Shown here one piece after another: positions 1-64,000 of a stretch of 64,000 nucleotides of DNA. The translations under genes and the position numbers were made by a program. Source of the stretch: Bacteroidota bacterium (lineage in GTDB: Bacteria > Bacteroidota > Ignavibacteria > Ignavibacteriales > Ignavibacteriaceae). The stretch spans positions 124,001-188,000 of the forward strand of contig JAIUOE010000003.1 of assembly GCA_020161395.1 (NCBI GenBank). Reading direction: 5' to 3'. The first letter of the stretch is position 1. Each line of letters starts with the position of its first letter. The notes beneath the pieces are model-generated. The model was not told the origin of the DNA, did not search any database, and saw only the letters and a program-made list of their open reading frames with translations.

Positions 1-368
1 TTTAGAAAACAGGTAAATCCTCTGAATCCTCCTGTTACAAAATCCATTTTACCATCACCATTCAGATCCACAAAAACACCATATGAATAGCTGTTTGTAG
101 GATCCAAAAGAGCAATTTGTGCGAGATAGACAGTGTCCTCTGTAAAATGAGGTTTGCCGTTTACCGGATCATTACGGTAAAATCTGGCATCACTGCCAAG
201 GTAACACAGACTTAAGTCTTTGTCTCCGTCGTTGTCATAGTCAATGAAAAACGGTGCAGTGAAATGCTTCATTAACAGGCCTGTAGGATTAAACACTCCC
301 TTCATTTCTGACCAGTTTTGAGAAAATAGGTTAATAGTAAAAAGTAAGGATAATATTAGGTATCGCAT
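1..368 (-). CDS. Secreted FG-GAP/VCBS-repeat protein, 3' part cut by window edge
   Basis: An open frame runs from an ATG at 368 to the window edge with no stop, so only about 122 N-terminal residues are visible. The start MRYLILSLLFTINLFSQ is a typical Sec signal peptide ending near Gln17. Two calcium-binding-like FG-GAP/VCBS loops follow: DYDNDGDKDLS and DLNGDGKMDF, each an aspartate-rich turn followed by a hydrophobic strand. Proteins of this family form beta-propellers at the cell surface or in the periplasm, and in this phylum they are often type IX cargo, but the C-terminus is outside the window so the secretion route cannot be judged. A GAAGAAAA stretch lies just upstream of the ATG. 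No function beyond secreted propeller protein is supported. Confidence 0.8.
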   Translation of the reverse strand, partial: MRYLILSLLFTINLFSQNWSEMKGVFNPTGLLMKHFTAPFFIDYDNDGDKDLSLCYLGSDARFYRNDPVNGKPHFTEDTVYLAQIALLDPTNSYSYGVFVDLNGDGKMDFVTGGFRGFTCFL

Positions 369-675
369 GTTTTCTTCATTTATTTATAATAATAATTTGA
401 TTATGCAATTTAGGAATTTTTATCCAATTATTGTTGATAGAGAGTACCTGATTCATATTTCTCTCCATGAGTGGAAATTTTGGAAGGCAAATGGCGCCAG
501 TTCACTGAATTTATAGCGGATACTGAATCCGTAACAATCAGAAAGCAGAAAATATTTTTGCAAAATAAAAATAGTATGCAGATAATTTGAAATTTTTTTT
601 GTAATTTTCAGTCATATTAGATGTGAAATAGTATATAATCAAAGATACTAACTTAATTAATGGTGAAAAATACAA
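369..675. other. Intergenic region between divergent genes
   Basis: About 307 bp of AT-rich DNA separate the divergent FG-GAP gene and the HTH gene. No convincing ORF or RNA is visible. A TATAAT hexamer lies at 634-639, about 40 bp before the HTH start, but it has no good -35 partner and no TTG-N20-TAnnTTTG promoter could be placed. The region must carry both promoters, and neither can be assigned with confidence. Confidence 0.4.
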
Positions 676-1083
676 ATGAGGCAGGATATGTTATGTGATA
701 GCACAAAAAAGGAGATAGCTGACAGATTACGGTATTATGCGCACATGAAGTTTGGTAGTCTGAAGTTGTTGGCGAGACAACTCGGAGTAACTTCAAGCAC
801 ATTGTCGCAATATGCAACAGGCAAAAGCATTCCCGGTAACACGATGCAGAACAGGTTGCGCGAGATAGGGTGTGATGTCGAGTGGTTAATGACGGGAAAT
901 TCGGAAAACATGGATGCGGAGGTGATTTCGATCCCAAACGAATTCAAACTTTTAAGACGGGATTTCACTGTCTTGATGAGAGACAATGAAATATTTAATC
1001 TGCGTCTTCAGAGAATTGAATCTGCGCTGGAATCTCTATCAGTCGAACTGAATTCCTACAGACGGGAAAACGATATGAGATAA
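676..1083 (+). CDS. XRE/CI-type helix-turn-helix regulator with C-terminal coiled coil
   Basis: This 135-residue protein has an N-terminal helix-turn-helix: the LLARQLGVTSSTLSQYATGK stretch at about residues 31-50 reads as the turn and recognition helix. It is followed by CDVEWLMTG, a phrase typical of CI-like repressors (lgvs-x-WLlTG). Residues 85-130 are rich in heptad-spaced Leu/Ile (FKLLRRDF, LRLQRIESALESLSVEL) and probably form a dimerising coiled coil. There is no peptidase S24 domain, so it is not a self-cleaving repressor. Two starts are possible: ATG 676 with GGTGA upstream, or ATG 688 with AGGCAGG just ahead. It stands alone next to tRNA-Ala. Its target and signal are unknown, and a phage or plasmid origin is possible but no other mobile gene is nearby. 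Confidence 0.75.
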   Translation: MRQDMLCDSTKKEIADRLRYYAHMKFGSLKLLARQLGVTSSTLSQYATGKSIPGNTMQNRLREIGCDVEWLMTGNSENMDAEVISIPNEFKLLRRDFTVLMRDNEIFNLRLQRIESALESLSVELNSYRRENDMR

Positions 1084-1088
1084 GGGTG

Positions 1089-1161
1089 TGGAGCTACGGG
1101 GATTCGAACCCCGGGCCTTTTCATTGCGAACGAAACGCTCTACCAACTGAGCTATAGCCCC
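1089..1161 (-). tRNA. tRNA-Ala, anticodon CGC
   Basis: The minus strand folds as a full 73-nt cloverleaf. The acceptor stem GGGGCTA pairs with TAGCTCC, the D arm is GCTC-AGTTGGTA-GAGC, the anticodon loop is TTCGCAA with anticodon CGC, and the T arm CGGGG-TTCGAAT-CCCCG is perfect. The discriminator is A73. The acceptor stem carries the G3:U70 pair that defines alanine identity, which agrees with the anticodon (codon GCG). The 3' CCA is not encoded. It lies between the HTH gene and the copper genes and looks monocistronic. Confidence 0.96.
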
Positions 1162-1184
1162 CCATCATAAAGTTTGCGGGATTT

Positions 1185-1219
1185 GGGTACCTGTCCTCAT
1201 TGCATGAGAAGGGGTACCT
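1185..1219. repeat. Imperfect hairpin between pcuC-like gene and tRNA
   Basis: The arms 1185-1200 and 1204-1219 pair over 16 positions with two mismatches around a TGC loop. The outer parts are GGGTACC and GGGTACC-like, and the inner parts CTCAT/ATGAG. There is no U-tract on the minus strand, so it is not a canonical intrinsic terminator. It may end the copper operon, act in tRNA transcript processing, or be a stray palindromic repeat. Confidence 0.55.
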
Positions 1220-1226
1220 CGGGATT

Positions 1227-1670
1227 CTATTTTTTCTTTTTGCTTGGTTTGGTATTCTTTGCAGGAGCTTTATCTGATGCCACGGCACTGACTTTTACTT
1301 TACCTGCTCTTTTGAATTTGTATGTCAAAGAGTACTTCTTTCCTTTTGCAATGTCTTTGTTCAGTTTGATCAGCATTATGTGCATCCCGCCGGGTTTCAA
1401 CTCAATGGTCTTCTTTGCAGGAATTACAATGAAATCGACTTTTCGCATTCCGGTTTTGCCGTTATCATCAAATGATTCGTGAATCTCTGTCACTTTCGCG
1501 AGATCGGATTCGACTGCATAGAGCGTATCAGCTTTATCGCTTTTATTAGTGATTTTGGCATATACTGCTGTATTGGTGCCCTTGGAATTGGGTCGTATCC
1601 AGTTGGATGAAACATCAATTTTGGGAGCAAGTGCAGTGATTAACAAAAGACTTGTGACTAATTTAAACAT
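1227..1670 (-). CDS. PCuAC-type periplasmic copper chaperone
   Basis: This is a 147-residue exported protein with a short signal peptide at residues 1-16 or so. It contains the complete PCuAC copper-binding signature H-x10-M-x21-H-x-M: the histidine of EIHESF, the methionine of KTGMRK, and the terminal GGMHIM. The family binds Cu(I) in the periplasm and hands it to SCO or directly to the CuA site of cytochrome oxidase. The C-terminal 15 residues are a lysine-rich tail (KPSKKKK) beyond the usual domain. The gene starts 2 nt after the SCO gene stop, so both are almost certainly co-transcribed. Confidence 0.9.
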   Translation of the reverse strand: MFKLVTSLLLITALAPKIDVSSNWIRPNSKGTNTAVYAKITNKSDKADTLYAVESDLAKVTEIHESFDDNGKTGMRKVDFIVIPAKKTIELKPGGMHIMLIKLNKDIAKGKKYSLTYKFKRAGKVKVSAVASDKAPAKNTKPSKKKK

Positions 1671-1672
1671 TT

Positions 1673-2278
1673 TTACCTCAGTTTTTCAATATCCACAACG
1701 ATTTCGGAAGTGTTGGCTTTACTTCCGGAATATTCTTTTCTTAAAAATCCTTTTTTGTCTATCAATGATATCCTGTCTGTATGCGTGAAGAAATATGACA
1801 ATGTGCCGTCAACTATTGTCGAATCTTCAGGTACTGCAACTATTCTCATTGTTGACATGAGTGAATCAGTTATCTTTCTGTCCCCGGTAAGGAATCTGAA
1901 GTTCTTCTCGTTTATTTCCCTAAGCGCTGCAAACTTTTTTAACAGGGGGACGGTATCTCTTGCCGGATCGAAGGAAATCGCCACAAAAACCACATCGTCG
2001 GTTTCTCCCTTGCCGGTCAGTTCATTTTGAACCAATTGCATGTTGTTTACTGTTAAAGGACATATATCAGGACAGTGTGTGAAGACAAATCCAACAACAA
2101 CCACCTTGTTCTCAAAGTCGGTTGGAAAATCCACGGTTTGTCCGTCCTGATCCAACAACTTAAAAGAAAAACCTCTTAGATTCTCGTCAAGTTCGAATTT
2201 TGATTTGCATCCGGAAAAAAGGAGCAAAAGGAAAACGAATGAAGCTAATAAATACTTTTGAAAATTAAAATTTATCAT
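1673..2278 (-). CDS. SCO1/SenC-family copper metallochaperone lipoprotein
   Basis: This 201-residue protein has a lipoprotein signal (LLLLFSGCKSKF, lipidated Cys at about residue 24) and a thioredoxin fold. It carries the copper site of the SCO family: the CPDIC pair in FTHCPDICPLTV and the distant histidine in FFTHTDRISL. SCO proteins mature the CuA centre of heme-copper oxidases. It is the first gene of a two-gene unit with the PCuAC chaperone, a pairing common in aerobic or microaerobic bacteria. It implies that a terminal oxidase exists elsewhere in the genome. The start is the ATG at 2278. Confidence 0.92.
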   Translation of the reverse strand: MINFNFQKYLLASFVFLLLLFSGCKSKFELDENLRGFSFKLLDQDGQTVDFPTDFENKVVVVGFVFTHCPDICPLTVNNMQLVQNELTGKGETDDVVFVAISFDPARDTVPLLKKFAALREINEKNFRFLTGDRKITDSLMSTMRIVAVPEDSTIVDGTLSYFFTHTDRISLIDKKGFLRKEYSGSKANTSEIVVDIEKLR

Positions 2279-2426
2279 AGGTAAATATCAGCAAAATTAT
2301 CAAGAAGTAAAAGCCAAAATCATGAAGCTAATTTAGAGAAAATATTCTTTTTATGCGATTATTAATCTTCTACAAATTATATTCAGGTTCGGAATTTATC
2401 CATTTCTAATCATCAGGTAGTGAATA

Positions 2427-5210
2427 ATGAACAACATTCAATGGCATTCTCTTAAATCGGACGAAACACTCAGAAAGCTAAATTCTCACACCGACGGTCT
2501 GACAACTCAGGAAGTGAGCGAAAGAATTGCGAAGTATGGTTACAACGAAATAGAAGAAAAGGCAGCAGTCTCCCCTCTTGCCCTGTTTATCTCGCAATTT
2601 AACAGTCTGCTGATCATTATACTCTTCGTGGCAGCAATAGTATCTTTGAGCTTTGGAAAAATTACTGAAGCTATCTCAATCATTATTATCGTGATATTTG
2701 CCGGTGTTCTGGGATTCATTCAGGAATTCAGAGCGGGAAAGGCACTGCAGTCTTTAAAGAAGATGGCAGCACCTCTGGCTATAGTAATCAGAAACGGCAA
2801 GGAACAGGAAATTGCGTCAAGAGAACTGGTTCCCGGCGATATAATTAAGATTTCGATGGGTGCAAAAATTCCCGCCGATGCACGGATAATAAAATGTGCA
2901 AATCTTAAGGTTGAGGAAGCTGCTTTGACCGGTGAATCTGTACCGGTGGATAAACACACAGACCCTGTTCATGGTGAAAACATCCCTCTTGGTGACCGTA
3001 ACAACATTCTTTTTGCAGGTACCGCTATTTCATTCGGAAGAGGGACTGCGATTGTGATCGCTACCGGAATGGAAACTGAGTTTGGCAAAATAGCCACAAT
3101 GCTTCAGAATACCGAGGATGAAAGGACACCAATCCAGGTAAATCTTGACCAGCTTGGGAAAAAACTCGGAATTTTTGCCATTTCTCTTTCGGTCATCATG
3201 TCAGTGTTTCAACTCATCAGGGTTTTTTCCTCAGGTGCACTTACTTCCGACAAGATCATGGATGTGTTTATTTGGGGTGTTGCTCTTGCAGTAGCAGTGA
3301 TACCTGAAGCACTTCCGGCTGTGGTTACCATCTCTCTGGCACTCGGTGTGAGAAGAATGGTAAAAAGAAAAGCTCTTATACGAAAACTTCCCGCGGTTGA
3401 AACTCTGGGTGCAACCAATATTATCTGTTCCGACAAGACTGGTACCCTCACACAGGATGCAATGACCATCAAAAAGATGTTTACGGGTGGCACTGTTTAC
3501 AAGGTAACCGGAAACGGGTATAAACCGGAAGGGAGCATTCTTGCAGGTGATGTTGAAGTCAAGGAATTGCCTCTTCCCCTGAAGCATACTTTGGAGAGTG
3601 GTGTACTCTGCAATGACACAAAACTCGTAAAAGAGGATGACGAGTGGGAAATCATCGGCGATCCGACTGAAGGAGCCATTGTTGTGGTTGCCGAAAAAGC
3701 CGGCATTAGTAACAGTACATTTAATTCAAATAATCCCCGCCTGTATGAAATTCCTTTTTCATCCGAAACAAAAAAGATGACAACTGTGAACAAGACTTCG
3801 GAGGGGCTTTGGGTTTCTTCCAAAGGTGCACTGGAGATGTTACTGGCTTCCTGCAAGTATATCTACAGGGCTGACGGCATTGGTGAGATCACACAGGATG
3901 ACATCGATCTGATTCAGAAACATTACAAGGAATTTGCTGACGATGCCCTGCGCGTTTTGACGATTTGCGGGAAGAAAGTCGAACTGGATATCGATGCCTT
4001 CAAAACAGTTGCAGAAGAAGCGAATGAAAAAGAGGATATCAGGCAGGATCTGATTCATATAATTGAGAATGATCTTATTTTCCTCGGACTGGTGGGTATG
4101 TTCGATCCACCTCGCGAAGAGGTTAAGGAAGCCATTAAAATTTGCGACAAAGCGGGCATCAGACCGATCATGATCACAGGTGATCACAAGGATACCGCTG
4201 TAGCAATCGCCCGTGAACTTGGTATTCTGAAGCATGGAGGGGCATTATCCGGACAGGAACTGGATAAGCTGACTGACGAGGAATTTTTGGACAGCGTTGA
4301 CAATACGGATGTTTATGCCAGAATCTCCCCTGCTCACAAGATGAAAATCGTTGAATCTCTGATGAAAAAGGGAAATATTGTTGCAATGACAGGTGACGGT
4401 GTCAATGATGCACCCTCGCTGAAGAAAGCCAATATCGGCGTTGCGATGGGTATTACGGGAACGGATGTAAGCAAGGAAGCAGCCGACATGATCCTGACGG
4501 ACGACAACTTCACCTCAATTGTTTCAGCGATCGAGGAAGGGAGAAGTATCTTCGAGAACATCAGGAAATATCTCGTTTATCTTCTCAGTGGTAATCTGGG
4601 GACTGTTTTCGGCATCCTTATTACTTTTTTCCTTGGGTATTCCCTTCCCATTAATGCAGTACAGATCCTGTTCATTAACTTTATCATGGATGGACTTGTC
4701 GCGATCGCTCTGGGGGTAGAACCACCCGAGCCGGGAATAATGGACAGAAAACCAAGAAACACGAAGGAAGGAATTTTGAATACGCCGGCTCTTCGTTCCA
4801 TTGGAATTCTGAGTATTTGGATTGCGATAATTACCACTGCTGCCTACGCATACTCAATGGAATATGGTCATGTTGCCGGAATTACTGATATCAAATTGAT
4901 TGAGAAAGAAGCTTCAACAGTATTCTTTATTACCCTGCTTGCAGCGAGATTCTTCAATGGATTCAACTGCCGGTCTGTTTCAAGATCGATGTTCGCGATT
5001 CCATTTTTCAGCAACAAGACACTTCTCTACAACATACTGGCGTCGATCGGAATCATTGCATTGATTTTCATCATCGAGCCATTGAGAAATGCGTTTGATT
5101 TGTCACATGTAACCACGAGTGAAATAATTGCAGCAGCAGTCACTTCATTTTCGGTTATAATTTTCTCAGAATTGCTCAAGCTGTTTTACAAGAACAAAGC
5201 AGAACAGTAA
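2427..5210 (+). CDS. P-type cation ATPase, calcium-pump (P2) type
   Basis: This 927-residue integral membrane pump has all P-type landmarks. An N-terminal cation-ATPase domain comes first, then the actuator loop LTGESVPV, the phosphorylation site CSDKTGTLTQ, the nucleotide-domain KGALE, and the hinge motifs MITGDHKDT and TGDGVNDAPS. About ten membrane helices are visible. M4 carries VIPEALP (the PEGLP position of Ca pumps) and M6 carries NFIMDGL, which resembles the calcium-binding NxxTD of SERCA-type pumps. The C-terminal cation-ATPase domain is present. The likely role is ATP-driven Ca2+ (possibly Mn2+) export. Na+/K+-type specificity is less likely because there is no separate subunit and M5/M6 look Ca-like. 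It is monocistronic and convergent with the next gene, only 2 bp apart, with no terminator between them. Confidence 0.9.
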   Translation: MNNIQWHSLKSDETLRKLNSHTDGLTTQEVSERIAKYGYNEIEEKAAVSPLALFISQFNSLLIIILFVAAIVSLSFGKITEAISIIIIVIFAGVLGFIQEFRAGKALQSLKKMAAPLAIVIRNGKEQEIASRELVPGDIIKISMGAKIPADARIIKCANLKVEEAALTGESVPVDKHTDPVHGENIPLGDRNNILFAGTAISFGRGTAIVIATGMETEFGKIATMLQNTEDERTPIQVNLDQLGKKLGIFAISLSVIMSVFQLIRVFSSGALTSDKIMDVFIWGVALAVAVIPEALPAVVTISLALGVRRMVKRKALIRKLPAVETLGATNIICSDKTGTLTQDAMTIKKMFTGGTVYKVTGNGYKPEGSILAGDVEVKELPLPLKHTLESGVLCNDTKLVKEDDEWEIIGDPTEGAIVVVAEKAGISNSTFNSNNPRLYEIPFSSETKKMTTVNKTSEGLWVSSKGALEMLLASCKYIYRADGIGEITQDDIDLIQKHYKEFADDALRVLTICGKKVELDIDAFKTVAEEANEKEDIRQDLIHIIENDLIFLGLVGMFDPPREEVKEAIKICDKAGIRPIMITGDHKDTAVAIARELGILKHGGALSGQELDKLTDEEFLDSVDNTDVYARISPAHKMKIVESLMKKGNIVAMTGDGVNDAPSLKKANIGVAMGITGTDVSKEAADMILTDDNFTSIVSAIEEGRSIFENIRKYLVYLLSGNLGTVFGILITFFLGYSLPINAVQILFINFIMDGLVAIALGVEPPEPGIMDRKPRNTKEGILNTPALRSIGILSIWIAIITTAAYAYSMEYGHVAGITDIKLIEKEASTVFFITLLAARFFNGFNCRSVSRSMFAIPFFSNKTLLYNILASIGIIALIFIIEPLRNAFDLSHVTTSEIIAAAVTSFSVIIFSELLKLFYKNKAEQ

Positions 5211-5212
5211 TT

Positions 5213-6220
5213 CTAACGAACACTTCTTATCATATTTTCAAGCCGGAGCAGATTCAAAGTTTTTGGTCTGCCCGGCGAATATATTCCTGCCTCAATATAA
5301 AATGTTTTAGTCCCCTGTTTCAGAATTCTTCCCGTGAACACCCCTGCCATCGGGTATGGACTTGTGGTCCAGTCTCCTCGAAAAGAGTTGGTTAATGTCG
5401 AGTCCATAAACAGCCTGCCGCTTTCCATCATAGAACCATCTCTGTAAACAATCGCCTTGCGAATGACAGCATCTCTGATATTCCTCATTTGTGAAGTATC
5501 ACTAAGGGAGCCTGTGTCGGGAATCTCAGCAATCAGTATCCATTCTTCGGTTTTGGTGCCGGCTCCTCTTCTCATTAAGGACCATCCTTTGTGATTAAGC
5601 GGCAATACAGGCTCAAACCCGACAGGAACTCTGATATCAACCGCACGAACAAGTTTAATTGAGTCTGAAATTTCTTTTTCATATTTTTCAGGGATTTTCG
5701 AAGACCGGGAGATGTTCAGGCAATCGTCTTTCATTTTTTGGATCAGGGTACCGGAGGAAGCTGTCAGGAAGGTATCGAGATTAAACTCCCTTCCATATAT
5801 CATAAACCAGACTGTCTGCCCGTTGTAGAATAAATTATCCTTCCTGATTATGACAGGTTCACTTCCTGTTTCTGCTCCGGAAATTACTTCATTACTAAAT
5901 ATGTTTTTGAAGCGTTGAGCCATTAAACCGGAGGAAGTCCTCAGAAATATTAGGAGATTTTTTCCTGAAGGGGTTTTATCGAAGTTCTGTTTTATAAAGG
6001 TCACTGATTCAAAAAAAGGTTCGTTCAGTCCTTCGAGCGAGACTGATGAGATGACTGAGTCAATAATTTCCTGCTGAGAACCTGTGACGGTCTCATCGGT
6101 AATTATTTGAATTTCAGTAATTTTTCCGGAGGATTCAGGTAGCTGGTTGTTACAACTGATTAAAGCAAGAGAGAACAGAAAGAGGGGGAAATAAAACCTG
6201 AAGAGGTTACACCGGAACAT
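5213..6220 (-). CDS. DUF4837-like lipoprotein
   Basis: This is a 335-residue lipoprotein: the N-terminus has a hydrophobic segment ending in LALISCNNQ, so Cys23 or so would be lipidated. The length and the opening theme (SSGKITEIQIITDE) resemble the Bacteroidota DUF4837 family, which has no known function. This family call is from memory and moderate. The gene overlaps the upstream kinase-like gene by 14 bp and is the last member of the greA-ribD-ribE-tilS-hpt-ftsH operon, so it is expressed with housekeeping envelope and proteolysis genes. Confidence 0.7.
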   Translation of the reverse strand: MFRCNLFRFYFPLFLFSLALISCNNQLPESSGKITEIQIITDETVTGSQQEIIDSVISSVSLEGLNEPFFESVTFIKQNFDKTPSGKNLLIFLRTSSGLMAQRFKNIFSNEVISGAETGSEPVIIRKDNLFYNGQTVWFMIYGREFNLDTFLTASSGTLIQKMKDDCLNISRSSKIPEKYEKEISDSIKLVRAVDIRVPVGFEPVLPLNHKGWSLMRRGAGTKTEEWILIAEIPDTGSLSDTSQMRNIRDAVIRKAIVYRDGSMMESGRLFMDSTLTNSFRGDWTTSPYPMAGVFTGRILKQGTKTFYIEAGIYSPGRPKTLNLLRLENMIRSVR

Positions 6221-6875
6221 TCTTCAGAACCAGTTCCAGATTCGGGAAGAAGAGCCAGTATAAAAGCCACAGGACAGTCCCTGTCGAGAGAGGAATGGCT
6301 ACATTATCATCGAGTACACCTGAGGCTACATTCTCCGCTATAGCAGCGACAAAGCCACTAAAGACAATCATGCCGATTTCGATCCATGAATCGGTGAATT
6401 TCGGTGTCAGAAATGCAATGACAACTGTACTGAGGAAAAAAGCTCCTGTACCCTCAAGGCTTTTTTTGAGGAAACGGGTTTTGCCCCACTTCCTGCCGAT
6501 CAGGGCAGCCACAGTATCACCAACGATAAGAAAGAGGAGAGCAACGATGGCTATTGCCTTCGGGAAGACAATAATGCAAAGTATGGCGGCTCCGAGCAAC
6601 CAGGTGGCGCCTGAAAGTTGTTTTTTCCCCTCGTCAAGCTCGTGCTTTCTAAAAATGGAACCGAAAAACTTGTAAACAAATTTGGCGAACGGCGGGCTTA
6701 CAAATCTTCCGACATCAACGATCAAGGAGATTAGAAGAACGAGACCGAGAATAATCAGTCCCGTGTTTTTTGGAATAAAGTAATAAATAACAGGAATAGA
6801 CAGACTACAAGTATGGATCATCTTACGATAGATCTCATATTTGTAGTCTATCTGAGTTTGTTCAGAACTATTCAT
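6207..6875 (-). CDS. Membrane CTP-dependent lipid kinase/phosphatidate cytidylyltransferase-like (SEC59/DGK1 type)
   Basis: This is a 222-residue polytopic protein with about six hydrophobic helices. The N-terminal [10 protein letters not shown] matches the ExxRKxxH motif of dolichol kinase, phytol kinase and yeast DGK1. The later [14 protein letters not shown] plus KSLEGTGAF are the conserved CTP-binding blocks of this group. The likely reaction is CTP-dependent phosphorylation of a polyprenol, diacylglycerol or similar lipid at the inner membrane. A true CdsA is less likely because the protein is short. The ATG at 6875 is preferred over TTG 6890. It overlaps the ftsH stop by 8 bp, suggesting translational coupling. 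Confidence 0.82.
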
Positions 6876-8877
6876 CAGCCGGTTTAACAACTGTTGATCT
6901 GCTTTTCAGCATCTCTTTTACATGGTCCGGCAGTTCTTCTTTTTTGTCAGCTTTTGGTACAGGAGGCAATTCCTCGCCTCTCATAATTTTGTCGATTTCA
7001 TCTGAATCGAGGATTTCTCTTTCGAGCAATTCAGCGGAGAGTTTATGGAGCATCTCAATATTATCCTTGAGGATGATCATAGCCCTGTCCATACATGAAT
7101 TGATGATTCGTTTTATCTCCTCATCAATCTCGATGGCAGTTTTTTCGCTGTAATCCCTGTGCTGTTGAATTTCCTTTCCGAGGAAAATTTCTTCATGCTT
7201 AGTACCATAATTAAGCGGTCCGAGTGTCTCACTCATACCCCACTCACAAACCATTTTTCTGGCGAGATTTGTCGCACGCTCAATGTCGTTTCCGGCACCA
7301 GTTGTGTAGTGGTTAAAAATTATTTTTTCCGCCGCTCTGCCACCCAAAGCGTAGGTAATAACAGCTTCAAGGTACGATTTTGAATAAGTGTGTTTCTCAT
7401 CCACAGGCAGGTAACTCGTTACACCAAGTGCCCTTCCACGCGGAATAATTGTCACTTTGTGCACAGGATCAGCTTCGGGAATCATTTTTGCAACAAGAAC
7501 ATGTCCAATCTCATGATATGAGGTGGTTTTCTTTTCCGCATCGGAGATAATCATGCTCTTCCGCTCCATGCCCATCATGACTTTATCTTTTGCCTCTTCG
7601 AAATCATCCATATCAACTTTGGATTTGTTTTTTCTCGCTGCAAGAAGTGAAGCTTCATTTACGAGGTTTGCGAGTTCGGCACCTGCGAGACCCGGTGTTC
7701 CCTTGGCAAGTATTGAAAGTTCCACATCATCCGCCAGTGGAGTATTCTTGGTATGCACCTTAAGAATGCCTTCTCTTCCCTTAACATCAGGTCTGTCAAC
7801 AACAATCTGTCTGTCAAACCTTCCCGGTCGGAGCAAAGCAGGATCGAGGACATCTGGTCTGTTTGTGGCTGCTATAATTATGACGCCGCTGTTTTGTTCG
7901 AACCCGTCCATTTCGACGAGGAGCTGGTTTAAAGTCTGTTCCCTCTCATCGTGACCGCCACCAAGGCCGGCACCTCTGTGACGACCGACGGCATCAATCT
8001 CATCGATAAATATGATGCATGGGGCACTTCTCTTTCCCTGCTCAAACAGGTCTCTCACTCGGCTGGCACCCACACCAACAAACATCTCAACGAAATCAGC
8101 ACCTGAAATCGAGAAGAATGGAACGCCTGCTTCACCGGCAACTGCTCTCGCAAGAAGGGTCTTACCTGTCCCCGGAGGTCCCAAAAGGAGGACGCCGCGT
8201 GGAATCTTTCCGCCAAGTTTTTGGAATTTTGAAGGTTCTTTGAGAAATTCTATAACTTCCTGCAATTCAACTTTGGCTTCATCGGCACCGGCAACATTTT
8301 TAAATGTCACTTTATTGTTCGACTGATTGATCAGTTTGGCTTTACTCTTGCCGAAATTGAAGATACCGCGCTGACCACCGGCTCCACCACCGCCCTGCAT
8401 TCTTCTCATAAAGAAGAACCAGAGACCTATGATGAGAATCCAGGGAATCATGCTGATAAGAATTGTCATGAAATTATTTGATTGCTGATTAATAGTCAGA
8501 TCAATCTTTTTTTCATCCCATTTTTTCTTCTCGAGTTCAAAATCCGGTTCGGCAATGTTCACAGTTATTTTGTCTGTCAACACTTTTTTTTCAGCAATTC
8601 CGACATTTACTTTTTCCCTGAGTTCCGCCTGAAAAGTGTGAACCTTTGAATCAGTGATGTTCACTTCAGCCGATTTAATCAGGCTGTCATTAAGGATTTT
8701 AACATACTGATAGTAGGGTATTTCAACATATTTGACTGTTTCACCTTTGAAGAGTTGCATGGCAATAACGGCTGCAATGATAACTACCCCCCAGCCGAAA
8801 ACCACCCTCATGATTTTATTCCAGTCGAAATTCTCGTCAGGTTTGTTACTATTCTTATTCTTGTTTTTTTGATCCAT
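6868..8877 (-). CDS. ftsH: ATP-dependent zinc metalloprotease FtsH
   Basis: This 669-residue protein has two N-terminal membrane helices (about residues 27-45 and 145-165) flanking a periplasmic domain. An AAA+ module follows: Walker A GPPGTGKT near residue 235, Walker B IIFIDEID, and second region of homology [10 protein letters not shown]. The M41 protease domain carries the zinc motif HEIGH near residue 455, with the downstream Asp ligand region. FtsH degrades misassembled membrane proteins and regulatory substrates. There is a GGGGAGG linker after the second helix. It is preceded by hpt (15 bp gap) in the greA operon. Tandem tilS-hpt-ftsH is a widespread bacterial gene order, which supports all three calls. 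Confidence 0.98.
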
Positions 8878-8892
8878 CTTAGTCGTATTTCC

Positions 8893-9444
8893 TTATTTGC
8901 TTCCTTCTTCGACCATTGAATATACCGCCCTAAGATTGCGGTATTTTTGAACAAGATCGAGTCCGTAACCTATTACAAAATTATTTGGAATATTAAATCC
9001 TACATAATCAACACTGATGTTATACTTAACACTTTTAGGCTTAAGTAGAAGTGACGCAATCCTTACTGAAGCAGGATTGTGCTTTCCGAGGTGCGCCATA
9101 ATAAATTCTGCAGACAAGCCGGAATCTATTATATCTTCAACAATTATAATATCTCTTTGGTTCAAGTCAGCATTGATATCTTTTAACAAATCCACTTTGC
9201 CTGAAGAGACTTTAGCCTCATGGTAGCTGGAGAGTTTGAGGAAATCGACCTCACACTCACCGCAGAAATTTTTCAACAAATCAGAAAGAAACATAAAGGC
9301 ACCGTTAAGGATACCGATAAAAATGGGCACTTTGCCCTTGTAGTCCTCCGAAATTTGAGCACCAAGTTCAGATATTCTTTTTTGAATAACTTCTTCAGAA
9401 AGAAATATCTCAAATGTTTCGTTATTAACAACCAGCTTATCCAT
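8893..9444 (-). CDS. hpt: Hypoxanthine phosphoribosyltransferase
   Basis: This is a 183-residue type I phosphoribosyltransferase. The PRPP-binding loop reads IIVEDIIDSGLS. The N-terminal IFIGILNGAFMF carries the diphosphate-binding GxLxGA-type loop, and the C-terminal YVGFNIPNNFVIGYGLD matches the hood/metal region of hypoxanthine-guanine enzymes. It salvages hypoxanthine or guanine to IMP/GMP in the cytoplasm. Its start overlaps the tilS stop by 8 bp, and ftsH follows directly, as in many bacteria. Confidence 0.96.
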   Translation of the reverse strand: MDKLVVNNETFEIFLSEEVIQKRISELGAQISEDYKGKVPIFIGILNGAFMFLSDLLKNFCGECEVDFLKLSSYHEAKVSSGKVDLLKDINADLNQRDIIIVEDIIDSGLSAEFIMAHLGKHNPASVRIASLLLKPKSVKYNISVDYVGFNIPNNFVIGYGLDLVQKYRNLRAVYSMVEEGSK

Positions 9445-10819
9445 ATGTTTCGATCTCTAACTTGTAAATTCTTTTTGTCTCGTTAGTTATTTTAAATCGG
9501 TCATCGAGCCTGAAACCGCAAATCCAAACGATTTGATCACCCGATGAGACAATGGGGTGACTCCATTTCTTCGAAGGTTCCAGCTTGATATCATTAAAAA
9601 AATCAGATACTTTCCTTTTCCCTTTGCCGTTTACCGGCAGGAACCATTCCCCTTTCTTTGGCGGACGGACAGTCAGACTTCCTGCAACTTTGTCGCCGTC
9701 TATATATTCAACATGCTTTGATTCACAACCGTTGTAATCACCGGTTTCATTGAAATGGCAGGAAATCCTGAAATTGTCAAATTCCACCGTGTCCCCGGGA
9801 TTAAAGTCAATTTCCGGAAGAAATTCTTCATTTTTTACGGAAACGAGCACATTGTCTCTTGTTCTGACAGCTATCAGGTTATTACCCAAAGAAATCTTTT
9901 TGCCCGATTGCGCCTCGAATAATTCGTTTAGAGTATAAAAATTTTCGAACTTTAAATTTAAACTAAAAAGTTCAATAAATCTAATTGATAACTCGTTATA
10001 GAGATTGAATTCGTTTGATTTTTTCACCGCTGCCAAATCTATCACAAGGATTTTTCCGTCCTGTGAGGAAGTAACCGGTTCAGTTGGGATGATCGATGCA
10101 GGGAGCGAGTGCATCATTTCCGAGAATCGAAAAAGGGCTTCGCCTGCACGGGGATTTATTTTCTCGAACAGTGGAAATATTTCGTTGCGAATCAGATTTC
10201 TTTGGTATATGGATTCGAAGTTGGAACTGTCAGTCACGAAACCTGAATTTATTGCTTCCAGATATCTTACAATTTCTTTCTTTGAGATGGAAAGAAGGGG
10301 TCTTACAAGATTATCTCGTTTTACAGGAATACCGGAGACTGCTGTCAGACCTTTCCCTTTTATCAAGTTGAGAATAACCGTTTCGGCGTTATCATCGAGG
10401 TTATGACCTGTTGCAATTTTGTCATATTTCAATTCCGTCAGGAGGTTTTGCAACGATTGATACCGTAAATCCCTTGCCGCCATTTCGATCGAAATTTTAT
10501 GTACTGTTGAATACTCCTTTACGGGAAGTTCCTTCACGATTAATTCGACATTCAGCGAGTTACAGAGTTCGACACAAAAATCACGGTCTCTGACAGATTC
10601 TTCGCCTCTAAGCTGATGGTTCAAGTGCACAGCGACAAGTTGCAAGGCATGGAGGGATTTTAGTTTAATAAGGAAATGGAGCAGGAGTACTGAATCAGCC
10701 CCTCCGCTGAGCGCCACAAGGATTTTATCACCTTGTGCGAGAAGTTTTTGGTCAGTGCAAAACTTCTTAAATTTTAGGAATAGTGTATCAGGCAAACCCG
10801 GATTCTTTAAGTTTCTCAA
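9437..10819 (-). CDS. tilS: tRNA(Ile)-lysidine synthase TilS
   Basis: This 460-residue protein begins with the N-type ATP pyrophosphatase PP-loop SGGADSVLLLHFL. LNHQLRGEES and the GHNLDDNAETVI box follow, all diagnostic of TilS. The C-terminal domain (about 370-455) with VRPPKKGEWF and SDFFND matches the TilS substrate-binding domain. It converts C34 of tRNA-Ile(CAU) to lysidine, so it is essential for AUA decoding. The start is not an ATG. TTG 10819 overlaps ribE by 32 bp, and TTG 10795, overlapping the ribE stop, would give a more usual N-terminus. Neither has a strong ribosome site, so the exact start is open. Confidence 0.95.
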   Translation of the reverse strand: MRNLKNPGLPDTLFLKFKKFCTDQKLLAQGDKILVALSGGADSVLLLHFLIKLKSLHALQLVAVHLNHQLRGEESVRDRDFCVELCNSLNVELIVKELPVKEYSTVHKISIEMAARDLRYQSLQNLLTELKYDKIATGHNLDDNAETVILNLIKGKGLTAVSGIPVKRDNLVRPLLSISKKEIVRYLEAINSGFVTDSSNFESIYQRNLIRNEIFPLFEKINPRAGEALFRFSEMMHSLPASIIPTEPVTSSQDGKILVIDLAAVKKSNEFNLYNELSIRFIELFSLNLKFENFYTLNELFEAQSGKKISLGNNLIAVRTRDNVLVSVKNEEFLPEIDFNPGDTVEFDNFRISCHFNETGDYNGCESKHVEYIDGDKVAGSLTVRPPKKGEWFLPVNGKGKRKVSDFFNDIKLEPSKKWSHPIVSSGDQIVWICGFRLDDRFKITNETKRIYKLEIETYG

Positions 10820-11426
10820 TGGAAATGCCCCCGTAATTTGTCCCGCTTACCAGATTAAGAACATACTTTCCCAAAACATCAAATTCGAGATTGATGTGGG
10901 AACCGGATTTAAGCGATGCAAGAGTTGTGTTCTCCCATGTGTGAGGGATTATAGCAGTTTTTAACCATCCACTCCCCTTTTCTGCAACGGTCAGACTCAC
11001 TCCATCGATGCAGATGGACCCGACAGGAATTACATATTTGTCAAATTTTGAGTCGAAAGAGACTTTTAAATTGTAGCTTCCCGATAATTTTACAAGCTCC
11101 GTGACTTTGCCTGTAGTATCCACATGACCCAGGACAAAATGCCCTCCGAGTCGTGAATCTGCACGAAGAGCCCGTTCGAGGTTTACCTTGTCACCTTTTT
11201 TAAGAGTACCCAAGGTGGTTTTCTTCAATGTTTCCTGAACTGTATCGAACAGCAGCATATCACCGCGCACCTCAACCACCGTCTGACAGGCACCGTTAAT
11301 ATTGATGCTGTCGCCAACTTTCACATCGTTCGTAATGAGGCTCGCCCTTAGCTGCAGGGAAATTTCGTTTCCTCTGTTTCTTATATCGATGATAACGCCT
11401 GTTTCTTCCACCAGTCCGGTAAACAT
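10788..11426 (-). CDS. ribE: Riboflavin synthase alpha chain
   Basis: This 212-residue protein starts with the hallmark MFTGLVEETG and consists of two lumazine-binding repeats (about 1-95 and 96-200). The repeat motifs NGACQTV and DGVSLTV are visible. It dismutates two 6,7-dimethyl-8-ribityllumazine molecules to riboflavin. The ATG shares a base with the ribD stop region at 11426, so the two are translationally coupled. ribAB and ribH are not in the window, so the pathway is split in this genome. Confidence 0.97.
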   Translation of the reverse strand: MFTGLVEETGVIIDIRNRGNEISLQLRASLITNDVKVGDSININGACQTVVEVRGDMLLFDTVQETLKKTTLGTLKKGDKVNLERALRADSRLGGHFVLGHVDTTGKVTELVKLSGSYNLKVSFDSKFDKYVIPVGSICIDGVSLTVAEKGSGWLKTAIIPHTWENTTLASLKSGSHINLEFDVLGKYVLNLVSGTNYGGISIEKLKESGFA

Positions 11427-12523
11427 TATTGCTCCATTTTTGAAAAGAAGAGTGCAACATCACCATTCAGTTGTTTCACATGATCAAGTTTCAATTTCCT
11501 GGCTTTTGCCAATCCATGATTACTTATACCATCGAACAGATTAATTCCATTGCCCATGAGTTTGGGGGCTATAAAGCAGACGAATTCGTCAAACAGCTCA
11601 GAATTTATCATTTCAGTCGTCAATTTGGCTCCTGCCTCCACCATAACGGAGGTAATTCCAAGAGAATGAAGACTCTTTAATGTCTCTATCATATCCGGTT
11701 TACCCCTTTTGTCGGGTTTTACAAAAATAATCGGAATTTGAAACCAGTTGAGTTTTTGAAGGATTTCTTCGTTGTGCTGTTCCTCTTCGAGGGTTACAAT
11801 ATAAGATTTTCGATCTTCGTTCCGGAAGAAATTGTAGCCGTCCTGAAAAAAGAGCTTTGAAGTGACCATAACTCTTTTTGGTGAAGGTTTGTGGTTGTGC
11901 CTGACAGTCAGCATTGGGTCATCCACAAGAACAGTTTTTGAAGAAGTAAGAACAGCATCATGCTTGCTTCTCAAAAGATGAACCAGTCGCCGGGATTTCT
12001 CACCTGTTATCCATTTTGATTCCCCGGAGGTACCGGCAATCTTTCCGTCGAGGGTCAGGGCTGACTTAATGGTTACAAATGGTAAATCGCCTGTTATATA
12101 CCTGGAAAATTTCCTGTAATAATTTTTATACAAGGGGAGGTCTGCGACCTCCACCTCAATTCCTGCATTTCTTAACCTGGCTATTCCCTTTCCGGAGACC
12201 AAAGGATTAGGATCGGTCATACCAATCACAACCCTCGCAATTTTCTTCGAAATAAGAAGATCAGCACATGGAGGAGTTTTGCCAAAGTGGGAGCAAGGTT
12301 CAAGACTGACATAGAGAGTAGCACCTGTAATATCCTGCTTGCTTCTTGCTATCGCATCCACTTCTGCATGAGCCCCGCCAAATTCCCGGTGATAACCAAC
12401 TGAGAGTATTTTGCCATCTTTTACAATGACACAACCGACAGTTGGATTGGGACTTACCTTGCCTTCGGCTCGCGATCCCAGAATGATACAATCACCAAGA
12501 TACTTCCTGTCTTCTTTTGTCAT
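11426..12523 (-). CDS. ribD: Bifunctional riboflavin deaminase/reductase RibD
   Basis: This is a 365-residue two-domain enzyme. The N-terminal cytidine-deaminase-type domain has the zinc ligands HAEVDA and PCSHFGKTPPC. The C-terminal HTP-reductase domain (about 150-365) has SALTLDGKIAG and a VEAGAKLTTE segment. It performs the second and third steps of riboflavin synthesis. I place the start at the ATG 12523, four bases after the greA stop, because MTKEDRKYLG fits the family N-terminus. An upstream in-frame TTG at 12550 would overlap greA. It lies between greA and ribE in the operon. Confidence 0.96.
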   Translation of the reverse strand: MTKEDRKYLGDCIILGSRAEGKVSPNPTVGCVIVKDGKILSVGYHREFGGAHAEVDAIARSKQDITGATLYVSLEPCSHFGKTPPCADLLISKKIARVVIGMTDPNPLVSGKGIARLRNAGIEVEVADLPLYKNYYRKFSRYITGDLPFVTIKSALTLDGKIAGTSGESKWITGEKSRRLVHLLRSKHDAVLTSSKTVLVDDPMLTVRHNHKPSPKRVMVTSKLFFQDGYNFFRNEDRKSYIVTLEEEQHNEEILQKLNWFQIPIIFVKPDKRGKPDMIETLKSLHSLGITSVMVEAGAKLTTEMINSELFDEFVCFIAPKLMGNGINLFDGISNHGLAKARKLKLDHVKQLNGDVALFFSKMEQ

Positions 12524-12527
12524 GATA

Positions 12528-12998
12528 TCAGCGGATCTCGAGGATCTCAAATTGAATCAAACCGGCGGGAGCTTTTACCTGAGCAATTTCTCCTACTTTC
12601 TTTCCGAGCAACCCCTGCCCCACGGGAGAGGAAACTGAAATCTTTCCATTTTCCAGATTGGATTCTTCGTTGGATACAATCTGATATTCAATTGTTTTAA
12701 GCGTCTTAAGGTTTTTAATTTTAACCTTTGCAAGGATGTGCACCTTATCCTTTGGCATCGAAGCAGGATCGATCACCTTTGCACGGGCAAGCACAGCCTC
12801 AAGTTTGTGAATTCTAAGTTCAAACAGTCCCTGTGCTTCTTTTGCAGCATCGTATTCAGCATTTTCAGAAAGGTCACCGTGTGCACGGGCTTCGGCGATT
12901 TTGCCGGCAATTTCCTTTCTTCCTGATGACTTCATTTCCGCGAGCTCTTTCTCGAGCTCAATCAATCTTTCTTGTGACAGATATACAATATCGTACAT
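12528..12998 (-). CDS. greA: Transcription elongation factor GreA
   Basis: The 156-residue protein has the N-terminal coiled coil (LIELEKELAEMKSSGRKEIA and AREHGDLSEN-type ARAHGDLSENAEY with the two acidic tip residues Asp and Glu) and the C-terminal FKBP-like domain (SPVGQGLLGKKVGE). It stimulates transcript cleavage in backtracked RNA polymerase. The start is the ATG 12998 (MYDIVYLSQE). A longer frame from 13079 would read through the terminator hairpin and is rejected. It heads the eight-gene operon and has an unusual leader with a strong hairpin and U-run. Confidence 0.96.
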   Translation of the reverse strand: MYDIVYLSQERLIELEKELAEMKSSGRKEIAGKIAEARAHGDLSENAEYDAAKEAQGLFELRIHKLEAVLARAKVIDPASMPKDKVHILAKVKIKNLKTLKTIEYQIVSNEESNLENGKISVSSPVGQGLLGKKVGEIAQVKAPAGLIQFEILEIR

Positions 12999-13021
12999 GA
13001 CACTCCAGTATGAAAATTTAC

Positions 13022-13061
13022 AAAAAAAATAGCCACTCCCCCGGGAATACCGGGGGTGTGG
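13022..13061 (-). terminator. Hairpin plus U-tract in greA leader (candidate attenuator)
   Basis: On the minus strand, arms 13061-13050 and 13044-13033 form a 12-position GC-rich stem with one mismatch and a 5-nt loop, followed by an eight-U run at 13029-13022. It has the form of an intrinsic terminator. It lies between the predicted greA promoter and the greA ATG, so it would be at the very 5' end of the transcript rather than only ending the upstream M28 gene. Confidence 0.8.
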
Positions 13062-13066
13062 CATTG

Positions 13067-13097
13067 CAAATTTAAACAATTTTTATCAGATAATCAA
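13067..13097 (-). promoter_or_regulatory. Bacteroidetes-type promoter for greA operon
   Basis: The minus strand reads TTG (13097-13095), 20 nt, then TAAATTTG (13074-13067), an exact match to the Bacteroidetes primary sigma consensus TTG-N19-21-TAnnTTTG. Transcription should start near 13060, immediately at the leader hairpin. Confidence 0.72.
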
Positions 13098-13113
13098 GCC
13101 CTTATCGCAGAGC

Positions 13114-14493
13114 CTAAAAAGGATACTCTTCCTGCTTTTTCAATCGTTTCTCAAGGTTGTGCTTTTTCAGGAGTTCCTTAACCTCATCAGGGGACAGTCT
13201 GAATAACTTAAAATCAGAATCTGCGAGACCAGCAGCAAGAAAAGCAACTGCAGCGGCGCCGTGAGAGATGTAATCTTTGTCGAGTTTATCGAAGGAATCA
13301 CCAAAATCGTGATAGTGGTCAGTCATTTCCTTGGTCATCCCGCCAACCGGAGTGATAACGGGGATACCATTAAACATAAAATACATATGATCGCTGTTGG
13401 TCCAGGCTGTGCTCATTGATTTGGAAAGATCGAAAGAACCGGAAGTGTCGGTAATTGATTTGATGGCAGGCGACAAGGAGTCAAAACCCATAACATTAAA
13501 GCCGTTAATCTTTCCCGGCATATCGAGATTTATCATGGCAAATATTTTATCATTTTTATGGGCTTCGACATATTTTTTAGAACCCCATAAACCGGTTTCT
13601 TCACCGTTGAACCAGACAAACTCGATAGTTCTTTTTGGTCTGATTCCAAATTCCTTTAGAAGTGCGGCGGCTTCAAACATGACTGCACTTCCGTGCCCAT
13701 TGTCCGCAGCGCCATCACCGAGATCCCAACTGTCGAAGTGACCGCCAATCACTATTTTCTCGTCTCCTGTTCCGTCTATGCGGGCAACAAGATTGTTGGA
13801 CTCCCCTGTCTCCACGCGTGAATTTGACACGACATCAAGTACAACATTCACCTTCCTCTCGAGAAGTCTCCTAAGTTTTGCTCCCTCCTCAAATGTGAGT
13901 GTGAATGCAGGGATTTTGAGGGGGTCACCTTTGAAATTCCCCACCCCGCACAACACTTTTCCGCCTTTTGCCTCATTTATGAAAAGGCATGCAACAGCTC
14001 CTTTGGCGGCAGCAATTTTGATTGCCTCTCCCCTTAGAAGTTCATCTCTTCCCGAAGGTCTTTCCTGACTGATAACGACAATTTTTCCCGTTGCATCAAT
14101 ATTCCTGTAATCTTCCTCATACCCGGAATAAACAAAAACAGCCTTCGCATCTTCAATTTTTGCGGGTGACACCCAAGCGAGGGCATAAGCACGAAGGTTC
14201 TTTCTGAAAGGCAGTTTTAAGACCACTTTGTCTTCACCTCTGAACCAAACGGGAGATGTAAATTTCTCATAAAAGGGTTTCAAGCTTTTATTTTCCAACT
14301 CTTTTTTTAGCATTTCAAATGCTTTTTTGTTGGGCTCACTGCCCATCAACCTTCCACCTGCGAGATCACAAACATCTCTGATCATATAGTACCCATAGTT
14401 GGAAGTAAAAGCCTTACCAGTCAGAGCCGCTATAAAGGATTGGGCAAAAAAGGATGGTGTAACAACGATGAGGAGAAACAGCAGTTTTTTCAT
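13114..14493 (-). CDS. Secreted M28-family zinc peptidase
   Basis: This is a 459-residue exported peptidase with signal peptide MKKLLFLLIVVTPSFFAQ. The inserted PA (protease-associated) domain spans about residues 90-215. The M28 catalytic core has the metal and catalytic residues GGHFDSWDLGDGAADNG (His, Asp), FNGEETGLWG (catalytic and metal Glu), LDMPG (Asp) and TDHYHDFGD (His). The order resembles carboxypeptidase Q / M28B enzymes, so it probably removes amino acids from small peptides in the periplasm or outside the cell. Its ATG abuts the stop of the MBOAT gene upstream, so it is the distal gene of the MBOAT-SGNH unit. Confidence 0.92.
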   Translation of the reverse strand: MKKLLFLLIVVTPSFFAQSFIAALTGKAFTSNYGYYMIRDVCDLAGGRLMGSEPNKKAFEMLKKELENKSLKPFYEKFTSPVWFRGEDKVVLKLPFRKNLRAYALAWVSPAKIEDAKAVFVYSGYEEDYRNIDATGKIVVISQERPSGRDELLRGEAIKIAAAKGAVACLFINEAKGGKVLCGVGNFKGDPLKIPAFTLTFEEGAKLRRLLERKVNVVLDVVSNSRVETGESNNLVARIDGTGDEKIVIGGHFDSWDLGDGAADNGHGSAVMFEAAALLKEFGIRPKRTIEFVWFNGEETGLWGSKKYVEAHKNDKIFAMINLDMPGKINGFNVMGFDSLSPAIKSITDTSGSFDLSKSMSTAWTNSDHMYFMFNGIPVITPVGGMTKEMTDHYHDFGDSFDKLDKDYISHGAAAVAFLAAGLADSDFKLFRLSPDEVKELLKKHNLEKRLKKQEEYPF

Positions 14494-15972
14494 TTAAAAC
14501 TCGATGTAAACAAATGGTAATGTGGAAGTTCCGAGAACCTGATAAACAAAAATAATGACGACAGCAAAAGTGAGCGCTTTCAAACTCCAGTGGATTGCAG
14601 CGAACCTGATGAAGAGTACCTTATAGAACCTCTCAGGCACAATTGCGAGAATCAGTCCCCCAACCATAACCAGGAATGGTACGAGATAGAAACTCAACCA
14701 CTTTTCAATATGAGCAAATTTGATTTCACTGAACAGCTTTCCGATAAAGACCATGGCACTGTCGAGGGATGGTGACTTAAATATGATAAATGAAAATGCA
14801 ATAACATGAAAAGTGATAACAATCTCCAACATCCTGAAAAACTTTTCATTCACCACACCAACAATCTTTTTACGGATGTTTCGGAACATGGCATCGAAGA
14901 CGATACAAACCCCGTGTATCAGCCCCCACACAATAAAGGTCAGATTGGCACCATGCCAGGCTCCCGAAACCAGAAAAGTTACGAGAATGGCAATGTAGAT
15001 ACCGTAAACTCCAAGTCGTCTGAGAGAAAAGCTTAGAGGATTGAAAATATTTTCACTAAGGAAAGTGTAGAGGGTAATGTGCCATCGCCTCCAAAACTCA
15101 CTGACAGAATTGGCGAGGAACGGTTTTTTAAAGTTTTCTTCAAGTTCAAAACCGAAGAGATACGCCATCCCCCTGACGATGTCAGTATATCCCGAAAAAT
15201 CAAAATATATCTGGAGGAAAGCTCCATATCCGGCGAGCAGGCATTCGATTGATGTGAAAAGATCGGGATTTTCAAAAACCCTGTCCACGAAATTCAGGGC
15301 GATGAAATCTGCGATCAGCACTTTTTTCAGGGTTCCCGTAATCAGGAGGAAAATTCCCTTGCTGACATTTTCCCGGGTAATTCTTGTTGGACTGTTGAAC
15401 TGAGGCAGAAGATTTGCAGCTTTGGAGATTGGTCCGGCTACTATTGTCGGGAAAAATGAGACATAAAGAAGGTAGGTAAAAAGATTCTGCTCGGCTTCCT
15501 CAATTTCCTCTCTATAAATGGAAAGTGTGTACCCGACAGATTTAAAAATGTAGTAGGAAATTCCAACAGGAGTAAGAATTTCTCTGGTAAAATATGAGAA
15601 GAACTGGGATGATTGCAATCCAAATTCATTCACAATGAAAAAAGTGTACTTAAAATAGACAAGAATTCCGATGTTCACCAGAACAGATAACGAAAGCAGC
15701 AGTTTTCTTTTGATATCTGATTTTTCCCGTACAAGAAATTTCCCGACGAAGAAATCAATTATGCCAACTGCAATCAGGATTCCGATGTATCCGCCTGATA
15801 TCTTGTAATAAAAGTAGAGGCTGAACAGCAGAAGCACAAGGTTTCTTGCTTTGATATTCTTCTCGAAACCTGTATATATCAGATAAACAATGGTAAACAG
15901 GAAAAAGAACAATACCGAATTGAACAGTAATGGATTTCCGGAATTATATTTTAGTAACTCGATTACATCCAA
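14494..15972 (-). CDS. MBOAT-family O-acyltransferase (AlgI/DltB/PatA-like)
   Basis: This 492-residue protein has about eleven hydrophobic helices. The MBOAT core is recognisable: YFDFSGYTDIVRGMAYLFG, FWRRWHITLYTFLSENIF, and the later VSGAWHGANLTF with the catalytic histidine. AlgI-type proteins move acetyl groups from the cytoplasm across the inner membrane for transfer to alginate, peptidoglycan or other envelope polymers by an SGNH partner. The start is TTG 15972 with AAAGGAA upstream, and no ATG exists near the N-terminus. Two SGNH genes lie directly upstream on the same strand and a third diverges from them, supporting an O-acylation module. Confidence 0.93.
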   Translation of the reverse strand: MDVIELLKYNSGNPLLFNSVLFFFLFTIVYLIYTGFEKNIKARNLVLLLFSLYFYYKISGGYIGILIAVGIIDFFVGKFLVREKSDIKRKLLLSLSVLVNIGILVYFKYTFFIVNEFGLQSSQFFSYFTREILTPVGISYYIFKSVGYTLSIYREEIEEAEQNLFTYLLYVSFFPTIVAGPISKAANLLPQFNSPTRITRENVSKGIFLLITGTLKKVLIADFIALNFVDRVFENPDLFTSIECLLAGYGAFLQIYFDFSGYTDIVRGMAYLFGFELEENFKKPFLANSVSEFWRRWHITLYTFLSENIFNPLSFSLRRLGVYGIYIAILVTFLVSGAWHGANLTFIVWGLIHGVCIVFDAMFRNIRKKIVGVVNEKFFRMLEIVITFHVIAFSFIIFKSPSLDSAMVFIGKLFSEIKFAHIEKWLSFYLVPFLVMVGGLILAIVPERFYKVLFIRFAAIHWSLKALTFAVVIIFVYQVLGTSTLPFVYIEF

Positions 15973-15990
15973 AAAACAGAATATTCCTTT

Positions 15991-18174
15991 TTATTTCTTT
16001 TTAGCCGGTTTTTGATTGTTTTTATTGGTTGCCGGCGTCTTGGTTGTCGTCTTTTGTTTTGTTTTATCAGGAGTTGTTCCTGATTTTACAGTAGTCTTCT
16101 TGGTAGTGGTTTTCCCCTGATTTACAGTGGTTTTCTTGGTAGTTTTATTTGTGTTGTATTTAGTACCATATTTGGCAGTTGTTTTGGGCGCAGTATAGGT
16201 GGTTTTTGCCGGAACCTTTATCTTTTGTCCGGGTCTGATAATATCACCCTTAGAGCCATTGGCAGCTTTCAACTGATTGACGGGTATTCCGGTTCGCTGA
16301 GAAATAGCAAACCAGGTATCACCGTTCCTCACACTGTAGTTTGTTGCAGGAGGAGTGTATTTTGGAGTTGCGTTATAACTGTAATTTTTACCATAGTAGG
16401 TATTTCTTGCAGAATAACTTCCGGGCACAGCAGTATTTCCGGGTTTTACAGGTGTTGTCACCTTTGCTGTGAGTGCTGGGTTGGATTTCCCTTTCTTCAC
16501 ATAAATCTTTAATTCCTGATTTATCGAGAGTGCACCGTAAAAATCGTTCCATGATCTTATATCGCTGATCTCCACATTATACAGTTTTGCGATAGAGCGG
16601 ATCGATTCTCCACCCAAAACCTTGTGCATTTTGTACTCGCCTTTATCATCCTTCAGAGTACCGGCAGCAGAGACACCGTTGATAACAGTGGTGTTTGCAG
16701 CGGAAACACTCTGGCTTTCATTGTTGTCAACATAGATTGCGAGCCCTTCAGGCACTTCACTTTCAAGCTGCTTGTTTGCGACAAGAAGTGTCGATTCACC
16801 TGCAACAAATTTGTCATATGAGTTCTGGATTGCAGAAACAAAAAGTTCACCTTTAAGATTATAACCCTTTGAAGTGAGGTGTATCTGATCCACATTGGCG
16901 AGGTAGTTTGCCCGCCAGTTGAGCATTGAATTTTTGCCACCGCTTACATTGTAGATATCGTAGAGAAGACAATCGTTTTCCATGGCAACTTCTGCCACAA
17001 GTTTTGCAAAATCGAGACATGCGGAGACATTGGTTCTTTTATTAAAGGCATCCTGAACATTCATTAAAAGAATCACGGCATCCGGTGATGATTTTTTTAC
17101 CTTTTGAATAATGGAAACGAGATTTTCCTTTGTGGATGTGGCATTGAAACCACCGCCAAAAAAATCATTTATCCCGAGATCAAGGATAAACAGGTCGGGT
17201 TCAAATGCTTTAACTTCCTCTTCAAATCTTGACTCACGCACAATACTCGAGAGCGTGGCACCATTTACACCTGTACTGGCATACAAGACGCCACCCTGAT
17301 TGTCAGCCTCGATCAAAATGCCATACAAAACGAACTCATTCTGCAAATCGGAGGATTTTTTGAATGATATTTCGATGCTCTCGCAATCGGAATTAACAGG
17401 TACAGTTATGTACGGTCCCGAATTTGCATCCGCTTTTACCGTGATCGGCTCGCTAATTCCTTTAATATTCAGCACCATATCAAACACTGATGGACCGGTT
17501 TTTGAGAATATTTTAAGAATGTTGTTCGAGGCTTTTTGAATTGTTTTCGAAAAGACGAGCTTAAAATTGGAGTTTGGATCGATAGTACGAATCGAGTAAC
17601 CCGTCAATCCGATATCGAGAGCCGGGTTTTGCTCGGTATTCTTTGAGAATGTCCAGCTCCCTTTGGAGTAGGTAAAGTAATCGTATGCAGAGTGGGTTTT
17701 AGCTGCAGAGTAAGGGAAAACCAGACCTCGCCCTCCAATTCCATACATTTTCTGGAGTTCTTCACGAATATAGCCGGTGTAAATGTCTGCCTGGAGGTGG
17801 GAGTCACCTACATGAAGGACCCGAAGCTTTTTTTGCTTAGCATCTGCAAGATTTGTAAAGAACTTTTGAGCCACTTCCCTGTTTTTCCATTCAATAAAAT
17901 TCTGATTTGTACGCAGAAACGGGAAATTACCGAGTCTGGTCGAACCTCCGTCGGTTGTTGATCCGGAATTGACAGCAGGCTGCTTTTCGGTCTCACTAAT
18001 CGAATCCTGCGACTGTGAGACAATTGAATCGGGTGGGGAGAATTTCGTTTTGTGGTTCAGTTCATGGTTAATGGAACCGGCGAAAAGGACTCCCAGAGTG
18101 CCAAACGAAGCAATCAAGAAAAGCTTTCCGCCTTTCTTCATTGCTCCGTTCAGATAATGTAACTGATTGGTCAT
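15991..18174 (-). CDS. Exported SGNH hydrolase-fold protein with two LysM domains
   Basis: This is a 727-residue protein with an N-terminal membrane or signal segment (about residues 16-35). An SGNH domain follows: block I HVGDSHLQAD with Ser near 125, block III LGINDFFGG, block V DQIHLTSKGY near 425. Two LysM repeats lie at about 514-558 (HKVLGGESIRSIAKLYNV) and 611-656 (YSVRNGDTWFAISQRTGI). A tail of about 70 residues, almost only Lys, Thr, Asn and Pro, ends the protein. LysM binds peptidoglycan or chitin-like glycans, so the catalytic domain is probably tethered to the cell wall. With the adjacent MBOAT gene it is a candidate acetyltransferase or esterase for peptidoglycan or an envelope glycan. 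Confidence 0.9.
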   Translation of the reverse strand: MTNQLHYLNGAMKKGGKLFLIASFGTLGVLFAGSINHELNHKTKFSPPDSIVSQSQDSISETEKQPAVNSGSTTDGGSTRLGNFPFLRTNQNFIEWKNREVAQKFFTNLADAKQKKLRVLHVGDSHLQADIYTGYIREELQKMYGIGGRGLVFPYSAAKTHSAYDYFTYSKGSWTFSKNTEQNPALDIGLTGYSIRTIDPNSNFKLVFSKTIQKASNNILKIFSKTGPSVFDMVLNIKGISEPITVKADANSGPYITVPVNSDCESIEISFKKSSDLQNEFVLYGILIEADNQGGVLYASTGVNGATLSSIVRESRFEEEVKAFEPDLFILDLGINDFFGGGFNATSTKENLVSIIQKVKKSSPDAVILLMNVQDAFNKRTNVSACLDFAKLVAEVAMENDCLLYDIYNVSGGKNSMLNWRANYLANVDQIHLTSKGYNLKGELFVSAIQNSYDKFVAGESTLLVANKQLESEVPEGLAIYVDNNESQSVSAANTTVINGVSAAGTLKDDKGEYKMHKVLGGESIRSIAKLYNVEISDIRSWNDFYGALSINQELKIYVKKGKSNPALTAKVTTPVKPGNTAVPGSYSARNTYYGKNYSYNATPKYTPPATNYSVRNGDTWFAISQRTGIPVNQLKAANGSKGDIIRPGQKIKVPAKTTYTAPKTTAKYGTKYNTNKTTKKTTVNQGKTTTKKTTVKSGTTPDKTKQKTTTKTPATNKNNQKPAKKK

Positions 18175-18195
18175 ATTGCCATCCGTTCTGTTTAT

Positions 18196-19812
18196 TTAAC
18201 GGTTATTTGAATTTTTGTTGTCTAAATATTGCCGGTACGAATCATTAATCCCCTTGAACAATTCGGCGGCAATTATTTTTTGTCCTCTGTTAATGAAGTG
18301 ACCGTCGCGGGCTGCATATCCTTTCTGAGCCCATGCTGCAATAGAGTTTTCACCCCCCATAAGTTCATATGTATTCCAAAAAGCACAGCCGTTCTCTATG
18401 GCACATTCCTTCATGATTTTCACCACTTCCCCGATGTAAGGATGCGAAACGGAGCTTCCCCTTCTGATAACACCCATATCGCCGGGACCGACAACGAGAA
18501 CAGAAGAATTTTTCGCTCTCTCTCTGATACCTGCGTAGAGGCGGTTATAGTAATCCCTGACGCGTTTTAAATCTTTTTCTTTTGTTACAGTCGGCATAAT
18601 ATTCATACCGAACTGCAAAATAATAAGTTTTACATTCAATTCATCATATTGAGCAGATAAAAATTCCTTGTCTATTTTCAGGAGTCCGTCACCCGAGTGA
18701 CCGCGAATCGCAAAATTATCAACCTGAACCCCTCTGTCTCCGTCGAAAAAGAAGCCATAAATCTCAGGATTTCTCCCGCTTGAGATGTCAAATCTAATAG
18801 AACTGCCGTCACCTCTGAATGCGGTTGAAGCAAGATTGAAGGGATTATCACCGTTGAGTTGCAATGTACCAATTACAGTTCCTGTTTTTTGGTCACTAAT
18901 TCTTACTTCACATTCATCACCGACTTTTCCGTAAAAAACCCTTATTTTGGAGAACCTTGCATTTTTCACAAAATTAAGAGATACTCTCCCCCGAAGTGCC
19001 GCAACCACATCTGTTTTATCCCTTGGAGAGGAGAGAAAAGCGGATTTTACCGCAAACCAGGTGTCTGCAAGCAAAGAATGTGATAAACCGTATTTGTTTA
19101 AGACGGTTGAACTGTCCGAGGGTTGCTCCTCTTCAGCGGGTTTTTCATCCAATTGTTTTTTCTTTTTTTTCCCTTTTGGCTCCTGCTCATCATTATCCTT
19201 CTTTGATTTACCGTTTCCATATTTGAAAACCAGTCCCGAAAGAGCATATTTTCCGGAAGAGTATGCATGGTTGAAGACATTATATCTTTCCCAGTTTTCA
19301 GAAGTGCTTCTGAAATAATTCACATTGTCGGTTATATCATCCACCGGAGCATAGCCGATACCCTCACCGCCAAATTCCTTCTGAAAGTTTTCCCGGAGAT
19401 ATGAAGTTATTCTGTCCCCTTCTATTTGTGAGTCACCATAGTGAGCAACTCTCACTGTTCCGGTTTTGCTTTCCTTCTCCAAGGCTTCAAAAAAATTGTC
19501 GAGCGCCTTCTTTCCGCTTGTTTCCGGATTAATCAAAAATCCGTTCTCTTCATTTTTATCAACTGACGGTTTCTCATCAATAAGTGCATTCTCATCAGCA
19601 GTTTCATACTTGCTTAGAAAATTTTCAGCATTCTCGTTTTTCTGTTCAGCCGATTTAAAGAGGCTCTCTTTAATATCAGGAAAACTAATGACCAAATCCT
19701 CATCCGAGAAGGGATTGGGTACACTGAATTCGGGACCTGCCAGAGAGAACGAAAGAAGTATCCCGTTCACAATGAGGATGCTGAAGAGTATTTGAAGAGA
19801 ATATTTATTCAT
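18196..19812 (-). CDS. Exported SGNH hydrolase-fold protein
   Basis: This 538-residue protein has a signal peptide or anchor (about residues 5-26), then a low-complexity acidic stretch and an SGNH domain. Block I is HYGDSQIEGD with Ser near 128. Block III is reduced to QFGMNIMP, where Asn is kept but the next Asp is lost. The last block reads ARDGHFINRG near 503, where the Asp-His spacing is one residue shorter than the usual DxxH. A Lys/Glu-rich insertion (PKGKKKKKQLDEKPAEEE) sits between the blocks. The ATG 19812 is chosen over TTG 19830. It is the first gene of the SGNH-SGNH-MBOAT-M28 unit. Whether it is catalytically active is uncertain. Confidence 0.87.
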   Translation of the reverse strand: MNKYSLQILFSILIVNGILLSFSLAGPEFSVPNPFSDEDLVISFPDIKESLFKSAEQKNENAENFLSKYETADENALIDEKPSVDKNEENGFLINPETSGKKALDNFFEALEKESKTGTVRVAHYGDSQIEGDRITSYLRENFQKEFGGEGIGYAPVDDITDNVNYFRSTSENWERYNVFNHAYSSGKYALSGLVFKYGNGKSKKDNDEQEPKGKKKKKQLDEKPAEEEQPSDSSTVLNKYGLSHSLLADTWFAVKSAFLSSPRDKTDVVAALRGRVSLNFVKNARFSKIRVFYGKVGDECEVRISDQKTGTVIGTLQLNGDNPFNLASTAFRGDGSSIRFDISSGRNPEIYGFFFDGDRGVQVDNFAIRGHSGDGLLKIDKEFLSAQYDELNVKLIILQFGMNIMPTVTKEKDLKRVRDYYNRLYAGIRERAKNSSVLVVGPGDMGVIRRGSSVSHPYIGEVVKIMKECAIENGCAFWNTYELMGGENSIAAWAQKGYAARDGHFINRGQKIIAAELFKGINDSYRQYLDNKNSNNR

Positions 19813-19887
19813 TTTTTTCCGTATATTCAAACATCAAATTTAATTAATCCTGTCCTTTTACGCGGTATAATAAAATATCCCTGAAAA

Positions 19888-20970
19888 ATGCCATTAATGA
19901 ATTCAATCTTGAAAAAAGTAATAATCTGCCTGCTATTGTGTTTTTCCATCGCATATTCTCAAAAATCCAATAATGAATTTCCCTTCCTGCGACCGGAACT
20001 CAATAAAATCGGCAATCCGCAATCTATTCAAGCCAAATTGCAGAAAACCTTTTCTGACACCTCCGGTTCAAAGATATTTAAAATATTCGTAATCGGTGAC
20101 TCCTACACTGCCTCAGGTGATTTTGTTCATTGCCTTGAGGATGAGCTTGCAGCAGAATTTGGAGACGGTGGAAAGATCAAACTGTCACTGAAGAGTGAAT
20201 TTCCGACTCTTCTCCCCTACAACCCGTTGCAGCTGAAGAAAAAATCATCCCTTCTAAAAGGATTTGAGCTTTACTCCAACGCCGATTCAAGTTCCATCGA
20301 AGTAAAGGATGCATCTTCAGAGAAAATTCCCTTTGCAATCAATACAGTGAACAAGGGCCGTGCGATTAAGGTCACTTTTTCGTCACCTGTCGAGAGTTTC
20401 TACATAACTAACCGGCAAAATGTTCCACAAAAATCGACAAAAGGGATTCTGGCTTTCACAGAAAAAGGGGTTGTTTCCACTTTTTTTGGCAAGATTTCGG
20501 CATCTATAAGGACATACAACACCGAACTGAATTACCTCTTCCCGTTTATCGAAACAGTAAATCCTGATCTGATAATTGTCTATCTTGGTACAAATGACTG
20601 TGCGGGACCAAATTTCAACAAAAACTATTTTGATGTCGAGTATGGAAATTTGCTGAAGAGGCTAAGAAAAGAATCTCCTGATGCATCATTTTTACTGATT
20701 TCCCCCGTTACTTTTTATTCGTACAGTAAAGAAGGATTCAAACCGAACAAAAACATTAAGACATTAAAGGAGGGAATAACTTCCCTTTCCTTAAAAGAAG
20801 GGTTGAGTTACTGGGATCTAAGCGAAGTGATGGGTGGAGACACGATTATGCCATCTTTGGTGCAATCAAAGCTCGCAATTCAGGATTATATTCACCTGAC
20901 CAGGGAAGGTCACGAAACAGCCGCAAAATTCCTCGCCAAAGCAATCATCGATTTATACAAAAAAGAGTGA
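19888..20970 (+). CDS. Secreted SGNH hydrolase-fold protein
   Basis: This is a 360-residue protein with signal peptide (IICLLLCFSIAYSQ, cleavage near 24) and a full SGNH set: block I VIGDSYTASGD with Ser72, block III YLGTNDCAG near 235, and block V DYIHLTREGH near 332-335. It is divergent from the other two SGNH genes with a shared 75-bp upstream region, so all three are likely co-regulated. The partner MBOAT supports transfer or removal of acyl groups on an envelope polymer. It ends 4 bp from the convergent Rrf2 gene. Confidence 0.88.
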   Translation: MPLMNSILKKVIICLLLCFSIAYSQKSNNEFPFLRPELNKIGNPQSIQAKLQKTFSDTSGSKIFKIFVIGDSYTASGDFVHCLEDELAAEFGDGGKIKLSLKSEFPTLLPYNPLQLKKKSSLLKGFELYSNADSSSIEVKDASSEKIPFAINTVNKGRAIKVTFSSPVESFYITNRQNVPQKSTKGILAFTEKGVVSTFFGKISASIRTYNTELNYLFPFIETVNPDLIIVYLGTNDCAGPNFNKNYFDVEYGNLLKRLRKESPDASFLLISPVTFYSYSKEGFKPNKNIKTLKEGITSLSLKEGLSYWDLSEVMGGDTIMPSLVQSKLAIQDYIHLTREGHETAAKFLAKAIIDLYKKE

Positions 20971-20974
20971 CAGA

Positions 20975-21412
20975 CTATTTCGTGAGTGACTCGATCTTGT
21001 CGATCGATTTGTGTTTCATACTCTCCAAAGTTTCTGCATTTAACATCGTAAAAGCCATATTTCTGATTTTCCCCCACTCGTCATGCATCGGACACGGAGT
21101 AGAGACAGAGCAGCCGGGAAAACCCAGAATACAGGTATTAAAGACATCCCCTCCATCCAAAACCATCACTATGTCGATGAGTTTTATTTCAGACGGATTT
21201 TTCCCGAGATAGAATCCGCCGTTTTTCCCCTTCTTTGAAGCAACAATTCCCGAATCCGTCAGGATTTGCATCACTTTTGAAACAAACTCTTTAGGCACTT
21301 TCAGTTTGGTCGCCACATTAGCAGCACTGACCCTCTGATCTTTGTCGAGTGTTGACAAATATAATACAGCTTGTAAACCAAGTTCACATTTTTTGGAGAA
21401 GATTACGGTCAT
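20975..21412 (-). CDS. Rrf2-family transcriptional regulator with Fe-S cysteine triad
   Basis: This 145-residue protein has the Rrf2 winged helix-turn-helix: LGLQAVLYLS, VAtKLKVPKEFVSKVMQIL and the wing GKNGGFYLGK. The C-terminal half has three cysteines in CILGFPGCSVSTPCPMHDEW, the spacing expected of IscR/NsrR-type [2Fe-2S] or [4Fe-4S] ligands. Members sense Fe-S status, NO or redox. Its target cannot be read from the sequence. It is divergent from the acyl-CoA synthetase gene and convergent with the SGNH gene. Confidence 0.92.
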   Translation of the reverse strand: MTVIFSKKCELGLQAVLYLSTLDKDQRVSAANVATKLKVPKEFVSKVMQILTDSGIVASKKGKNGGFYLGKNPSEIKLIDIVMVLDGGDVFNTCILGFPGCSVSTPCPMHDEWGKIRNMAFTMLNAETLESMKHKSIDKIESLTK

Positions 21413-21599
21413 TTACTTTAAATCCCGGTATAATAAATCAGATAAAAAAGACCGTTTAATATAACATTTCTAAATAATAATGCAAAAGAAAAAAGGACAG
21501 TTGGAAGCTATGACGGATTAAAAAAATTTTATTCTTCACAATCGTTAAGGAAATATTAATTAAATTTCCTGTTATTAAAACAAGATTTTTGAGGAAAAA

Positions 21600-23303
21600 A
21601 TGGATCTTAAACACAAACTGTATGATGTTCCGAAAATTTCCAATCTACAGGAAATGGTGCTCCAAAACAGTAAAAAATATGCAGGGAAAATTGCTCTTGA
21701 GGATCTGAACGATACTCCCTTTAAGCGTCTGACTTTTGACGGGCTGCTGGAAACAGTTCTGAAGTTCGGATCTGGTCTTCAAAAGCTGGGTCTAAAAGAA
21801 CGCTCGCATATAGCAGTGATTTCTGAAAACCGCGTGCAGTGGAGCATCACATATCTGACAGCGATGACATTTAATTATGTGATTGTGCCTATTGATAAAA
21901 ATCTTACCTCCAATGAAATATTAAACATTATCTACGAGAGTGAATCAGAAGCTATTGTCTTCTCAAAAGGATTCAGCAATCTGATGAGTGAAGAGGCGGC
22001 TGCAATAAAGAAACTCAAAATGAAAATAAACATGGACATCCTTCAAAACGAAGGGGATGTAATCTCCATGTCCGCTCTTATCAATTCCTCCATTCCCGTC
22101 GACATCAATTCCCTGCCAAAAATAAATAACGAAGAGATGGCGGAGATAATTTTTACTTCAGGCTCTCTTGGAAGGGCAAAAGGGGTTATGCTTACTCAGA
22201 AAAATCTTGCTGTAAATCTCGTAAGCATGACGAGCATGATGTTTATCTATCCCGAGGACAAGTTCCTGTCTGTATTGCCGATACATCATACCTATGAATG
22301 TACTTGTGGAATGCTGTGCCCTCTCTACTCGGGTGCCTCCGTGCATTTTGCCCGATCATTAAAAACAATTGTGGATGACTTGCAGGTGGTGAAAGCCACG
22401 GTACTGCTTGGGGTGCCGCTACTGTTTGACAAAATGTTCAAGAGAATTTCCAAATCGATCAAGGAAGACAAGGTAAAATCCAAAATTGTGCCTCCACTCG
22501 TGACAGTCACCGGATTTTTACAGAAACTGGGTATTAAAGAGATAAAAGCCAAAGTTTTTAAAGAACTGCATGCAAGGTTTGGCGGACATGTAAGAATCTT
22601 TATAGCGGGTGGTGCTGCCCCCGACCCTGAAGTGGCTAAAGGTCTTCGTGATTTTGGATTTACATTTGTACAGGGCTACGGACTAACAGAAACAGCTCCC
22701 ATTGTTGCCCTGAACAGACTCATGGCATTCAAGGATGATGCTGCCGGACTTCCACTCCCTGGCGTTGATATTAAAATAGTTGAACCCGATCAGGATGGTG
22801 TTGGTGAAGTTTTTGTGAAAGGCGGAAATGTCATGCTCGGATATTACAAAAACGAAGCTCTGACCAAAGAAGCTTTCGTGGATGGTTACTTCCGGACGGG
22901 TGACCTCGGTTATATCGATTCAGACGGTTTCCTACACATCAGAGGACGGAAAAAGAATGTAATAATTGCAAGCAACGGTAAGAATGTGTTCCCCGAGGAG
23001 ATCGAGGATATAATCAACAGAAATCCATTGATTCTCGAATCATTCGTTTATGGCGAGGAGGATGCAAAACACACCGAAATAATTGCAGTTCAGGTTGTTC
23101 TTAATGCCGAAACCCTCATTGAATATTCTGAAAAGAACGGCATCAAAATCGACAAAGATATGATGGAAAAAATTGTTGCCGAAATTGTAAAAGAGACAAA
23201 CAAACACCTGCCGGCATATAAACAGATAAAGAAGTTTTATCTGAGAGAAAAAGAATTCGAAAAAACCACCACCCAAAAGATCAAGAGGTACCTGGTTAAG
23301 TGA
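21600..23303 (+). CDS. Long-chain acyl-CoA synthetase-like AMP-forming ligase
   Basis: This 567-residue ANL-superfamily enzyme has a well-placed ribosome site (GAGG, 6 nt before ATG). Visible motifs are the phosphate-binding loop, the GYGLTETAP core, the DGYFRTGDLG hinge and the C-terminal KNGKNVFPEEIE-type ASNGKNVFPEE. The P-loop is atypical: FTSGSLGRAKG rather than TSGTTGxPKG, with Ala instead of Pro. The likely reaction is ATP-dependent fatty acid to acyl-CoA (or acyl-ACP) activation at the inner membrane. It is a single gene that ends in the fold-back region with its own terminator. A second, fused relative lies at 44207-46684. Confidence 0.92.
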   Translation: MDLKHKLYDVPKISNLQEMVLQNSKKYAGKIALEDLNDTPFKRLTFDGLLETVLKFGSGLQKLGLKERSHIAVISENRVQWSITYLTAMTFNYVIVPIDKNLTSNEILNIIYESESEAIVFSKGFSNLMSEEAAAIKKLKMKINMDILQNEGDVISMSALINSSIPVDINSLPKINNEEMAEIIFTSGSLGRAKGVMLTQKNLAVNLVSMTSMMFIYPEDKFLSVLPIHHTYECTCGMLCPLYSGASVHFARSLKTIVDDLQVVKATVLLGVPLLFDKMFKRISKSIKEDKVKSKIVPPLVTVTGFLQKLGIKEIKAKVFKELHARFGGHVRIFIAGGAAPDPEVAKGLRDFGFTFVQGYGLTETAPIVALNRLMAFKDDAAGLPLPGVDIKIVEPDQDGVGEVFVKGGNVMLGYYKNEALTKEAFVDGYFRTGDLGYIDSDGFLHIRGRKKNVIIASNGKNVFPEEIEDIINRNPLILESFVYGEEDAKHTEIIAVQVVLNAETLIEYSEKNGIKIDKDMMEKIVAEIVKETNKHLPAYKQIKKFYLREKEFEKTTTQKIKRYLVK

Positions 23304-23307
23304 GGGT

Positions 23308-23480
23308 GAGAGACTTGAGAGACTTGAGAAACTCGAGAGACTTGAGTATTTGAGTAATTAGAAGTTGTTGGTTGTTTTAAGCCTGTGAGAAATCACGGGC
23401 TTTTTTTTGAACACGATATTCAGGATGTTAATGAATGGAAAGGATGCAACCCCCGTAGCGGGGTTAAATGTTCGTAGAAA
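23308..23480. repeat. Left arm of large inverted (fold-back) repeat
   Basis: This segment reappears inverted at 23851-24050 with strong similarity over about 175 bp. Shared blocks in order are degenerate ACTTGAGAG-type repeats, GTTGTTGGTTGTTTT, the terminator hairpin, GAACACGATA, TCAGGATGT, AGGATGCAACCCCCGTAGCG, and ATGTTCGTAGAAA. It begins 5 bp after the acyl-CoA synthetase stop. The arms are separated by about 370 bp. Confidence 0.9.
23381..23408 (+). terminator. Intrinsic terminator of acyl-CoA synthetase gene
   Basis: The stem GCCTGTGA (23381-23388) pairs with TCACGGGC (23393-23400), one G-U pair, around a GAAA tetraloop, followed by eight T. An inverted copy serves the nuo operon. Confidence 0.9.
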
Positions 23481-23882
23481 GTAGATAACCGACCCAAGAA
23501 ACAGAAAAGGAGCGACAATCGTCTCGATTGTCCTACAGACAGACCTCCATTTCACCAAAAAAAAATAATAACTAATAACTTATATCTCATAACTAAACTA
23601 CCCCCGTAGTGGGGTTACATCTTCGCTGAGAAATCGACCAATTCCAAGAAAACCCTTGTGGTGACATATAGCTAGGTGAGGCAGATATACGCAGATTAAA
23701 AACTTTCTTGCTACGAACATGCCACCTGCCCAGGCAGGTTCAATTGTATCGGGATTGTCGATTTTCTACGAACATGACACCTGCCCTCTACCGCCCCCCT
23801 TGCCCCCCTCCTTATAAAGGTGGGGGGATGATTGAGAGAAATTTGTCGTTTTCTACGAACATATAACCCCGCTACGGGGGTT
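23468..23882. repeat. REP-like palindromic units in non-coding DNA
   Basis: No gene is supported here. The decamer CTACGAACAT occurs at 23711-23720, 23766-23775 and 23853-23862, and inverted at 23468-23477. GC-rich palindromes of the form ACCCCCGTAGYGGGGTT lie next to these units at about 23449-23465, 23600-23616 and 23865-23882, and a gAcACCTGCC-type variant follows two of the decamers. The pattern is that of REP/BIME-type elements, with several degenerate units. Confidence 0.75.
23514..23532. repeat. Perfect palindrome GACAATCG-TCT-CGATTGTC
   Basis: Two perfect 8-bp arms with a 3-bp spacer lie inside the loop of the fold-back region. It could be a protein-binding site or simply part of the repeat family. 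A related ATTGTCGATTTTC is found near 23754. Confidence 0.6.
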
Positions 23883-24050
23883 GCATCCTTTTTATTCTTT
23901 GACATCCTGAGTATCGTGTTCAAAAAAAAAGCCCGTGATTTCTCACAGGCTTAAAAACAAACAACCAACAATTTCTAATCACTCAAGTCTCTCGAGTACT
24001 CAAGTCTCTCAGGTTTCTCAAATACTCGAGTTTCTCTGGTCTCTCAGGTA
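23851..24050. repeat. Right arm of large inverted (fold-back) repeat
   Basis: This is the inverted counterpart of 23308-23480, ending at the nuoF stop codon. It has a longer set of degenerate ACTYGAG-type repeats (23980-24050) than the left arm. The copies differ at scattered bases, so they are not an assembly artefact of exact duplication. Confidence 0.9.
23922..23950 (-). terminator. Intrinsic terminator of the nuo operon
   Basis: On the minus strand GCCTGTGA (23950-23943), loop GAAA, TCACGGGC (23938-23931), then nine T (23930-23922). It is the inverted copy of the terminator at 23381-23408. Confidence 0.9.
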
Positions 24051-24051
24051 C

Positions 24052-25362
24052 TCACTCGACTCCTATGCCGGTGTGCCTCATTGAGTGAACTTTGTTTCTG
24101 GAGGGGAGGTCAACGGTTTCGTTCATTCTGGCTTCGAATTCATCTCTGAATCTGGTGACCATGAACTTAACGGGCCATGCGGCAGCTTCGCCGAGTGCAC
24201 AGATGGTGTTGCCGTCGATGTTGTTGGCGACATTGAGCAGTAATTCGATATCACTTTTCTGACCTTTGCCTTGTGCCATCCGGTTAAGGATTTTAAGCAT
24301 CCAGCCTGTACCTTCACGGCATGGTGTACACTGTCCGCAGCTTTCGTGGTAGTAGAATTTGGTTATACGGGCAAGTACGGCGACGAGATCGGTATCTTCA
24401 TCCATTACCATAATACCTGCGGTGCCGATTGAGCTTCCTGCAGCCTTTAGTGATTCGGCATCCATGGCAATTCCTTCGAGCTGATCGCCGCGAAGTGGTG
24501 GCATGGAGGATCCGCCGGGGATGACACATTTAATTTTCTTGTTACCCGGCACCCCGCCTGCATAATTATAGATTATGTCGGTAAGGAGGGTTCCGGAAGG
24601 AAGTTCGTAAACACCCGGTTTATTGACATGACCACTGACTCCATAGAGGATTGTACCGGGATGTTTTTCGGCTCCGATTTTCGAAAACCATTCCCAGCCT
24701 TTGTTGATAATGGCAGGAACATTTGTAAGAGTTTCCACATTATTGATGGTGGTTGGATTGCCCCAAAGACCATTCTGAGCAGGAAATGGCGGTTTTACTC
24801 TTGGATATCCCCTCTTTCCCTCGATGGAATTCATCAGTGATGACTCTTCTCCACAGATGTAGGCACCTGCGCCCTTGTGAACATAAATATTCACATGGAA
24901 TTTGGTACCAAAAGTCTTCTTCATTTTTTCACCTACGAGACCTGCCTCATAAGCGTCATCGAGAGCTTTTTGGAAGAGCTTTATCCATTTATGGTATTCA
25001 CCGCGGATATAGACATAAGCGTCGTGTGCACCAATCGCATAGGATGCAATAAGAATGCCTTCGATACACTGGTGCGGGTTGTATTCGAAAATTTGTCTGT
25101 CTTTGAACGAACCGGGTTCCGATTCGTCACCGTTGATGCAAAGATATTTTGGTTTATCTGTTGTTTTAGGCATGAACGACCACTTCAGTCCTGCAGAAAA
25201 TGCAGCACCGCCTCTGCCCCTTAGTCCTGATTTTTTAACGATGTCTATAACATCATCGGGAGTGGTTGCGAGAGCTTTTTTGATGGCTTCATATCCACCG
25301 TTGGCACGATAGACTTCCAGTTTATGTAAATTTTCTATTTCAGGTAAAACAATCTTTTCCAT
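24052..25362 (-). CDS. nuoF: NADH-quinone oxidoreductase subunit F
   Basis: This 436-residue subunit has the NADH-binding glycine-rich GRGGAAFSAGLKW, the FMN region (GDESEPGSFKDR, AGAYICGEESSL) and the N3 [4Fe-4S] ligands ESCGQCTPCREG plus a Cys about 40 residues later (NTICALGE). It is the NADH-oxidising subunit of complex I in the peripheral arm. It is the last gene of the local nuoABCDEF run. Subunits G to N are not in the window. Confidence 0.97.
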   Translation of the reverse strand: MEKIVLPEIENLHKLEVYRANGGYEAIKKALATTPDDVIDIVKKSGLRGRGGAAFSAGLKWSFMPKTTDKPKYLCINGDESEPGSFKDRQIFEYNPHQCIEGILIASYAIGAHDAYVYIRGEYHKWIKLFQKALDDAYEAGLVGEKMKKTFGTKFHVNIYVHKGAGAYICGEESSLMNSIEGKRGYPRVKPPFPAQNGLWGNPTTINNVETLTNVPAIINKGWEWFSKIGAEKHPGTILYGVSGHVNKPGVYELPSGTLLTDIIYNYAGGVPGNKKIKCVIPGGSSMPPLRGDQLEGIAMDAESLKAAGSSIGTAGIMVMDEDTDLVAVLARITKFYYHESCGQCTPCREGTGWMLKILNRMAQGKGQKSDIELLLNVANNIDGNTICALGEAAAWPVKFMVTRFRDEFEARMNETVDLPSRNKVHSMRHTGIGVE

Positions 25363-25372
25363 ATCACCACTT

Positions 25373-25846
25373 CTACTTTAGGGAGTCAATTAATTCGAGG
25401 GCTTTTTCTTTTGTCAGATTTTCATGGAAATCTTCATTCACAGCGATCATTGGAGCAGTTCCGCACGATCCCATGCACTCCACTTCCTCGAGGGAGAAGA
25501 GTCCGTCTTCTGAAGTTTGTCCATTTTGGAGCCCTGTACGCTCTTTAACCGCATTCCAGATTTCGTAAGCACCACGAAGCATGCATGATACATTGGTGCA
25601 AACCTGCAAGTGGTACTTGCCTGGCTGATGCTGATGATACATGGTGTAGAAAGTTACGACACCCATAACCTCTTCTTCGGTGATCTCGAGAATTTTGGCA
25701 ACCTCTTGGATCACTTCGCCTGAAATGTAACGGTTTTGATCCTGTGCGATGTAGAGCACCGGCATAACCGCAGCTTTTTTCGTCGGGTAGTTTTTGAATA
25801 CCCGGTTCACTTTTTCAAGATTTTCTTCAGTGAATTTGAATTCCAT
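25373..25846 (-). CDS. nuoE: NADH-quinone oxidoreductase subunit E
   Basis: This is a 157-residue thioredoxin-like [2Fe-2S] protein. The four N1a ligands are in CTNVSCMLRG (Cys-x4-Cys) and ECMGSCGTAP (Cys-x3-Cys). The ATG 25846 is chosen because AGAGGA lies five bases before it. A start at 25876 would overlap nuoD and lacks a good site. It pairs with NuoF in the NADH dehydrogenase module. Confidence 0.96.
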   Translation of the reverse strand: MEFKFTEENLEKVNRVFKNYPTKKAAVMPVLYIAQDQNRYISGEVIQEVAKILEITEEEVMGVVTFYTMYHQHQPGKYHLQVCTNVSCMLRGAYEIWNAVKERTGLQNGQTSEDGLFSLEEVECMGSCGTAPMIAVNEDFHENLTKEKALELIDSLK

Positions 25847-25859
25847 TAATATCCTCTTA

Positions 25860-27113
25860 TTATTTATCGGCTTCACCCATTACAGGGTCGAGACTACCGA
25901 TTATTGCCACAACATCGGAGATCATGTGCCCCTTTACCAATGGTCCGAGGGCTTGTAAATTAGAGAAGGAGGGAGATTTTATTTTCATTTTCCATGGATG
26001 TCCCTCACCAGTGCTGACAATATAGAAGCCGAGCTCACCTTTTGGATTTTCGACCGCCTGATAGACTTCACCAACCGGAGGCTTCACACCAAAGTTGACG
26101 ATCATAAAGTCATGGATTAATTCTTCCATTTTTGTGTAAATCTCAGTTTTTCTGGGAAGTACCTTCTTGGGAGAATTCAGCATGATATCGCCTTTCGGCA
26201 TTTTATCGAGGCACTGTAAAATTATTTTGCAGCTTTCACGAAGTTCATCCGCTCTCACGAAGTATCTGGCAAGGCTGTCACCTTCGTTGTAAACAGGTAC
26301 CTTGAAATCGATTTCGTTATACTGCAGGTAAGGGTTAGCTCTTCTAAGATCGAAATCTACACCCGAACCTCTTAAACTTGGTCCGGTCATCCCCAAAGAG
26401 ATGGCATCTTCCCTGGAAACCACACCAACGCCCTCAAGTCTTTCGACAAAAATTCTGTTTGTGTTAAGCAGTCTTTCAGCTTCATCAAGTTTTTCTTCAA
26501 ACTGGGCAATAAAATCTTTGATAATTTTGATTGCATTATCAGGCATATCAGCCGCCACACCACCGATTCTGACATAGCTGGTGGTAAATCTTGCACCGCA
26601 GATTATATCATATGCATCAAGCACTTTTTCGCGCTCACGCAGACACCAGAGGAAAACAGTAAGAGCGCCGACATCCATTGCGAGGGCACCGATTGCCACG
26701 AGGTGGGAGGTAATTCTTGCCAGCTCCGACATTATCATTCTGATGTATTGAGCTCTCAACGGGGCTTCAATTCCAACAAGTTTTTCGACTGCGAGGCAGA
26801 AAGCATTGTTATTAGCCGGTGGTGAAATGTAGTCAAGTCTGTCAGTATGAGGTATAAACTCGTAGTAAGACATATTTTCAGCCATTTTCTCGTAACCTCT
26901 GTGGAGGTAGCCGAGATCGGGAACGGCGGCAACAACTGTTTCACCGTCGAGTCTCAACAGCACTCTAAGTACACCGTGTGTCGCAGGGTGTTGAGGACCC
27001 ATGTTCAGGATCATTTCATTATCAAGTGCATCCTCGAAAGAAATATTTGATTCCTGATCCAGGAGAGCTTTCACAATACTTGGATGCACATCGTCTTTAG
27101 TTAATCTTTCCAT
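25860..27113 (-). CDS. nuoD: NADH-quinone oxidoreductase subunit D
   Basis: This 417-residue 49-kDa-type subunit has the N-terminal MGPQHPATHGVLR, the central RRANPYLQYNEIDFKVP, and the C-terminal PSFSNLQAL and SLDPVMGEADK. These motifs shape the quinone-binding cavity with NuoB. It lies at the interface of the peripheral and membrane arms. NuoC and NuoD are separate proteins here, not fused as in E. coli. Confidence 0.97.
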   Translation of the reverse strand: MERLTKDDVHPSIVKALLDQESNISFEDALDNEMILNMGPQHPATHGVLRVLLRLDGETVVAAVPDLGYLHRGYEKMAENMSYYEFIPHTDRLDYISPPANNNAFCLAVEKLVGIEAPLRAQYIRMIMSELARITSHLVAIGALAMDVGALTVFLWCLREREKVLDAYDIICGARFTTSYVRIGGVAADMPDNAIKIIKDFIAQFEEKLDEAERLLNTNRIFVERLEGVGVVSREDAISLGMTGPSLRGSGVDFDLRRANPYLQYNEIDFKVPVYNEGDSLARYFVRADELRESCKIILQCLDKMPKGDIMLNSPKKVLPRKTEIYTKMEELIHDFMIVNFGVKPPVGEVYQAVENPKGELGFYIVSTGEGHPWKMKIKSPSFSNLQALGPLVKGHMISDVVAIIGSLDPVMGEADK

Positions 27114-27121
27114 AAACTCAC

Positions 27122-27610
27122 TTATTTCTTTGGGAGGGTTAAATCACCGGGAATTCCCATCAGCGGATATTCTTTTCTAAGCGGATGGTATTCATATTCT
27201 TCGGGCATATACATTCTTCTGAAATCCGGATGACCGTCAAATTTTATTCCATACATGTCGTAAGTCTCCCGCTCATACCAGTTTGCTGATTTCCAGACTG
27301 ATGTGACAGTATTGATATGTGCTTCATGCTCTTCCACATCACATGCAAGACGAAGACGGAATTTGTTTTCGATCGAGTAGATATGATAGACTACGGTGAA
27401 TCTTCCTTTTTTCTTTGCCCAGTCGACAGCAGTTACATCCACGCACATTTCGAAGTGAAGTTCCGGGTGAGTTTTGAGGAATTCGCCGACCGGGACGATC
27501 AGCGCCTTGTCAAATTTTATCTTTAGATCTCCCCTGAAATCCGTGGTTTCAAACCTTGTTTCGGGGAATCTTTCCTCAAGAAGTCTGAGGATATTCTCTT
27601 TAATTTCCAT
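27122..27610 (-). CDS. nuoC: NADH-quinone oxidoreductase subunit C
   Basis: This is a 162-residue 30-kDa-type subunit. The family signature is [20 protein letters not shown] followed by [15 protein letters not shown]. It is a structural part of the Q-module next to NuoD. Its start overlaps the nuoB end by 11 bp. Confidence 0.96.
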
Positions 27611-28121
27611 TTACTTTCACAGGCTCCAAAAGTGGTATATCTTGAAATTCTCTGGCTTTTGTGTTTTTTATTTTATCCTGAATAAGCATAAGAGCGTTCA
27701 GGAGGTTGTCGGGTCTCGGAGGACATCCTGCAAGATAGAGATCGACAGGGAGAAACTGATCGATACCCTGAACAACGGGATATGAACGGTACATTCCGCC
27801 GGTGGAGGTGCAGACACCCATTGCAATCACCCATTTGGGATCGGGCATCTGATCATATATTTTTCTGACAACATGCGACATTTTGTAGGTCACTGTGCCT
27901 GCAACTATCATCAAATCACACTGTCTTGGGGTAAAACGCATAACTTCTGAGCCGAACCGGGCGATGTCATACTTGGGTCCTCCCACTGCCATCATCTCGA
28001 TACCGCAGCAGGAAATTCCCATCGGCATGGGCCATACGGAACTTTCTCTTGCCCACCCGACAATAGCATCAATAGTGGTCGTTATAAAACCATCATTCAT
28101 CAATTTCGCTTCTAATCCCAT
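27600..28121 (-). CDS. nuoB: NADH-quinone oxidoreductase subunit B
   Basis: This 173-residue PSST-type subunit carries the N2 [4Fe-4S] ligands: the tandem cysteines of [10 protein letters not shown], the Cys of [11 protein letters not shown] and that of LAGCPPRPD. It passes electrons to quinone. The 5' end overlaps nuoA by 10 bp and the 3' end overlaps nuoC, so the unit is translationally coupled. Confidence 0.97.
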
Positions 28122-28480
28122 CTAAAACCTCCTTTTTTGTAAGCATACAAGAAACCAAGCTCAAACACAACTAAAAATATAAACATCGAAACAAAGACGG
28201 AAATTCCAATTTCTTTGAAGAGGGAGATAAATTTGACCGCCCAGGGATAGACAAAAATCACTTCGAGGTCAAAAATGATGAAGAGCATTGCGACTACATA
28301 ATATTTAACCGACACCCGCTCCTCTGTGGAGCCAATCGGTTTCATTCCACTCTCGTAAGGCGACATTTTCACTTTGGTGGGCCTTTGGGGTCCGAACAGC
28401 TTCGACGAAGCCACTACGGCTACGGCAAAAACCACAGCGAAACCTAAAACTACAATTAATGGAATATAATTTTCAAGCAT
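28112..28480 (-). CDS. nuoA: NADH-quinone oxidoreductase subunit A
   Basis: This is a 122-residue membrane protein with three helices (about 5-25, 62-82, 90-112). It has the conserved [11 protein letters not shown] loop and the [16 protein letters not shown] second helix of NuoA/ND3. It is the first gene of the operon, with a candidate promoter 37 bp upstream. Confidence 0.96.
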
Positions 28481-28516
28481 TATTTATCCGGCAATTATTT
28501 CTTAAAACTCAAACTT

Positions 28517-28547
28517 TAAATTTATTATAATTTTTCAATATAGTCAA
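28517..28547 (-). promoter_or_regulatory. Candidate Bacteroidetes-type promoter for nuoA-F
   Basis: The minus strand reads TTG (28547-28545), 20 nt, TAAATTTA (28524-28517), one base off the TAnnTTTG consensus. The position fits a leader of about 30 nt before nuoA. Confidence 0.5.
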
Positions 28548-28562
28548 TTTTTAATTTGATTA

Positions 28563-28598
28563 TTGATAAATCTCGTAACTTTTTTGTAATTTTACGAG
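28563..28598 (+). promoter_or_regulatory. Candidate promoter and overlapping operator-like inverted repeat
   Basis: TTG at 28563-28565, 21 nt, then TAATTTTA at 28587-28594 (one base off consensus) could drive the MBL-fold gene. A perfect inverted repeat CTCGTAA (28572-28578) and TTACGAG (28592-28598) with a 13-nt spacer overlaps the -7 element, as an operator would. Confidence 0.45.
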
Positions 28599-28617
28599 AC
28601 AATTACACGGGAGAATT

Positions 28618-30018
28618 ATGGACATTCAATTTATTGGCGCAGCCGGAACAGTTACCGGTTCGAATCATCTTCTTAGAACAGCAGCCGGGAAAATAATCCT
28701 CGATTGTGGCATGTTTCAAGGTAAGAGAAAAGAGGCATTTGAGTTAAACAGAACATTTGATTTTTACAATCCTAAAGATGTTGATGCTGTGATTTTGTCG
28801 CATGCACACATCGATCATGCAGGCAACCTGCCAAACCTCGTAAAAAAGGGCTTCAGAGGTCCAATCTACTGCACACATGCAACAAAAGATCTTTGCGAGA
28901 TCATGCTTGCCGATTCGGCTCACATCCAGCAAAAAGATACTGAATTTGTAAACAAAAAGAGGGCTAAACAGGGGAAAAACCTCTTTGAGCCGCTTTATAC
29001 GCAGGAAGATGTGGATGATACACTTCAACTTATGCAGGGTGTCAATTACCATCAGGAGTTTGAAGTGCTACCCGGCATAACGGCCTCGTTCTACGATGCA
29101 GGTCATATCCTCGGGAGTGCGGTTACTTATATCAGAATTATTGAGAACGGGAAACTGATCGAGCTCGGTTTTTCGGGAGATCTCGGGCGACCAAACATGC
29201 CGATTCTTCGAGACCCTGAGATCATTCCGGATGTTGACTATTTTATCTGTGAAAGCACTTATGGTGGCAGATTCCATGAAGATTTTGATATGTCGGAGGC
29301 TAAAGTTGTTGAGGTGATAAAGAGGGCAATCGAAAGAAGAGGAAAGATAATTACCCCTGCCTTCAGTTTGGGAAGAACCCAGGAACTGGTTTACCTTCTG
29401 CATACAATTTTTGAAAAAGGGCTGGTTCCCAACATCCCTGTGTATGTTGACTCTCCCCTCTCCTTTAATGCCACCGCTGTTTTTAGACGACACACCGAGT
29501 GTTATGATCTCGAAACTTCAGCTCATATCCTTCAGAATGAAGACCCTCTGGGATTCAACAAACTGACTTATATAACAGAAGTTGAGGAATCGAAGAGACT
29601 GAATGACAGAGAGGGTCCGATGATGATTATTTCGGCATCAGGTATGGCGGAATCGGGAAGAATTCTTCACCATCTGGCAAATAATGTTGAAAATCCGAAC
29701 AATATAATCATGATGACGGGATATTGTGCGGAACACACTCTCGGCAAAAGAATAATTGAACGAAATCCTGAAATAAATATTTTTGGTGAGCCATATAAAT
29801 TGAAAGCGGAAGTGGTGGTGTTCAACTCACTTTCTGCTCACGCCGATTCTGATGAATTAATCTATTATGTAAATAAATTCAGCCGTGAGAGGATGAAGGA
29901 GATTTTCCTCGTCCATGGCGAACCCGATCAGCAGGAGAAATTTGCGAATCGCCTTACTCTGAACCACTTCAAATCAGTAAGGATTCCGAAAAAAGGAGAG
30001 TATTTTACTCTGAAATAA
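28618..30018 (+). CDS. MBL-fold beta-CASP ribonuclease (CPSF73-like)
   Basis: This 466-residue protein has the metallo-beta-lactamase metal motif SHAHIDHAG (about 60-68), then DAGHILGSA, SGDLGR and the beta-CASP domain (STYGG to SASGM). It ends with the RMMBL region SLSAHADSDEL and LVHGEPDQQE. Members of this group, such as bacterial and archaeal CPSF-like nucleases, process or degrade RNA in the cytoplasm. There is no KH domain. It is transcribed away from nuoA and has GGGAG five bases before the ATG. Confidence 0.92.
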   Translation: MDIQFIGAAGTVTGSNHLLRTAAGKIILDCGMFQGKRKEAFELNRTFDFYNPKDVDAVILSHAHIDHAGNLPNLVKKGFRGPIYCTHATKDLCEIMLADSAHIQQKDTEFVNKKRAKQGKNLFEPLYTQEDVDDTLQLMQGVNYHQEFEVLPGITASFYDAGHILGSAVTYIRIIENGKLIELGFSGDLGRPNMPILRDPEIIPDVDYFICESTYGGRFHEDFDMSEAKVVEVIKRAIERRGKIITPAFSLGRTQELVYLLHTIFEKGLVPNIPVYVDSPLSFNATAVFRRHTECYDLETSAHILQNEDPLGFNKLTYITEVEESKRLNDREGPMMIISASGMAESGRILHHLANNVENPNNIIMMTGYCAEHTLGKRIIERNPEINIFGEPYKLKAEVVVFNSLSAHADSDELIYYVNKFSRERMKEIFLVHGEPDQQEKFANRLTLNHFKSVRIPKKGEYFTLK

Positions 30019-30045
30019 TTAACCGGTTTAACTTAATTTTTTCAT

Positions 30046-30074
30046 CAGGCTGTTTTCGTAACGGAGGCAGCCTG
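30046..30074. repeat. 7-bp inverted repeat CAGGCTG/CAGCCTG
   Basis: Arms 30046-30052 and 30068-30074 are perfect and separated by 15 nt. The structure lies between the MBL-fold gene and the next gene, with no U-run. It could be a weak terminator or an operator. Confidence 0.4.
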
Positions 30075-30092
30075 TGATACAATGGAACATGC

Positions 30093-31199
30093 ATGAAAGT
30101 TGAATATATAACAAAAATTATTTTATCAGCGATCCTGTTAATTCATGGTTTAATCCACTTGATGGGATTTGCCAAAGCTTTCGGATATTCCGAAATGCCA
30201 CAGATCAGCGAACATATTGGCAAACCGGAAGGAATGCTCTGGCTTGTCGTTACACTTCTTTTCAGTCTTTCCACCATATTGTATCTAACCGGAAACCGAA
30301 ACTGGTGGTTGTTCTGCGGAGTTGCCGTAGTCATCTCGCAGATACTGATATTTAACAACTGGCAGTCGGCAAAGTACGGAACAATTGCCAATCTGATAAT
30401 TCTCATTCCCGTGATCGCCCATTTTGGGATGTGGAACTTTGAAAACAAATTCATCAATGATTATGAAGCGAACGAAAAGAGAGTTGCATTGCAAAAATCT
30501 GATATCCTCTCTGAGAATGACATTAAGCATCTCCCCGCTCCGGTTCAGAAATACCTTCACTACACAGAAGTTGTCGGAAAAGAAAAAGTAAAATCTGTAA
30601 GGATAGTGTTCGAAGGTCAGATGCGGGAAAAGGGGAAGGACTGGTTTTCATTCAGGTCGGAACAATACAACTTTTTTGATAACCCTACCCGCCTCTTCTT
30701 TATGAAAGGTGAGATGTTTGGACTAACAGTACCGGGGTATCACAAATACTCAAAAGGAAAGGCTTACATGGATGTAAGGCTGTTTGGATTTTTTACTGTT
30801 ATGGGTGCAGAGGGTGATATCATGAATAAAGCGGAAACCGTTACTTTGTTTAATGACATGTGTTTAATGGCTCCCGCCTCACTTATTGACGGAAGAATAA
30901 AATGGGAGGAAACAGACTCGCTGTCAACAAAAGCAACTTTCACAAATGGAAATATTACCATTTCTGCAACATTGTATTTTAACTCCGAAGGACAATTAAC
31001 AAATTTTGTCTCTGACGACAGATATGCGATTTCCGACATGAAAAGCTACAGATTTTCAACTCCCGTTCAGGAGTACAAAAAGATAAACGGAGTTAATGTT
31101 CTTTCGAGAGGTGAGGCAGTATGGCACTATCCTGACGGTGAATTTACATATGGAGTGTTCAATCTCTCTGAGATTGAATTTAATCCCGGTATAAAGTAG
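30093..31199 (+). CDS. Membrane protein of the DUF6544/DUF6920-like kind
   Basis: This is a 368-residue protein. The first 130 residues hold about four hydrophobic helices, the first beginning with a conserved-looking LLIHGLIHLMGFAKAFG. The rest is a soluble domain starting with LPAPVQKYLHYTEVVG, the phrase I associate with DUF6544-type proteins, and running through a beta-rich region (RLFFMKGEMFGL, SDDRYAIS). No catalytic motif is recognised and the function is unknown. The family assignment is from memory. Confidence 0.65.
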   Translation: MKVEYITKIILSAILLIHGLIHLMGFAKAFGYSEMPQISEHIGKPEGMLWLVVTLLFSLSTILYLTGNRNWWLFCGVAVVISQILIFNNWQSAKYGTIANLIILIPVIAHFGMWNFENKFINDYEANEKRVALQKSDILSENDIKHLPAPVQKYLHYTEVVGKEKVKSVRIVFEGQMREKGKDWFSFRSEQYNFFDNPTRLFFMKGEMFGLTVPGYHKYSKGKAYMDVRLFGFFTVMGAEGDIMNKAETVTLFNDMCLMAPASLIDGRIKWEETDSLSTKATFTNGNITISATLYFNSEGQLTNFVSDDRYAISDMKSYRFSTPVQEYKKINGVNVLSRGEAVWHYPDGEFTYGVFNLSEIEFNPGIK

Positions 31200-31350
31200 G
31201 TAATTCTGAGACTCAAGTATCCGTTTTTACCCGTTATTCGGGCTTTAAATCTCGTCAAAATCTGTTATTTTGAAATGCTGATTTATACAAATTGCGGATT
31301 AAACCATCTTATTAAAATCGCCACCGGCTCTGTTTTTATTATTCCTGCTG

Positions 31351-32301
31351 ATGCTGCCCTTTTCAGGGTGTGAGCAGGTTACACCTCTTTCGCCCTACGA
31401 TTCGGGATTGCCTCCTGCCGTTCCGGAGAACCTGAGAGTGGTAACGGCAAGTGATGGTGTAATTATTCTCCGATGGTGGGAAAACATTGACCCGGAATAC
31501 TCTTCCTACAGGCTTTACAGGGGGATCAATGATTCGGTTAATCTCGTAATGTATAAAGAGCTTAGAACCAATTTTTTCAGGGATGAAGGATTGTTTTACG
31601 ATTCCACCTACACTTACGCAGTGTCATCAGTTGGCAGAAACGGGAAGGAGAGCAGAAAAGCATTTTTCCAGGGCATCAAACCTCTTAATAACACAGACCC
31701 TGTACTCCCCTTTTTAATTAATGTCAGACCTGTAAACTTCGAAGGAAGGCTGATAGTGTCCTTCGAATGGAGCAGAGATGAGAATCCCGATCTAAAGGGA
31801 CTCGAGGTGTACAGATCAACAAATGCAGGATTCGTCCCGACTCCGAATGACTTCATGCTTCTTTTGGATGATTCAAATGATACCGATTCGCTTGCTCTCT
31901 CTCACTCGGTTAACTACTACTACAAATTCCGGACAGCCGACAAAGGTGGAAGATTCAGCGGATTTTCAAAAGATTATCCGGCATTTCTGTTTCCACAGTC
32001 GGAAAAACTCTTTCCTTTGAATGGAGCCATACTTCCATTGTTTGATGTTTTTTCTGTCAGGTCTCTTCCCTGGGATATTGAATATGAAATTATAGTTTAC
32101 GATTCTCCTGTAATAAATGAGTTTTGGAGATCAAACAGGTACAGAAGATCAGAGACAGGAGAACTTTTTATCCCCTTCACTGCTTATTCTTTAGCTCTCA
32201 ATAAAAAATATTACTGGAGAGTTGCAGTCTATCTTCCCGGATCAACAAATGCTGTCTATTGGTCAGACCTCTCATCATTCCAAATTTCTCAGTTCAATTG
32301 A
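31351..32301 (+). CDS. Fn3-domain lipoprotein with undefined start
   Basis: The protein is about 316 residues from ATG 31351, but the open frame extends back to a stop at 31300 and encodes the hydrophobic half of a lipoprotein signal (SPPALFLLFLLMLPFSGC). That part has no ATG, GTG or TTG. From ATG 31351 the signal would be only six residues before Cys. The start is therefore non-canonical (for example ATC 31306 or CTG 31330) or the frame is broken upstream. Two Fn3-like domains follow (PENLRVVTASDGVIILRWW and LIVSFEWSRDENPDLKG). The stop overlaps the start of the next gene, so this looks like a lipoprotein partner of a barrel protein. Confidence 0.75.
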   Translation: MLPFSGCEQVTPLSPYDSGLPPAVPENLRVVTASDGVIILRWWENIDPEYSSYRLYRGINDSVNLVMYKELRTNFFRDEGLFYDSTYTYAVSSVGRNGKESRKAFFQGIKPLNNTDPVLPFLINVRPVNFEGRLIVSFEWSRDENPDLKGLEVYRSTNAGFVPTPNDFMLLLDDSNDTDSLALSHSVNYYYKFRTADKGGRFSGFSKDYPAFLFPQSEKLFPLNGAILPLFDVFSVRSLPWDIEYEIIVYDSPVINEFWRSNRYRRSETGELFIPFTAYSLALNKKYYWRVAVYLPGSTNAVYWSDLSSFQISQFN

Positions 32302-34208
32302 ACCGGCATCTAAACATTCTCCTCATTTTTGTTCTACTCCCCGCTTCACTGTTCGGTCAGTATGAAAGTGATTCAACCGGCTCTTATATTTTCCCTTTTT
32401 CAAAACAAAATTCGATTTCCACAGTATTCAACAAGGAATTGAGCATCTACTCCCTCGTCACCAACATAGAATATGCTACTTTCCTTGGTGGGCTTAACCT
32501 CAGACTGAATGAAAATCTGAATTCCTCCCTTCTGAAATACGCGGGTTCAAATACTACAAGAGATGAAAATGTTCTAAAACTCTCCGGAGACTATAAATTC
32601 AACAACTGGTTCAATCCCGGTGCACTCGTCAGCAGCAAAATATACAGTGACTCACGATCGACTGACATCAACACCGCCGCCTCGAACTATGGTATGCTGT
32701 ATAACCGTGTGCTGGTAGAAAATCTGCTGGACATACTCCCCTTTGCCGGTTACATTGAGGATGTGCAGTCAGGTATCTCAAACAGTGGAGGGATCTACGG
32801 TATTCAGGCAGGAATGGACAAAACGCAACTGTCTGAATTCCTGATTGGCGGAAATTTGATCTTCAGAAATGAAGATATCAGTCCGAGGAAAAACACACTT
32901 AGGGAATTCCGAACCACAATTGAGAATTTTCTTGACCCGGGAATCCAAAACCGTTTTGCTTTTAACTATCATGAGTCGGGCAGGGATTTCTTCTTCGATG
33001 CCGATTCATCACTGAAACCGTTGTTTTCCATTGAGAAGAACCTGCAACGAAGGAATGACAGACAAGTAGCATTTTCAGATGAATTCCTGTACAGTGATGT
33101 GGTGAAAAATACCTCGGTCAATTTTCGACTCAATTTTTCAGATCGAATAGTTGAAAGAACGACAAAATACAAGCTCCCCGGCGACCGTTTCCCCACCTCC
33201 TTTGACTCGCAAATTGAGGAATTAAAATTTGACCTGGGTGGAGGCATTAACTATCTCTCGGAGATTCTTGATCTGAAACTGTTCGCAAGTTATGCGGAAA
33301 GAAATGAAAAATTTCTGCTTATTAATCCGTCGGATGCAAATTCTGACTATTTCGAACAGAAACAAAAAAATGAAGGGGTGAAGAACAATATTGCTTCACA
33401 GGTGTTTCTCTCTTTTACCGGTGCCTTTCTGATAAGTCCGTATGACAGAGTGGATCTAACAGTTTCACATTTCAAACTCAGATACGATACTCCATCTCTG
33501 GAGAATTTTGACGAAAGAGATGAACTGTTATCCCAGTTTAGAACGCGTTATACAAGGGTCCTTAATTCAAATCTCTCTCTCTTTGCAGGATTTGACTTCT
33601 CCTATGGTAAACTGGTTTACATCCTTGCTGCCCGAAGCTCCAACAATAATACAAACAGAATTTTCAGGCTAAACACAGGTTACATCTACAACTCTGCAGC
33701 GGTAAGAAATTACGGTACTTTTGAAATAATTGCCAATTATCTTGTGTATGATTTTGAAGATCTGAATCCCGGATTTAAAAGTTTCAGTTTCAGACAAATT
33801 TCCCTGGTTGATTCTGCCTCTATCTCAATTTCCAAGGATTTTAAGTTTGAATTTACAGGTTTTTACAAGTTGAGTGAACAAGGTGACTTGAGGTGGAGTG
33901 AGTACAAAATTAAACCAAGCCGCGAAATCAGGGAGCTCCTGTTGCTGCCGGCACTGGTTACAAATTTTGGGAATTATTCCTTTAAATTAGGACTTAGATA
34001 TTACTCCTATAATTCTGATATAATAGTAAACGGAGTAAACAAAGAGGAAAATTTTTATTCCGGAATTGCCCCTTTAACTGAAGTAAGCGCCCTGTTTTAC
34101 AATTCATTTTTGCTCTCAATCAAGGGCTGGTACGAGAGAATAGATTCAAAAGGAAACGAGAGACGCTATTTAACCACTTTAAATCTGAATGTGAAGTGGT
34201 TTTTGTGA
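32298..34208 (+). CDS. Exported beta-rich protein, probable outer-membrane barrel
   Basis: This 636-residue protein has a TTG start overlapping the previous stop as TTGA. That gives the clean signal peptide NILLIFVLLPASLFGQ. A longer frame from TTG 32259 lacks the signal at its beginning. The mature part has alternating polar/aromatic strands (for example KLFASYAERNEKF and SFKLGLRYYSYNSD) and ends in an aromatic strand LNLNVKWFL, as barrel proteins do. No family was recognised. It is transcribed with the Fn3 lipoprotein, so the two may form an outer-membrane complex. Confidence 0.7.
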   Translation: MNRHLNILLIFVLLPASLFGQYESDSTGSYIFPFSKQNSISTVFNKELSIYSLVTNIEYATFLGGLNLRLNENLNSSLLKYAGSNTTRDENVLKLSGDYKFNNWFNPGALVSSKIYSDSRSTDINTAASNYGMLYNRVLVENLLDILPFAGYIEDVQSGISNSGGIYGIQAGMDKTQLSEFLIGGNLIFRNEDISPRKNTLREFRTTIENFLDPGIQNRFAFNYHESGRDFFFDADSSLKPLFSIEKNLQRRNDRQVAFSDEFLYSDVVKNTSVNFRLNFSDRIVERTTKYKLPGDRFPTSFDSQIEELKFDLGGGINYLSEILDLKLFASYAERNEKFLLINPSDANSDYFEQKQKNEGVKNNIASQVFLSFTGAFLISPYDRVDLTVSHFKLRYDTPSLENFDERDELLSQFRTRYTRVLNSNLSLFAGFDFSYGKLVYILAARSSNNNTNRIFRLNTGYIYNSAAVRNYGTFEIIANYLVYDFEDLNPGFKSFSFRQISLVDSASISISKDFKFEFTGFYKLSEQGDLRWSEYKIKPSREIRELLLLPALVTNFGNYSFKLGLRYYSYNSDIIVNGVNKEENFYSGIAPLTEVSALFYNSFLLSIKGWYERIDSKGNERRYLTTLNLNVKWFL

Positions 34209-34266
34209 TTTTCCGGCTTGAAATAAAATTAATTTTTGCTATTTTGCAATAAAAAAAACAGAGTTA

Positions 34267-34677
34267 GTGGAAACAAAAAAGTTTTTTCTGGAATTACAAA
34301 GCATCCCCGACAATCTTTACACTGTCGAGGAATTTCTTCTTAAAATCGCCGAGGAAATGGCAATAGAGGAAGACAAACTTTATGGTATTATGCTATCAGT
34401 TTCTGAAGCTACTACCAATGCCATATTCCATGCCAACAAGCAAAATCCTGACAAAACCGTCACCATCAACATTACTGTTTCAGATGGACTCTTTGTCGTC
34501 TCAATCAAAGATCAGGGACCGGGATTTAACCCGACCTCCATACCCGATCCGACTAAACCTGAGAACCTGCTTAAGGATTCCGGCAGAGGTCTCTTCCTCA
34601 TGAGAATCTACTCCAAGTCACTCAGTTTCACCCCATCCCCTTTCGGAACCGAAACCGTTCTCGAATTCGAAATATAA
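34267..34677 (+). CDS. Anti-sigma factor/serine kinase-type HATPase (RsbW-like)
   Basis: This is a 136-residue stand-alone GHKL ATPase. The N box is SEATTNAIFHA, the G1 box DQGPGF and the G2 box GRGLFLM. Such proteins bind and inhibit sigma factors or phosphorylate STAS anti-anti-sigma partners in partner-switching systems. No STAS or sigma gene is next to it. The start is GTG 34267. It is separated by 58 bp from the barrel gene and may share its transcript. Confidence 0.9.
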   Translation: METKKFFLELQSIPDNLYTVEEFLLKIAEEMAIEEDKLYGIMLSVSEATTNAIFHANKQNPDKTVTINITVSDGLFVVSIKDQGPGFNPTSIPDPTKPENLLKDSGRGLFLMRIYSKSLSFTPSPFGTETVLEFEI

Positions 34678-34708
34678 CCTGACTAATCCCAATTCATAAC
34701 TCATAAAT

Positions 34709-34737
34709 AAAAAAAGCCCCCCATTTTCATGAGAGGC
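34709..34737 (-). terminator. Intrinsic terminator of T9SS cargo gene
   Basis: On the minus strand GCCTCTCAT pairs with ATGGGGGGC (with two G-U pairs) around GAAA, followed by seven T. It lies 55 bp after the stop at 34792. Confidence 0.8.
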
Positions 34738-34791
34738 TTTAAAGATTCAAAGCTTCGAATTAATTAATAACTCAAAACTTATAATTCATAA

Positions 34792-37700
34792 CTACTTGAC
34801 GAGTATCATCTTCTTAACTGAAGAGAACTTGTCTGCCTGAATCTTGTAAATATATGTTCCTGAAGACATTCCGTATTTAACGGCATCCACATCAACAAAA
34901 TGATATCCGGCGTTCATGAAACCTGAAACGAGAGTTGCAATCTTCTGACCGGAGATGTCAAATACCTCGAGGGTAACATTTGAAGCAGTCGGAATTGCAA
35001 AATTGATTCTTGTAGTCGGGTTAAATGGATTTGGATAGTTCTGGCTTAAGTCGAATGCAGTTGGAATTCCTACCTCAACTTCAACAGCGTCAAATGTCTG
35101 GGTTGAACCGTCAAAATCGACCTGTTTTAGTCTGTAGGAATACTTTCCTGCTGTAAGATTCTTCTCCGAGAACGAATAGGTCTTGGTTGTCGTTGAAGTA
35201 CCGGCAGCTTTTACTGTTCCGGCTTCTGTCCACTCACCACCCGTTATTTTTCTCTCAACAATGAACTGATTCGAGTTTGTTTCAGTAGCTGTTGACCAGG
35301 CAAGATTAACATTGTTTTTGTCAGCGGTTACTGTGAATGAAGTCAGCTCTACAGGTACAATTGTAACAACCTGAGCCTGATTTGAGTAAGCGGAGCTAAT
35401 CTGTCCGTTGAAGGCTTTGATTCTGTATGTGTACGATGTTGAACCCTGAATTGAGGAATCTCTAACAGAGGTTGCTCCTGCAATAAGGGTTTTGATAACA
35501 GAATAAGCATTCACGCTGGTTGAGTCACCATCTTTGCGTTCAAGATAGAAACCTTCCTCATTACCTGAATTGTCAGTCCATGTCAGTTGAACATAGTATG
35601 GATTGTTACTGGTTGCAGCGAGGTTCGATGGAGCATTTACTTCATTTGTGAACTCTTCAGCACCAATATCAGGAGTATTTGCATTTCTGAAATTGCCATA
35701 GAAATCGGTTGTGATTCCGGCGATCGGAAGTGCACCGGCATTAGCCTGGGTTGGCATGCCTGTGTTGATTCTTGGATTTACAGGAGCTGCATAACTCTGG
35801 AATGGTACTTTTTCAGTTACGGCAAATGTATCTCTTGGAGTTACATAAGCTTTGTAATCAGCCAAAGTTACATAGTCAGTTGCTGCGTTGTAAGCTATCA
35901 CATCAAGTACCTGAGCTGTATCAGCATAAAGCAGGTTGTTGTTTGTTGTTGCAGCAAGTTTAAGGAAGTTTGTTCCGGATGATGCAAAAAGAACTGAAGT
36001 TCTTCCTGTTCCGCCCTGGGTCATGTTAACGAGGATGTTGTTCCTGAGATCAAGTACACCCGAACCAAAGTTACCCCAGAAGAGGTTGGTTGAATGCATC
36101 GCTGCAAGGGTTGGGGCAGTATTGCCATCAAGTAATACAGTGTTGTAATAAACATTGTATGTTACAGCGCCGGCTGTAGCCTGCAGGTTCATACCATGAA
36201 TGGCAGGGCCTGTTGCAGTACCCGAAGCGGTTGACCTTGGAGCTCTAAGATCGTAGATATAATTGTTCTGAATGGTTGTAACATTCGCGCCTGTGGCGAA
36301 ACCGTTATTTAACTGCAGTCCAAACGCTCTACCGGTTGTGCTGCCGTTGCTGTAAATGTCCTTAATTGAACACTTGTCAATGAGCAATGTTGAGTTTAAT
36401 CCCAACTGCTGAATGTCCATACCAACAGCAAGACTTGTTGTTGGTGTTGTGCCATCAGACCAGATACCTTCAATGCTGACATTTCTGATAACGATATTAC
36501 CTGAGATATGATCAGTTGCAGAGTTAGCTGGATTCAATCTGATACCATAAACACTGTTTGTGACCATGACTGATGCTTTGATATTATATATCTTGACATT
36601 TTCAATCTGAGGATTAAACTCGGCATTCATCTCGATGGTTCTGATGTCGGCTGCAGCACCTGCATTGACATTAACATTTCTGAATTCGCAGAAACTGCCG
36701 TCTGTACCGATTATTCTGTTGCCTCTGTCAGGATTTGTGACGCCGGCGAAACCGTACATCTGAACAGCAGCTCTCCAGAAATCTTCAATAATACAATTCT
36801 GAATTGTATTGTAGCTGTTTGCACCAAGAGTATCTGCAGTATTTGTTCCCAAGGTACCTAACCTGATACCAATAGCTCCGGCATTTGGCTGTCCGTTCAT
36901 GGCGTTAAGATCGATCGACACATTTTTAATTGTATTATATTTAGAGCCAACGAATGTTGCAACGCCTGATACAGGATAAACTGCATTACGCATTAGAACA
37001 CCCATATTAAACTTGGTTCTGGTTGTCAGGTTGTTCAGGTTGTCAACCAGTTGAAGACCTTCAATGGTTACATATTGAGCACCTTCGAGTCTGATAATAG
37101 CATCACCTGAAGCAGCACCGGGAGCAGTGGTTGAATAACTTCCATTAAGTGGTGAAAGGACAACAGTACCTGAACCAACAAGTTTAATTGTATTGGTAGA
37201 AGAGGTTCCTGCCACATTTATAAGATGAAAAATGTCATCATATGTTCCTGAATTAACCGTAAGAGTGACGGGTCCCGACACACCATTTCTATTCAAAAAC
37301 ATTGCTGCAGCACTAAGCGTTGCAAAATTTCCACCACTACCAACAGTATAGTTGCCGGAGAGAGGGTTGGGTGTTGTCGGTGTAAAAGTAAAAACGGTTC
37401 CTGAATCAGGAAATGCAGCCACACCGTTAAATTCTTGACCCATGGACTGATGGAATACTCGTGCACCAGCGATTCCACCGATATTGATCGAAAAGAATTG
37501 ACCGGTTGCCTGGCCTGCAGTCAGAATCGTGGTTGAGTTCGACATTCCAATTGATGCAGTAGGAATAGTAGTTGAAGTAGGTACAACAAAACCACCATAT
37601 ACATACTCGATTATATTTGTTGTCTCATACAACCTGACCATAAAATTAGAATTCGGGTCAAGATTATTGTATGGGAAGTGCATTAATTTCCACTCAACAG

Positions 37701-38094
37701 TCAGGATTCTGTTAGGAGCATCTCCTGTAACCTGGTATGTTACTTTAGTGGAATCCGAAGCTTTTAAATCATCCCACAACGGTGCCAGAATGCTTCTGAG
37801 AGTACCGTTTAATGCGTTAGAGAATGTGGCAGCTGCGAGACCTGATCCGAATCTCAAAAAACCATTTGTCGATACCTGGAAAGTATCGCGGGCTACTCCG
37901 GCGTATGTAAAAGGAAATCCTATAAGAACAGGAGCTGAATATCCATCGTCTGCGGTACCTGTCCATGTGAATTGAGAACCGGCAGTATTACCTTCATAAG
38001 CTGAGGTGGCCCTGCCGAAATTATACTGCATTTGAGCAAAAGCAAAACTTGATGCTATACTCAAAAACAGTAAGATTGTAACAAGTTTTTTCAT
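34792..38094 (-). CDS. T9SS cargo protein with beta-helix and Fn3 domains
   Basis: This 1100-residue secreted protein starts at ATG 38094 with the signal peptide MKKLVTILLFLSIASSFAFA. A longer frame from 38211 is not credible. The N-terminal 250 residues are a beta-rich domain. Residues about 260-800 contain repeated short strand-turn units typical of right-handed parallel beta-helices (pectate-lyase-like fold). An Fn3 domain follows (PSNLAATSNNPYYVQLTWTD), then the T9SS type A sorting domain (FDLSQNYPNPFNPTTRINF to the final KKMILVK). It is exported through the T9SS, cleaved and attached at the surface. The substrate is unknown. Confidence 0.88.
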   Translation of the reverse strand: MKKLVTILLFLSIASSFAFAQMQYNFGRATSAYEGNTAGSQFTWTGTADDGYSAPVLIGFPFTYAGVARDTFQVSTNGFLRFGSGLAAATFSNALNGTLRSILAPLWDDLKASDSTKVTYQVTGDAPNRILTVEWKLMHFPYNNLDPNSNFMVRLYETTNIIEYVYGGFVVPTSTTIPTASIGMSNSTTILTAGQATGQFFSINIGGIAGARVFHQSMGQEFNGVAAFPDSGTVFTFTPTTPNPLSGNYTVGSGGNFATLSAAAMFLNRNGVSGPVTLTVNSGTYDDIFHLINVAGTSSTNTIKLVGSGTVVLSPLNGSYSTTAPGAASGDAIIRLEGAQYVTIEGLQLVDNLNNLTTRTKFNMGVLMRNAVYPVSGVATFVGSKYNTIKNVSIDLNAMNGQPNAGAIGIRLGTLGTNTADTLGANSYNTIQNCIIEDFWRAAVQMYGFAGVTNPDRGNRIIGTDGSFCEFRNVNVNAGAAADIRTIEMNAEFNPQIENVKIYNIKASVMVTNSVYGIRLNPANSATDHISGNIVIRNVSIEGIWSDGTTPTTSLAVGMDIQQLGLNSTLLIDKCSIKDIYSNGSTTGRAFGLQLNNGFATGANVTTIQNNYIYDLRAPRSTASGTATGPAIHGMNLQATAGAVTYNVYYNTVLLDGNTAPTLAAMHSTNLFWGNFGSGVLDLRNNILVNMTQGGTGRTSVLFASSGTNFLKLAATTNNNLLYADTAQVLDVIAYNAATDYVTLADYKAYVTPRDTFAVTEKVPFQSYAAPVNPRINTGMPTQANAGALPIAGITTDFYGNFRNANTPDIGAEEFTNEVNAPSNLAATSNNPYYVQLTWTDNSGNEEGFYLERKDGDSTSVNAYSVIKTLIAGATSVRDSSIQGSTSYTYRIKAFNGQISSAYSNQAQVVTIVPVELTSFTVTADKNNVNLAWSTATETNSNQFIVERKITGGEWTEAGTVKAAGTSTTTKTYSFSEKNLTAGKYSYRLKQVDFDGSTQTFDAVEVEVGIPTAFDLSQNYPNPFNPTTRINFAIPTASNVTLEVFDISGQKIATLVSGFMNAGYHFVDVDAVKYGMSSGTYIYKIQADKFSSVKKMILVK

Positions 38095-38191
38095 AACTCG
38101 TTCCTTATTTATTTGTTTGTAGTGAATAATTAAATTAATAATTTCTGTAAAGTGCAAATTAAGCAATATTTTCATAAATATCTGTGCTTTG

Positions 38192-38224
38192 CAAAAAAAA
38201 AGCTGCCCCATTTCTGAGACAGCT
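38192..38224 (-). terminator. Intrinsic terminator of giant T9SS cargo gene
   Basis: On the minus strand AGCTGTCTCA pairs with TGGGGCAGCT around GAAA (two G-U pairs), followed by nine T (38200-38192). It sits 72 bp after the stop at 38296 and ahead of the 1100-residue cargo gene, so the two genes are probably separate units. Confidence 0.88.
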
Positions 38225-38295
38225 TAATTATTATAAGATATTAGGTATCAGGTATTAAGTTTCAAACTTCATACCTCAAACTTCACACCTCCAAA

Positions 38296-41200
38296 CTACT
38301 TCATCAGTATCATCTTCTTCGTTGAAGTGAACTGACCTGCGGACAATTTATAGAGATAAATACCCGAGGAAAGTCCGAACTTCTGCGCATCGATTTCTGC
38401 TGTATGATAACCAGCAGTCAGGTAACCTGAGATTACAGTAGCTACCTTCTGACCCGAGATATCAAAGACTTCGAGAGTTACATTCGATGCTGTTGGCAAA
38501 GAGAAGTTAACTCTGGTGCTTGGATTGAACGGGTTAGGATAGTTCTGACTCAGATCAAATGTTGCGGGTGTTCCGACTTCAACTTCAACTGCTGTGAAAG
38601 TAGTGGAAGTTCCGTCAAGGTCAACCTGTTTCAGTCTGTAGGAATATTTGCCGGAGGCAACATTCATGTCGATGAACGAGTAGGCTCTTGGTGAAGTGGT
38701 AGTACCTGCAGCTTTTACTGAACCTGCTGATTCCCAGTTTCCGTTGTTTGCTTTTCTTTCCACTACAAATTCCGAAGAATTGGTTTCTGTTGCAGTTGCC
38801 CAAGCCAGGTTAACATTTGAACCGGTTGCTGTTGCAGTAAATGATGTCAATTCAACAGGAACGGTGTTCAAGAGCTTGTAAGCACCGAAGCCGTTATTCG
38901 AGGAAAGAACAAATACAGTGATCGTGTTATCATCATTGAACATGAAGGCAACATCACCTGTTCCGTTGGCATTCGCATTAGTACCGAGTGCCGGTGATTT
39001 ACCATAAAGGGTACCAAGTTTTGGATTTCCATCAGGAACCTGAGCGATAAATCCATTTTCATTTCCGGCACCATGAGCAAAAGTAACAATATACTCGTTT
39101 GTAGCTCTCGATACACTTCCAAGATACTGGATTGAGTTTGAACCCGTTCCGATAATCGAGCCAGGAATAGTGTCGATAATTGTACCTGTTGAGGTGTACT
39201 TCATAACATTCTTACCGCCGGCATTGTAATAGAATGAACCGTCAGGAAGTGGAGCCACAGAAGCTGATCCACCAAAAGCACCATTGCTAAGGGTTATTAT
39301 CTCAGGAATGTTGCTGAATGCACCATTACTCATTGAGAATTTGTATACCTTCGCGTTGGCTGCATCTGCCGCCCATAGAACTGCTGTGTTGTTATAGAAG
39401 TTTCCGGTAACTCTGAACTTGTCACCAAGTCTGATAGCCGGAGTATTTGCGGGAGTCATATATGACATTGCTAAAACAGGAGTAGCTGTCAGACTGTTCC
39501 ACATATAAACTCTGTACTCTGCACCCGCTGTAGAACCAACGACATTGGATGCAAGAATTTTGCCATCATAAGTAACTTCGATGTCATTTATCACGATGAG
39601 ACCACCAGCAATAATGGCATCCATTGTAAGAGTACCTGCGTCGGTACCGGTTGCCGGATCAACAACTCTGACGCTGTTTCCACCGTTTCTGGAGACGACA
39701 AAGAGTCTGCTGACCATGTTTCCGGTTCCGTCATTCACACGACCGAAAGCGAATCCTCTTTCATTGTTGGTTGTTGAAAACCAGCTTGGAAGCGAACCCT
39801 GAGCTTGTGATTTTTCCCACAATGTGCTGTAAACCGGTGGTGGTGGAGGTGTATAAGGCACACCAACAGAACGCATGGTCCATGCATAAGGGGTGGATGA
39901 CAATACTAATGGCAACCAGACCGCACCGCCGTCAGACGACAGGAAGCTTCTTCCCGGTTTGGGAATTGTACCTGTGTGAGCGCCCATCGGGAACTGGATT
40001 GCAGCCACGAATGAGATACTAACCCAGAAATCGCTGCCGCTAAGGAAGGTTGGTGCGTTATTGTCGAGTGGTAATGTAACCAGTTGTGTGGCTGCACCAC
40101 TGTTGATGTAGTTGATACCTGCGAATTTCTTCGAATAAAGCAAAGCACCCGGAGCAAGTGTATCAACACCGGCAGCCCAAACTTTTACTTCTATCGAATC
40201 AGGTGCGTTTTCATTTCTGTAAATCGCATCTATGTTTGCAAGTCTCATGTTTCTGTCAGCAGTAAAACGAACACCCGCTGTAAGAGGCAGATTGTTCGTT
40301 CCGAATCCGATGGAAGTCAATGGATTGTTTTCCAGATCATCATTTTTGAGAACAATTGCTGAATCCGGATATACACGAATTTTATGATTATAGAGTGAAT
40401 CGTTTGCTGTTACAGAATCACCTGCTGATGTCACGAATGACAATACAGAGAAAGTTCCTCTCGCTGTCGGGGTGAACTGGAACGGTACATTTTCAATCTG
40501 TCCAATGGTTCCGATTCCCGGTCTGTTCACAGGTGTTGCACCTGTTCCATCGAACGAAGCATTTACGGTAAATGCCGGTCCTGTACTTCCGAGTCTCTTG
40601 ATTGTTGACTGGATGTAAACAGGAAGAAGTCCTGCAAGTTCAGTAGTCAGTATTTCAGATTTAATCATGGAACTGTTGTTCACATTTGAAGCAGCTCTTC
40701 CTGCATTCTTCATGTCAAGCTGAAGAGTAGGATTTTTCTTCGACATATTGAATGATCTGAATCCATCAGACTGACCTGTGGTCTGGGTTACACCAACAAC
40801 AGCATAGTCAACAAGTCTTGGAGCCGAGATAGTGATATCGTCAACATCAAGATTCCATTGATCTGCTATGGAATAAGCCTGGAATCCAAAGTAATAGACT
40901 CCCGTAGCCGGGGCTGTAAAGAAAACAGCATTGTTTTCATAAACAGTGTTAATTATAGCAGGATGATCAGCAAGAACGGTAGTTAAACTGTCTGCTGTCT
41001 GTGCACCTTTACCAACGAGAACTTTCAGTTTTTCAGGGTAGGCATTTGATGCTGCTTTATACCAGTATGATAACTGAAGCGATTGACCGGCGGTCATCTG
41101 AACCCCGGGTGAAATCATCCAGTCGTTACCGGGTAGAGAGCCGTTATATGTATAACGCATGTGACCGGTACCGGTTCTCGGGGAAGCGGTTGCTCTCGTC

Positions 41201-44013
41201 CATGTGGTTCCACCGTTTTTATCTTCTCTTACCCAGCCTGTTGGAGGGAAAGCGACATCTTCAAATCCCTGGAAATAAGGGAATGAAGTTATAGTCCATG
41301 GATTGACGGTAAGAACACCACTTACATTGGTAGTGCCATCCCAGAATCCACCGCCACCGGAACTGTAACCACCGTAGCGGTATGGTCCGCCAAGATATTC
41401 ATATCTGTAAGCGTAGTAATAAGTTCCGGGTGCAAGGGTTTTTCCGATAGAAGCCATGAACTCATCGTTATTACCAGACTGAACATTGAAAGTTGCTTGT
41501 GTCCAGTTAGACCATGTTGATGGATCTGTGTTTGTAGCACTAACACCAACCCATGCCTTCAAACCAAAAGCCTGACCTGTCGAGTCGGTGACTCCACTTT
41601 TCCATGCCTGACCGTAAACTGTAACCGAGTCACCGGCGGTGATGGTAGCAGTAGCTGGCCATTGCAGGTTACCCCAGTCGATTGCTGAAACAGGAGGTGT
41701 CCCCATAAACCAGTCATCGAAATCGGAATAGAAATCAGCAGCATTTAACTTAAGACCATCAATTTTTACCTGAATGTTCTGACCGGCATAAGCATTCAGA
41801 TTCCACGATTTTTGGACATAGTTGGTGTCTGCAACATGGTTATGTGAACCAATTGAGTCAACAACAGTAAATGATCCACCGTAGTTGGTTGATACTGATA
41901 TCCAAATTTTGAAATCAGATGCCGGAGTGGCTGTTGCTGTACCGGTTCCATATCCGGAAAAGTTTACCGCTCTGTATTTGAATCTGAGAACTGAAGTTGC
42001 AGTTGCAGAGAAGAAAGGTGTGGTAAACAAACCGGTCATATTTGTTGAAGTACCGTAAAGGTTTCGGCTAAGTCTCTTTGACCAGCCCACACCACCACTT
42101 GCTACAACAGTATAGTTACCTGTCCAGTTGGCAGGAATCGTACCTGTGGAGGTATCAAAATTTTGAACAACTTCATTCAGTACGAATGGAGTAACAGCGG
42201 TACCCGTGAGTTTGTAGTAAAAATCACTTGCGGTAGCGTCATTTGTTACGAATCTTATTGAATCACTATAGGCACCTGCGCCTGTTGGTGTCCATGTAAG
42301 TATAAGATTGAATGACTGACCATTTGCAACATTCAATGAAGTTGAATTCGCTGTTATTCCGGCAGGAAGTGTCAGCGTGGCAGTTAAAGGCACACCACCC
42401 GTATTGCTGACAACAACAGTTTTTTGCATGTTGCCACCAACATAGGTTGTTCCAAATGCAGTAGTGGATGGATTCAATCCGATAACTGCAACCTGTGGAA
42501 CGGGTTCAATGAGGATATCATCAAGACCAAAACCATAAGCTGAAAATGAACCGTTGGTTCTGTCTCTCCATCTCATCCTGAAGTTATTTCCCGCATATGC
42601 ACTCAAATCAAAAATGGCTTCCTCATATGCGGACATGGAACTTGCTCTTGACATAAAACCTAAAGTAGTCCATGTAGAGCCATTATTGGTTGAGACCTCA
42701 AAAAATGTGGTATCCTGACCAATCACAGCAGTAATGTCATCATCCTTCCACCAGAATTTTACTCTGTGTCCGGCTGGCAGTTCTATTTTCGGTGAAGTAA
42801 GGTTACCGAAAGTCAAACCTGCCTGGGTGGTAGGAATATAATTGTAGAGGAATCTGGCGGCATAATTGGTCCTGGATTCAGTACCTCTGTCAATAAAATT
42901 ACCTGACCAGCCGTTAGCTGTGATTAGACCATTGGTAAAATCATAGGTGTACGGGAATGATGAAACGGTGTTTGTTTCGGGTAATCCATTGAAGAAGTAT
43001 TTATACGCAGCGATACCATTGTTTGTCGCAAGTACATAAAAAGTCACTTCTCCTGAACCAAGCAACATCGCAACATCACCTGTACCATTGGCATTAGAAG
43101 TTGTACCTAAACCGGGGGTATAGTCCAGTACCAGGTGCTGAGTGCTGTACTGGTTGGTTACATCTATCAAACGAATTCCATTTTGTGGATTTCCTGTGTA
43201 GAGATAAATGGCAATGTACTTCCGTCCGTTCATCGTAAAGTAACGAAGAGCGTTGGATCCGGTATTACCGACAGCATTCGAACCAAGAGAATCTATTACT
43301 GTACCATCAGCATTGAATCTTCTGCCCTGTGAACCGGTTGACTTGTAAACGAATTCAGATAATCCGGTTGTGAGAGGATACACAGCAGGAGTTGAACCTG
43401 GGGAAGTAGTTGAAACACCTGTGAGAGTAATTGAATCCTGTAAATATGAAGTGCCGTTATCTGCAGTTGTCCACTTGTAAACCTTGTTGGTGGTTGAAGT
43501 GGCAGCATAGATTACGAGTGTGTTGTTAGTTGTTGACCCAACTACCGTAAACTTGTCACCAAGTCTTGCAGCAGGAGTGGATGACGAAATGATGTTTACA
43601 GGCACAGCCGCATCATTTGCCCACCTGTAAATTTTGAATGCCGATGTTGTGGCAGTGGTAACAAGGTTGCAGGCATAGATTGCTCCGTCTGCATCCACTT
43701 CAACATCAGCAATTGCTGCTCCGGAACCACCGGAAACGCCTGTCATGTCAAGAACGCCAACAGAATCTCCCGTAGCAGCATCCAGAACAAGCACTCTGGT
43801 CCCGTATTTAGTTGTTGAAACATAAATTTTACCATTGCCGTAAGCAAGGCCACGCTCTGAGTTAGAGGTGCCAAACCACGCCGGAAGAGAGGCGAGCTTT
43901 GCACCCTTCTCCCAAAGTGTCGTCCGGTATTGTGCTTGCGATTGATTTATTCCTAGAATCAGGAATAAAGCAATCATCCAGGCACTAACCGTAAAAGTAA
44001 GTTTATTTCGCAT
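38296..44013 (-). CDS. Giant T9SS cargo protein with duplicated DUF4623-like propeller domain
   Basis: This is a 1905-residue protein starting at ATG 44013 behind GGTGG. The signal peptide ends near residue 28. Domains: a propeller-like copy 1 (about 30-370, starting TTLWEKGAKLASLPAWFG), a choice-of-anchor-like domain (375-520), an ASH/HYDIN-like strand block (LNPSTTAFGTTYVGG), further anchor domains including FQGFEDVAFPPTGW, copy 2 of the propeller (about 1394-1714, starting STLWEKSQAQGSLPSWFS), then the same Fn3-like module and T9SS sorting domain as its neighbour. It is extracellular or cell-surface, and its function is unknown. The DUF4623 name is my recollection of this WEK-xxxxxxLPxWF domain. 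Confidence 0.86.
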   Translation of the reverse strand: MRNKLTFTVSAWMIALFLILGINQSQAQYRTTLWEKGAKLASLPAWFGTSNSERGLAYGNGKIYVSTTKYGTRVLVLDAATGDSVGVLDMTGVSGGSGAAIADVEVDADGAIYACNLVTTATTSAFKIYRWANDAAVPVNIISSSTPAARLGDKFTVVGSTTNNTLVIYAATSTTNKVYKWTTADNGTSYLQDSITLTGVSTTSPGSTPAVYPLTTGLSEFVYKSTGSQGRRFNADGTVIDSLGSNAVGNTGSNALRYFTMNGRKYIAIYLYTGNPQNGIRLIDVTNQYSTQHLVLDYTPGLGTTSNANGTGDVAMLLGSGEVTFYVLATNNGIAAYKYFFNGLPETNTVSSFPYTYDFTNGLITANGWSGNFIDRGTESRTNYAARFLYNYIPTTQAGLTFGNLTSPKIELPAGHRVKFWWKDDDITAVIGQDTTFFEVSTNNGSTWTTLGFMSRASSMSAYEEAIFDLSAYAGNNFRMRWRDRTNGSFSAYGFGLDDILIEPVPQVAVIGLNPSTTAFGTTYVGGNMQKTVVVSNTGGVPLTATLTLPAGITANSTSLNVANGQSFNLILTWTPTGAGAYSDSIRFVTNDATASDFYYKLTGTAVTPFVLNEVVQNFDTSTGTIPANWTGNYTVVASGGVGWSKRLSRNLYGTSTNMTGLFTTPFFSATATSVLRFKYRAVNFSGYGTGTATATPASDFKIWISVSTNYGGSFTVVDSIGSHNHVADTNYVQKSWNLNAYAGQNIQVKIDGLKLNAADFYSDFDDWFMGTPPVSAIDWGNLQWPATATITAGDSVTVYGQAWKSGVTDSTGQAFGLKAWVGVSATNTDPSTWSNWTQATFNVQSGNNDEFMASIGKTLAPGTYYYAYRYEYLGGPYRYGGYSSGGGGFWDGTTNVSGVLTVNPWTITSFPYFQGFEDVAFPPTGWVREDKNGGTTWTRATASPRTGTGHMRYTYNGSLPGNDWMISPGVQMTAGQSLQLSYWYKAASNAYPEKLKVLVGKGAQTADSLTTVLADHPAIINTVYENNAVFFTAPATGVYYFGFQAYSIADQWNLDVDDITISAPRLVDYAVVGVTQTTGQSDGFRSFNMSKKNPTLQLDMKNAGRAASNVNNSSMIKSEILTTELAGLLPVYIQSTIKRLGSTGPAFTVNASFDGTGATPVNRPGIGTIGQIENVPFQFTPTARGTFSVLSFVTSAGDSVTANDSLYNHKIRVYPDSAIVLKNDDLENNPLTSIGFGTNNLPLTAGVRFTADRNMRLANIDAIYRNENAPDSIEVKVWAAGVDTLAPGALLYSKKFAGINYINSGAATQLVTLPLDNNAPTFLSGSDFWVSISFVAAIQFPMGAHTGTIPKPGRSFLSSDGGAVWLPLVLSSTPYAWTMRSVGVPYTPPPPPVYSTLWEKSQAQGSLPSWFSTTNNERGFAFGRVNDGTGNMVSRLFVVSRNGGNSVRVVDPATGTDAGTLTMDAIIAGGLIVINDIEVTYDGKILASNVVGSTAGAEYRVYMWNSLTATPVLAMSYMTPANTPAIRLGDKFRVTGNFYNNTAVLWAADAANAKVYKFSMSNGAFSNIPEIITLSNGAFGGSASVAPLPDGSFYYNAGGKNVMKYTSTGTIIDTIPGSIIGTGSNSIQYLGSVSRATNEYIVTFAHGAGNENGFIAQVPDGNPKLGTLYGKSPALGTNANANGTGDVAFMFNDDNTITVFVLSSNNGFGAYKLLNTVPVELTSFTATATGSNVNLAWATATETNSSEFVVERKANNGNWESAGSVKAAGTTTSPRAYSFIDMNVASGKYSYRLKQVDLDGTSTTFTAVEVEVGTPATFDLSQNYPNPFNPSTRVNFSLPTASNVTLEVFDISGQKVATVISGYLTAGYHTAEIDAQKFGLSSGIYLYKLSAGQFTSTKKMILMK

Positions 44014-44206
44014 AAACCACCTGTCTTTAATGAATGATTGATTGATGAAATTTTCCGGATAACTGTTGTCAGCAACCCGTATGTACCTCTTCAAAAATGA
44101 ATTCTAAGAGGAAAAAAATTATGATATCACAACTTTCCTCATCCTTAAGGTAAACATTTTCCCTGAACTAAAAAAAGCAAAAAGGCACGGATAATTATAA
44201 GTTCAA

Positions 44207-46684
44207 TTATACTGACTGTGCCTGTTTGAGTTCTCCGGAAACCTGTTCGAAAACAGCATCCACGAGTGAGTCATAGTCGTGACCTTCCGGGTAGACGGGT
44301 TTGTGAAATTTTACTTTAATCTTTTTTCTGGGTCTTGGGACGAAACTTCCTCTAGGCAGCGCATCAATTGCCCCGTCAATTGAGACAGGTACAACAGGCA
44401 CATTTTTCTCATGAGCAAGAATGGCAAAAGCCTTTTTAAACTCTCCCAAAGCACCTGTGCGGGTTCTGGTACCTTCAGGGAAAATTATGATGTTTTTCCC
44501 TTTTTCGAGAAGTGATGCAAGCTTTTGCAGAGACTCTTTCAGATCTTTGTTTATGTCCATCACCACAACATTATTCCTGTTTGCAAGAGCCTTAAGAAAT
44601 TTCCCTTTAACATGTTTTTCTTTGGCATAGAAATATGTATTCTTAAAAATGGAGTTTTTGATGAACATGGAGACAAAAAGTCCGTCAAAGAAACTTTGAT
44701 GATTTGGTGCGAGAATGAAAGGTCCCGAAGGAAGATTCTCCAAGCCTTCTCCCCTCACCCGGAAATAAAGTTTAAGGAAAACTTTGGAAGAATTTTTGAA
44801 AAGATTTTGGGTAAACCAGCTTTTGGGGAGTTTAAGGTCAACTTTCTCTTTAAATATTTCCGACCATTTGACCGTTTCCACGCTGATTTTGGCTTTGTTT
44901 TCTTTCATGAAGTGCGAGAGTTTTTCGACAGTCGGGTGATGGACAAAAATGTCTTCTTTTACCTTAATTCCGAAAGTTGATTCGAGAAAGACATGAAAAT
45001 TTACTTTGTCAAGACTGTCAAGAGCAAGATCCATTTCGAAATGATCATCAGCATAGACGGCGGTTTTCTTCTGCTCTGTCAGATAATCTCTGATAACGAT
45101 ATATTCCTCAAAATCAGGTTGAGGTTTCTTGTCAACAGCTTTATCCCTTGCAGTTTCTGCCACCAGAGATGCGATCTTGAACCGCTGAATTTTGCCGAGT
45201 CTTGTCTTTGGAAGTTCTTCCTTAAACAGAACAAATTTTGCAATTTTTTTAGAGGGATGTGCATTCTTGTTGTATTTATCAATCACTTCCCATCTAAAGG
45301 CTTCCTCGTAATTATGAATTTCCTTTTCAGCGAGTTTCTTGAAATTCGGGTAAATGGCTACAGCTATATTGTCATTTTCAGCATAAGCAGCCACTTCTGA
45401 GACATAATCGGAAGTTTCCTTCAACTTCCCTTCTATCTCTTCGGGTGAAATGTTTTTCCCGTTTGAGAGAATAATTATCTCTTTCGACCTGCCGGTAATG
45501 TGAATGTAGCCCTCTTCATCGAGATGACCCAAATCGCCTGTCTTTAACCATCCATCCTGAAGCACTTCTGCAGTGGCTTCAGGTTTGTTGTAGTAACCTT
45601 TCATCACATTTCTGCCTCTGACAAAAATCTCGCCGTCACGGGTTTCGAGTTCAACGCCCTGAAGCAATTCGCCTGCCGAACCAATTTTCCACCTCCCCGG
45701 TCTGGTGAATGTGATCATTGGGGCACATTCCGTCATACCATAACCCTCAAGCATCTCAAATCCGAGCGTCTTGTAATCGGAAGCAACTTCCTCGTTCAGT
45801 TTTGCCCCACCGCAAACCATGTATTCCACTTTTCCGCCAAATTTTCTGTGCACAGTCCCAAATATCTTTTTGGAGAAACTTCTTGAATTCACTTTTTTTG
45901 CCAGCGCAAAGAGCGCTCTTGCAACCGGACTCTTTCTTATTTTATCCATTATTCCTTTGCGAATGGCTTCGTACAACCTCGGAACACCGATGATGATCGC
46001 AATTCCATTGTTTTGAAGAGTTGCAATGATATCTTCAGAAACCATTGAAGGCGAAAAAGCGAGTGTACCACCGGAATAGATTGGTGCAATGAACGATCCT
46101 AAAAGGGGAAGAATGTGGTGCATAGGTAAAAGTGCAAGCGTATTTCGTTCCGGTGTATATATCGGTACACTTTCGCAGACTCCCTCAAGATTCTTCAAAA
46201 TATTTTCGAACGAAAGCATCACCCCTTTCGGGTTTCCTGTGGTACCTGAAGTGTAGGTAATAACAGCAGTTTTATTGTGATCTTCCTGAACAAAATCCTG
46301 AGCCGTAAATTTCTCGAAATCGCCGGTCATTTCTTCAAAAACCACTACCTTCGGTTTGTATTGGAGAGATTCTTCAATCTTTGTATAATTTTCACGAAAC
46401 TCTTCAGGAATAAATAACACCTCAGGTCTTGAATCATTCAGTATATAAGCAACTTCAGAAGGCTGCGACATGAAGTCAATGGGTACAGCAGTAGCATTAT
46501 TCAGCCAGGCGGAGAAAAACGCAAAAGTCCACTCAGGGCGATTTGGTGAATAAATCGCAACTTTATCTGCTTTAATTTCCGAGTAAAGAGATGCATAATA
46601 CTGCGATTGCTGAAAGAATTCCTGATACGAAATTTTCCTGTCTTTCCAGATTATTGCAGTCTTGTTTCTTATGGTAAATTTCAA
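44207..46684 (-). CDS. Fused AMP-forming acyl ligase, acyl carrier protein and PlsC acyltransferase
   Basis: This 825-residue tri-domain protein is a multifunctional lipid enzyme. Residues about 1-500 are an ANL ligase (TYTSGTTGNPKGVMLS, GYGMTECAP, DGWLKTGDLG). Residues about 530-600 form an acyl carrier domain with the phosphopantetheine serine in ALDSLDKV. Residues about 610-820 are PlsC-type: NHQSFFDG (HxxxxD) and FPEGTRTRTG. E. coli Aas fuses ligase and acyltransferase but has no ACP in the middle. The likely path is fatty acid activation, loading onto the internal ACP and transfer to lysophospholipid. The start is TTG 46684, with GGAGA upstream and no ATG. Confidence 0.93.
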   Translation of the reverse strand: MKFTIRNKTAIIWKDRKISYQEFFQQSQYYASLYSEIKADKVAIYSPNRPEWTFAFFSAWLNNATAVPIDFMSQPSEVAYILNDSRPEVLFIPEEFRENYTKIEESLQYKPKVVVFEEMTGDFEKFTAQDFVQEDHNKTAVITYTSGTTGNPKGVMLSFENILKNLEGVCESVPIYTPERNTLALLPMHHILPLLGSFIAPIYSGGTLAFSPSMVSEDIIATLQNNGIAIIIGVPRLYEAIRKGIMDKIRKSPVARALFALAKKVNSRSFSKKIFGTVHRKFGGKVEYMVCGGAKLNEEVASDYKTLGFEMLEGYGMTECAPMITFTRPGRWKIGSAGELLQGVELETRDGEIFVRGRNVMKGYYNKPEATAEVLQDGWLKTGDLGHLDEEGYIHITGRSKEIIILSNGKNISPEEIEGKLKETSDYVSEVAAYAENDNIAVAIYPNFKKLAEKEIHNYEEAFRWEVIDKYNKNAHPSKKIAKFVLFKEELPKTRLGKIQRFKIASLVAETARDKAVDKKPQPDFEEYIVIRDYLTEQKKTAVYADDHFEMDLALDSLDKVNFHVFLESTFGIKVKEDIFVHHPTVEKLSHFMKENKAKISVETVKWSEIFKEKVDLKLPKSWFTQNLFKNSSKVFLKLYFRVRGEGLENLPSGPFILAPNHQSFFDGLFVSMFIKNSIFKNTYFYAKEKHVKGKFLKALANRNNVVVMDINKDLKESLQKLASLLEKGKNIIIFPEGTRTRTGALGEFKKAFAILAHEKNVPVVPVSIDGAIDALPRGSFVPRPRKKIKVKFHKPVYPEGHDYDSLVDAVFEQVSGELKQAQSV

Positions 46685-46757
46685 ACTAATCTCCGTTTAT
46701 TTTTAAACTTCTAAAATACGGAAAATCCTGCAATCAGTTACGACCTGTTTTTCCGGC

Positions 46758-46789
46758 AAAAAAAAAGCTGCCTCTTCGCAGAAGCAGCT
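46758..46789 (-). terminator. Intrinsic terminator of membrane pyrophosphatase gene
   Basis: On the minus strand AGCTGCTTCT pairs with AGAGGCAGCT around a short GCGA loop, followed by nine T (46766-46758). It lies 18 bp after the stop at 46808. Confidence 0.88.
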
Positions 46790-46807
46790 CACCAAAAGAA
46801 CAGTAAC

Positions 46808-49198
46808 CTATTTCTTTATAATCCGCATCTTATAAAAAGATCTCCAAACGAAATAAAGAGCAATGGCAAAAAATAACAATCCTACAAGAGGTGCTGTATC
46901 TCTGAAACTCACTTCGAGTGCAATCTCCATTGCGAGAAGCCCAAAAAGAGTTGTAAACTTAATCACCGGATTGAGTGCTACAGAGGATGTATCCTTAAAC
47001 GGATCACCTACGGTATCTCCTACCACTGTTGCATCGTGAAGCGGAGTTCCCTTTTCCTTTAAATTCACTTCCACATATTTTTTTGCATTGTCCCAGGCTC
47101 CACCGGCATTTGCCATGAAAACTGCCTGTGACAGTCCAAAAATTGCAATTGATATTAGGAAACTGACAAAGAAAGCAACAGGCTCCTTTGCTCCGTATGC
47201 AGGAGCTGAAAGAAATGCAAATGTCAAAGCGAAACTGAAAACAGCCACAAATATGTTGAACATACCGCTTTGGGCATACTGTGTACATATTTTAACAACC
47301 TCTTTCGAAGTCTCTATTGATGCACTCTTCTCTGCAGAATCACCGAGCTTGATGTTTTTCTTTATATACTCGACTGCCCGGTAAGCTCCGGTCGTAACTG
47401 CCTGTGTTGAAGCCCCTGTAAACCAGTAAACCACAGCACCTCCGGCAATCAGTCCAAAGATGGTATACGGGTTGAGGAGATTTAGAAGTGCTTCCGGCTC
47501 GATGCCCAGCGACTTCTTGATTACCAGAATCAGTGAAAAGATCATCGTTGTGGCACCGACCACCGCTGTACCAATAAGAACAGGTTTTGCGGTCGCCTTG
47601 AATGTGTTGCCGGCACCGTCATTTTCTTCGAGATAATGTTTTGCTTTTTCGAAATCGGGTTTGAATCCAAAATCCCTTTCGATATCTTTGGAGGCATTTT
47701 TGTCTTCTTCGATAAGGGAAAGTTCATAAATCGACTGGGCGTTATCTGTTACGGGTCCGTAACTGTCAACCGCGATTGTAACAGGTCCCATTCCAAGCAT
47801 ACCAAATGCGACAAGTCCGAATGCAAAAATTGCCTGGTATGCCATCATTCCATCAGGAATATACTGTGAAAAGTAAAAAGAGGAATACATTAGAATAATG
47901 AAGAGGATTCCTTTCCAAAACGCGCTGAAATTTCCGGCTACAAATCCGGAAAGAATATTCAATGACGGTCCGCCTTCTTTTGAAGCAGCAACGATCTCTG
48001 CAACATGTTTTGACTTCGTACTTGTGAATATCTTCGTAAATTCGGGAATAAGTGCAGCACCAAGTGTCCCGCAACTTATTATAGCTGACAAGGTTAACCA
48101 TAAATCACTTGGAAGGTGACCAATCTGAATCTTGCTTACGATGAATGTTACGATTATTGACAGAATTGAAGTGATCCAAACCAGATTCGTTAGGGGCTTT
48201 TCAAAGTCGATATCATCGCTTTTACCGTAGAGGAGGCTGCTGAGTACCCGGTTCAAACCAAAGGCAACTACAGATGTAACGATCATGAGTATTCTCATTA
48301 CAAATATCCAGGTCAACAAATCCTTTTGGTGTTCCACCGATCCAACCGCAAGCACTATAAAGCTTATCAGGGCAACTCCCGTAACACCGTAGGTTTCAAA
48401 ACCATCTGCTGTAGGTCCAACGCTGTCTCCCGCATTGTCTCCTGTACAATCAGCGATTACACCCGGATTTCTTGGATCATCTTCTTTTATTTTGAATTCA
48501 ATCTTCATAAGATCGCTTCCGATATCTGCGATTTTTGTAAAGATACCGCCTGCAATTCTTAATGCACTTGCTCCGAGTGATTCACCAATTGCAAATCCGA
48601 TAAAACTTGCTCCGGCGAGAGTACTGGGAACAAAAAGCAGTATGATGAGCATCATTACAAGTTCAACACAGATCAACATTACACCTATGCTCATTCCCGA
48701 ATCGAGAGGAATGTTAAGCAATTTAATTGGTTTACGCTCAAGTGATGCAAAAGCCATCCTCGAGTTTGCCAAGGTATTCATTCGTATCCCGAACCATGCA
48801 ACGCTGTAAGAGCCGAGAATTCCTATTACGGTCCAACCGAGAATGAACAGAACATTACCCGCTCCATTCCCCTGGAGGAAGCCGAAATAAAATGCAACAC
48901 AAACAGCGATAAATGCAAAAAGAATGGCGAGGAACTTACCTTGCTGTACAAGATAGGTTTTACTCGTCTCAAAAATCACCTGGGCGATGTCAAGCATCGA
49001 TTTGTGAGCTCTTAGTTTTTTAACCTTCAGGTACTGATATATACCAAAAGCCAGCCCTGCAAAGCATACCACCAAACCATAATATAAAAGAATGGTTTGA
49101 TTATCATTCAGAGCAGGAATTTTCAGATCTGCTTCGCTGGCGAACAGGTCGACAGACAAGAACAGGAAAGAAAAAGCGAAAAGTAGTTTTTTGAACAT
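46808..49198 (-). CDS. hppA: Membrane-bound ion-pumping pyrophosphatase
   Basis: This is a 796-residue protein with about 16 membrane helices. Catalytic loops are clear: ADIGSDLMK, KEDDPRNPG, the DNAGDSVGPTADGFETYG core, and the late KYVEVNLKEKGTPLHDATV and GDTVGDPFKDT metal ligands. It couples PPi hydrolysis to H+ or Na+ export. At the site that sets K+ dependence it reads GNTFKATAK, so Lys is in the K+-independent position while the residue three further on is Ala instead of Thr. It is a divergent sequence (DIGSDLMKIEFK replaces the usual DVGADLVGKVE). The N-terminal hydrophobic stretch may be an extra helix. Monocistronic. Confidence 0.94.
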   Translation of the reverse strand: MFKKLLFAFSFLFLSVDLFASEADLKIPALNDNQTILLYYGLVVCFAGLAFGIYQYLKVKKLRAHKSMLDIAQVIFETSKTYLVQQGKFLAILFAFIAVCVAFYFGFLQGNGAGNVLFILGWTVIGILGSYSVAWFGIRMNTLANSRMAFASLERKPIKLLNIPLDSGMSIGVMLICVELVMMLIILLFVPSTLAGASFIGFAIGESLGASALRIAGGIFTKIADIGSDLMKIEFKIKEDDPRNPGVIADCTGDNAGDSVGPTADGFETYGVTGVALISFIVLAVGSVEHQKDLLTWIFVMRILMIVTSVVAFGLNRVLSSLLYGKSDDIDFEKPLTNLVWITSILSIIVTFIVSKIQIGHLPSDLWLTLSAIISCGTLGAALIPEFTKIFTSTKSKHVAEIVAASKEGGPSLNILSGFVAGNFSAFWKGILFIILMYSSFYFSQYIPDGMMAYQAIFAFGLVAFGMLGMGPVTIAVDSYGPVTDNAQSIYELSLIEEDKNASKDIERDFGFKPDFEKAKHYLEENDGAGNTFKATAKPVLIGTAVVGATTMIFSLILVIKKSLGIEPEALLNLLNPYTIFGLIAGGAVVYWFTGASTQAVTTGAYRAVEYIKKNIKLGDSAEKSASIETSKEVVKICTQYAQSGMFNIFVAVFSFALTFAFLSAPAYGAKEPVAFFVSFLISIAIFGLSQAVFMANAGGAWDNAKKYVEVNLKEKGTPLHDATVVGDTVGDPFKDTSSVALNPVIKFTTLFGLLAMEIALEVSFRDTAPLVGLLFFAIALYFVWRSFYKMRIIKK

Positions 49199-49347
49199 GA
49201 CTCCTCAATTTGAGTTGTTTATTAATGAATAAATTATCAAGTTAATGCAGTTATATCAGTACAAAATCGCTATTGCGGGTGGGGTAAAAAACAATGGACT
49301 AAATTACTACAAATTTTTCAGACAGTCAAAATAATTTAAAGTTTTTT

Positions 49348-49378
49348 TTTGAATTAGGTATCTGCTTGACTATATTTG
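49348..49378 (+). promoter_or_regulatory. Bacteroidetes-type promoter for rplU-rpmA-mdh
   Basis: TTTG (49348-49351), 19 nt, TATATTTG (49371-49378) matches TTG-N19-21-TAnnTTTG fully. The leader to the rplU ATG would be about 38 nt and includes AAAGGA before the ATG. Confidence 0.72.
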
Positions 49379-49421
49379 TAATCTGTTAAAAATGTTTTTT
49401 TACAAACCATAAAGGACCGCA

Positions 49422-49730
49422 ATGTTTGCAGTTGTAGATATAGCAGGACAGCAGTTTAAAGTTTTAGAACAGGAGAAACATTTCGTTCCCCTTCTAAACG
49501 CTGAGCCTGAAAGTGAAGTAGTATTCAATAATGTATTGCTTTACTCAGACGATGCCGGCGTAAAAGTTGGCAAGCCGTATGTGGAAGGCTTAAAAGTTAC
49601 CGCAAAAGTTCTGAGCCATGTTCAAGATGATAAAGTTCTCGTTTTCAAGAAAAAGAGACGCAAAGACTATGACAAGCTCAATGGACACAGACAGCAACTT
49701 ACCAGAATTGAAATTTTAAAAATCGGATAA
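49422..49730 (+). CDS. rplU: 50S ribosomal protein L21
   Basis: This 102-residue protein starts with MFAVVDIAGQQFKV and has the C-terminal KKRRKDYDKLNGHRQQLT that is typical of L21. It binds 23S rRNA. A ribosome site AAGGA lies 7 nt upstream. rpmA follows after 11 bp, the universal order. Confidence 0.98.
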   Translation: MFAVVDIAGQQFKVLEQEKHFVPLLNAEPESEVVFNNVLLYSDDAGVKVGKPYVEGLKVTAKVLSHVQDDKVLVFKKKRRKDYDKLNGHRQQLTRIEILKIG

Positions 49731-49741
49731 GGAGTTAGTAA

Positions 49742-50002
49742 ATGGCACATAAAAAAGGACAAGGATCGACCAAGAACGGTAGAGACAGTAATGCCCAGAG
49801 ATTGGGAGTGAAAGCTTTCGGCGGTCAGTTCGTCGAAGCAGGCTCCATAATCGTCCGCCAGAGAGGCACTAAATTCCATCCGGGACTTAATGTTGGCAAA
49901 GGCAAAGATGACACTCTGTTTGCTCTCACAGACGGAACAGTTCAGTTCAGAGCCCGGGCAAACGACCGTCAGTTTATCTCTGTAATACCTCCAACTGAAT
50001 AG
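49742..50002 (+). CDS. rpmA: 50S ribosomal protein L27
   Basis: This is an 86-residue protein with the signature [16 protein letters not shown] and the [13 protein letters not shown] that contacts the peptidyl transferase centre. It begins directly with MAHKKG, without the N-terminal extension cleaved in Firmicutes. It is downstream of rplU, with GGAG just before its start. Confidence 0.98.
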
Positions 50003-50007
50003 TTTAA

Positions 50008-50943
<936 letters not shown>

Positions 50944-50981
50944 GGTGACTGCTTCCTGCAAATCAGTTGATTAATAAATTT

Positions 50982-51014
50982 AAAACCCTCCGTCAGAAAT
51001 GGTGAAGGGTTTTT
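50982..51014 (+). terminator. Intrinsic terminator after mdh
   Basis: AAAACCCT (50982-50989) and AGGGTTTT (51006-51013) form an 8-bp stem with a 16-nt loop, and the T-run continues. Being A/T-symmetric it may also work on the other strand. Confidence 0.65.
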
Positions 51015-51043
51015 CTATTTTAAATAACAGGCAACTTGAAGTT

Positions 51044-52711
51044 ATGATTGAAACCATAAAAAATCTATCCGATCTGAAATTAAAGCTGAGTATTATCGTT
51101 GTCGCGGCTGTATTGTTTCTCCCTTTTCTGGGGAGTGTACACCTTTTTGATTGGGACGAAATCAATTTTGCCGAAGCTTCCAGGGAGATGATCGAAACGG
51201 GCGACTGGTTACGCGTCCACATCGATTACGAACCATTCTACGAAAAGCCCCCTCTCTTCTTCTGGGTTCAGGTAGTCTCGATGAAAATCTTCGGTATTAA
51301 TGAATTTGGTGCAAGATTTCCCAATGCAATCATTGGTATAATCACACTTCTGTTGCTTTATTCCTTTGGGAAGAAACTTTTCGACAGAACATTCGGTTTG
51401 CTGTGGGTCATTGCGTATGCGGGGTCAATCCTTCCCTACTTCTACTTCAGGTCCGGAATCCTCGATCCCCTCTTCAATCTTTTCATGTTCATCTCAGCGT
51501 GGTACATATTTCGTTTTTTTGATGATGAGGAGGAAAAGAATTACAATCACCTCAATGCAGGATTATTTTCAGGGCTGGCAATTCTTGTAAAGGGTCCGGT
51601 CGGATTACTGCTTCCGGGACTGACATTCATTATTTTTAACCTCATTACTATAAAGAAATTCCGGTTTAAAATCGTTCAGATGCTCCTTTTTGGAATTGTC
51701 GCAATTCTTACCGCAGGGGTCTGGTTCGGCGTCGAATTGTCTGTAAACGGTCCTGTATTTCTTGAAGCTTTTTTCAAATACCAGATCCGGCTGCTTACGA
51801 CCGGTGATGCAGGGTTCAGCGGTCCAATTTACTACCATTTGGTCGTTGTTCTTATTGGTTGTTTCCCGGCTTCTCTCTTTGTCTTCAATTCATTTAAAAA
51901 GCAGGATACACTCACGGAGGGGCAGAAAAATTTCAAACTGGTCATGTTTATTTTGCTCTCAGTGGTCATGATAATTTTTTCTCTGGTCAAAACGAAGATT
52001 GTGCATTACTCCTCTCTTTCCTACTATCCGGTTACTTTCCTGGGGGCACTGGCTCTGTACGAGATCGTAAATGAACGACTCACAAATTTCAGATGGACGA
52101 AAATCGCAATCACCACAACCGGGGTTTTTATCGGGTTACTGATCTCTGCACTGGCAATGATCGGAATTTTCAAAGAGGATATCATTCCATATGTACAGGA
52201 TGAATTTGTTAGGGCAAACCTTAAGGCTGATTCCTTATGGTATGGTTGGGAACCGGTGATTGGACTGTTGCTCGTTGGGACCACAATTTTCTCCGTGATT
52301 CTTTTAAACAAAAGAAAACCGGTTAAGGGAATCCTGTTTCTTTTTGGAGGGACTGCTCTCACCCTTTCTCTGATGCTGCCTCTGATGTTGCCTCAAATTG
52401 AAAATTATGTACAGGGCGCACCCGTTGGATTTTATGAATCACTCCAGGGGAAGGATGTCTATGTGAAAGCTGTCGGATTCCGGAGTTATGCCGATATCTA
52501 TTACAGTAAAAAGGAGAAGAAAAACAGCGCTTCCGGTATTGGAATATTGCACAAAGATATCGAAGATTTCCTGATTAATGGAGACATTAAGAAACCTGCC
52601 TATTTTGTGACTAAGATAAACGAAAGAGACAAATGGACAAAAATCCCCAATCTCAAGGTTCTTTACGAGAAAAACGGATTTATTTTTTTACAGAGAAGAG
52701 AAAAGCCTTAG
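51044..52711 (+). CDS. GT39/ArnT-like polyprenyl-phosphate-dependent glycosyltransferase
   Basis: This is a 555-residue integral membrane protein with about 10-12 helices. The N-terminal loop after helix 1 has the signature DWDEINFAEASREM, then YEPFYEKPPLFFW, as in ArnT and protein O-mannosyltransferases that take sugars from undecaprenyl phosphate on the outer face of the inner membrane. The C-terminal 80 residues are soluble. Acceptor (lipid A, protein or polysaccharide) cannot be told. The ATG 51044 is chosen, because the earlier ATG 50999 lies inside the mdh terminator. It is convergent with the GT2 gene, with 1 bp between. Confidence 0.88.
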   Translation: MIETIKNLSDLKLKLSIIVVAAVLFLPFLGSVHLFDWDEINFAEASREMIETGDWLRVHIDYEPFYEKPPLFFWVQVVSMKIFGINEFGARFPNAIIGIITLLLLYSFGKKLFDRTFGLLWVIAYAGSILPYFYFRSGILDPLFNLFMFISAWYIFRFFDDEEEKNYNHLNAGLFSGLAILVKGPVGLLLPGLTFIIFNLITIKKFRFKIVQMLLFGIVAILTAGVWFGVELSVNGPVFLEAFFKYQIRLLTTGDAGFSGPIYYHLVVVLIGCFPASLFVFNSFKKQDTLTEGQKNFKLVMFILLSVVMIIFSLVKTKIVHYSSLSYYPVTFLGALALYEIVNERLTNFRWTKIAITTTGVFIGLLISALAMIGIFKEDIIPYVQDEFVRANLKADSLWYGWEPVIGLLLVGTTIFSVILLNKRKPVKGILFLFGGTALTLSLMLPLMLPQIENYVQGAPVGFYESLQGKDVYVKAVGFRSYADIYYSKKEKKNSASGIGILHKDIEDFLINGDIKKPAYFVTKINERDKWTKIPNLKVLYEKNGFIFLQRREKP

Positions 52712-52712
52712 G

Positions 52713-53453
52713 CTAATTGTAGATGTCAAATCTGGCAAAGCCCATTTTCTGGAGACGGTGTTTTACCGAGGTAACGAGTACCCCGATTCCATAGATGGAA
52801 CTGCGTTTGAAATTTATTGAGGAAGCTTCTTCAAAATATTTTGTCGGGCAGGTTACTTCTCCAATCTCATATCCTTTGAAGATAATCTGGGAGAGCATCT
52901 GATTATCGAAAACGAAATCATCAGAATTGGCTTCCAGATTCAGATCGCGTAGCACTTCCGCTGAAAACGCCCTGTAGCCTGTATGATATTCAGATAATTT
53001 CTGACCAACCAGCCAGTTTTGTACAAGGGTCAAAACTCTGTTTGCGATGTATTTATAGATTGGCATTCCCCCTTTTAATGCACCCTTCCCCAATATCCTT
53101 GAGGCGAGTACGACAGGATAGAGCCCGTTGGCAATGATCCAAGAAATTGAAGGAATAAGTTTAGGAGTGTATTGATAATCGGGATGCAGCATGATAACTA
53201 TATCAGCATTTAATTCGAGAGCCTTCTTGTAACACGATTTCTGATTACCCCCGTATCCCTTGTTTTTATCATGCTTAATAATATGCTTTATTCCAAGGGC
53301 TTTTCCGACTTCGGATGTATCGTCTTTGCTCGCATCATCCACAAGCACTACATCGTCCACTATATCAAATGGTATCTCATTGTAAGTCTGTTCAAGTGTT
53401 TTCGCTGCATTATAGGCAGGTAAAACAACAACTATCTTCTTATCGTTAATCAT
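52713..53453 (-). CDS. GT2 glycosyltransferase, dolichyl/polyprenyl-phosphate sugar synthase-like
   Basis: This 246-residue GT-A protein has the nucleotide-sugar sites VVVLPAYNAAKTL, LVDDASKDDT and HPDYQY. There is no membrane helix at the C-terminus. The size and motifs resemble DPM1-type enzymes that make polyprenyl-phosphate hexoses. Such lipid-linked sugars are the donors of GT39 enzymes, and a GT39 gene is convergent right beside it, so the pair may act in sequence. The gene follows the PAS sensor gene by 4 bp. Confidence 0.86.
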   Translation of the reverse strand: MINDKKIVVVLPAYNAAKTLEQTYNEIPFDIVDDVVLVDDASKDDTSEVGKALGIKHIIKHDKNKGYGGNQKSCYKKALELNADIVIMLHPDYQYTPKLIPSISWIIANGLYPVVLASRILGKGALKGGMPIYKYIANRVLTLVQNWLVGQKLSEYHTGYRAFSAEVLRDLNLEANSDDFVFDNQMLSQIIFKGYEIGEVTCPTKYFEEASSINFKRSSIYGIGVLVTSVKHRLQKMGFARFDIYN

Positions 53454-53457
53454 TTAA

Positions 53458-56400
53458 TCAGAATATTTTACTAAGTACTTCCACAAGTTTGTTTCGGAAG
53501 ATAGGCTTTGAAACAAAATCGGTGAACCCGGTTGCAATAAATTTCTCCTTGTCACCCGGGAGAACATATGCTGTGACAGCGATTATTGGAATCGACTCAA
53601 GTCCCTCCATGGTTCTTATCACTTTCAGTGCATCCAATCCATTGTATTCACCTTGAAGATTGATGTCGAGCACTATGAAATCAAATTTTTCGTTTTCAAG
53701 CATTGGTATCGCATCTTCAAAACTTTGAGAAAACTTGATCGATTTCAGCTCTTTCATCTGAACTTTAAAGAGTATCTGTGAATCAAGTTGATCCTCGATA
53801 TAAAGACAACTCATGTTACGAAGATCAATCGAAGATGGCTCCCTGTTTTCCGTCACCTTGGCGACAGAAGCAAACCGGCTTTCAGGTGGCTCCGGGGCTG
53901 GTGGTGGCGAATATGTCCTGACCGGTTCCTTTGGTACGGGTGGCTGTTCATCCCTTAGCGGGGGTTTCTGTGGAGTAACCTCTCGGGATGAAGTGTCAGG
54001 ATAAGAGGTCTGCGACGGTTTTGACGGTTTTTTCTCACTGTAATCCGACCGCGAAAAACTTGAATTGAAATCGAATGAAGTATCCGATCGCCTCGCCGGC
54101 TCCCTTAATTCATCTCTTTGCGAAGGCGGTTCTTCGAAAGATCTGCGGAAACTCTTTGTATCACTTCTCTCACTTTCCCGTCTGTCGGCTTCTCTCTTTT
54201 TTCGTCTGCTTAAGAAATCGAGTTCACTGTCAAAATCAAAATCGATATACTCGCTCTTCTCTTTTTCAGCAGATTTTAAAGGTGGTTCCTGTTTAGGCAC
54301 CAGATAATCATATTGGGAGCCGCTTACATTTTCCATTGGATTGCCAATCGCTGGAGTGTCGGCATATTCGGCTGAAGTCCTGGGTGGATTGACCTTTTCA
54401 GCGGTTATGGCAGGTCTGAAAATATTTTCCTTCTGCTCTTCCACAGCTTCCGTTTCCGAAACAAATTCCGCATTAATTGGAAGAATTAATCCAATCTCGA
54501 ACGGTAAACCCGATTTTTGAACAATTTCAAATCTGCCATTCAAGAGTGTAAACAACCGTTGCGCGGAGAAGATAGTAAATCTTGATACTCCAAATGCCCT
54601 CAACTTAGAAACATCCTGTTCTGAAAAAAGATTCTGGATGATGTAAAGGAGCTTCTGCTGAATTTTCAAGTGGTGATCTCTAAAGGTCACAATGAAATTT
54701 GCATCATCAAGCTGGTAGGCACTGATAATTACTTCACGCTCGTCAGTAACATGCGAAATTACCTTAAGAATAAGGCAGACAAGATTCAGTACTTTTTCCT
54801 GATCTGAATTTATCTGAACACCCATCGAAACCCGGTCATGAACAATTTCTTTTTTCCAGGGGCTCTGGGAATCATGCATTTCTTTGAAGACTTTCTGCAC
54901 GAGTTCATCGAGATTGAAATGAGTTTTTGTTATGTCACCAAAATGCTGCTCGATTTGTGCATATTCCGAGATGGAATCCATCGTATAGAGGAGCTTTTTT
55001 CTGTTCTCGTCAATATAACCGATTGCCTCTTCCTGCTCCTCGGAAGGAGTCTCCAGTGTGTCCTTCAATTCTGAAATAAATCCGACAATCACATTAATTG
55101 GTGTAAGAATTTCGTGGAAGATAAATGAGAGCTGCCCCGGATCTATACCTCCCGCTTTGATCTCGTGGTTGCCCTGTGTCTGTTTTTCGACATATACAAT
55201 TTTTTCGACAGGTTTGTCGACATATACAATTTTTTCGACTTCTTTTTCGACGACAACTTCTTTTGGCTCTGAAACCACATCAGCGATTCTGCCAATATAT
55301 GCTACCTGAGAAACTTCACCGTCAATTCCTGAGAATGCAACCGAGGTTACATCAATGGCAACATCAGATTTGGCACTGTTCTTTATTGTGGCACTAAAAT
55401 TATAGGGTGTTTCGCTCTTCTTAAGAAAATCGGCGCGCGAACTCTCGGAGGCGAGACTGATAATGCTGTTATTGAGAAGATCAGTCCTCTTAAAACCAAG
55501 ATGTTTTTCTACGGCGGGATTAATATAATTTATAAAACCTGTATTGTCAGTTACAATTAAGATGTCCTGAGAATATTCGAAAACTGTTCGCATCATCTGC
55601 AACTGTTCTTCGATTTCAAGAATTTTTGTTATATCTCTGACAATGTTGAAGTGGGCTTCCGCACCTTCATAAGTAAAGGCTATTTTGCATATCTCCACCT
55701 GAATTAGCGACCCATCCTTCTTTCGGTGGTTGAAAGGACCCACAAACAAGCCTTCTTCATTTTTTGCTGATTCAGCAATTGTTTGAATTTCCTCGGGAAG
55801 ATAAAGGTCAGTCAGATCCATTTGCAAAAATTCCTGCCTCGAATAGCCGTATATGTTCAAGGCGGCATCGTTTACATCAAGAAACTTAAAGGATTCCAGA
55901 TCATAAATAAAGATTGCATCAGGATTTTTGCTGATTATAAATTCATACATCTTGTTTTTTAACTTTAGGATGGTTTCAAGATTAAAATTATTGTCGTCCG
56001 CAAATATAAGATTATTCTCTGAATCCTCTCCCCCGGAGAGCTTTTTTTCATCCGACGGTCTTGCAACACCAAGGATGGCAACAAGATTATCATCAAGATC
56101 GAGAAGCGGAATTTCGATAATTTCGTGAGGAGTACCAACAGCAACCCCTTTAACTTTGTCGGAAGTCATGATTGCAATGGAGAGACTCTCTTTAAGGTAT
56201 TTTTCGAGAGCGGTGTAAAAATCGTTGATATAGTTAGGAATGAAGTTTTTTTCTGCCCTGCCCTCCATCTGCCCCGGTTTCAGGTTAAGATGGTTTGAGA
56301 ACTTGTCATTTACAAGGACATACTTCCCTTCCGAATCTTTTAACCAGATCATCTCGGTGAACTGGTTCGCCTTTGTTTGAAGTTTGTTTTTTGCGAGGTA

Positions 56401-56859
56401 GGTAAAGGGATATGACGATTCTATTTCACCAAGGAAAGTTGAAAGTTCATCCTGAATTCCAAGATCCTTCATCTCTTTTTTGGAGACATTCAGATTCAGG
56501 TGGTTGACACCTCTTTGTGATGATTCCTTGAACTGAAAGAAAAGATATTTCTCACCTGCCACTTCCGGAGATTGAACGGAGTAGCTTACTGTTATCTCTT
56601 TCCCGTTCCTCAGATAGAGGGTCACAGAGTCAGAAAAATCGGTTTTTGTCTCAGGTACCAGCAAACTCTTGAGTTTAAGCCCCTCCGAGATCAGGAACAA
56701 ATCAGCAAACGAATCATTCCCATCTTTGATGGCGAAGAGGATTTCTGCCTTCTCATTGAAAGAGAGCAACTTTCCTTTCATATCCATTATAACAAACGGA
56801 TAGACTGCACTTCCTGCGAAGCTGTCGAAAAGTTGTTTCAAAGAAGCGGCGTCGATCAT
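53458..56859 (-). CDS. Four-PAS sensor with HisKA-like helix, degenerate ATPase domain and C-terminal receiver
   Basis: This 1133-residue protein has PAS-type domains at about 1-110, 165-290, 305-430 and 435-550. A run of VEKIVYV repeats (EKIVYVDKPVEKIVYVEK) and a HisKA-like helix follow, with the phosphoacceptor region FIFHEILTPINVIVGF (His near 580). The next domain (680-800) resembles HATPase_c in length, but no N box or DxGxG loop can be found (FRDHHLKI stands there). A charged Ser/Pro/Glu linker (810-1010) leads to an intact receiver: YIEDQLDSQI, phospho-Asp in VLDINLQ near 1065, AVTAY and SKP. I infer that ATP-dependent autophosphorylation is lost or weak, so it may be a scaffold. ATG 56859 is chosen over GTG 56862. 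It sits inside the exopolysaccharide-like operon. Confidence 0.85.
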   Translation of the reverse strand: MIDAASLKQLFDSFAGSAVYPFVIMDMKGKLLSFNEKAEILFAIKDGNDSFADLFLISEGLKLKSLLVPETKTDFSDSVTLYLRNGKEITVSYSVQSPEVAGEKYLFFQFKESSQRGVNHLNLNVSKKEMKDLGIQDELSTFLGEIESSYPFTYLAKNKLQTKANQFTEMIWLKDSEGKYVLVNDKFSNHLNLKPGQMEGRAEKNFIPNYINDFYTALEKYLKESLSIAIMTSDKVKGVAVGTPHEIIEIPLLDLDDNLVAILGVARPSDEKKLSGGEDSENNLIFADDNNFNLETILKLKNKMYEFIISKNPDAIFIYDLESFKFLDVNDAALNIYGYSRQEFLQMDLTDLYLPEEIQTIAESAKNEEGLFVGPFNHRKKDGSLIQVEICKIAFTYEGAEAHFNIVRDITKILEIEEQLQMMRTVFEYSQDILIVTDNTGFINYINPAVEKHLGFKRTDLLNNSIISLASESSRADFLKKSETPYNFSATIKNSAKSDVAIDVTSVAFSGIDGEVSQVAYIGRIADVVSEPKEVVVEKEVEKIVYVDKPVEKIVYVEKQTQGNHEIKAGGIDPGQLSFIFHEILTPINVIVGFISELKDTLETPSEEQEEAIGYIDENRKKLLYTMDSISEYAQIEQHFGDITKTHFNLDELVQKVFKEMHDSQSPWKKEIVHDRVSMGVQINSDQEKVLNLVCLILKVISHVTDEREVIISAYQLDDANFIVTFRDHHLKIQQKLLYIIQNLFSEQDVSKLRAFGVSRFTIFSAQRLFTLLNGRFEIVQKSGLPFEIGLILPINAEFVSETEAVEEQKENIFRPAITAEKVNPPRTSAEYADTPAIGNPMENVSGSQYDYLVPKQEPPLKSAEKEKSEYIDFDFDSELDFLSRRKKREADRRESERSDTKSFRRSFEEPPSQRDELREPARRSDTSFDFNSSFSRSDYSEKKPSKPSQTSYPDTSSREVTPQKPPLRDEQPPVPKEPVRTYSPPPAPEPPESRFASVAKVTENREPSSIDLRNMSCLYIEDQLDSQILFKVQMKELKSIKFSQSFEDAIPMLENEKFDFIVLDINLQGEYNGLDALKVIRTMEGLESIPIIAVTAYVLPGDKEKFIATGFTDFVSKPIFRNKLVEVLSKIF

Positions 56860-56868
56860 CACACCCTT

Positions 56869-58170
56869 CTATTTACCCTTTTTCTGATCACGAATGTATG
56901 CCCGTGCCGGTTCCGAAACGGTTACGAAAACCTCATTGGATGGTTTGGAAACATATCCGTTGCGACTGATTTTAATTCTGTAGTAATATGTTCGCCCTTT
57001 TACTATCAAGGTATCATCGAATGCAGTTACATCCTGGCTGAGTATCGCAATTGCCTGATAAGTACCCCCGGCACCATCTTTTCTTTCGACAATGTTATTC
57101 TCTTCCTGATTCGAATTATCTTTCCAGGTCAACTTAATCATCTTCTTCGAAACTGCCGGGGTGTCTGCAAATACACCGACAAGATTTGTAACGGGTGTCA
57201 AATCGAAGGGCCAGGTTGTTACAGAGACCTCTTTAGAGAAACCTGAATCAGATTGAGCCACAACTTTAAGACGGTAGTAGAAGGTTCCTCCTGATGATAA
57301 ACCGCCGGAATTGTCGGTATAGGAAGTCCTGCTCAATGAAAGAGTGGCTATATTCGTCCAGAGTACGGAACTTGCCGCTCTTCTCTGGACATTAAGGAAT
57401 ACTGCGTTTGAAGCCCTGTTTACCCATGAAAGCTCCACTTCCCTGGTTCCCCAAGGGGTTGCTGTAAGACTGGTTGGTGCAAGAACACCACTTCCCGAAC
57501 CACCTTCTGAATTGATTATGGTACTGAAATTCGATTTCCCAATCTTGTTGAAACCCTTGATTTTGTAATAGTTAATTAAAAATGGCTTGGGCAAAGGCAA
57601 AAGTCGTGTATTTCCCGAAACGGTGGTGTACAGGAAGAATGACGAATTATCAGTATTTACTTCACTCAACCAAATCTCATAGCCGTCAACAAGCTTTGAA
57701 GTATCCTTCCAGGACAGAATAATATCAGATGAACCTTCAGGCTCAATTATTTCGAGTCCGTAGGGCGCAGACGGTGGTGATTTTGAAGTCACGACCGCTA
57801 TTTTTGTTTTTGTATCGCTTGCCGTTGAATTTCCACCGAGATCATACACTTTTATGTAATAACTGAATGATTTATTTACGAAAGTTGCTGAATCAAGGTT
57901 GAGAGTAACCTTGGGTCTGTTTCCGTTTTCCGCCGGGAAGCTGCCTGCAAGCAATCCGTCAACATAAATTTCCACTTTCGCAATGCCCTGGTCATCAGAT
58001 GCATCATAAATGATCTCCTGTGGTCCGAGGATTATTGTATCATTTGTAGTTGGTTTATAGAGTGCAACTGAAGGAGGGATGGAATCACTTCCACCCAGTG
58101 GTTCAACGCACGAGGAGAGAGTTAAAACTGTTATTAAAAGAAGCGCGATCGAAGCAAACTTTTTTATCAT
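56869..58170 (-). CDS. Ig/Fn3 lipoprotein
   Basis: This is a 433-residue lipoprotein, with signal LLLITVLTLSSC and Cys near 21. A bacterial Ig-like domain (SVALYKPTTNDTIILGPQ, with KVEIYVDGLLAGSF) is followed by three Fn3 domains beginning near APYGLEIIEP, APTSLTATPW and TPVTNLVGVF. Each Fn3 has the expected WKDTS/WVNRA/WKDNS strand. It is probably anchored to the outer or inner membrane and binds a partner. Its gene lies between the NodB-like gene and the PAS sensor, within the same operon. Confidence 0.85.
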   Translation of the reverse strand: MIKKFASIALLLITVLTLSSCVEPLGGSDSIPPSVALYKPTTNDTIILGPQEIIYDASDDQGIAKVEIYVDGLLAGSFPAENGNRPKVTLNLDSATFVNKSFSYYIKVYDLGGNSTASDTKTKIAVVTSKSPPSAPYGLEIIEPEGSSDIILSWKDTSKLVDGYEIWLSEVNTDNSSFFLYTTVSGNTRLLPLPKPFLINYYKIKGFNKIGKSNFSTIINSEGGSGSGVLAPTSLTATPWGTREVELSWVNRASNAVFLNVQRRAASSVLWTNIATLSLSRTSYTDNSGGLSSGGTFYYRLKVVAQSDSGFSKEVSVTTWPFDLTPVTNLVGVFADTPAVSKKMIKLTWKDNSNQEENNIVERKDGAGGTYQAIAILSQDVTAFDDTLIVKGRTYYYRIKISRNGYVSKPSNEVFVTVSEPARAYIRDQKKGK

Positions 58171-58187
58171 GATTAAATACCAAATTC

Positions 58188-60080
58188 TTAATTTTTGTAG
58201 TCTATGTAATAAATTCTGGATTCTGACGGTTTTAAATTTTTAATTCTTAATGTCAATTTTCTAAGCTCTCTGTTCACATCAGTATCAGGCAGCGGGGTGT
58301 TAATAATTTCTGTTGAAATTTTATAAGTTTTAGGCATAAGAGTGAAATCAACGGGAACAAGTACCTCTTTCAAAATGGTATTTCCCACATTCGATAGAGC
58401 TATTACCATTCTGCTTGTTCCTCTGGCTTCCACTCTAAGTTCTACCCTGTTATTGTTTGTCCACCAGGTATAAAGTACAGGCATGCTGGTTATCCACATA
58501 TCCTTTTCCTTCATATACTTGATTACATCTTTAACAACCGAAACATACTCCGGTTTCAACTGGAAATTGGTATGCAATTTCAGGACATACAATCCACCCT
58601 CAAAAATCAGTCTGTCAACATCTTCCAAGTAGGTGTAAAGCTGATAATCGTGTTCGACCAGACCGTATTTTCCTACAATTTCCTTGTCATCTCTTACAGT
58701 TTTGGTCACCGTAATAATGGCTTCCTCACCTTTAACCACATATTTTGGAACTGATCTGTCGGTCAAAGAATCGGTAATTATGTACTTTATCCCGCTTGCA
58801 GCAGCAGCCATAAGAGAGTTGTCATCAAACAATCCGTAAAGCGGCTTGATGCCTTTTAATGTACCACCAGTGGTGGTTTTGAAAGTTTTAATTGAATTAT
58901 TAAAATCCGCTTCCTGAACTTCAAGTTTTTTAAGCTTGTTCACGGTATCATTCACCGAATTCATAAATCCGATATCGACAACGCCCGAGATGTCACCATA
59001 AGCAGAAAGACTTTTGACAAGATCTGCATTCGTGCCGGTAAGTCCCCCTTCAACAAGAAAAGTAGCCTTTACCCCCTCTTGTGCCAGGATTGGAAGGAGA
59101 TTCTTGATATTTCCCGGCTCCTCACCAATAGATGCAAGAATGATGGCAGCAGCCTTTTTATTTCCGGGCCAGTCAACAATATAAGCACTCGGTTTTTTTG
59201 CAAGCCAGTTTAGAGAATTTCTTATCAGTTTGTCGAGTACAAGGTATTCTTCCCTTTGCCCTACAATTGTGATAATGTCAAATCCGTACCATACAAATCT
59301 CCCCTTGCCGTATGTGCCATAGCAGAGTCCCGAAGTATTTAGAACTTCTTCTCTAACAAGACCTGAGTCAATTTTAAAGTCATACCAAAAACTCAGTTGT
59401 TGAGTTCTGGGATCTAAAACTCTCGTCGCAACCATGTTATCCCATGTCGCAATCTTTAACCGGTACCCGGTGGGAATGTCGAATGTGATTGGAGACCCGC
59501 CTTTTAATGTCAGCAATCGCGGTGACGGAATTTTTGCTGTTTCTTTAGTAAAAAGTGTTCCGTAAACTTCCTTAAAATACTCCCATCCGCGCCACTTGCC
59601 ATCAGCAGAGAATGTGCCGGTTGCCCCGGTCGCCATAATGTTGCCGCCCTTGTCGAGATAATCTTTAATTGTAAGAATTTCCCTGTCGCTAAGAGCCTTG
59701 ATACTGGGCATGATGAGAATCTGATAATTTTCGGGAGTGAGGACTCCTTTTTCAAGATCGTCTTCAGTTATCACGGTAACGGGGAATTTATTCCCCTGGG
59801 TGTAGCGCTCCCATGCAGTCACATTATCTTTGATCCAAGTGGAACCTTTAGGGAGAAAATTCTCGGTTTTCTTTGAATAAAGAATGGCAACCTTGGTCTG
59901 GTCAGCACCAAATATTTTGGAAAATGCCTCGAGAGAAAATCCGTCAGACGCAAATGCATAAGACCCGAAGACGCCCTGAAGAATGTAATTGTAAATCAGG
60001 ACGGAGGTCACAAGCATCAGCCCTCCTGCGATTAAAATCAGGAGCGTTGTAAAAAAGGCATTTCTCTTTTTTAACGCCAC
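58188..60080 (-). CDS. Membrane-anchored Rossmann plus NodB-like protein, deacetylase motifs degenerate
   Basis: This 630-residue protein has one N-terminal helix (about 10-32). A flavodoxin/GATase-like segment follows (60-310: KVAILYSKKT, YQILIMPSIKALSDREI, GGNIMATGATGTF). A second domain (320-560) keeps the NodB layout: strand 1 AAAIILASIGEE, GVKATFLVEGG, and later IKPLYGLFDDNSLMAAA. The metal ligands of strand 1 (usually DDG) and of the HxxxH loop are absent. I infer a polysaccharide-binding or structural role. The start is GTG 60080, overlapping the preceding gene by 10 bp. PelA and PgaB are the nearest architectures I know. Confidence 0.72.
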   Translation of the reverse strand: MALKKRNAFFTTLLILIAGGLMLVTSVLIYNYILQGVFGSYAFASDGFSLEAFSKIFGADQTKVAILYSKKTENFLPKGSTWIKDNVTAWERYTQGNKFPVTVITEDDLEKGVLTPENYQILIMPSIKALSDREILTIKDYLDKGGNIMATGATGTFSADGKWRGWEYFKEVYGTLFTKETAKIPSPRLLTLKGGSPITFDIPTGYRLKIATWDNMVATRVLDPRTQQLSFWYDFKIDSGLVREEVLNTSGLCYGTYGKGRFVWYGFDIITIVGQREEYLVLDKLIRNSLNWLAKKPSAYIVDWPGNKKAAAIILASIGEEPGNIKNLLPILAQEGVKATFLVEGGLTGTNADLVKSLSAYGDISGVVDIGFMNSVNDTVNKLKKLEVQEADFNNSIKTFKTTTGGTLKGIKPLYGLFDDNSLMAAAASGIKYIITDSLTDRSVPKYVVKGEEAIITVTKTVRDDKEIVGKYGLVEHDYQLYTYLEDVDRLIFEGGLYVLKLHTNFQLKPEYVSVVKDVIKYMKEKDMWITSMPVLYTWWTNNNRVELRVEARGTSRMVIALSNVGNTILKEVLVPVDFTLMPKTYKISTEIINTPLPDTDVNRELRKLTLRIKNLKPSESRIYYIDYKN

Positions 60081-60547
60081 TTAAGATTCCCGCCTTGTCT
60101 TTGCTGTTGTGGAGCCTGCTGTTGTTGCTGCTCCTGTGCGGTTTCAGATGTAACTTTAACAAATTTCTTGGCATTCGTAGTAACAGCAGAGATAGGTGCT
60201 TCTCTTCTGGGAGGCGCATACTGCTGAGCAGCCGGAACATTCTCTGTGGCAAAATTACCGGTGACTCTGCTCGGGGCACTCGTTGCCCTATATTCGGGCG
60301 CATGGGTTGTCTCAAAGGTCTGTCCGGTTCTTCTCTGTGTCTCACGGGTCGACATGGTAGCGGAGGTCCGTTCAGAAGCCAATTCGGGAGTTACAAGTTC
60401 AGCCTGAATTGTTGCCGGGGGCACTGCTTTTGCCCTGACACCCTGAGCCTCCCTGATCTTGAAGAGTATATACGCTCCGATCGAGAGGAAGAAGGTACTG
60501 ATGGTTGCCACCAGAATGATTGTTGCGAGAATAGGTATTAATTCCAT
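60071..60547 (-). CDS. Small single-helix membrane protein with Gln-rich tail
   Basis: This 158-residue protein has one N-terminal helix (about 5-30, ATIILVATISTFFLSIGAYI) followed by a disordered region of Thr, Ala, Arg and Pro and a tail with two Gln runs. No family was recognised. It is encoded between the GT2 synthase and the NodB-like protein, overlapping the latter. Its place in the operon is like that of the small subunit PgaD, but it has one helix rather than two. Confidence 0.78.
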   Translation of the reverse strand: MELIPILATIILVATISTFFLSIGAYILFKIREAQGVRAKAVPPATIQAELVTPELASERTSATMSTRETQRRTGQTFETTHAPEYRATSAPSRVTGNFATENVPAAQQYAPPRREAPISAVTTNAKKFVKVTSETAQEQQQQQAPQQQRQGGNLKWR

Positions 60548-60565
60548 ATAAATTCCTTGTTTATT

Positions 60566-61963
60566 CTATTTACCGGTTCCGATGCGTTCCAGTTTTCCCC
60601 AGTTCATATCCAAACCGAGGAACTCTTCAATGGTCGACATCATCTTACAAATATCAATTGCAAATACGAAAAACATTCTGTACACTAAAGAATAAGGTAC
60701 AAGTCGTAATTCTTCATCTTCCACAGCTACACAATATAGTGCCGTCACTGTATCAAGTAAAGCCAAAAATACCCACCAGAAAAATATCAGACTGGTGTAA
60801 CCGTAAAAAATCGAGACCACTATAAAGAAAAAGTTGGCAACTATATTCATCGTAGGCCAGATCAATGCTTCATAAAACATTGTCCAGAGAATAAAGGTAT
60901 CACCAAAGTTAATCGTGGGATTATAAAGCAAATTTTTATGTTTTCTGATCGCCTGGAGAATTCCCCTCGTCCAGCGATATCTTTGCTTCAGAAGCTGCTG
61001 CAGCTTAACCGGAGCCTCCGTCCATGCAATTGCTGTTGGTTCATAATAAACCTTCCATCCCTTGGATAATATCTTCAAGGTAAGATCTGCATCTTCAGCA
61101 AATGTGTCGCTCGAATAGTAACCGACTTCTTCAATTGCTTTTTTTCTGAACAAACCGATGGGTCCCGGTATAATATTTACGAGTTTAAGAAAACTCTGAG
61201 CTGCCCGTGCCATGTTAAGACCTTCGATGTACTCGAGAGCCTGAAGGTCGGCGTAAAATCTTTTTCTGTTCAATACTTTTACATTACCTGCAACAGCTCC
61301 GATTCTTGGATCGATAAAATGTCTGGCGGCATTTCTGATTGTTTCAGGTGAAAGCTGACTGTCACCATCCATACAAAGCACTATCTCGGATTTCGAGTAG
61401 CTGATCCCGGCGTTCAAAGCTCTTGCCTTGCCGCCATTCGGCTTACTGATCAAAGAAACCTTTACTTTTCCGTATAATCCCTGCTGAAATCCGACGAGTG
61501 TCTTCGCCACATCGTAAGTATTGTCAGATGAACCGTCGTTAACGATAATAATTTCATAATTTGAATATTCAAGTTCAAGAAGCGACATGATCGCATCTTT
61601 GAGTAATATTCCTTCATTGTACACTGGTACTATGACCGATACAAAGGGCTGAAAATCAGGTCTCTTCGAAAAAGTGTAGTTATTCAGCCATAAATAAGCC
61701 ATCCCCAAAAGTCCGAAATATCTGATCAACAGAATCAAAAGGAACAGCAGCAGGGAAATCATCGTAGAGTACTCGAAGAGAGCGGAATACGACAGTACGG
61801 TCATTGGCATCGTAAAGACAATCACGAGAATCAATGCAAGCGAAGACACACCGGAAGAAATCATCCTTCTAAGAATTTGTCTAAGACGATTCTCTCCGGC
61901 AACTTCAGTCGCTTCAGTGTTTTTAACAGTGATCCGGGTAGATCTTATCTTATTTTGAGCCAT
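60566..61963 (-). CDS. Processive GT2 glycan synthase (PgaC/IcaA-like)
   Basis: This is a 465-residue membrane glycosyltransferase. Two to three N-terminal helices precede a GT-A domain with VNDGSSDNTYD, CMDGDSQLSP, the acceptor motif TFAEDADLTL and QRYRWTRG (QxxRW), the full set of processive beta-glycan synthases. Several C-terminal helices follow. There is no PilZ domain. Such enzymes build poly-GlcNAc, hyaluronan or cellulose and move the chain across the inner membrane. The absence of PilZ and the TPR-porin neighbour favour a poly-GlcNAc-type synthase. The sugar cannot be read from the sequence. Confidence 0.93.
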   Translation of the reverse strand: MAQNKIRSTRITVKNTEATEVAGENRLRQILRRMISSGVSSLALILVIVFTMPMTVLSYSALFEYSTMISLLLFLLILLIRYFGLLGMAYLWLNNYTFSKRPDFQPFVSVIVPVYNEGILLKDAIMSLLELEYSNYEIIIVNDGSSDNTYDVAKTLVGFQQGLYGKVKVSLISKPNGGKARALNAGISYSKSEIVLCMDGDSQLSPETIRNAARHFIDPRIGAVAGNVKVLNRKRFYADLQALEYIEGLNMARAAQSFLKLVNIIPGPIGLFRKKAIEEVGYYSSDTFAEDADLTLKILSKGWKVYYEPTAIAWTEAPVKLQQLLKQRYRWTRGILQAIRKHKNLLYNPTINFGDTFILWTMFYEALIWPTMNIVANFFFIVVSIFYGYTSLIFFWWVFLALLDTVTALYCVAVEDEELRLVPYSLVYRMFFVFAIDICKMMSTIEEFLGLDMNWGKLERIGTGK

Positions 61964-62006
61964 TGGTTCCTTTATTCTTTTCCACAGTTAATCATCAAAT
62001 TCCATA

Positions 62007-62037
62007 CCAAACTACAAAGTTGCATATACAGTTCAAA
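62007..62037 (-). promoter_or_regulatory. Weak candidate promoter upstream of the GT2 synthase
   Basis: The minus strand reads TTTG (62037-62034), 19 nt, TAGTTTGG (62014-62007), one base off the TAnnTTTG consensus. It would allow the synthase and following genes to be transcribed apart from the TPR-porin gene. A 5-bp inverted repeat TCTCA/TGAGA lies at 62072-62084. Confidence 0.35.
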
Positions 62038-62088
62038 TAATCAATTTTTTCGTTTTTAAATTTCATCGAATATCTCATTTTGAGACGC

Positions 62089-64000
62089 CTAAAGCATCCA
62101 GAATAGTGAGGCGCTGAAGGATCTCGAGCTGTACCCGGTTGTTTCTCTGGAGGTACTTCCGATTTGGGCTCTACCGTTTATCCGGAGATTGGAAAGAATA
62201 TTATACGATCCCTGAAAGTAGAATTCCCTCAACCAGTAGGAACTTTCAGGAATGTAACCGAATCTTCCGCCCGCAGAAAGATCAAGCTGATCATCCTTGT
62301 AAAAATTCCAGTCGGCGAACAAACTGTGCGACAGGAAACTCTGCGGTGAATAATAGAATATTGACTTCCTGGCGTATATCGTCGAATAGAATTCGTAACC
62401 TGCCAGTAACTCGGGATAGAAGTATCTGCCGACTCTCAATTCAGTATTGGCTCCCCTGTTGCCATCTGATATCATCAAATAGGTATAAGCTCCTGAGACT
62501 CTGTATTTTGAGGGAAGATTATACCATCCTTCACCTTTTATCATTTCCACTCTGAGTCTGTCTCTTAATGCTCCAAAAGGATAAACCAGCGCTGCCGAAT
62601 AAAGCATGGTGGCAGCTTCCTGTTGGATATAAGTAATCTGAGCATGATACTCTTTCTCAACATTCGCACGAATAAATGCCTCGTACAAAGGATATTTTTT
62701 CTTTGGCGACAAGAACGATTGTTCACCATATGAAAGTCCAATCAGAAAAGGTTCAAACGGTCGAATGAACAGAGACCCCTTCCAGGTATTCAATTCCACC
62801 TTTGTGTAGGGACTCGCAAGTCGCCCCAGACTTCCCTGCAAACCAAGAGATAAAAAGGATGTGATTCCCATATCTGATGCAATGCCGTAATTTAAATAGC
62901 TGAAATCAGTATTGTCACCGAAATATGAGATAAACGGATTTAACAGAATGTACTGTGGAAACGAACCAAGCAGTGCACCCAGACCGGTGACGGGCAACCA
63001 GCCAATTCTCTGATTTATAAGCGCTATTTGAGTTGTGTCAGTATTTCCGACCAAAAGCGAATCGTAAATGTCCCGCGCTCTACCATACTCTTGAGTCTGT
63101 GCGTAGGCGTCACCAAGAAACAGTTTAACTGCAAAATCTGCGTTATCCTCTTTCACAAGTCTCTCAAACTCGGTGATCGATTTAGTGTAGTCACCTTTGA
63201 AGAAAAATACTTTCGCTCTCTCCAGATCGATAAGGTAATCGTATTCACCGGTCAGAAGAGAATCATAAATTTGAATTGCCCTGTCATAATTCTTCAAACA
63301 GGAATTAATGTCAGCATATTCCTTCAGGACTGTTCTGTTGCCTTCATGCTTCGAAAGAAAGTCATCATAAACTGTTAGAGCACCGGTACAATCACCCGCC
63401 CGGATCATCTCTCTTCCCTTTTCGAGACTCTCAAAAAGTGCTTCCTCGGCTGCTCTCGCTTTGGAAGTCTCCAAATTGGAGAGAAGCGTTTCCAGTTCCG
63501 GATGTGTCGGCTCGATGGTTTTAATCATCTCGATATATTCGGCTGACTTGTCAAAATTATTTTTTTTCATCTCCAAAGATGCCAGTCCGACGAGTGCTGT
63601 TACCTCTTTAGGTTTTGCTTTAAGTACTTCGTTTAAGTACTGATATGCCAGATCTTCATCTTTTCCAAGCCAGACCGATACGATTCCTCTTTGTAATTTC
63701 AACTCGAGATCTGTTGGATCTTTCGCAATACAGAAGTCAAGCTGATCCAAGGCTGTGTAATTATCCTGATAGTCAACAGCAATTCTTGCATATATCTTTC
63801 TCAGTTTACAGTCAGGAGAATCAGGATTTGCTTCGAAGTAAGCTTTCAGCAGGTTAAAAGCTTCTTCATTCCTCTCAAGATTACTAAGCAATCCCACCAT
63901 CTCTGTGAGAGCCTTGATGTCGTTTGGATTTTTTTGAAGCAGTTTTTCAAGTTCTAAAATCCGTTTTGTATAACTTTCAACTCTTACGGCTTTAACTTTT
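62089..64000 (-). CDS. TPR plus outer-membrane barrel protein (PgaA-like), 5' end outside window
   Basis: The frame stays open to the window edge, so 636 residues are visible and the N-terminus and signal peptide are missing. The first 330 or so residues are TPR repeats (for example EEAFNLLKAYFEANPDSPD and KVFFFKGDYTKSITEFERLV). The rest is beta-rich with aromatic strands (YGIASDMGITSFLSLGLQGS, YLMISDGNRGANTELRVGRY) and ends in SRSFSASLFWML, a barrel terminus. TPR plus barrel is the layout of PgaA and similar exopolysaccharide export porins. It is the first gene of the cluster and lies 126 bp before the synthase. Confidence 0.85.
   Translation of the reverse strand, partial: KVKAVRVESYTKRILELEKLLQKNPNDIKALTEMVGLLSNLERNEEAFNLLKAYFEANPDSPDCKLRKIYARIAVDYQDNYTALDQLDFCIAKDPTDLELKLQRGIVSVWLGKDEDLAYQYLNEVLKAKPKEVTALVGLASLEMKKNNFDKSAEYIEMIKTIEPTHPELETLLSNLETSKARAAEEALFESLEKGREMIRAGDCTGALTVYDDFLSKHEGNRTVLKEYADINSCLKNYDRAIQIYDSLLTGEYDYLIDLERAKVFFFKGDYTKSITEFERLVKEDNADFAVKLFLGDAYAQTQEYGRARDIYDSLLVGNTDTTQIALINQRIGWLPVTGLGALLGSFPQYILLNPFISYFGDNTDFSYLNYGIASDMGITSFLSLGLQGSLGRLASPYTKVELNTWKGSLFIRPFEPFLIGLSYGEQSFLSPKKKYPLYEAFIRANVEKEYHAQITYIQQEAATMLYSAALVYPFGALRDRLRVEMIKGEGWYNLPSKYRVSGAYTYLMISDGNRGANTELRVGRYFYPELLAGYEFYSTIYARKSIFYYSPQSFLSHSLFADWNFYKDDQLDLSAGGRFGYIPESSYWLREFYFQGSYNILSNLRINGRAQIGSTSRETTGYSSRSFSASLFWML

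Follow-up and report, generated by a model that had tools for sequence, protein, structure and literature searches.

Organization and conservation of the locus

The locus lies at one end of the window, by which we mean the whole stretch of 64,000 nucleotides that was analyzed. Seven open reading frames are found there, all on the minus strand between 52713 and 64000, with spacings of 4 to 125 bases and an overlap of 10 bases between the genes for the small protein and the NodB-like protein.

62089..64000, minus strand: TPR/outer-membrane barrel protein, C-terminal 636 of 964 aa in the window (ORF, AlphaFold2 model, VIA-align)
60566..61963, minus strand: processive GT2 polysaccharide synthase, 465 aa, with D199-G-D201, E290-D291 and Q327-RYRW
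60071..60547, minus strand: small protein, 158 aa, with one N-terminal membrane helix, a variable middle and a conserved basic/Trp C-terminus (KWR)
58188..60080, minus strand: PelADA-like (NodB-like) protein, 630 aa (model, structure matches, residue counts)
56869..58170, minus strand: predicted Big_7/fn3 lipoprotein, 433 aa (Pfam domains; lipobox LSSC by eye)
53458..56862, minus strand: PAS, HisKA, degenerate ATP-binding region and receiver protein, 1134 aa (Pfam, alignment)
52713..53453, minus strand: DPM1-like GT2, 246 aa, a neighbor and not a conserved member

The initial annotation had described seven close or overlapping genes on one strand, and both this layout and its domain calls (GT2 synthase, TPR, PAS/HisKA/receiver, NodB-like plus alpha/beta, Big_7/fn3 and a second GT2) hold. 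The operon is thus real, but as a gene set the seven were incomplete, since two conserved members beyond the window end had been missed. The window end cuts the TPR gene, whose 5' part runs on along contig C3 to 188983. Two further genes follow upstream on the same strand, both outside the window: one for a KaiC-like protein of 432 aa, at a distance of 8 bases from the TPR gene, and one for a GH9 protein of 567 aa.

Neighbors were counted in 80 named loci, each gene only where the flank of the locus was long enough. The small protein is upstream of the NodB-like gene in 79/79 loci, the GT2 synthase is present in 71/71 and the PAS protein in 60/60. The TPR protein is found in 53 of 57 loci, the KaiC-like gene in 49 of 52, the Fn3 protein in 65 of 70 and GH9 in 42 of 46, being absent next to the operon in four. 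The DPM1-like GT2, which had been counted in the system, is beside the operon in 1/54 loci and is rejected as a member; it does adjoin the operon in L032 and L033, which are relatives within the genus.

The gene order is kept in relatives outside the genus, where the NodB-like protein is 37-53% identical, and thus the grouping is more than chance. The synthase (E <= 1e-110) was found in 34 of 247 genomes of the phylum and the NodB-like protein (E <= 1e-30) in the same 34, with zero discordant genomes; 13 further genomes have weak NodB matches only (E 4e-7 to 9e-4). The operon is conserved across Ignavibacteriales, an order of environmental bacteria, and the phylum sample has a smaller form in three further families. 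One isolate with the operon is Stygiobacter electus 09-Me (L114). In nine distant loci the synthase is retained, and GH9 is absent from all nine; GH9 is also absent next to the operon in G176, and the NodB-like protein is absent in 3/41 relatives. The neighborhood survey proposed in the initial annotation therefore shows that the genes do co-occur in related genomes, in a conserved order, and the idea of a distinct system of this phylum stands in the form of one order plus the smaller form in three other families. We are confident that this is a conserved polysaccharide secretion system. Among openly licensed PMC papers, we found none on this operon.

Synthase, exporter and accompanying proteins

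The motif residues of the synthase are invariant in 20/20 rows, and the genome encodes no other strong copy (881 bits, with 45 for the next best). Its best named family is PgaC/IcaA, at 198.9 bits against the TIGR03937 cut-off of 422.3. Against the model for CelA/UDP-forming cellulose synthase, TIGR03030, it scores 70.8 bits (cut-off 699.1). Its family and intact motifs suggest that the GT2 would polymerize a beta-glycan and push the chain across the inner membrane. The small protein has zero matches in a Pfam search, hence none to PgaD. It may accompany the synthase, as may the PelADA-like protein, and each of the two has just one membrane helix.

For the window part of the TPR protein, AlphaFold2 predicts 16 strands (residues 350-635, mean pLDDT 91). 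The VIA-align top five for the barrel are 4y25 (Z 25.5), which we take to be PgaA, 6tzk (23.5), 9b8a (23.4), 9h80 (23.3) and 9b8h (23.2), all of them polysaccharide secretins (PgaA, BcsC, PelB). The porin barrel that had been proposed for this protein is thus seen in the structure prediction. By sequence, the 636-aa window part scores 27 bits against the PgaA model, for which the cut-off is 367; it is a PgaA-type exporter (TPR plus 16-strand barrel) by fold only. The TPR superhelix and the predicted barrel would take the chain through the outer membrane.

In the Fn3 protein, Big_7 is above its Pfam cut-off and fn3, at 24.4 bits, is just under its 25. The best solved matches of the GH9 protein are beta-1,4-glucanases, and this enzyme could trim or release the chain.

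The NodB-like protein

The model of the NodB-like protein (pLDDT 86) has a membrane helix (8-38), an alpha/beta/alpha domain (61-297), a NodB barrel (approximately 303-545) and a beta domain (546-630). PF01522 was found in 67 of 69 such proteins (E <= 0.1), and the NodB domain matches the NodB protein 3rxz with Z 26.8, which assigns it to the NodB fold. The alpha/beta domain matches GH42 alpha/beta domains (Z about 20-22). PelA (9cgy), of the CE21 type from Pseudomonas, ranks seventh in Foldseek (E 1.4e-10) with an rmsd of 16 A, a high value that would be expected of rotated domains. The closest layout is that of PelADA of Bacillus cereus (CBM114-CE26), which by eye, against its description, has the same domain order: membrane helix, alpha/beta/alpha, NodB-like and beta-rich domain (PMC13254593). 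Its structure, 9ZAU, does not appear among the fold matches listed for our model. In PelADA the zinc is surrounded by Asp263, His350, His354 and His488, and the published model places the membrane helix against the inner-membrane transporter PelG.

Residues were counted in 91 distinct aligned orthologues. Unlike in the PelADA zinc site, the two metal histidines occur together in no row: the first position is His in 0/91 and the second in 2/91. The MT3 Arg is also found in 0/91, and the MT1 acids are variable, though an exact MT1 alignment is not possible; position 320 is an acid in 55-60% of rows. The loss of metal ligands noted in the initial annotation is therefore general, with the two-histidine CE4 site in none of the 91. 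Ten residues that lie within the old active site or close to it are the same in 91/91 (D369, G371, D378, D437, S438, R442, D464, D465, H503 and Q507), and of these D437 and H503 occupy the MT4 and MT5 places by position, after matching of strands and alignment with the metal-ligand copies described below. However, the 91 rows share 50 invariant columns over the whole protein, and since many of these fall in the other domain, such conservation does not single out the pocket. H503 is absent in the relatives of families f35, f36 and f23 (9/9).

Measured to the nearest relative, dN/dS is 0.017 over the whole gene and 0.014 within its NodB domain; against G001 it is unusable because synonymous sites are saturated. 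Identities correlate with those of the synthase (r 0.80), small protein (0.82) and PAS protein (0.86), and these correlations show common descent only.

Two genomes of one genus (G176 and G317) carry a tandem second NodB copy in which metal ligands are present; that of G176 is at L164:9087-10904. In both genomes D369 and R442 (plus H503 or Y484) are gone from the first copy, which has retained 25/25 of the alpha/beta/alpha invariants. This natural experiment rests on one genus and two genomes. Among loci L032-L146 there are 11 second NodB copies longer than 350 aa (10 distinct), one of which (L118) has H-x3-H far from the MT2 place. Among L155-L165 there are eight, of which that of G176 has HGDDH and that of L159 has H-x3-H near its end. 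Since residues in or near the active site are invariant, and some of them are lost in the first copy where a metal-ligand copy stands beside it, the old pocket looks functional and not decayed.

The system had been described as one without a functional deacetylase. The CE4 metal site is indeed absent, and classical metal-dependent deacetylation has very probably been lost in the single-copy protein. The description is nevertheless too simple, because ten residues in or near the pocket are invariant, two genomes have second copies with metal ligands, and the genome of the window encodes elsewhere two other NodB-family (PF01522) proteins, which could deacetylate in trans.

Putative regulatory proteins

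In 63 full-length PAS proteins, the pattern search finds the H-box His in 63/63, the receiver Asp in 63/63 and the DxGxG box in 0/63. HisKA is detected at 28.0 bits (cut-off 26.9). HATPase_c is not among the Pfam matches, and the N and G1 boxes are absent (0/63 by pattern, and in the alignment). The term pseudo-kinase, used earlier for this protein, is therefore apt, as the ATP-binding boxes of a kinase are missing by pattern and alignment. The KaiC domain (PF06745) of the KaiC-like protein scores 62.8 bits (cut-off 26.6) and is found in 31/31 proteins. Glu is at neither catalytic place in 31/31, and the Walker A Lys is Arg in 25/31 and Lys in 6/31, these being the positions that we take to be the catalytic Glu pair and Walker A Lys of KaiC.

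A degenerate GGDEF domain was considered for the C-terminal domain of the KaiC-like protein and rejected: hhalign gives a probability of 0.4% against GGDEF-family domains of 21 genomes, which are themselves degenerate, one being mis-extracted, and GGDEF is not among the Pfam matches of the 31 proteins. No PilZ was found in the genome, and the GGDEF motif is missing from the only GGDEF-family protein that it encodes. We suggest that the KaiC-like and PAS/receiver proteins might control the synthase via nucleotide or partner binding and receiver phosphorylation, not via c-di-GMP.

Discussion

The locus resembles several known systems in part. It is like Pga/Ica in that the synthase is nearest to PgaC/IcaA, the exporter combines TPR with a 16-strand barrel and a NodB-type protein is in the operon. 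It differs in falling below the PgaC and PgaA cut-offs, in having no PgaD match, in the absence of a metal site from its NodB protein, and in the added KaiC-like, GH9, Fn3 and PAS proteins. The PgaB hydrolase domain GHL13 (PF14883) has 0 matches in the genome, whereas the E. coli control is positive. The PelADA-like protein recalls Pel, but PelG (PF16933) has 0 matches in the genome (the Thermotoga maritima control is positive) and the synthase is a GT2. With Bcs the locus shares a GT2 synthase, a nearby cellulase-family hydrolase gene and a BcsC-like exporter. However, there is no BcsB (PF03170, 0 matches in the genome; controls positive in 2/14) and no PilZ, the synthase is far from the TIGR03030 cut-off, and the hydrolase is GH9; the usual hydrolase of Bcs is GH8. 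On these tested features (cut-offs, PgaB, PelG, BcsB), membership in the known Pga, Pel or Bcs systems is rejected.

We favor, as probable, a synthase-dependent exopolysaccharide machine of Ignavibacteriales with a metal-free, chain-guiding NodB-like protein. In such a machine, the PelADA-like protein would receive the emerging chain in the groove of its alpha/beta/alpha domain and in the old deacetylase pocket, and hand it on. Whether the pocket itself acts by binding and guiding the polymer we regard as evenly balanced. The structural matches include CE4 pseudoenzymes such as BA3943 (7bkf, Z 18.3), which by their entry titles have a NodB fold without classical activity; BA3943, however, is a single-domain match only, and we know of it in no secretion operon. 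We infer both the exact role of the NodB-like protein and the nature of the polymer.

Alternatively, the NodB-like protein could still be an enzyme, which modifies the polymer independently of metal (de-N- or O-acetylation, or another bond) via the MT4 Asp, the MT5 His and a rebuilt metal site. The loss of the metal site need not preclude catalysis. PuuE allantoinase (3CL6), the second-best VIA-align row (Z 24.1), is described as a NodB enzyme that does not depend on metal: the second His of MT2 and the Asp of MT1 are both missing, and the Asp of MT4 and the His of MT5 are retained (PMC10967932). The NodB-like protein is comparable: the metal site is lost and D437 and H503 are kept in 91/91. 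That D369, R442 and H503 are relaxed only beside a metal-ligand copy fits one activity replacing another. PuuE differs, however, in having no CBM-like domain or membrane helix. It is a soluble purine enzyme, and we know of no metal-independent polysaccharide deacetylase. The MT1 acids are not conserved, the MT3 Arg is missing throughout, and H503 is absent in the f35, f36 and f23 relatives, which would confine such chemistry to the order. We consider this enzyme possible but unlikely. Its fuller form is slightly less likely still: a metal-independent polysaccharide-modifying enzyme, derived from a PelADA-type deacetylase and present as a single copy, in a c-di-GMP-free machine under a KaiC-like pseudo-ATPase and a PAS pseudo-kinase.

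It is improbable that we have here a divergent form of the poly-GlcNAc (Pga) system, whose polymer would be deacetylated in trans by another NodB protein encoded in the genome. PgaC/IcaA as best named synthase family, 4y25 as best barrel match and the two other PF01522 proteins would suit it. Nevertheless, the scores are far too low, with 199 bits for the synthase where PgaC requires 422 and 27 for the window part of the TPR protein where PgaA requires 367; GHL13, a Pfam (hence PgaD) match for the small protein and c-di-GMP machinery were not found in the genome; and the neighboring GH9 hydrolase finds its best solved matches in beta-1,4-glucanases. GH9 is a common cellulase family and Fn3/Big_7 domains occur in glycan-degrading systems, so a cluster for glycan breakdown or uptake, with GH9 and binding proteins, might be read from these genes. 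Such a catabolic cluster is very improbable: the processive GT2 is in 71/71 loci against 42/46 for GH9, the nine distant loci retain the synthase without GH9, and the structural matches of the barrel are to secretins and not to TonB receptors.

Gram-negative synthase-dependent systems known so far use c-di-GMP, and Pga and Pel need a metal-dependent deacetylase. The order-wide system seems to be without both, and strong purifying selection still acts on the enzyme folds that it has kept. Three of its members, the NodB-like, PAS and KaiC-like proteins, are degenerate in that they resemble enzymes but are without the usual parts. If our reading is true, a deacetylase chassis can act as a polymer guide or a metal-free enzyme, and there is a matrix polymer to look for in the little-studied Ignavibacteriales. 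The genus with the metal-ligand second copy is a direct test case for the role of the pocket. On the same reading, the GH9 and NodB genes of these bacteria would be wrongly counted among genes for the breakdown of cellulose or chitin.

In the same genome, genes for an MBOAT and an SGNH protein lie about 10 kb upstream and hint at O-acetylation of the polymer. With an MBOAT model built from one sequence, no MBOAT turned up in the small number of loci for which the individual genes were listed. An SGNH gene is between the TPR and synthase genes in 20 of 57 loci.

Extent and conservation of the operon

The locus is a real and conserved secretion system at the level of the order. The initial annotation proposed a system of seven genes, and all seven ORFs are confirmed at their places on the minus strand. 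The guess was partly right: the system extends further than proposed at one end and stops earlier at the other. The order of transcription is GH9, KaiC-like, TPR/barrel, GT2 synthase, small protein, NodB-like, Fn3 lipoprotein and PAS protein, and then a DPM1-like GT2. The GH9, KaiC-like and TPR/barrel genes begin beyond the window (contig C3:124001-188000 of the 4.07 Mb genome), which holds the C-terminal 636 of the 964 residues of the TPR protein.

In a scan of named genomes, 80 of 133 relatives were kept. By title, they are Ignavibacteria, Melioribacteraceae and generic Bacteroidota MAGs, together with the isolate Stygiobacter electus, one 'Chlorobiaceae', one 'Chlorobiota' and two other bacteria. 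This set overlaps with our phylum and order sets, because the same genomes were drawn on.

Genes around the 80 named loci (denominators count only loci with enough flank)
Small protein: 79/79
Synthase: 71/71
PAS protein: 60/60
Fn3 protein: 65/70
TPR protein: 53/57
KaiC-like protein: 49/52
GH9 protein: 42/46
Fatty-acid-hydroxylase-like protein: 20/43
SGNH protein: 20/57
DPM1-like GT2: 1/54

Of 41 genomes sampled from the genus, family and order, 38 have the NodB-like protein; the misses are G004, G016 and G020. With the second copy of genome G176 as query, matches at E <= 1e-30 come from 124 of 146 order genomes, and from 95 of the 108 best ones. Among 247 phylum genomes, its profile has 47 matches at E <= 0.001: 34 of them reach 1.4e-38 or better, and the remaining 13 are weak (4e-7 to 9e-4). 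Exactly the same 34 genomes are found with the synthase profile at E <= 1e-110, 25 in the order and nine in families f23, f35 and f36; neither protein was found in the other sampled families of the same class.

In nine distant loci (L155-L163) the KaiC-like, TPR, synthase and NodB-like genes are clustered. The exceptions are L156, which ends inside the TPR gene and where the KaiC-like gene was not seen, and L160, where neither of these two genes was seen. GH9, PAS and a clear Fn3 gene were not found in the nine loci, and six of them have a second NodB-like gene. The small-protein model has no match in L161-L163, where another ORF of 327-336 aa, whose N-terminus has a membrane-like stretch, takes its place (L161:8372-9379).

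In the genome's own locus (L001), a fatty-acid-hydroxylase-like gene adjoins GH9 at L001:7155-7805. The region L001:13014-17931, some 10 kb upstream from the operon, encodes an MBOAT acyltransferase and an AMP-binding enzyme as well as an SGNH/GDSL protein; this SGNH family is the one that is also inside the operon in 20/57 named loci. In 27 of 60 loci (e.g., L084:17118-17762), the PAS gene has a LexA-like gene, assigned by eye from its N-terminus, no more than 1.5 kb downstream on its own strand; in the window there is none at this place.

Exporter, synthase and polymer

The proposal of the initial annotation would have been refuted by the absence of a porin-like barrel in the 62089-64000 protein. 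A barrel of 16 strands (350-635) is predicted there, together with a TPR superhelix, when the part inside the window is modelled (34 sequences, mean pLDDT 91, pTM 0.51), and polysaccharide secretins are its top matches. The top five in VIA-align are 4y25, BcsC (6tzk, 9b8a, 9b8h) and PelBC (9h80), with Z of 23-26, and the sixth row is a TPR protein with Z of 18.9. In Foldseek, rows 1-2 are BcsC. The entry title of 4y25 is bacterial polysaccharide outer membrane secretin, and we take it to be PgaA.

The DGD, ED and QRYRW motifs of the synthase are invariant in 20/20 sequences. Its best named-family scores are 199 bits for PgaC/IcaA (cut-off 422), 101 for NodC and 71 for CelA (cut-off 699), and among solved proteins the closest in sequence are hyaluronan synthases. 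The genome has no second strong copy (881 bits for this one, 45 for the next). Elsewhere in this genome (G000:C2:194504-195513), a GT2 gene is beside a 214-aa NodB-family gene.

The best solved match of GH9 is the endoglucanase 3x17. The NE acid site is kept in 27/27 GH9 ORFs and DAGD in 19/27; the remaining eight comprise seven short ORFs and one (L056) of 562 aa. The GH9 suggests that the polymer may have beta-1,4 links, and the NodB copy with metal ligands, seen in a single genus, that it may carry acetyl groups.

The system has an exporter of the same type as PgaA, BcsC and PelB, a PgaC-like synthase as in Pga, and a periplasmic protein like PelADA, a Bacillus cereus deacetylase. On the tested features, membership of Pga, Pel and Bcs each fails. 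The main text of an operon survey (PMC7112194) does not name Ignavibacteri, Bacteroidetes or Chlorobi, and our literature search on the themes of the operon found no paper on it.

The NodB-like protein

In the model of the NodB-like protein (69 sequences, mean pLDDT 86), a membrane helix (8-38) is followed by an alpha/beta/alpha domain (61-297), then by a NodB barrel that reaches to about 545, and by a beta domain at the C-terminus. The second of these resembles domains of GH42 enzymes (Z about 20-22), and the barrel matches 3rxz (Z 26.8) and PuuE 3cl6 (Z 24.1); PelA 9cgy is at Foldseek rank 7. The predicted anatomy is the same as that of PelADA, described in PMC13254593 as a helix, an alpha/beta/alpha domain (62-253), an esterase (254-543) and a beta-rich domain.

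The initial annotation thought this deacetylase non-functional. At the metal-histidine positions, set by sequence alignment to CE4 structures, His is found in 0 (373) and 2 (377) of 91 distinct full-length orthologues. The MT3 Arg is missing in 91/91, and the acids are variable at the MT1 place. All 91 share D369, G371, D378, D437, S438, R442, D464, D465, H503 and Q507; this pocket conservation is not unique, since there are fifty invariant columns overall. Against relative G003, dN/dS is 0.017 both for the NodB-like gene and for the kinase-like region, 0.014 for the NodB domain and 0.011 for malate dehydrogenase. The nine distant relatives are without the histidine pair and H503; D437-S438 is kept in six (f35, f36) and Asp-Asp is at the MT1 place in three (f23). 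Agd3 relatives in bacterial clusters are reported to retain catalytic motifs (PMC7229062), and PMC10967932 describes two NodB enzymes, PuuE, which is metal-independent, and EcCDA, which is probably inactive.

A tandem second copy with metal ligands has close homologues only in G176 and G317, of one genus, in the order sample. It keeps HGDDH and FRPPE, has Cys at the first MT1 place and Asp at the second, and also has D437, R442, H503 and Q507 of the family. In the first copies, residues that do not vary elsewhere have been lost (D369A, R442N and H503I in G176; D369A, R442K and Y484L in G317), and all 25/25 invariants of their alpha/beta/alpha domain are kept. The simplest reading, from one genus and weak in number, is that in single-copy proteins the pocket has a function which the metal-ligand copy is able to supply instead.

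Control proteins

The full-length PAS proteins (n=63) have the H-box His and the receiver Asp in 63/63 and the G1 box in 0/63; the protein may be a phosphorelay adaptor. The KaiC-like proteins (n=31) have no Glu at either catalytic-glutamate place, and the Walker A Lys is replaced by Arg in 25/31. Of six distant ones, four miss a Walker-A-like pattern and two have it with Arg.

Judged by the PilZ and PF00990 searches, control by c-di-GMP is unlikely: PilZ has no match in the genome, and PF00990 matches a single protein of about 634 aa, GAF-like and without a GGDEF motif (G000:C7:67118-67570, L166). There is one PF00990 match per genome in 21 genomes (L166, L167-L186). The layout of the protein in the genome studied here gives the impression of being PelD-like.
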